From a virus, in the IMG/VR virus record IMGVR_UViG_3300043773_002253, positions 1-20,181 of that record: 20,181 nucleotides of DNA. The stretch is one strand, 5' to 3'. Numbering within the stretch: position 1 is the stretch's first letter; the number at the start of each line of letters is the position of its first letter. The position numbers and the translations under genes were made by a program. The notes under the pieces are model-generated. The model did no database searches and had not been told where the DNA came from. It saw only the letters and a list, made by a program, of their open reading frames with translations. Of the stretch, positions 1 through 20,181 are shown piece by piece.

Positions 1-2670
1 CAGCGCGATCAGTTGGTCCCACTTGGCCACCTCGTCCTCCAGCTCGCGCTCCGCATCGCTCAGCATTGCCTCGCGGATGCGCTCGGCCGCTTCGCTGTAC
101 CCCTTCAGCCGTTCCTCGCCTTGGGCCGCGATCAGGTCCGCACGCTCCTGGGCCTGTGCCGCATCCAGTGCCAGCAGGTCGGCCTGCGTGGCGGCCTGGT
201 TCGCCATCAGGCGGGCCAGCTCGTTGGCATGCTTCACGTCCAGCTGGCGCAGGTCGCGCTCGTCGGAGGTCAGTCCGTCCTGGTACAGGCGCTCGCGCAC
301 TTCGGCCAGCTCGGTGCGCCAGCGCTCCCACTGCTCCGCCAGTTTTTGACGTTGTGGGTCGGTCAGTCCGCCGGGCGTCACCACGTCCTGCACGCCCTCG
401 GGGTTCGGCGCCGGGTTCACGGCATCGCCGGTGGCTTCGGCTGCGCTCTCGGCCTCTATGCCCAGGCGCTGCATCAGCTCGGTCTTCTGTTCCAGCAGGC
501 GGTTGCCCACGGCGCTGCGCTCGTTCTCCTGGGCTTGGGCCACGCTCAGCTGGAAGATGGCGTTCCCCAGCCGCGCCACATCGTTCACCAGCACACCGCC
601 CGCACTGCGGCCCTGCAGCAGCTTGTCCTGTGCTTCCTTGATCAGCGCGTAGGTGCGTTGGCTCTGCTCCAGCACATTGGCGCCGGCCTGTAGCTGCACA
701 CCATACTTCCGCGCTGTGGCCTCCAACTGCTTCAGCACGTCGTCCTCGCGCTCCAGGCGTTCCTGCCGTGCCCTGGCGATCTTCTCTATCTCGTCATCGA
801 TGCGCTCCTGCTGTTGCGCAATGATGATGCGGTTGATCAGCTGTTCGTTCACCTGACCCACGGCCTTGGCCAGCTCGTCGTTGCTGGTGGTCTCGGCGTT
901 CAGGTTGCCCAGCAGCTGCGGGTACTTCGCCTGCAGCTCGTTCACCAGCTTGATGCGTTCGGCGCTGCCCTCGTTGGTGGTCAGTATCTGGCTGTACAGT
1001 CGGAACAGGGCCTGCCGTTCGTTCTCGATCCCGTCGGCAATGCTGGGGCTCACCATCTCGCGCAGCCCTGCGGCCACGCGGTTGATGCCTGCCACCACGC
1101 CGCTGTTCACGAAGGCGCCCACCAGCCGCTTGCCTATGATGTCCAGGTTGGCGGCCAGCGTGCTGTTCTTGGCGTTGAACTCGTTGGTAATGCTGGTGCC
1201 TTCGGCAAAGGCCTGGTTGGCCACCTGCTGCTGTTCGCGCACCAGCTTGGTGTTGTTGGCCAGGCTGCTCAGCACGCCCACGGCCCGGGCGCCTTCCTGC
1301 CCCAGATCGCTGAACAGGGCGGTCATGCGCGTCAGGCCCTCGTTGTTGCCCTGCAGGCCTTCCAGCACGCGCAGCAGCGCCTCGTTGGTGTCGCTGTTCA
1401 GCAGTGCGGTGAACTCTTCCACCCCCATCCCGGCAATGCGCGCATAGGTGGCCGTCTCCTGGAAGGCTTTCAGCGTGAACTGGCTCAGGGCCGTGCTGCT
1501 GGTCTCGCTGCGTTGCCCCAGCTGGTCCAGTGCGGCGGCGTAGCCCAGGGTGTTCTGGATGTTGATGCCCGCTTGCGTGTTCACGCCCGCCATGCGGGTG
1601 GTGAAGTCCACCAGGTAGGCTTCCTGTGCGGTACTGGTCTGGCCCAGTGCGTTCACGGCGCTGCCGGTGGCCAGCATCTGCTCTTCCAGGTTCTTGCCGG
1701 TGGCGGCACCCACTTGGAAGGTCTGGTTCAGCTTGCCGATGTTGGTGATCGCGTCCTCGCCCAGGTCCTCGCCCAGCGCCACACGGATCTGGTCGCCGGC
1801 ACGCACGAACTGCAGCACGTCCTCGCGGGCCGTTATGCCCAGCTTACCGGCCTCGGCGGCCAGCGCCAGCAGCTCGCTGCGGGCGGTGCGGGTGTTCAGC
1901 TTGCTCAGGTCCTGTGTCAGGGCGTTCACCTGGTCGCGCGTCAGGCCGGTGGTCCGTTGCACGTCGGCCTGTGCATCGCTCAGCTCGGCGCTGCCGCGCA
2001 CCAGCCCGCGGAACATCTCGATCACGGCGCCGCCCATCACAAAGCTGCCCAGCACACCCACGGCGCCCAGGATCTGGCCTTTCACTTCGGCCCATGCGCG
2101 CCCGAAGGGGCCCAGGCCCGTGCGCAGCAGGCGCATACGGTCGTCCACGGCGTTCAGCTCGCGGCGCAGGTTAACGAACTCGTCCGTGTTGGGGTCCAGC
2201 GTGCGCAGGCGGGCGCCCAGTCGGCGGCTCTCCAGCTCCAGCTGCTCCATGGTCATGGTGGTCAGCGCAATGCCCTTGCGCTGCGCCTCCCATGCCGCCT
2301 GTGCCCGCACGTTCACGTCATTCAGTTCGCGCAGGCGGTTCTTCACCTGTTCAATGCGCTGGGCGTTCTCGGCCCACTGCTCGCTGTTGGGCGTCAGGTT
2401 GCGGTTCGCTATCTGCAGGTTGCGCAGCTCGTCGGTCAGCTGCTTGGCGGTCAGGCTCGTCAGGCCGATCTCCTTGCGCAGGGCCTCCTGCCGCTGCCGT
2501 ATGTCGCCCAGGCGGGCGGTGGCGGCGGTGTACTCCTGGGTGTTGCGCTTCAGGTCGCGCAGCTCGCTGTTGATCTTGGCGTACTCCTGGTCAAGGGTGG
2601 CCAGCTCGCGGCGGGCGGGCGTGCCATCGATCAGCACGCGCAGTTGCAGTTCTTCGGTCCTAACGGCCAT
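1..2670 (-). CDS. Phage tail tape-measure protein (TP901-like), 3' end beyond window
   Basis: At least 890 codons are open from the ATG at 2670 to the window edge with no stop, so the C-terminus is missing. The protein begins MAVRTEELQLRVLIDG. It continues with a long charged coiled-coil N-terminus (about residues 15-180) and a hydrophobic Gly/Ala-rich stretch near 200-220 (GQILGAVGVLGSFVMGG). A core follows with the tape-measure style pattern LTRDQVNALTQDLSKLNTRT...LLALAAEAGKLGI. The region after about residue 540 is again helical and rich in Glu, Gln, Leu and Arg. In siphoviruses this protein sets tail length and is ejected with the DNA. The start overlaps the end of the upstream 132-aa gene by 11 nt, as expected in a tail operon. 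Serine is almost always AGC and valine almost always GTG, unlike the terminase gene. The assignment is from length, composition and these patterns; the family is secure, the exact subfamily is not. Confidence 0.88.
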   Translation of the reverse strand, partial: MAVRTEELQLRVLIDGTPARRELATLDQEYAKINSELRDLKRNTQEYTAATARLGDIRQRQEALRKEIGLTSLTAKQLTDELRNLQIANRNLTPNSEQWAENAQRIEQVKNRLRELNDVNVRAQAAWEAQRKGIALTTMTMEQLELESRRLGARLRTLDPNTDEFVNLRRELNAVDDRMRLLRTGLGPFGRAWAEVKGQILGAVGVLGSFVMGGAVIEMFRGLVRGSAELSDAQADVQRTTGLTRDQVNALTQDLSKLNTRTARSELLALAAEAGKLGITAREDVLQFVRAGDQIRVALGEDLGEDAITNIGKLNQTFQVGAATGKNLEEQMLATGSAVNALGQTSTAQEAYLVDFTTRMAGVNTQAGINIQNTLGYAAALDQLGQRSETSSTALSQFTLKAFQETATYARIAGMGVEEFTALLNSDTNEALLRVLEGLQGNNEGLTRMTALFSDLGQEGARAVGVLSSLANNTKLVREQQQVANQAFAEGTSITNEFNAKNSTLAANLDIIGKRLVGAFVNSGVVAGINRVAAGLREMVSPSIADGIENERQALFRLYSQILTTNEGSAERIKLVNELQAKYPQLLGNLNAETTSNDELAKAVGQVNEQLINRIIIAQQQERIDDEIEKIARARQERLEREDDVLKQLEATARKYGVQLQAGANVLEQSQRTYALIKEAQDKLLQGRSAGGVLVNDVARLGNAIFQLSVAQAQENERSAVGNRLLEQKTELMQRLGIEAESAAEATGDAVNPAPNPEGVQDVVTPGGLTDPQRQKLAEQWERWRTELAEVRERLYQDGLTSDERDLRQLDVKHANELARLMANQAATQADLLALDAAQAQERADLIAAQGEERLKGYSEAAERIREAMLSDAERELEDEVAKWDQLIAL

Positions 2671-3058
2671 CGGGTAGTTGGTTGGCGGCCTGGGTGGCCA
2701 GGGTGTCCACGTACTTGTTCGCGAGGTTGCTCACCAGCTGGCCGTACAGGCCCATCTTGGTGCGGCTGTAGAACTTGCTCGGCTTGGGTTTCTTCGGCGT
2801 GTCGGTGCGGCTCTGGCCCATGTACACGCCCTTGCGCCACCCGCCCTGTGCGCCCATGTCGTGGAAGCGGCCGTGCTTCGCAAAGGCCAGCTGCACCTCC
2901 TTGGTGCCCATGGCCTTGGCGGCCAGGCTGCGCAGCAGGTCGCCGCTGGCCACTATGCGGCGGCGGCTCACCTGTTCCTTCATGCGCTGTTCCAGCAGGG
3001 GCGCCCACTGGGCCAGCTCTTGCGCCACAAAGGCGTCCATGCGTTCGGGGGTGGCCAT
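2660..3058 (-). CDS. Small basic tail-operon protein, function unknown
   Basis: A 132-aa basic protein, MATPERMDAFVAQELAQ..., immediately before the tape-measure gene and overlapping it by 11 nt. Residues 1-60 look helical. The C-terminal half carries a Lys/Tyr/Ser-rich segment (TPKKPKPSKFYSRTKMG). The stop of the 960-aa gene upstream is followed by GCC and then this ATG, a TGAGCCATG junction seen at two other places in the cluster, which suggests translational coupling. I know of no function. Being directly upstream of the tape measure, it could be a tail completion, assembly or chaperone protein, but this is inference from position only. No membrane segment or signal peptide is visible. The reading frame is well supported by the tight packing and by codon use matching the tape measure. 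Confidence 0.75.
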   Translation of the reverse strand: MATPERMDAFVAQELAQWAPLLEQRMKEQVSRRRIVASGDLLRSLAAKAMGTKEVQLAFAKHGRFHDMGAQGGWRKGVYMGQSRTDTPKKPKPSKFYSRTKMGLYGQLVSNLANKYVDTLATQAANQLPDGR

Positions 3059-3061
3059 GGC

Positions 3062-5944
3062 TCAGTTGGTCAGTATGGTCCAGCCGTTGGCCAGCAGCGC
3101 GGTGCGCGCCGCCAGGCTGGCGGCGGTGGGTGCTGCGCTGGTGCCGCCCTGCACGAACACCGTGCCTCCGGCCAGGCTCTGGTTCAGGGCATTGAAGATG
3201 CGGTCCACATCGGCGATCGCGCAGCCGTTGGCCTGCACGTTCCGCATCTCCGTGCAGCCTTCCAGCGCTAGTTCCGTGATCGGGCTGTCGCTCACCTGCA
3301 GGCCTTCCAGGTCCACCAGCCCGGCGGGGTTTATGGCGCTCAGGATCGGGTCGAACCAGATCAGCTGGATCAGCCTGCCCAGGTGGTTGCCGTTCACATC
3401 GCTGCTCCAGGCGCGCCACTGCCCGGCGGTGGCCAGGGTCACGGGTATGTAGCCCGTGGGCGGGTCGCCGGTGGTGAACACGGTGCGCTGGCCCACTTCG
3501 TTCTGCAGGGTCACGTAGCCCGTGCTGGTGTAGATCTCCATGGTGCCGCTGGTGCTGTTGGTGAACAGCACGCTGGGCACCGTGCGGCCCAGGGGCTGCG
3601 GGTGGTAGGGGTTCAGCTTCAGCAAATAGGCGCCCTGGCTCACCAGCTCGGCGCGGGTGGTGCCGTAGCTCACAGGCAGGCGCTCGCACAGGTAGCGGTG
3701 CCCGCGCATGTGCAGAAAGCGCTGCCAGTCCTTGCTCAGCAGAAAGGGCATGTCCAGCAGCAGGTCCATGGTCACTGGCTCGGCGCTCAGCAGCATGGCC
3801 ACCCAGGCCTGCCAGCAGCGCTGGTACATGCCGGGCAGCTCGGCGGCCTCGCTGTCCCACAGCAGGGTGCTGTCGGCGCGGTCGGCGTTGTCCCATCCGT
3901 AGCCCCAGCTGCGCGCCAGCGGCACGTTGGTCACGCTACCATCGCCGCTGCGGCCTTTCTTGTACAGGCAGGCGTAGATGGTGCTCTGCTCGCCCTTGCC
4001 ATGGTAGAAGGCGCTGGTGCCTTGCTGGTCCAGCACGGGCACCAGGTACTCGTAGCTGTCCAGGTACACCTGCTCCATGTGCAGGGGCACCACGGCCGGC
4101 ACCACCTCGCGGGCCTCGTTGGTGTCGCCCCGCTCGAAGCCCGGTATGTGGTAGCCCACCTGCCGCCACACAAAGGTGCCGTCCACAAAGGCGCTGCGCA
4201 GCAGCTTGCGGGTGCTCAGCACCAATGCGGTGCGGCCTACGCTGCTGGGCTGCACCAGGTCGTCCTCGCTGTAGTACAGTTCGCTCGGCTCTTCCTCCTG
4301 CTCGTCGGCCACGTTGTTCTCCACCTCCCAGCGCAGGCGCATGCCCAGCGTGCGCCGTTCGTGGTCCAGCTCAGGGGTGCCCACTTGGCGGTGGCTCTGC
4401 TCGGTGGTCTGCCCATCGGCCTCCAGCAGCACGCGCTCGCGGTAGTCCAGCCGCACCGTGCGGTTGTCCATGTCGGGCGTCACCTTCAGGTTGTAGGCAT
4501 CGGCCCAGGCCAGCAGAAAGGCGCCCAGCTCCACGTCGGGCACATGGCGGTGCGGGTAGATGTATTGGTCGGGCACGCACACGCCCGGGGTGTCGGCCTG
4601 GCGCACACCCTGTATGGCCGCGTAGGTGTAGTGGTCTCCGGCACCACTGGGCCAGCTGGCGTTCTGGCGTGCCGCGAAGTGGAAGGCCTGCCCCACATCA
4701 CCGGCGCTCATGGTGGCCTCCAGCTCCACCACCGCGAATATCTCCTCGCCGGGGCCGAAGTACCGGGTCACCAGTGCGCGCTGGGTGTTGCTCGCGTCCA
4801 GCATGTACACGCGCATTCCGCTTACGAACACATCGGGCAGGTCGATCACACTGCGGTTCATACGCAGCGTGATCCGGAACACCCACGTGCCCGCGGCCGG
4901 GCAGGTCCATTCCATGGCGCTGTTGTCCCACATGCTGTCCACGTCGTTCAGCGGCGGGGTGGTCTCGTCCTGGCAGGCAATGCGGTAGTCGCGCCAGTCG
5001 TCGCCGGGGGTGTAGTACACCGGGGTGCTCTGCCGCACGCTGAAGCCGTAGTCCGGGTCCGCCTGGCTGGCGCTGTCTATGGTGGTGGTGTTGGGCAGCA
5101 GCAGTTCGTGCGTGGCCTCGTCGTCCATCCAGGTGCCCTTGGCGGTAAAGCCCAGGTTGGCTAGCGCCTGCTTGATCACCCACTTCACGTAGAACCACGG
5201 CACCATGGTGTAGAAGTCGGCCTCCACCGTGTTCAGGTAGTGGGTGCTGTCGGTCTTGTTCCAGGCATTCACCAGCCCGAAGCTGGTGCGGCGCCACTTG
5301 GTGGGGGCGCTGTTCGGGCTCTCTCCGGCACTGGTGCCACCGGCATCAATGCACTGGAACACGTACGTGCGTTCGATCGTGCTCAGCTCCGTGAACTCCA
5401 CCAGGTCGTTCAGGTCGTAATCGCGTTCCTCGTCCCATGCGCTGGCGTTCGGGTTCCAGCTAGGCCGCTCGTCGCCATACTGCTGGGGGTTCAGGAACAT
5501 CGGGAACTGGCACTTGCCACCTTCGCCGTACAGCGGGCGCGTGTCCAGGTCGGTGTCCTCTTCGGTCTCTTCCAGCAGGCGGTCCAGCACCACCTGGCGC
5601 AGCGTATCGGGCAGCATCACGCCCTTCAGCGTGGCCGCGAAGGCGTCCTCCACAAAGCTCATCCGCACGGTGTCGGGCGTGCTGGCCAGCACCACCAGCT
5701 CGCCCTTGTGCAGGCGCAGCCCTTCGTGGTGCAGCTCGGCGGGGCGCAGCACCAGGTCGCGCTCGCGCAGGCTCAGCTCCTGCACGTGGCCCAGCACCGG
5801 CTCGTTGCCGTCCACGGGCACTTCGAAGGGTGTGCTGAAGCTGTCCTCGATACCATCGGCAAAGAGGGGCGGCACCAGCTCCATGGGGGCATCGGTGCCG
5901 CTGCGCAGCTGCAGGCCGGTCCCGTTCACGTCCAGTTTCAGCAT
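3062..5944 (-). CDS. Large tail/baseplate structural protein with LRR-like C-terminus
   Basis: A 960-aa protein starting MLKLDVNGTGLQLRSG, whose ATG overlaps the previous stop (TGATG). The first about 870 residues are mixed beta-rich sequence with many aromatics, typical of phage virion proteins, but I recognise no defined domain. The last about 85 residues are LRR-like (GLVDLEGLQVSDSPITELAL, then GCTEMRNVQANGCAIADVD) and end in the cap GGTSAAPTAASLAARTALLA. That ending is one I associate with leucine-rich-repeat proteins of Bacteroidota and their phages. The gene sits two places upstream of the tape measure. With its size, this suggests a tail-tip, hub or receptor-facing component; the LRR end could make a host or glycan contact. 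No signal peptide is seen. It is clearly a real gene: it carries no stop over 2.9 kb on the coding strand, and its boundaries interlock with both neighbours. Confidence 0.85.
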   Translation of the reverse strand: MLKLDVNGTGLQLRSGTDAPMELVPPLFADGIEDSFSTPFEVPVDGNEPVLGHVQELSLRERDLVLRPAELHHEGLRLHKGELVVLASTPDTVRMSFVEDAFAATLKGVMLPDTLRQVVLDRLLEETEEDTDLDTRPLYGEGGKCQFPMFLNPQQYGDERPSWNPNASAWDEERDYDLNDLVEFTELSTIERTYVFQCIDAGGTSAGESPNSAPTKWRRTSFGLVNAWNKTDSTHYLNTVEADFYTMVPWFYVKWVIKQALANLGFTAKGTWMDDEATHELLLPNTTTIDSASQADPDYGFSVRQSTPVYYTPGDDWRDYRIACQDETTPPLNDVDSMWDNSAMEWTCPAAGTWVFRITLRMNRSVIDLPDVFVSGMRVYMLDASNTQRALVTRYFGPGEEIFAVVELEATMSAGDVGQAFHFAARQNASWPSGAGDHYTYAAIQGVRQADTPGVCVPDQYIYPHRHVPDVELGAFLLAWADAYNLKVTPDMDNRTVRLDYRERVLLEADGQTTEQSHRQVGTPELDHERRTLGMRLRWEVENNVADEQEEEPSELYYSEDDLVQPSSVGRTALVLSTRKLLRSAFVDGTFVWRQVGYHIPGFERGDTNEAREVVPAVVPLHMEQVYLDSYEYLVPVLDQQGTSAFYHGKGEQSTIYACLYKKGRSGDGSVTNVPLARSWGYGWDNADRADSTLLWDSEAAELPGMYQRCWQAWVAMLLSAEPVTMDLLLDMPFLLSKDWQRFLHMRGHRYLCERLPVSYGTTRAELVSQGAYLLKLNPYHPQPLGRTVPSVLFTNSTSGTMEIYTSTGYVTLQNEVGQRTVFTTGDPPTGYIPVTLATAGQWRAWSSDVNGNHLGRLIQLIWFDPILSAINPAGLVDLEGLQVSDSPITELALEGCTEMRNVQANGCAIADVDRIFNALNQSLAGGTVFVQGGTSAAPTAASLAARTALLANGWTILTN

Positions 5945-7605
5945 CAGGGCTGGGGTACGTTGGGCACGGGGTAGGTGGTGGGGTTGGCCATGCGGGGCAG
6001 CAGGGCGCGATCGCCCCAGGCCATCTCGGTGTCACCTTCCACCAGTGCCAGGTTCAGGGCATACAGGTGCTCGTTCACGTCGGGGCCCTTGCGGCGCAGG
6101 CTGTGCGTACCGGGCACCAGCCGCACGGGCAGCTTGCGGTCGTTCAGGTGGTCCACCAGGCGCACCTCGGGGCTGCTCAGTATGTCCAGCAGGGCGAAGT
6201 GTTCCTTCTCGTCCACGTAGCCGGTGCTCACCTGCAGCGTTGCGGTCACGCCCAGCAGCAGGGGCCGCGTGTCGGCGCCCGTGCTGGGTGGCAGGTTGCC
6301 GTTGTCCGCTTCGCGTAGCGTCACCAGGTCTTCGTACTGGGCGTCCAGGGCCTGCTCCCAGCTGCCCACGCAGCGCATGCTCTCCACCACGCCCAGGCTG
6401 TTCACGAACTCCAGGTGCAGCTCGTTGGCATCAGGGTCCACCAGCCAGAAGGTGTGCACCTCGGTCAGGTCCGCATCGCCGAAGTCCACCAGCTTCACGG
6501 TGTACTTGTAGGGCGTCTTCGTGGGCTGCACGTCGCCCAGCTCCAAGGTATCGAAGCCGCAGGGCCACAAGGCCACCTCGCCCTTGTTCCAGGTGATCGC
6601 GCTGTCGTCCACGTTGGGGCCTGCGCTGCTGGTGCCATCGGTGTAGAACACGGTGCTCACCATGCGGATCGGCTCGTCGTCCTCCCGATCGGTCTTGCGG
6701 TACCAGCCCAGCACGTGCTGCTGTGCGGCGCTCACCTCGTGCTTGCCGCCCCGGTCGCGGTAGGTCATCCACGGGGTGGTGCGGTGGGTGTAGCGCAGCA
6801 GGCCGCCTAGCTCGTCGTTGGTGTTGTTGTCGCGGTTGCGACTGCCAGCGTACCAGGCCAGCTTCACGTCGCTGCGCTGCAGCTTGCGGTCGCTCGGGGG
6901 TTGGCCGAAGCGCTCATAGCGGTCCACGTAGTAGCGGCGGAAGATGCCCGTGGCCGTCACCACTTCGTCCAGCCCGTAGGCGGGCCAGTCGGCCAGCATG
7001 GTCTTCTTCACGTAGGGCCGCAGCAGGCTGGCCAGGTCCCAGCGGGCGCGGTAGTTGGGGTCCGGCACTTTCTCCACCGGCGGCAGGCGCACGTAGGTGC
7101 CACTGTCCCAGAACTCCTCCAGGTACACGGCCACCTGCGCCGTGTAGGCGGGCTGGAAGGTGCCCGGCGTGCCGGCCACTTGTCCGCTCAGCGCCACACA
7201 GGGCGGCACGTCCCACGTGATCAGCGGGTCGAAGGCGCCCACCTGCCGCGCGCGCAGCCGCATCATCTCGCTGCCCACGGTCTCCATCTGGTACCACTGG
7301 CTCAGGTAGGGGTTGGCCTGTGCGGCCGCCAGCAGGTTGTTGTAGGTGTCCGTGGTGGTGGCGCCGATCAGGTACTGCGTGCCGCTGTCGTCCGGCGTGG
7401 TCACCACGGCGCGCAGCGTGGTAGTGTCGCCGTTGGGCAGGGTGAAGTAGATGGTGTATCCATCCCCCGGGTCGTTGATCAGGCTAATGCGCACCTCGCT
7501 CAGCTGCGACATCGCGGTCAAATAGCCTACGCACTGCACCTCCATCCAGGCGCGGTCGCGCACGGGGGTCATCGGCGGGGTGTCGCGTATGATCGTCAGG
7601 CTCAT
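5944..7605 (-). CDS. Phage structural protein, unknown (probable tail)
   Basis: A 553-aa protein, MSLTIIRDTPPMTPVRDRAW. The sequence is rich in short beta-type segments and Thr, Asp, Tyr and Trp, without membrane segments, signal peptide or coiled coil. An N-terminal section (about 40-100) reads like a beta domain (ISLINDPGDGYTIYFTLPNG). The middle holds a Tyr/Arg-rich part (IFRRYYVDRYERFGQP), and the C-terminal part resembles a second beta domain (LLLGVTATLQVSTGYVDEKE). I recognise no family. Its stop overlaps the start of the 960-aa gene by one base, so the two are probably translated together and may form one tail-tip or baseplate assembly. That role is inferred from position between the 190-aa gene and the tape-measure region. 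The start is the ATG lying three bases after the stop of the upstream gene. Confidence 0.8.
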   Translation of the reverse strand: MSLTIIRDTPPMTPVRDRAWMEVQCVGYLTAMSQLSEVRISLINDPGDGYTIYFTLPNGDTTTLRAVVTTPDDSGTQYLIGATTTDTYNNLLAAAQANPYLSQWYQMETVGSEMMRLRARQVGAFDPLITWDVPPCVALSGQVAGTPGTFQPAYTAQVAVYLEEFWDSGTYVRLPPVEKVPDPNYRARWDLASLLRPYVKKTMLADWPAYGLDEVVTATGIFRRYYVDRYERFGQPPSDRKLQRSDVKLAWYAGSRNRDNNTNDELGGLLRYTHRTTPWMTYRDRGGKHEVSAAQQHVLGWYRKTDREDDEPIRMVSTVFYTDGTSSAGPNVDDSAITWNKGEVALWPCGFDTLELGDVQPTKTPYKYTVKLVDFGDADLTEVHTFWLVDPDANELHLEFVNSLGVVESMRCVGSWEQALDAQYEDLVTLREADNGNLPPSTGADTRPLLLGVTATLQVSTGYVDEKEHFALLDILSSPEVRLVDHLNDRKLPVRLVPGTHSLRRKGPDVNEHLYALNLALVEGDTEMAWGDRALLPRMANPTTYPVPNVPQP

Positions 7606-7607
7606 GG

Positions 7608-8180
7608 TCAGGGCGTGGGTTCAGGGTCTCCGGCAAGGCTGCGCCACTTCGCGCCGGTGCTCGCGGCCTTCACGCCGGCGTCCAGCATCAGCTCTATGTC
7701 GAAGCGGTAGCCGAAGTAGTTGTTCCACCTTGGCCCTACTTCAATGGTGCGCTTGGTGCCCATGCGGAAGCTGTAGGGAATGGTGATGCCGTCGCTCACC
7801 TGTCGGGCATCGATGGCGCTGCACGGGTCGTCCTGCATTTCGCGGGCGCGTATCAGCACCTCTTCGCCGATCTCGCGGGCCTGGTCGTACAGCAGCTGCA
7901 GCGCCACGGGGTCGTCGCCCTTGCTGTGCTTCAGTATGTCGAAGATGCAGCTCACCTTCTCCACGCGCCGGCCGTGGCGGTTGTCGTCGCTCTGGGTCTC
8001 GAAGCCCATCAGCACCAGGTTCCAGCCCTTGTTCTGGGGTTCGTTCCAGCCCAGCAGCTTCTCGTAGTCCAGCTCCAGGAAGAAGCGCGTGGTGCTCTTG
8101 CTCGCGGGGTCGTGGGCAATGTCCACGTGGCGCTTGGCCAGGTCTTCCATGAAGGCGATGTACAGCGTGCGCGGGTTCAT
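7608..8180 (-). CDS. Phage protein of tail operon, unknown (possible tail completion/terminator)
   Basis: A 190-aa protein, MNPRTLYIAFMEDLAKRHVD. It has a helical N-terminus, a central beta-like part (RFFLELDYEKLLGWNE... GWNLVLMGFETQ), a helical middle and a C-terminal part (ISYSFRMG-like, then RWNNYFGYRFDIELMLDAGV). The start overlaps the stop of the 275-aa gene in an ATGA arrangement. Size, fold-like pattern and position at the head of the tail block would fit a tail terminator, completion or tube-associated protein, but I cannot name a family from sequence alone. No membrane segment or signal peptide is present. The gene itself is certain from tight packing and codon use; the role is inferred from neighbours. 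Confidence 0.75.
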   Translation of the reverse strand: MNPRTLYIAFMEDLAKRHVDIAHDPASKSTTRFFLELDYEKLLGWNEPQNKGWNLVLMGFETQSDDNRHGRRVEKVSCIFDILKHSKGDDPVALQLLYDQAREIGEEVLIRAREMQDDPCSAIDARQVSDGITIPYSFRMGTKRTIEVGPRWNNYFGYRFDIELMLDAGVKAASTGAKWRSLAGDPEPTP

Positions 8181-9004
8181 GCCTTGGGGGTGTTGTTCTG
8201 GCGCTGGGCCTCTTCAATGCTCTGCTCCACGTGCACCAGCACGTCGTGCACGTTGGCGCTGTAGGTCTCCTGCACCGTGCCGAACTTGGGTCCGGCCAGG
8301 CGCACCACCATGCCCTGCAGCCCGTGCGGATCGGCCTTGCCGCCCCGGTGCGCGGCGCGGTACTTCCGGGCCATCCAGGCGCGCAGCCCGCGGTAGTTCA
8401 TCACGGCGGCCAGCTTCGTGCGGTCGTCCAGCTTGGCCAGCTCGGCGCCACGGGCCTCAATGCCCTCGTTGTTCCACTCGGTGCCCGCTTGGTGGTACAG
8501 GGCGCCCAGCAGGTGGTGCAGGTCCTTGGGGTCTGCGCTCTTGGCCAGCTGGCCCATCAACAGGTCGCACATGCCCCACTGCTTCAGGCTGAAACGGCCC
8601 AGGCGCTTGGTGGGGCCTTGGTAGCGGGTGCCACGCACCACCACCTCGGGCACCAGGCTCTCATCGAACAAGGGCTCGGCAAAGCACCAGTCCAGGCTGG
8701 GCAGCAGCGCCACGCGCTCGGCGCCATCGGCATCGGCCATCACGCTCAGCAGGTCCGTCACTTCGATCTTGGCGAACACCGCATCGGCCATGCAGGTCAG
8801 CTCGTGCAGCAGGCGCAGGCGCACGTGGGCCATGGCCCGCTCGCGGGTCTCGTCGTCGGCATCAGGGTCTATGCCCACGCTGGTCAGTGCGGCCACCAGG
8901 CCCAGCTGCGCAATGGTGCATTCGCTCCACTGGGCAGGGTAGCTGTAGTCGCGCCCTTCGGCGGGGTCCTTCGGGTTGGTGCCCAGCACGGTCAGGGTGT
9001 GCAT
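8177..9004 (-). CDS. Phage protein of tail operon, unknown (tail-assembly-chaperone-like position)
   Basis: A 275-aa mostly helical acidic protein, MHTLTVLGTNPKDPAEGRDY. Residues 25-110 form helices with charged faces (DETRERAMAHVRLRLLHEL). Residues about 130-200 carry a Leu/Gly-rich section (FSLKQWGMCDLLMGQLAKSA, then LHHLLGALYH). A basic segment, RGLRAWMARKYRAAH, follows before a helical C-terminus. I recognise no family. It begins a run of overlapping tail genes and follows the lysis cassette. Helical acidic proteins in this place are often tail assembly chaperones, but I see no -1 frameshift arrangement next to the tape measure that would support this. The ATG follows the previous stop with the TGAGCCATG junction. 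Confidence 0.7.
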   Translation of the reverse strand: MHTLTVLGTNPKDPAEGRDYSYPAQWSECTIAQLGLVAALTSVGIDPDADDETRERAMAHVRLRLLHELTCMADAVFAKIEVTDLLSVMADADGAERVALLPSLDWCFAEPLFDESLVPEVVVRGTRYQGPTKRLGRFSLKQWGMCDLLMGQLAKSADPKDLHHLLGALYHQAGTEWNNEGIEARGAELAKLDDRTKLAAVMNYRGLRAWMARKYRAAHRGGKADPHGLQGMVVRLAGPKFGTVQETYSANVHDVLVHVEQSIEEAQRQNNTPKA

Positions 9005-9007
9005 GGC

Positions 9008-10048
9008 TCAGCGTGTTATGATCCGCAGGTGCGGGTGTGCGTCAATGCTATCGGGCACCACGTCGTACAGGTTCTCGGCGCGGTAGCCCAGCTGCATCAG
9101 CTGGGCGGCCTTGCGTTGGCTCTTCAGGCTGCGCAGGTCCAGCCGCAGGCTGTAGCCCAGGCTCAGCGCTCCTATGCCTATGCCCACGGCGGTGTTCTGG
9201 GTGTACATCACGGCGCCCACCGCCAGCCCGGTCAGGGTCAGGTAGGTGGCATCGCGGCGGGTGGTGGCGCTTTGCTCCAGCAGAAAGCCCGCGTTCACGA
9301 TGTTCATGGGCGGCGGCAGGTCGTGCCAGCCGCGCCCATCGCGGTGCATCGCGGCCTGGTTGGTCCATCGGGCGTGCCGCGTGGTGTCCGTTTGGGCGTT
9401 GGCCATGCTCGCGGCCACCATCAGGGTGATCACCGGAATGCTGCGCATGCCGCGCCACACCATCAGCACCACCACGCTCACGCCTACGGCCAGCAGGGCC
9501 ACCAGCCACCAGAAGGCGGTCCGGTACCAGCTGGCCACGCCCGGCGGCGGGCATTCCTTGGCCACCACTTGGGCCTGCACGGTCTTCACTTGGGTCTTCA
9601 CCACCTGGGGCAGCACGTGGTACCAGTAGCGCAGCTGGCCGTTCTGGGTCCATATGCGCAGGTTCAGGGCGCTGTCGTTCACCTGCACCGGGTCCAGGTC
9701 GCACAGGTGGGCGCGCATCCGCTGCACCACGGGCTCCACGGTGCTCGGCGCTCGGTTGGCGGCGTAGGCCTCGCTCACCTTACGCTGTGCCAGGGCCAGT
9801 AGCTGGCTGCACAGGCTGGCCACGCTGTCCATCTGTGCCTGCGTGTAGGTGCCTTCGCCCGCTCCGGCGCTGCCCGGCACGTACACATGCACGGTGTCCA
9901 CCCGCTCGGTGGCCTTCAGCAGGTCCGGGCACAGGTTCACGGCCGTGGCCATATGGCGGTTGGCCCGCTCGCACGCCTTACGGGGCGTGCTGCAGGCCCC
10001 CACGAGCAACACTGAACTGAACAGGAAAAGAACGTGGCGGGTGCTCAT
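9008..10048 (-). CDS. Composite lipoprotein: lipobox N-terminus, transmembrane helix, then internal Sec signal and second secreted domain
   Basis: A 346-aa protein with two export signals. Residues 1-19 are a lipoprotein signal (VLFLFSSVLLVGAC; lipobox VGAC, Cys19). A periplasmic-type region with four Cys (26, 40, 80, 116) follows and reaches to about 175. A transmembrane helix is at about 179-198 (AFWWLVALLAVGVSVVVLMV). Right after it, Met201 opens what looks like a second complete signal peptide (RSIPVITLMVAASMANAQ) with an ANA/Q cleavage site. A small Gly-rich, possibly membrane-inserting domain follows (YLTLTGLAVGAVMYTQNTAV). No stop separates the halves; Met201 (at 9448) could be a second in-frame start. 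The gene lies just after the endolysin, 11 nt from its stop, so an envelope or lysis role (spanin-like) is a reasonable inference. No family recognised. An alternative is a fusion of two formerly separate genes. Confidence 0.75.
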   Translation of the reverse strand: MSTRHVLFLFSSVLLVGACSTPRKACERANRHMATAVNLCPDLLKATERVDTVHVYVPGSAGAGEGTYTQAQMDSVASLCSQLLALAQRKVSEAYAANRAPSTVEPVVQRMRAHLCDLDPVQVNDSALNLRIWTQNGQLRYWYHVLPQVVKTQVKTVQAQVVAKECPPPGVASWYRTAFWWLVALLAVGVSVVVLMVWRGMRSIPVITLMVAASMANAQTDTTRHARWTNQAAMHRDGRGWHDLPPPMNIVNAGFLLEQSATTRRDATYLTLTGLAVGAVMYTQNTAVGIGIGALSLGYSLRLDLRSLKSQRKAAQLMQLGYRAENLYDVVPDSIDAHPHLRIITR

Positions 10049-10059
10049 GGGTGTGGGGC

Positions 10060-10545
10060 TTAGGGTCTCAGTACACGGGGGCGGCAGAAGAGCACGTTCT
10101 TGAAGGCGCGCGTGCGGCGCATCACTGTGCCTCCGTTGCTCTGGTTGGTCAGGCTGGTGTTGCCCTCAACGGTCTCGAAGTGGGTGGCGGTCATCTTCTT
10201 CACGAAGATGCCCGTGTGGTCGTAGCGCCGGTCGCCGTTCCAGTCGAACAGCACAATGTCGCCGGGCTGCGGATCGGTCACGGTCAGGCCGTTCTTCAGG
10301 AAGAAGGCCGCGGCCGTCTGGCATCCCGCGAAGCCCTTGGGGAATCCGATGTTGCCCAGCGGCGCACCGGCCTTGTTGTAGCACCAGCTCACGAACATGC
10401 CGCACCAGGCCACGCCATCCCAGCCGAACCACTTGCCGTACTTCGTGCGGTTGCTGTTGGGCGGCGTTTCCATGTAGCCGATCTCGGCCAGTGCTGCCGC
10501 CAGTATCGCCTGGCGCAGTGCGTCGGGGTTGGTCGTCTTCCTCAT
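10060..10545 (-). CDS. CHAP-domain endolysin (peptidoglycan amidase/endopeptidase)
   Basis: A 161-aa single-domain protein of the CHAP/NlpC-P60 cysteine peptidase type. Visible motifs are the nucleophile Cys48 in VAWCGMFVSWCY, a PGDIVLFDWNGD strand at 94-104, His110 in YDHTGIFVKK, and the third catalytic-region motif ETVEGNTS at about 125-131. These are the usual order and spacing for a CHAP hydrolase cutting peptide bonds in peptidoglycan. There is no signal peptide, so passage to the cell wall would need a holin or another membrane-disrupting partner. Its ATG overlaps the stop of the membrane-anchored coiled-coil gene upstream (ATGA). With the lipoprotein and membrane genes around it, it marks a lysis cassette lying between head and tail genes. 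It is short, with no separate cell-wall-binding domain, as is usual for phages of Gram-negative hosts. Confidence 0.9.
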   Translation of the reverse strand: MRKTTNPDALRQAILAAALAEIGYMETPPNSNRTKYGKWFGWDGVAWCGMFVSWCYNKAGAPLGNIGFPKGFAGCQTAAAFFLKNGLTVTDPQPGDIVLFDWNGDRRYDHTGIFVKKMTATHFETVEGNTSLTNQSNGGTVMRRTRAFKNVLFCRPRVLRP

Positions 10546-10940
10546 AGCTCTCCGTTCTTGGCCTTGTTCCTCAGTAGCTCGCCGTATTGCTGGTCGCGCA
10601 GGCTGCGCTCGCGGTTCAGCTCTTCCATCAGGCGGCTCACCACCTCGCCCTGCTTGCCGAAGGCGATGTTCAGCTGTTGGAACTGGCCGCGCAGCTCCAG
10701 GAACTCGCCGTGCAGGCGCGCATGGGCCGCGTTCAGCTCCTCGTTGCGGTTCTTCAGGGTCAGCTCCAGGGTGCGCAGCTCGGCAATGGTGCGCCGGGCT
10801 TTCTCAAGTTCCTCTTTCAGTTGGCGCAGCTCCGTGGCGTTGCTGCTGGTCCATAGGCGGTAGTAGAGCATCAGGCACCCGGCAAAAAGCACCCAGCCCA
10901 GCCAACCCCAGGGTCCGATCATATGCAAGTGATCATTCAT
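10542..10940 (-). CDS. Membrane-anchored coiled-coil protein (i-spanin/holin-region candidate)
   Basis: A 132-aa protein with one N-terminal transmembrane helix (about residues 8-27, IGPWGWLGWVLFAGCLMLYY). A nearly continuous charged coiled coil follows from about 36 to 125 (LRQLKEELEKARRTIAELR and so on). This is the architecture of inner-membrane spanin subunits of Gram-negative phages, which link the inner membrane to an outer-membrane lipoprotein and fuse the membranes at lysis. It overlaps the CHAP endolysin start by 4 nt and follows another membrane/coiled-coil gene after 6 nt. The spanin reading is inference from topology and position; spanins cannot be recognised by sequence identity. 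A tail-associated or holin-like role is also possible. Confidence 0.7.
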   Translation of the reverse strand: MNDHLHMIGPWGWLGWVLFAGCLMLYYRLWTSSNATELRQLKEELEKARRTIAELRTLELTLKNRNEELNAAHARLHGEFLELRGQFQQLNIAFGKQGEVVSRLMEELNRERSLRDQQYGELLRNKAKNGEL

Positions 10941-10946
10941 GGGTGG

Positions 10947-11498
10947 TCAGAACTTCTGTTTGGTCGTTTTCCCTGCGGGCAGCTTGCGTTCCATCTCGTC
11001 CAAGCGGTCCTCAAAGCGCTCCAGGGCGTTCAGTATGCGGTCGTCCTTGCTCTGTGCGCTCAGGCGGTCCAGCAGCTCGCGGTTGCTGGCCTCGGCGGTG
11101 GCTCTATGGGCGTCCAGTGCTGTGGCGGCGGCCTGTTGGCCGCGCTCTATGCGGGTCAGTCTCCTGTCCAGGTCCAGTATCGCCTTGAACACGGGCCGCG
11201 CCACGCTGTCCTCTATGTTCTTGCGCACCTGGCGCAGGCTGTCGGTGTAGGTGGCCAGCGATAGCTCCACCACATCGTGGGCCATCAGGGCCATCTCCGT
11301 GCGCAGGTCGGTCATCTGCCCAGCCATCTGTTCGGCGGTGGCGGGTTCAGCGGGCGGGAAGGTCTCCCGGTACCAGTTCAGGGCCGCCACCACAATGCCC
11401 GCGGCGAACGCCCCGATCAGGAACGCCTGGCGCAGATGGCCCCACACCGTGGCCATCCACGTGGGCAGCACGCTGCTGTCGGGTTTCAGGTCCTTCAT
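10947..11498 (-). CDS. Membrane protein with one transmembrane helix and coiled coil
   Basis: A 183-aa protein counted from the ATG at 11498 (MKDLKPDSSVLPTWMATVWG). An upstream in-frame extension to 11708 is rejected because it would run through the lipoprotein gene, whose TGA overlaps this ATG in an ATGA pair. There is one transmembrane helix at about residues 25-43 (AFLIGAFAAGIVVAALNWY). A helical region rich in Arg, Glu, Leu and Asp follows to the end, with clear heptad character from about 100 to 175 (LDRRLTRIERGQ, ILNALERFEDRLDEMERKL). Together with the overlapping small lipoprotein it makes a plausible spanin-type pair, with the lipoprotein in the outer membrane and this protein in the inner one. 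A holin or phage-membrane role is an alternative. No family recognised. Confidence 0.7.
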   Translation of the reverse strand: MKDLKPDSSVLPTWMATVWGHLRQAFLIGAFAAGIVVAALNWYRETFPPAEPATAEQMAGQMTDLRTEMALMAHDVVELSLATYTDSLRQVRKNIEDSVARPVFKAILDLDRRLTRIERGQQAAATALDAHRATAEASNRELLDRLSAQSKDDRILNALERFEDRLDEMERKLPAGKTTKQKF

Positions 11499-11704
11499 GG
11501 CTTCTCCTTGATCGGGTATTTGCCGTTGCGGCGCTGCCAGAACCACAGGCTGCTCCACCACGTCTGCGCCACGGCCGGCTTGTTGCCCTTGTCCTTGGGG
11601 CTGGTGCGCAGGTCGTACTTCGGCCTGGCGAAGTGCTCGGCTGAGTCGCGTGGGGCGGTGCATCCGAGGCATGTGGCTAGTGCTATGGTCAGTAGCATGC
11701 GCAT
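11495..11704 (-). CDS. Small predicted lipoprotein (o-spanin candidate)
   Basis: A 69-aa protein, MRMLLTIALATCLGCTAPRD. The N-terminus is a lipoprotein-type signal with two possible acylated cysteines, Cys12 (LATC) and Cys15 (CLGC); neither lipobox is perfect. The mature part is short, basic and contains Pro, with a Trp-rich patch (TWWSSLWFWQRR). Small Pro-containing lipoproteins overlapping or next to a membrane-anchored coiled-coil gene are typical of outer-membrane spanin subunits, and this one overlaps such a gene by 4 nt. It starts directly after the stop of the DUF6712-like gene with no spacer. The identification is by topology and context only; the ORF is short, but the packing on both sides supports it as real. 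Confidence 0.65.
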   Translation of the reverse strand: MRMLLTIALATCLGCTAPRDSAEHFARPKYDLRTSPKDKGNKPAVAQTWWSSLWFWQRRNGKYPIKEKP

Positions 11705-12724
11705 TCACATGAAGCCGCCCACCGGGCCGCTGGTGTCGAATCGTTCGGTCGGCGTTGCCGTGGGGTCCACGTAGCAGGCGCTGCTGCGGTAGGGGTGGTT
11801 GCTGTCGGCCTCGGCCTGCAGCTGTAGCTCGTCGCGCAGCTTGTCCAGGTAGCCGTTGCCCAGGTTGCGGTGGTGGTCAATGCGCTGTTGCAGGCGCGCA
11901 TCGCTGGCCGTCTGGGGGCCGCCGCTGGTCTGTCCGCCCAGCAGGCTGGCGAAGGTCCACACCCCGCGCTCGTCCATGCCCAGGCTCAGCTCCACAATGG
12001 CGTCGGCCATGGCCAGGTGCCCGCTGGCTTTCTTCACCAGCTCCACCACCTTCTTCTCGGTGGCGCTCAGGCTTCCGGCGGTCATCTTCGTCAGCAGGCT
12101 GTCGCGGTAGGTGGTGCTGCACAGCGTGTCAGCCACGGCACCTTCTTCCACACGGCGCACCGTGGGCAGCATCTTGGTGTACAGGTAGCCGCTGTTGCCT
12201 ATCCGCACCACATTGTTCAGGTCCTGCGTGCTGCGCAGGAAGCCCGCGCGCAGCGCTGCGGCCTGCTCGCTCGTGTTCCAGGTGGTGTAGGTGGCGGCGT
12301 TGGCCTGCAGGTAGCTCAGCAGCACGTCCAAGGCACGGTAGCCGGCACGCAGGGCGGCACGCTCCAGGTCGCGCGTGCGCCACTCGCTGGCGGGGCGCTT
12401 CACATCGCTCTGGCCCACCACCAGTCCCCCGGCGCTGAACTCCACGTTGCCGAAGCCCGTGAAGTGGTAGATCGCCAGGTTCGCCACCGCCGGGCGGCAG
12501 CGCTCCAGCAGGGCGGCCATGTCGCTGGGCAGTGGGGTGGGGCTGTTGGCAATGCTCGCGTTGTAGGCGGCCTGCAGCAGGTCATACTGCGCCTGCCCCA
12601 GCACCATCTCCACCAGGTACTCCTGCTCCACGCTCTTCAGCGTCGGCGCCAGGTCGTCCATGTCGAAGGTCACCCGGGCAGGGTAGTGCGCCTTCAGCTC
12701 GTCGGTGGTGGTGAACAGTGGCAT
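11705..12724 (-). CDS. DUF6712-like phage structural protein
   Basis: A 339-aa protein, MPLFTTTDELKAHYPARVTF. The pattern is one I associate with DUF6712, a family of Bacteroidota phages and prophages. It shows 'TTDELKAHYP' at the start, a helical section with E-x3-L...LG-x2-QYDLL (about 33-52), WRTRDLERAALRAGYRALDV (about 115-135), and an 'LPTVRRVEE' motif at about 185-195. The family's role is not established as far as I know. The gene directly follows the portal (TGAGCCATG junction), where a capsid or head-completion gene would be expected, so a head-neck or connector role is a fair guess. The sequence is mostly helical and does not look like an HK97-fold capsid by eye. Codon use matches the tail block. 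Confidence 0.7.
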   Translation of the reverse strand: MPLFTTTDELKAHYPARVTFDMDDLAPTLKSVEQEYLVEMVLGQAQYDLLQAAYNASIANSPTPLPSDMAALLERCRPAVANLAIYHFTGFGNVEFSAGGLVVGQSDVKRPASEWRTRDLERAALRAGYRALDVLLSYLQANAATYTTWNTSEQAAALRAGFLRSTQDLNNVVRIGNSGYLYTKMLPTVRRVEEGAVADTLCSTTYRDSLLTKMTAGSLSATEKKVVELVKKASGHLAMADAIVELSLGMDERGVWTFASLLGGQTSGGPQTASDARLQQRIDHHRNLGNGYLDKLRDELQLQAEADSNHPYRSSACYVDPTATPTERFDTSGPVGGFM

Positions 12725-12727
12725 GGC

Positions 12728-14116
12728 TCAGGCTTTCGGTGGTGTCGGGGTGTTCGGGTCCTTCTGGTACACCATGCCGGCGGTCTTGTCGGCCGTGGCC
12801 ACGTGCAGGCTCTTGAACCAGAACTTCAGCAGCTTGCCCTTGCCATACTTCTCGTGCCAGCCGTGCGTGTCGGCCATCACATCCAGCGGGCTCAGCAGTA
12901 TCTGGGCGTCCACCTGGTTGTCCATCACCTCAATGCTGTGCGCCACGCGCTTGTCGCTGCCGCTGCCGCTGCTGTTGCGGTCCTTGCTCGGCGTGGCACC
13001 GAACAGGCTCTGGTCCATAAAGGCGCGGATGATCTTCGCATCCACCTCCGCACTGTCCTCCACATAGGCGCCGGTGGGTATGTCCAGCTTGAAGGCGTTG
13101 ATCTTCCACAGGCTGCGGTACTCCTTCTTGCCCGGCACGGCCAGCTCATCGATCAGCATGTCCGTCAGCATCGTGCGGCCCACCTTCTCCTGCCCGGCTA
13201 TCCAGTTGTTGAAGGCGCGCAGCACTTCCTCGCGCTTGGCCTTCTTGTCCTCTGGCTTCATTTTGCTGAAGCCCGGGTAGGCCAGCTCCCACCACTCCTG
13301 GCCGATCTCCACATGGTACTTGATGTGGGCCAGGTTCACTGTCAGGTACAGCTTGGTCTTAATGATGGCGGCGGCCAGGTCCAGGTAGCCGCCATCGATC
13401 AGGCCGTGCCAGTCGCCCTTCGCGTAGTAGTCCGCATCGTCCAGCAGTACGCGCAGGGGCATAATGAAGCGGCCCTGGTTGCTCTTCAGCACCTGCCCGC
13501 TGGGGTCGTAGTAGGGGTCCAGGCACGGCAGCGTGATCGTGTCCTCGCTCGTCGTGCTGGCGCCGTTGGCCCACTTGCCGCTCAGGTAGGCGTTCTCGAT
13601 CCGGCCCGTCTTCTTGTTCTTCCGGCTCAGGCGGGTGCGTGTGCATTCCTGGTTGAACAGGCCCACCACCTTCCCATCGTAGTCCGTCTGCAGCTCCGCG
13701 AAGGCGTTGCCGTGGGTCTTGTACTCGATCGCGCTCTCCAGCAGGTACAGCATGATGTTCGTGCGCCGCAGGATCTGGTCGATCTCCAGCACCTGCATCA
13801 CCCGGCGCTTCTCTTCGCCGTTCTCGTCCACCTCGCTGGTGCCGTACAGCAGGCCCTGCCCGATCAGGCGCTTCGCCCACTTGTGTATCAGGGGCCGCAG
13901 CAGGTCGCTCCGGTCCAGTTCCTCCACCACCTGCTGCGGCCGCAGGTTGTTGTTGCCCCAAAGGGCCACCTCGCCGGTGCTGGTCACCAGTGGGTTGTCG
14001 TACTCCGTGCTTGTGGGTCCGAAGCGGCCGCCACGTGTGCGCCCCTCCATGGTGATCAGCGCTCCCACACCTTGGTGGAAGAGCAGTGATCCGTTGCCGC
14101 TTACATCGGTCAGCAT
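12728..14116 (-). CDS. Probable phage portal protein
   Basis: 462 aa from the ATG at 14116; a GTG one codon earlier is possible, but the ATG overlaps the preceding TGA (TGATG). Portal-like features include an N-terminal segment NNLRPQQVVEELDRSDLLRP and a first helical domain with IHKWAKRLIGQGLLYG. Next comes IEYKTHGNAFAELQTDYDGKVVGL, which matches the 'NaF.El..D..Gk' section of many portals and packaging-side head proteins. A clip/stem-like helical region follows. The Ser/Gly-rich linker at about 390-400 (DRNSSGSGSDKR) and a short C-terminus complete it. The portal is the dodecameric ring through which TerL pumps DNA and to which the tail attaches. Order (terminase, then this, then DUF6712-like and tail genes) supports the call. 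I rely on weak motifs plus context. Confidence 0.68.
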   Translation of the reverse strand: MLTDVSGNGSLLFHQGVGALITMEGRTRGGRFGPTSTEYDNPLVTSTGEVALWGNNNLRPQQVVEELDRSDLLRPLIHKWAKRLIGQGLLYGTSEVDENGEEKRRVMQVLEIDQILRRTNIMLYLLESAIEYKTHGNAFAELQTDYDGKVVGLFNQECTRTRLSRKNKKTGRIENAYLSGKWANGASTTSEDTITLPCLDPYYDPSGQVLKSNQGRFIMPLRVLLDDADYYAKGDWHGLIDGGYLDLAAAIIKTKLYLTVNLAHIKYHVEIGQEWWELAYPGFSKMKPEDKKAKREEVLRAFNNWIAGQEKVGRTMLTDMLIDELAVPGKKEYRSLWKINAFKLDIPTGAYVEDSAEVDAKIIRAFMDQSLFGATPSKDRNSSGSGSDKRVAHSIEVMDNQVDAQILLSPLDVMADTHGWHEKYGKGKLLKFWFKSLHVATADKTAGMVYQKDPNTPTPPKA

Positions 14117-14382
14117 CACATTACGGGTTGGCCGTTCACCCGCAGGATCAGGCGCAGGTGTACAGGGGTGGGGTGTCCGCTACCGTCGGCCGGCTTCACG
14201 GCTATCTGGCGGTTGCGCTGCAGACTGTGGCTCGCGCCGCAGCGCACCGCAGCGGCAAGGTGCTTCACCTTACCGCCCGTGCGCCTCGTGCGGTCCAGCG
14301 TGCACCAGCTGATGGAGAAGGGCACCGGGGCACCCCTCCCATCCACCTGGTCCATTACCTGAAGCGCTTCCCCCAAAACCAT
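14116..14382 (-). CDS. Small conserved phage protein upstream of portal
   Basis: An 88-aa protein, MVLGEALQVMDQVDGRGAPV. It is short and basic, with a pattern I recall from small proteins beside phage and transposable-element genes of Bacteroidota: 'FSISWCTLDRTRRTGGKV', a cysteine in a 'AVRCGASH' turn, and a C-terminal 'HLRLILRVNGQPV' strand. No function is known to me. The start at 14382 is supported by the shared 18-bp repeat lying exactly 31 nt upstream, the same spacing as at the packaging-block gene starting at 20099. A longer in-frame extension (to 14697) runs antiparallel-frame through radC and is rejected. Its stop overlaps the portal start (TGATG), so it is translationally coupled to the portal. 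It may be a head-assembly accessory, but this is inference from position. Confidence 0.72.
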   Translation of the reverse strand: MVLGEALQVMDQVDGRGAPVPFSISWCTLDRTRRTGGKVKHLAAAVRCGASHSLQRNRQIAVKPADGSGHPTPVHLRLILRVNGQPVM

Positions 14383-14413
14383 GGCGCCAAGGTCCGGCGC
14401 GGGTTTCCCGTGG

Positions 14414-14431
14414 CATAGGAACCGATTACCG
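14414..14431 (-). promoter_or_regulatory. 18-bp repeat, copy 1: candidate late-promoter/activator site
   Basis: Minus-strand sequence CGGTAATCGGTTCCTATG, identical over 18 bases to a second copy at 20131-20148. It starts one base after the radC TAG stop and ends 31 nt before the ATG at 14382. The other copy has the same 31-nt spacing to its own gene. No canonical Bacteroidota -33/-7 pair fits within the 18 bases, so a phage-specific sigma or activator recognition element is a better guess than a housekeeping promoter. Confidence 0.6.
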
Positions 14432-14432
14432 C

Positions 14433-14894
14433 CTACAGCATCCCGTTGTCCGCGAAGCTGTAGTAGCCGTTCCTGGTCATGATCACGTGGTCCAGCACGG
14501 CCAGGTCCAGCAGCCTGGCCCCATCCACCAGCTTCCGCGTCAGCCGGATGTCCTCCTCGCTCGGTCGCAGCTGCCCACTGGGGTGGTTGTGCGCCACAAT
14601 GATGCTGCTCGCAAGGCACTTCAGCGAGGCCGCGAAGATCACCTTCGGGTCCGCCACGGTCCCGTGCAGCCCTCCCTGGCTGGCCTTGAACACGCACTTC
14701 ACCCGGTTTCCCCGGTCCAGCATCACCACGTAGAACACCTCATAGGTCTCCATGGCCTGCTCAAAGAAGGGCAGCAGGATATCGTAAGTGGCGGCACTGG
14801 TGCTCACCAAGGGCCGTTCCTCCCGCAGCCTGTTCCGGTAAATGATCTCCACCTCGTTCACCAAGGTCAACTCCAACTGCATCTGCTTATCCAT
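14433..14894 (-). CDS. radC: RadC family JAB/MPN-domain protein
   Basis: 153 aa from the ATG at 14894 (MDKQMQLELTLVNEVEIIYR). The JAMM metal site is complete: Glu50 (METYEVFYVVMLD), His102 and His104 in AHNHPSG, Ser112, and Asp115 in PSEED. The usual DHVIMT section (Asp134-His135) follows. This is the C-terminal RadC (DUF2466) domain without the N-terminal HhH part of chromosomal RadC, the short form common on phages, plasmids and conjugative elements. The biochemical role of these proteins is not settled; peptidase-type or DNA-repair/recombination roles have been proposed. It is unusual among virion genes, lying between terminase and portal. An upstream in-frame extension to 15101 runs through the palindrome and is rejected. 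The outer palindrome arm lies 6 nt upstream of the ATG and could hide the start in mRNA. Confidence 0.9.
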   Translation of the reverse strand: MDKQMQLELTLVNEVEIIYRNRLREERPLVSTSAATYDILLPFFEQAMETYEVFYVVMLDRGNRVKCVFKASQGGLHGTVADPKVIFAASLKCLASSIIVAHNHPSGQLRPSEEDIRLTRKLVDGARLLDLAVLDHVIMTRNGYYSFADNGML

Positions 14895-14900
14895 CGGTCT

Positions 14901-15082
14901 GTGGTATTGGTTTGACCCGATACCCGGAGAATGGAGGCGGATGAGGGCAAGGAGGATGTGAACATGCTTCGCCATAACATGCGCAGCATGGCGAAGGATG
15001 TTCACGCGGTCCTTGAGGCCCATGGGTCTATCTACGCAGCCCGTTCCGCCTCCGTTCCAACCTTTGGTCACACCAATACCAC
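14901..15082. repeat. About 180-bp imperfect inverted repeat (palindrome) upstream of radC
   Basis: The outer arms GTGGTATTGGTTTGACC (14901-14917) and the complement of GGTCACACCAATACCAC (15066-15082) match at 16 of 17 positions. Middle arms match around GGAGGCGG (14933-14940) and CCGCCTCC (15046-15053). The centre is a near-perfect hairpin at 14958-15005: an 18-bp stem with one mismatch (GTGAACAT-CTTCGCCAT against ATGGCGAAG-ATGTTCAC) around a 12-nt loop. The right half has about 20 extra bases. No clear target-site duplication flanks it. It could be an extragenic palindrome or MITE-like element, or an RNA structure controlling radC. Confidence 0.75.
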
Positions 15083-15125
15083 CCTTCCCGAAGTGCCACA
15101 ACTGCCCATGCTACCGTAGCGTTTC

Positions 15126-15160
15126 AGGGCCGCCGGGCGGGCGGGTGGGAGGCGGCCCCT
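15126..15160 (+). other. G-quadruplex motif in the loop of an inverted repeat (element A)
   Basis: GGGCCGCC (15127-15134) and GGCGGCCC (15151-15158) form an 8-bp stem. The 16-nt loop contains GGGCGGGCGGGTGGG (15135-15149), a textbook four-tract G-quadruplex with single-base loops. The G-rich strand is plus, the template strand for the surrounding genes. The same design recurs at 16002-16034. Confidence 0.7.
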
Positions 15161-15187
15161 CCGTAGCTCTTCCACAGCGAAGCATGC

Positions 15188-15217
15188 ACCGAGGCCCGGA
15201 TCGCTCCGGGCCCCGGT
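15188..15217 (-). terminator. Strong hairpin with GNRA loop downstream of the small gene (terminator or processing hairpin)
   Basis: As minus-strand RNA this is a 13-bp stem (ACCGGGGCCCGGA with TCCGGGCCTCGGT, one G-U pair) closed by the tetraloop GCGA, a GNRA loop. It begins 13 nt after the stop of the 15231-15497 gene. The wobble pair is only allowed in minus-strand RNA, which supports that orientation. No U-run follows, so it may stall or protect RNA rather than terminate by the intrinsic route. Confidence 0.45.
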
Positions 15218-15230
15218 CCCTGGTGGTGGG

Positions 15231-15497
15231 TCAGGCCTTGGCCTTGCGGGTCCGCTTGGGCTTCTCCGCAGGGGGCTCGGCCACTTCGGCGGGCGCTTCG
15301 GTCTTCACCCGCACATAGGCGGCGTGCGAGCTGCCGAACTTGCTCTTCTCCTTGCGGGCCGCCACCGTGAACTTCAGGTAGCGCTTCCCCTCATACTCGA
15401 AGAAGTGCGGCTCCATCTTCTCCACGTCCAGGACCACGTCGATCAGGTCCCATTCGTTGTGCTTCGTGCCGTGTCCGATATACTGCTTGGTCTCCAT
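15231..15497 (-). CDS. Small Lys/Glu-rich protein of Bacteroidota phage type, unknown
   Basis: 88 aa from METKQYIGHGTKHNEWDLID. An 11-codon longer form from 15530 is possible. I prefer the inner ATG because the bases before it are A/C-rich (CAACAACACCAAAAACCC), as is common before Bacteroidota starts, and because the recognisable part of the protein begins there. The first about 65 residues read as a small beta domain (DLIDVVLDVEKMEPHFFEYE, GKRYLKFTVAARKEKSKFG). The last about 20 are a Pro/Ala/Lys tail ending KPKRTRKAKA that could bind nucleic acid. I recall similar small proteins in Bacteroidota mobile elements but know no function. It stands alone between two structured intergenic regions, so it probably has its own promoter. 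Confidence 0.7.
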   Translation of the reverse strand: METKQYIGHGTKHNEWDLIDVVLDVEKMEPHFFEYEGKRYLKFTVAARKEKSKFGSSHAAYVRVKTEAPAEVAEPPAEKPKRTRKAKA

Positions 15498-16001
15498 GGT
15501 TGTGTAGGGTTTTTGGTGTTGTTGAACCATGCATGGACAATTGCAGGGGCACCGCTGGGCCTATGCTGCTCGTGGCTTACCGGACCGCTCAACTTTTACG
15601 TGAGCAGGGAGGATATGACGCGAAACCCGTAGGGCGAACGCAGTGAAGGGCATGGCACTAGGCACTGCGGGCCACTGCGTCCTTTGCTATGGGTCAACTA
15701 GCCGGAAAACCGAAGCGGCCAAGGGGGCCTTAGCAGTACGGGCCACGGCACGTGCTACAACAGTGCGGTCCGGATCAGTGGGCCGGAGTGTGGAGAAGGG
15801 GCCAGCGCTTCCGAGTAGAGGGGCAGCAGCTACCGTTCACTGGTGGTCCCGCAAGGAGTAGTTCGGCGCCGCATGCCGCCGCGTGTGAAGCCCGGAGCGC
15901 CTCGTGGCCATGCCCTGGAGAAGCACTGCGCCGCAAGGCCAAGGCCCCACCACCGGGGCCCAAGCCCTGGAGCGGTCCAAGGCACCGGTGCATGCACAGC
16001 A

Positions 16002-16034
16002 GGTCCGCCGCGGGTGGGTGGGTGGAGGCGGACC
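16002..16034 (+). other. G-rich tract in the loop of an inverted repeat (element B)
   Basis: GGTCCGCC (16002-16009) and GGCGGACC (16027-16034) pair over 8 bp. The 17-nt loop holds GGGTGGGTGGGTGG followed by AGG, a three-plus-two-tract quadruplex candidate. Stem length, stem sequence (GG-CCGCC) and G-rich strand match element A at 15126-15160, although the tracts differ. Confidence 0.6.
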
Positions 16035-16063
16035 ACCGCGGGATCACCGCGGGCGCCTTCTTT

Positions 16064-16093
16064 GCTCCTTTCTTGGCGCGACAAGAAAGGAGC
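16064..16093. repeat. 12-bp perfect inverted repeat
   Basis: GCTCCTTTCTTG and CAAGAAAGGAGC enclose a 6-nt loop (GCGCGA). The pyrimidine/purine-rich stem is of a type I recall in extragenic dispersed hairpins of some high-GC Bacteroidota genomes. A short GGGC/GCCC pair can extend it. Confidence 0.7.
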
Positions 16094-16125
16094 GCCCGGC
16101 CTGTAACTCGTGCCGGGCGTGGCTT
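16093..16125 (+). terminator. Possible plus-strand intrinsic terminator
   Basis: CGCCCGGC (16093-16100) and GCCGGGCG (16112-16119) form an 8-bp GC stem with an 11-nt loop, followed on the plus strand by TGGCTTTTC. If used, it would end a plus-strand transcript running against the phage genes. The U-run is short and offset by four bases, so this is tentative. Confidence 0.3.
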
Positions 16126-16153
16126 TTCTGCTACTGTGGTCGTGGCAATTTAC

Positions 16154-16199
16154 ACCGGCACCAGCGCCAATGGTGGTAAACCCTTGGCGCTGTGCCGGT
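16154..16199. repeat. 16-bp inverted repeat with one bulge
   Basis: ACCGGCACCAGCGCCAA (16154-16170) pairs with TTGGCGCTGTGCCGGT (16184-16199); one C is bulged and the loop is 13 nt. There is no U-run on either side, so ordinary intrinsic termination is not indicated. Confidence 0.7.
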
Positions 16200-16206
16200 T
16201 GAGCCT

Positions 16207-16230
16207 GTGACCGTGCCCCAGCACGGTCAC
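16207..16230. repeat. 10-bp perfect hairpin
   Basis: GTGACCGTGC and GCACGGTCAC close a 4-nt loop (CCCA on plus, TGGG on minus). It lies 7 nt from the previous inverted repeat, so the two form a tandem hairpin pair about 120 nt downstream of terL. Confidence 0.65.
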
Positions 16231-16299
16231 GGAACGGCGTTAGCCCGCGCGGCGCTCTGTCGCGCTCTGGCAGCTGCCGGCCCCTCCCACGGGGATATC

Positions 16300-16326
16300 T
16301 GTACAAGGTGCCGTGGCCCCTGTACA
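16300..16326 (-). repeat. Inverted repeat just after terL
   Basis: TGTACAAGG and CCCTGTACA pair over 8 of 9 positions, starting 21 nt past the terL stop. No U-run follows on the minus strand. It may protect the 3' end of terL mRNA or be the first element of the structured region. Confidence 0.45.
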
Positions 16327-16347
16327 CTGACGTGCGTGAAGTTGATG

Positions 16348-17973
16348 CTAGCCGAAGGTGAGGCCCACAGATACTCTGCTACCTGCACCGAGGCGCAGGA
16401 ACCTACCGATCACCAGCAGGTCGCAGGCATCGGATAGGTGGGTGGTCTCTGCCTGGTCGGCGACCGGGTTCTTCTCGTCGGTCTTATCCTTCTCGAACCC
16501 ACGACGTGTCTGCCGTGCACCAGCCAGGCGCATCGATAACCGTGTCGGTTCTGTGTTGATGGCGTTGAAGCGCACGCTCGGTAGCTCTGCATCAGCATCG
16601 GCAAAGCGCCTACCCCAGAATACATACTTCTCATGGTGACCAGGGGCCTGTCCGATGTAGAACAGTTCCACCTCCCAGCCCAGCGATTCTAGCTCACGCT
16701 TCAGTTCCAGGATGAAGCCATACTCCCTCACCGCATCCTCACCCACCATGGTGTGATCATAGTTGATCACCACATACCGTGGTGTGTGGAACTGGTAGTA
16801 GTCGTGGAACTTCCGAGCCAGGTCCCGGATCTTCTGTGGATGCTTGACGAACACCTGGTTCAAGATGTTGAAGTCTTCGAACAGCTGGCCTACCACCAAG
16901 CAATTGAATGATGCACCGAAGTCAGGGGCCAGGTCTAATGGTATGCCTTCCACCAGGTCTCCATCCTGCCTGCAGTCGCTCAGTTCCTTCTCGCCTGTGA
17001 AGATCTCGTTCCCGGCTTGGTACACGTACTTGCTCTCGCTGGGGAAGTAGGTGTGCACATCGTCGTCCAGGTCAGGGTAGAAGCCACCCTCTACCCGATC
17101 GGGCCGCAGGTTCAGGATGCTGGTGCGGAACAGGTAGTCTGGCAGCAGTTGCTTCATCCGGTGGATGTACTCTACACCCAGCACCTCGATGTTGTCCAGG
17201 CTGCTGGCCATGGTGAAGTAGAGCGTGCCCTTGCGCAGGATGTTCAGCTGGTCTTCGAGGGTGCGGATGTGGCTCTGGTACACACGAGCGGATGCCGCGC
17301 TAACTGTGCCATCGGCGATGGCCTGGCGCTTCTTGCTGATCTCGAACTGGGTCGCCAGTATGAGGTCGATGAGCTTGGGGTCCATCAGCTTCTCCTCCTC
17401 GAGTATCCATCTGGCCGATGGGCTGGTGGGCATGTCGGTTGACAGGCATGTGCTGTGGTGGCAGCTCAGGTGGCCGAACCTATCCTTGTTGCCACGCATG
17501 GCCGGCATGAGCTCTTCATCGTGCTGTTCCTTCTTGAGGAACTTGGCCTCGTCGGCAATGACCCAGTCAATGCTGGGGCCGTTGGCGCTGCCGGGGTTCT
17601 GCTGCGATACCAGGATGCCGGCACTGCCGTTGCGGAACGCAAAGGCATTGTGCCAGTCCAGCGGGGTGAACAGTGGGTTCTCCCACCCCTTCAGCGGTCG
17701 TTCACGGATAACGAAGTCCCTGTTGAGCCGGTAGCCCAGGCGCTCGAGTCCGCGAACGAAAGGCGGCAACGTGCGAGTGAGTATCTGGGCGAACGAACGG
17801 CCCTCGATGGCGCCCATCGAGCGAGGCATTTGAAAGATGTTGTTCACCGCGAAGGGCGCAAGTAGCCCGTCGCTCTTACCGGTGCCCCTGCCCCAGATAG
17901 CGCGCACGTGCTGGGCCATGATGGCCATTGCCCGCAGCTGCGGCTTGTTGTAGTGGACCTTAGTGGCCTCCAT
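16348..17973 (-). CDS. terL: Terminase large subunit (packaging ATPase/nuclease)
   Basis: A 541-aa protein with both expected domains. The ATPase has Walker A WGRGTGKSDG (27-36) and Walker B WVIADEA (137-143, Asp-Glu at 141-142). The nuclease domain is RNase-H-like, with probable metal ligands at Asp351 (LAPDFGASFNCLVV), Asp406 (VINYDHTMVG) and Asp515/Asp518 (THLSDACDLLV). Length and motif order are normal for TerL. It pumps DNA into the prohead through the portal and cuts the concatemer. Its start overlaps the small-terminase-like gene by 14 nt. Codon choice is more mixed than in the tail block (TCG serine, GTC/GTT valine, CTC/CTA/TTG leucine), suggesting a different history. The gene is followed by the hairpin-dense region and not directly by portal. 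Confidence 0.93.
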   Translation of the reverse strand: MEATKVHYNKPQLRAMAIMAQHVRAIWGRGTGKSDGLLAPFAVNNIFQMPRSMGAIEGRSFAQILTRTLPPFVRGLERLGYRLNRDFVIRERPLKGWENPLFTPLDWHNAFAFRNGSAGILVSQQNPGSANGPSIDWVIADEAKFLKKEQHDEELMPAMRGNKDRFGHLSCHHSTCLSTDMPTSPSARWILEEEKLMDPKLIDLILATQFEISKKRQAIADGTVSAASARVYQSHIRTLEDQLNILRKGTLYFTMASSLDNIEVLGVEYIHRMKQLLPDYLFRTSILNLRPDRVEGGFYPDLDDDVHTYFPSESKYVYQAGNEIFTGEKELSDCRQDGDLVEGIPLDLAPDFGASFNCLVVGQLFEDFNILNQVFVKHPQKIRDLARKFHDYYQFHTPRYVVINYDHTMVGEDAVREYGFILELKRELESLGWEVELFYIGQAPGHHEKYVFWGRRFADADAELPSVRFNAINTEPTRLSMRLAGARQTRRGFEKDKTDEKNPVADQAETTHLSDACDLLVIGRFLRLGAGSRVSVGLTFG

Positions 17974-18565
17974 CGTCGTCGGGGCTGTCTGCCAGCTTTG
18001 CGATGGTGCCCATCTCGATCAGGCCTTTCTCGCGCTTCTCGCGCAGCACCTGGTCGAACAATGCGCGACGGTCCAGCTCCGACATGGGCGTGCCACCAAT
18101 AGTCTCCGGCAGGTACATTGGCTGCAGCGCCACTGGTCGCTTCAGTTCCAATGGGTCTACCGGTACATCATCCTTGCGACCGATGCCGGCGGCGTCGATG
18201 ATGACCTTCGCAATGCGTGCCACCTCGCCGAACTTGCCAGCCTTGCCGGCGCGCACCATGGTCTCGGTGAGGTAGTCCACCAGCATGTTGGCCAGGTAGT
18301 CCTTGTCGGTGCGTGGGCGGGTGCCCCATACGCGCCGTGCGCAGTCCAGGTCGCGGCGTGCTGTGCTCTCGCTGTAGCCGAACTTCTCCATGAGCATGGG
18401 GAGCACCTTGCGCTCGCTCATGTGCTCACGCAGCAGGTTGTCCGCAACGTTCCACCGTTCGAACAGCTCCATCTGCTTGTGGTCGAGCGGGCTTTCGGCC
18501 CGATCGGCCACTGGCAAGTGCAGCCAGGCGACAATGGCCTCGGCTTCGGTCAGGTTGGTCCTCAT
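17960..18565 (-). CDS. Probable terminase small subunit
   Basis: 201 aa from the ATG at 18565 (MRTNLTEAEAIVAWLHLPVA). The longer frame from 18661 is rejected because the ATG here overlaps the upstream TGA (ATGA). A helix-turn-helix-like segment is visible at about residues 58-78 (LMEKFGYSESTARRDLDCAR), as expected for the DNA-recognition part of small terminases. A helical central region follows (oligomerisation-like, KDYLANMLVDYLTETMVRAG). The C-terminal part is acidic (DSPDDDGG). It directly precedes and overlaps terL by 14 nt, the usual place for terS. It would bind the packaging start site and load TerL. Sequence identity to known TerS is not visible to me; the call rests on HTH, size and position. 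Confidence 0.72.
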   Translation of the reverse strand: MRTNLTEAEAIVAWLHLPVADRAESPLDHKQMELFERWNVADNLLREHMSERKVLPMLMEKFGYSESTARRDLDCARRVWGTRPRTDKDYLANMLVDYLTETMVRAGKAGKFGEVARIAKVIIDAAGIGRKDDVPVDPLELKRPVALQPMYLPETIGGTPMSELDRRALFDQVLREKREKGLIEMGTIAKLADSPDDDGGH

Positions 18566-18828
18566 TGGCTGTCGATCTTCCGCAGGAGGTCCGCGGCCAT
18601 TTGCTGGGCCGGTGTACTGTGCCTGCGGGCGGTGGTGAGAATGCTTTCGTGCAGCTCGCACTTGGTGAGCATGCGCCCTTTGCGGATGGCCTTGCCCAGC
18701 TCGTTATCGCGTGATGACAGTGCGCGCTGCACCGTCATGGCGGGCAGTTCCAGCACGTCGTTCAGCTCTTCGTCCGTGAGGAGCAGGCTGGCGAAATACT
18801 CGGCCTCCTTCAGTTCTTCCTCATTCAT
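18562..18828 (-). CDS. Small helical protein of packaging operon, HTH-like
   Basis: An 88-aa acidic/helical protein, MNEEELKEAEYFASLLLTDE. Residues 18-50 (TDEELNDVLELPAMTVQRAL) have the spacing of a small helix-turn-helix, and the C-terminus is a further helix ending in AADLLRKIDSQ. I recall similar small proteins just before terminase genes in Bacteroidota phages; a DNA-binding or packaging-accessory role is a guess. It overlaps the phospholipase-D-like gene by 8 nt and the small terminase by 4 nt, which makes it a confident gene despite its size. It could itself be a second terminase-small-like component. Confidence 0.7.
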   Translation of the reverse strand: MNEEELKEAEYFASLLLTDEELNDVLELPAMTVQRALSSRDNELGKAIRKGRMLTKCELHESILTTARRHSTPAQQMAADLLRKIDSQ

Positions 18829-19417
18829 GGTCGAAGGGCTTGGCGCCGTCCATCACGGCATCGATCCAGGTGCGCTCGGCGATGGCCTGCTCGCGGTGTG
18901 TGCATACCACGTACTTCTCGATGCGTGGGTTGCGGGTGAAGTTGGCCGACCCGCTCACGGTGACGCCCCACTTGTCGTTGAGCACCACGATGCACTTCGC
19001 GTGGATCTTGGTAAGCCTCACCTGCAGGTTGAACCTGGCCAGCTGGTGAGCTGCAGGGTTCATCGCTTCCACGCGCTCGCTGAACAGGGCTCGAAGGGAC
19101 AGGATGCGCCCCTCTTCCATGTGCTGCAGGATGGTGCGCACAGGCTCTTCGGTGATGGTCCAGCTGGTGATCCACACGCGGGCGGGGCCGGTGTGGTCCA
19201 GGATATGCGTGAGCATATCGTGCATGGACCACTTGGCGAAGCTGGGCAGGTGGATGTGCTCATTGTGGTTCAAGGCGCCCACCAGCTCCTGCAGGGTGCT
19301 GTTCTTGTGGCCGATGGAGCTCCTTACGTTGCCGGCCACACGTGTCGCCTCGGGCTGTGGTGCGCCCAGGTCCTCTTCGGACGTGCCGGTGCGGATATCA
19401 TTACGCCGGAAGAGCAT
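18821..19417 (-). CDS. Phospholipase-D-like (single HxK motif) protein
   Basis: A 198-aa protein. The C-terminal half has the PLD signature: His139-x-Lys141 in KIHAKCIVVLNDKWG, followed by SGSANFT (155-161) and NPRIEKYVV. The earlier part has WITSWTITEEP and LRALFSERVE strands and helices typical of one half of a PLD fold. One motif only means the active site would form from a dimer, as in Nuc-type nucleases and some restriction endonucleases. Substrate may be DNA (nuclease) or lipid; near terminase a DNA role seems likelier, by inference. It overlaps the 232-aa gene by 17 nt and the next gene by 8 nt. The acidic residue after HxK sits at 148 (LND), two residues later than the usual HxKxxxxD spacing. 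Confidence 0.8.
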   Translation of the reverse strand: MLFRRNDIRTGTSEEDLGAPQPEATRVAGNVRSSIGHKNSTLQELVGALNHNEHIHLPSFAKWSMHDMLTHILDHTGPARVWITSWTITEEPVRTILQHMEEGRILSLRALFSERVEAMNPAAHQLARFNLQVRLTKIHAKCIVVLNDKWGVTVSGSANFTRNPRIEKYVVCTHREQAIAERTWIDAVMDGAKPFDHE

Positions 19418-20099
19418 CGATGAGGGCCTTGAGTTCTTCGCGCTCCTTCTCCCAGAGCTGGCTCTTTGCCGGGGATACCTTGCGGGAGCCCGATCGGGCG
19501 CGGCTCAGGTAGCTCTCAATGGTCTTCAGCCGCTTCACCAGCTCCACGCTGTTGCGTGTTGCTGCCGGTTGTATGGCCGGTGCAGCTTCGCCGGGATCCT
19601 TCCCGGTGGCCTTCCACGCATCCAGGCGGGCGTAGGCGCTTACGATACGGTCGTCCAGCTCCACTACGATGAGGGCATCGCGCAGGCGGTCCTCGTCGCT
19701 GGGCAGGCTTTCCAGGCGGTGCCGGTAGTAGTCCATCTCGCGCAGGTCGCGCTTGGCCTGGTCGTGCACGGCCTGCAGCGCTTGGGGCAGCTGCTCTTCC
19801 TTGAACCCATCATTGCGCGGGTCGCGGGCCTGTTGCTTGCGCTCGGCGGCAATGTCCGCCTTGGTAGGCGTGGGGGGGGCTACGTTGCGCACCTGCAGTA
19901 CCTGGGCTTTCTCCACGTGCAGGCGGTGGAGCTCCTTCAGGTGGTCCACCAGCTCTTCGCGGCTCACACTGGTCTCGCCCAGCTCCAGGAAGTACAGGTC
20001 GGCGGCATCCAGCGTGCCGTGTGCCTTCAGCAGCTCAAGACCCTGCGCATAGGTGCGTGGGCCTTGGAGCCATGCGTGAATGCGTTGTGCGGCCGACAT
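19401..20099 (-). CDS. Helical protein, first gene of packaging block, unknown
   Basis: 232 aa, MSAAQRIHAWLQGPRTYAQG. Almost entirely helical and charged. Residues 1-60 look like a small helical module (AWLQGPRTYAQGLELLKAHG... ETSVSREELVDHLKELHRLH), a start I associate with proteins beside terminase genes in Bacteroidota phages. Residues 80-150 are Gln/Arg/Glu-rich (DIAAERKQQARDPRNDGFKE), and a final helical pair reaches the end. No catalytic motif is visible. It opens the block; its ATG lies 31 nt downstream of the 18-bp repeat, which supports the start chosen. It overlaps the phospholipase-D-like gene by 17 nt, so it is in the packaging operon. Function unknown; a scaffold or packaging accessory are possible guesses only. 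Confidence 0.78.
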   Translation of the reverse strand: MSAAQRIHAWLQGPRTYAQGLELLKAHGTLDAADLYFLELGETSVSREELVDHLKELHRLHVEKAQVLQVRNVAPPTPTKADIAAERKQQARDPRNDGFKEEQLPQALQAVHDQAKRDLREMDYYRHRLESLPSDEDRLRDALIVVELDDRIVSAYARLDAWKATGKDPGEAAPAIQPAATRNSVELVKRLKTIESYLSRARSGSRKVSPAKSQLWEKEREELKALIDALPA

Positions 20100-20130
20100 G
20101 CTGCGAAACTCGCTGCATGCGGCCGGGCAT

Positions 20131-20148
20131 CATAGGAACCGATTACCG
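20131..20148 (-). promoter_or_regulatory. 18-bp repeat, copy 2: candidate late-promoter/activator site
   Basis: Minus-strand CGGTAATCGGTTCCTATG, identical to copy 1 at 14414-14431, ending exactly 31 nt before the ATG at 20099. The bases between repeat and ATG differ at the two sites, so only the 18 bases and the spacing are conserved. The first bases carry the stop of the upstream gene fragment. Confidence 0.6.
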
Positions 20149-20181
20149 GGGTGCCACCATCCACATCAGGGTATCGCCCAC
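20143..20181 (-). CDS. 3' end of an upstream gene (fragment at window edge)
   Basis: Reading the minus strand from the window edge gives VGDTLMWMVAPR and a TAA stop at 20145-20143, which lies inside the 18-bp repeat. Twelve codons are too few to identify the protein. The frame has the same GC-rich codon style as the other genes. No function can be assigned. Confidence 0.35.
   Translation of the reverse strand: MGDTLMWMVAPR

Follow-up and report, generated by a model that had tools for sequence, protein, structure and literature searches.

Middle promoters of phage T4 and late promoters of phages Mu and P2 depend on the activators MotA, C, and Ogr, respectively; the host -10/-7 box is kept and the upstream element is the site of the phage activator. 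For C of phage Mu, see also PMC4461284. In Bacteroidota, the TAnnTTTG box occupies positions -12 to -5 in Flavobacterium psychrophilum (PMC9723704), and in B. fragilis the -7 element goes together with TTTG at about -33 (PMC7366714).

The window analysed here, a viral DNA stretch of 20,181 nucleotides (IMG/VR record IMGVR_UViG_3300043773_002253), contains two copies of an 18-mer, each followed by a -7-like box and the first gene of a late block. The sites resemble promoters of the Bacteroidota primary sigma factor, sigma-ABfr (TTTG at -33, TAnnTTTG at -7), in the kind of -7 box and in how far this lies from the start (PMC9723704, PMC7366714), and differ from them in having a longer phage element, either TGTCCTTT or a phage-specific variant, in the -33 place and a rigid gap of 20 bp. 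From sequence comparison we consider it likely, with good confidence, that the 18-mers are the upstream halves of two activator-dependent late promoters, in which a phage site would replace the host -33 box.

The repeated 18-mer and its distance to a -7-like box

A scan of the whole window recovered two exact copies of the 18-mer CGGTAATCGGTTCCTATG, both on the minus strand (Table 1), as the first-pass annotation had reported, with 0 expected in shuffled sequences. The window holds no third copy at up to three mismatches. The two 31-nt spacers, of differing sequence, that were said to lead to the ATG codons at 14382 and 20099 are likewise present. These codons had been described as opening the portal and packaging blocks. 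Both stand at block starts, but the portal gene is not itself opened by the first: ATG 14382 belongs to the 88-aa gene, which the portal gene overlaps, starting at about 14116-14119. The placement of each copy directly at the end of the preceding gene is exact for copy 2, which contains the stop codon of that gene (TAA, 20145-20143), whereas the radC stop codon (14435-14433) ends 1 nt ahead of copy 1.

Table 1. Positions of the repeat copies, boxes, and neighbouring genes in the window
Feature	Position	Strand	Description
Copy 1, 18-mer CGGTAATCGGTTCCTATG	14414..14431	-	Phage-specific 5' part and TCCTAT core (14420-14415), -33 region; exact repeat
-7-like box GACCTTGG	14387..14394	-	2 mismatches from TAnnTTTG; 20 nt after TCCTAT; 12 nt before ATG 14382
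88-aa gene, first of portal block	14116..14382	-	Predicted leaderless start
Portal protein gene	12728..14119	-	PHROG portal, E=1.6e-4
RadC-like gene directly upstream of copy 1	14433..15101	-	PF04002, E=2.6e-35
Copy 2, 18-mer	20131..20148	-	TCCTAT core 20137-20132; exact repeat
-7-like box GAGTTTCG	20104..20111	-	2 mismatches from TAnnTTTG; 20 nt after TCCTAT; 12 nt before ATG 20099
232-aa gene, first of terminase block	19401..20099	-	Ahead of PLD-like nuclease and terminase genes
PLD-like endonuclease gene, terminase block	18821..19417	-	phrog_16945 endonuclease, E=1.2e-16
Terminase large subunit	16348..17973	-	phrog_2, E=4.9e-5

Searches with the terminase large subunit (TerL) led to the two closest relatives. 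Locus L008 is contig C48 of the Bacteroidetes MAG G001 and has 64% identity; L047 is a viral contig of 5.4 kb and has 71% identity. Orthologues of the 88-aa gene are 72% (G001) and 47% identical and the start is conserved; because the G001 orthologue is this similar and has a matching start, we take the 88-aa gene to be a real gene. The 232-aa gene has orthologues in L008 and L047, 44% and 43% identical, also with a conserved start. The RadC-like JAB protein gene is located within the late region, between the terminase and the portal, and this arrangement recurs on G001 contig C21 and on contig C108 of the more distant relative G012.

In the window, the gap between the TCCTAT of either copy and the degenerate -7 box of host type downstream of it is exactly 20 nt, and the 31-nt spacer is composed of 19 nt from the 18-mer to the box and 12 nt from the box start to the ATG. 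A sequence fitting nAnnTTnG, with one mismatch in two cases, starts exactly 19 nt after the 18-mer at all seven sites in the window, G001, and L047, and this distance is kept even at two G001 sites that have no ATG at +31. Wherever an ATG is present, the box starts 12-13 nt ahead of it, and the gap from TCCTWT to the box is 20 nt. This refines the initial description: the distance that is fixed in the first place is the one to a -7 box of host type, the ATG coming second. Among 221 crude gene predictions in G001, TAnnTTTG (at most one mismatch) peaks exactly 12 nt before the ATG, with 8 occurrences vs 0 in the control. The 31-nt spacing can so be read as the box geometry plus a start codon at or beside the first base of the message. 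As the box begins 12 nt before the ATG, leaderless mRNAs are predicted here.

Sites in relatives and in a wider class of Bacteroidota phages

The G001 prophage contains four copies of the variant GGTAAACGGTTCCTTT, two of them at orthologues of window genes. Searching the whole of G001 for GGTAAWCSGTTCCTWT at up to one mismatch gave four matches, three on C48 and one on C21; C21 shares the gene order 99-aa, radC, 88-aa, portal with the window, so that it very probably belongs with C48 to a single prophage. The element orthologous to copy 1 is on C21 (L132:1536), with the identical 31-nt spacer to the 88-aa orthologue, and that of copy 2 is at L008:7941, 32 nt from the 232-aa orthologue. The other two G001 copies lie ahead of a long fibre-like gene and of a block leading into S49 protease and capsid genes. 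In L047 a weak version of the 18-mer (11/18) at position 1333, also orthologous to copy 2, has a spacer of exactly 31 nt. Relatives thus carry further copies ahead of late genes or blocks, four in G001 and a weak one in L047, as a scan had been proposed to establish. The accompanying proposal of a kept 31-nt spacing to start codons applies to the G001 88-aa gene and to L047; at the G001 orthologue of the 232-aa gene the spacing is 32 nt, and the two G001 sites mentioned above have no ATG at +31.

Within IMG/VR, the exact 18-mer was found in no contig besides that of the window, and the variant motif followed by N29-36 and ATG was found in none; protein scans with the 232-aa and 88-aa genes returned few or no viral relatives. 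The motif is not a host-genome repeat: across the rest of the G001 family, matches occur at roughly the rate of the reversed controls, and those with a readable context look like chance matches in coding sequence. That count leaves out two matches in a repeat-rich stretch of contig C33 of G029, another genome of this family. The contig (L153) carries two diverged repeat units on its minus strand, at about 830-850 and 1610-1630, both containing GGTAAACCRTTCCTTT and, equally far from it, an ATG.

The window motif is absent from G012 (TerL identity 48%). There, each of the two orthologous genes has CCCTCCGTGTAGTTTG ahead of it, as do two other late genes; the box follows this element at 19 nt in three of the sites and at 20 nt in the fourth. 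The element sequence differs among related phages (GGTAAWCSGTTCCT vs CCCTCCGTGTAG) and its position is conserved, as expected if activator specificity changes. In G004, CCCTCCGTGTAG occurs once, ahead of the 232-aa orthologue, at a different distance. Compared with G012, it is shifted upstream by about 12 bp at this locus (L158, G004:C29, 12630-12705, minus strand), and another T-rich segment fills the usual -33 place; it is possibly an activator site displaced by about one helical turn.

Several non-coding features were observed near these blocks. The window hairpin CCTTTCTTGTCGCGCCAAGAAAGG (16067-16090, minus strand) lies in a non-coding stretch of about 800 nt between terL and the 99-aa gene; a matching hairpin precedes the 99-aa gene on G001 C21 (174-197), the sole such match in G001, and G012 has a similar one. 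Downstream of terL, positions 15531-16347 of the window are GC-rich over their whole length and show no clear minus-strand gene; L047 (GGGGCCGGCARCTGCCA...GCGCGACAGAGCGCCG) and G012 conserve part of this stretch, which is possibly a structured RNA or regulatory region. A Flavo-1 RNA (RF01705) is located just after terL in L047 (5121-5203, minus strand), and a Flavo-1-like sequence was recognised by eye near 1.5 kb of G001 C48. Terminator-like hairpins followed by T-rich sequence, at 7540-7575 of L008 and 1293-1328 of L047, are situated shortly before the predicted terminase-block promoter and fit separate late operons.

An unsupervised search of the TerL relatives for repeated 15-mers followed by the box gave 143 pairs vs 76 in reversed sequence, and exposed the recurring element TGTCCTTT. 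On the late strand, 130 of the 202 occurrences of TGTCCTTT, a number that includes some duplicate loci and comes from related phages rather than independent samples, are separated from a box (at most one mismatch) by exactly 20 nt; each of the other gaps yields 0-2 boxes, and three controls gave 0-1 at gap 20. TCCTTT-N20-box is found in 74/107 non-redundant loci, 156 sites in all, and the strict TCCTTT form is missing from the remaining 33. The class logo reads tTGTCCTTT-N20-TAnnTTTG, the box being T65 A93 nn T83 T99 T86 G94 (per cent). Since the logo sites were chosen with at most one mismatch, using the core and the box for selection, what it adds is that TG precedes the core and that the gap carries no signal. 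Only 22/156 sites fall inside a 100-aa ORF, as against 621/780 random positions, which places the sites between genes. The commonest distance from the box start to the ATG is 12 nt (35 sites), and a second group has 21-35 nt.

On the late-gene strand, both window copies combine the TCCTWT core with a box that follows after exactly 20 nt. The canonical TG before TCCTTT is replaced in the window by GGT preceding TCCTAT, and TAnnTTTG, found near gene starts in the superfamily, is here represented by boxes with two mismatches. By its sequence, the window element is a variant of the TGTCCTTT-N20-TAnnTTTG class. TTTG at about -33 is present only in the G012 type, and elsewhere TCCTAT(G) or TGTCCTTT takes its place.

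Among isolated phages, Cellulophaga phage Ingeline_1 has five sites, Bacteroides phage BT-TP2 three and one CGTCCTTT, Leef_1 two, and Porphyromonas phage022a two and one variant, some of their boxes having one mismatch; phage 6H has no sites, and laban6-1 one-mismatch forms only. A recognisable form of the signal with identical spacing is present in dozens of related Bacteroidota viruses, isolates included. Unlike sigma-ABfr promoters, the element is found in phage late regions: the exact pattern has 25 matches in 396 genomes sampled across Bacteroidota, not above the reversed control, and is therefore not a general host promoter.

A candidate activator and competing readings

The gene directly ahead of the first site in G001 encodes a protein of about 156 residues, with a G012 counterpart in the matching place. 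An iterated profile search found homologues in 69/107 non-redundant relatives, their gene in most cases some 0.5 kb ahead of the first site, as in L030, L107, L117, L123, L015, and L103. Of the seven named-phage records that were searched, six have a member of the family (weak in 6H); the window, a fragment, does not contain the gene. Pfam and PHROGs offer no name for the protein. Examined for a DNA-binding (HTH) fold, its confidently predicted structure (pLDDT 91.9) has three C-terminal helices, and the PDB holds no significant match to it by sequence or fold. In a comparison of phages that carry the canonical element with those that lack it, the two most strongly associated alignment columns were adjacent lysines, both in the C-terminal-most helix (uncorrected p = 0.0025 and 0.0046), an association lost after multiple-testing correction. 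A link between these lysines and element type is suggestive only, because many columns were tested and relatedness was uncontrolled. Position and conservation before the first late promoter make this protein a candidate for the activator. Profile search also assigns gp8 of BT-TP2 to the family; its gene is located just before the capsid block, and its label, 'transcriptional regulator', comes from automatic annotation.

A phage-specific site stands in place of the upstream sigma box ahead of several late operons. Host RNA polymerase with the Bacteroidota primary sigma factor would recognise only the -7 box (TAnnTTTG-like), and the phage element, with the core TCCTWT here and TGTCCTTT in most relatives, would substitute for the host -33 box; its core, at about -38/-40 to -33, would end exactly 20 bp before the -7 box. 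An activator made late in the early phase would bind the element and recruit the polymerase, and the fibre, protease/capsid, terminase, and portal blocks would be switched on together, here from boxes at -12 relative to the ATG and with leaderless mRNAs. Comparative evidence (orthologous starts, fixed geometry, many relatives) supports the original proposal of a phage-specific promoter or activator site coordinating late blocks. What the sequences themselves show is the repeats with their geometry and strand bias, the placement at orthologues, and the recurrence in relatives; that the sites act as promoters, by activation rather than repression and with leaderless starts, is what we infer from them.

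The alternative that survives best, although we think it unlikely, is an operator at which a phage repressor would silence a host-type promoter that is otherwise active during lysogeny; derepression would then turn on the late genes. Overlap with the -33 region is what one would expect of a repressor site, and these phages are often prophages, but the conserved logo has TGTCCTTT where the host TTTG would be, and such a promoter would be weak on its own. Moreover, the sites are single and not palindromic, and their geometry is fixed to one base pair on a single strand, as expected for polymerase contact. A phage-encoded alternative sigma factor reading the whole promoter is more improbable still, because the -7 box is that of the host, the primary-sigma consensus TAnnTTTG (PMC9723704); bipartite promoters with fixed spacing are what sigma factors read, but the limited set of early genes scanned yielded no sigma-like gene. 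A cos/pac, recombination, or gene-cassette site, suggested by one copy lying near the terminase genes and both at gene junctions, was rejected as very unlikely in view of the four orthologous copies per phage at block starts on one strand, the fixed distance to the promoter box, and the two different sequences at matching places in different phages. Chance or a by-product of coding sequence, for which the restriction to two copies in 20 kb might speak, has a negligible probability and is already refuted by the shuffles and by recurrence in relatives.

The activator-dependent reading may extend to a large clade of Bacteroidota phages sharing one late switch, in which a novel-fold activator family encoded before the late genes would read the -33-replacing element, the element would be swapped together with recognition-helix residues, and many messages would be leaderless; the chances of this broader picture seem to us evenly divided.

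Relation to described late promoters

Neither the element nor the protein is described in the open-access papers searched, a coverage that mostly excludes subscription journals, and the same literature has no account of how late genes are transcribed in these Bacteroidota phages, those of gut and oral Bacteroides and Porphyromonas among them. Systems of this kind are known; what appears to be new is the class, the form specific to this phylum, and the candidate activator. The pattern of TGTCCTTT, 20 nt, and TAnnTTTG marks late operons of Bacteroidota phages and points to a candidate master activator mostly missed by annotation pipelines. It also provides a testable promoter for induction studies and for phage-responsive reporters in laboratory strains of Bacteroides or Cellulophaga, which makes late-gene control in these viruses accessible at the bench.

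The sites share with the MotA, C, and Ogr systems a retained host -10/-7 box, a replaced upstream element, and the coordination of several late operons. They differ from those systems in phylum, sigma factor, site sequence, and candidate protein.
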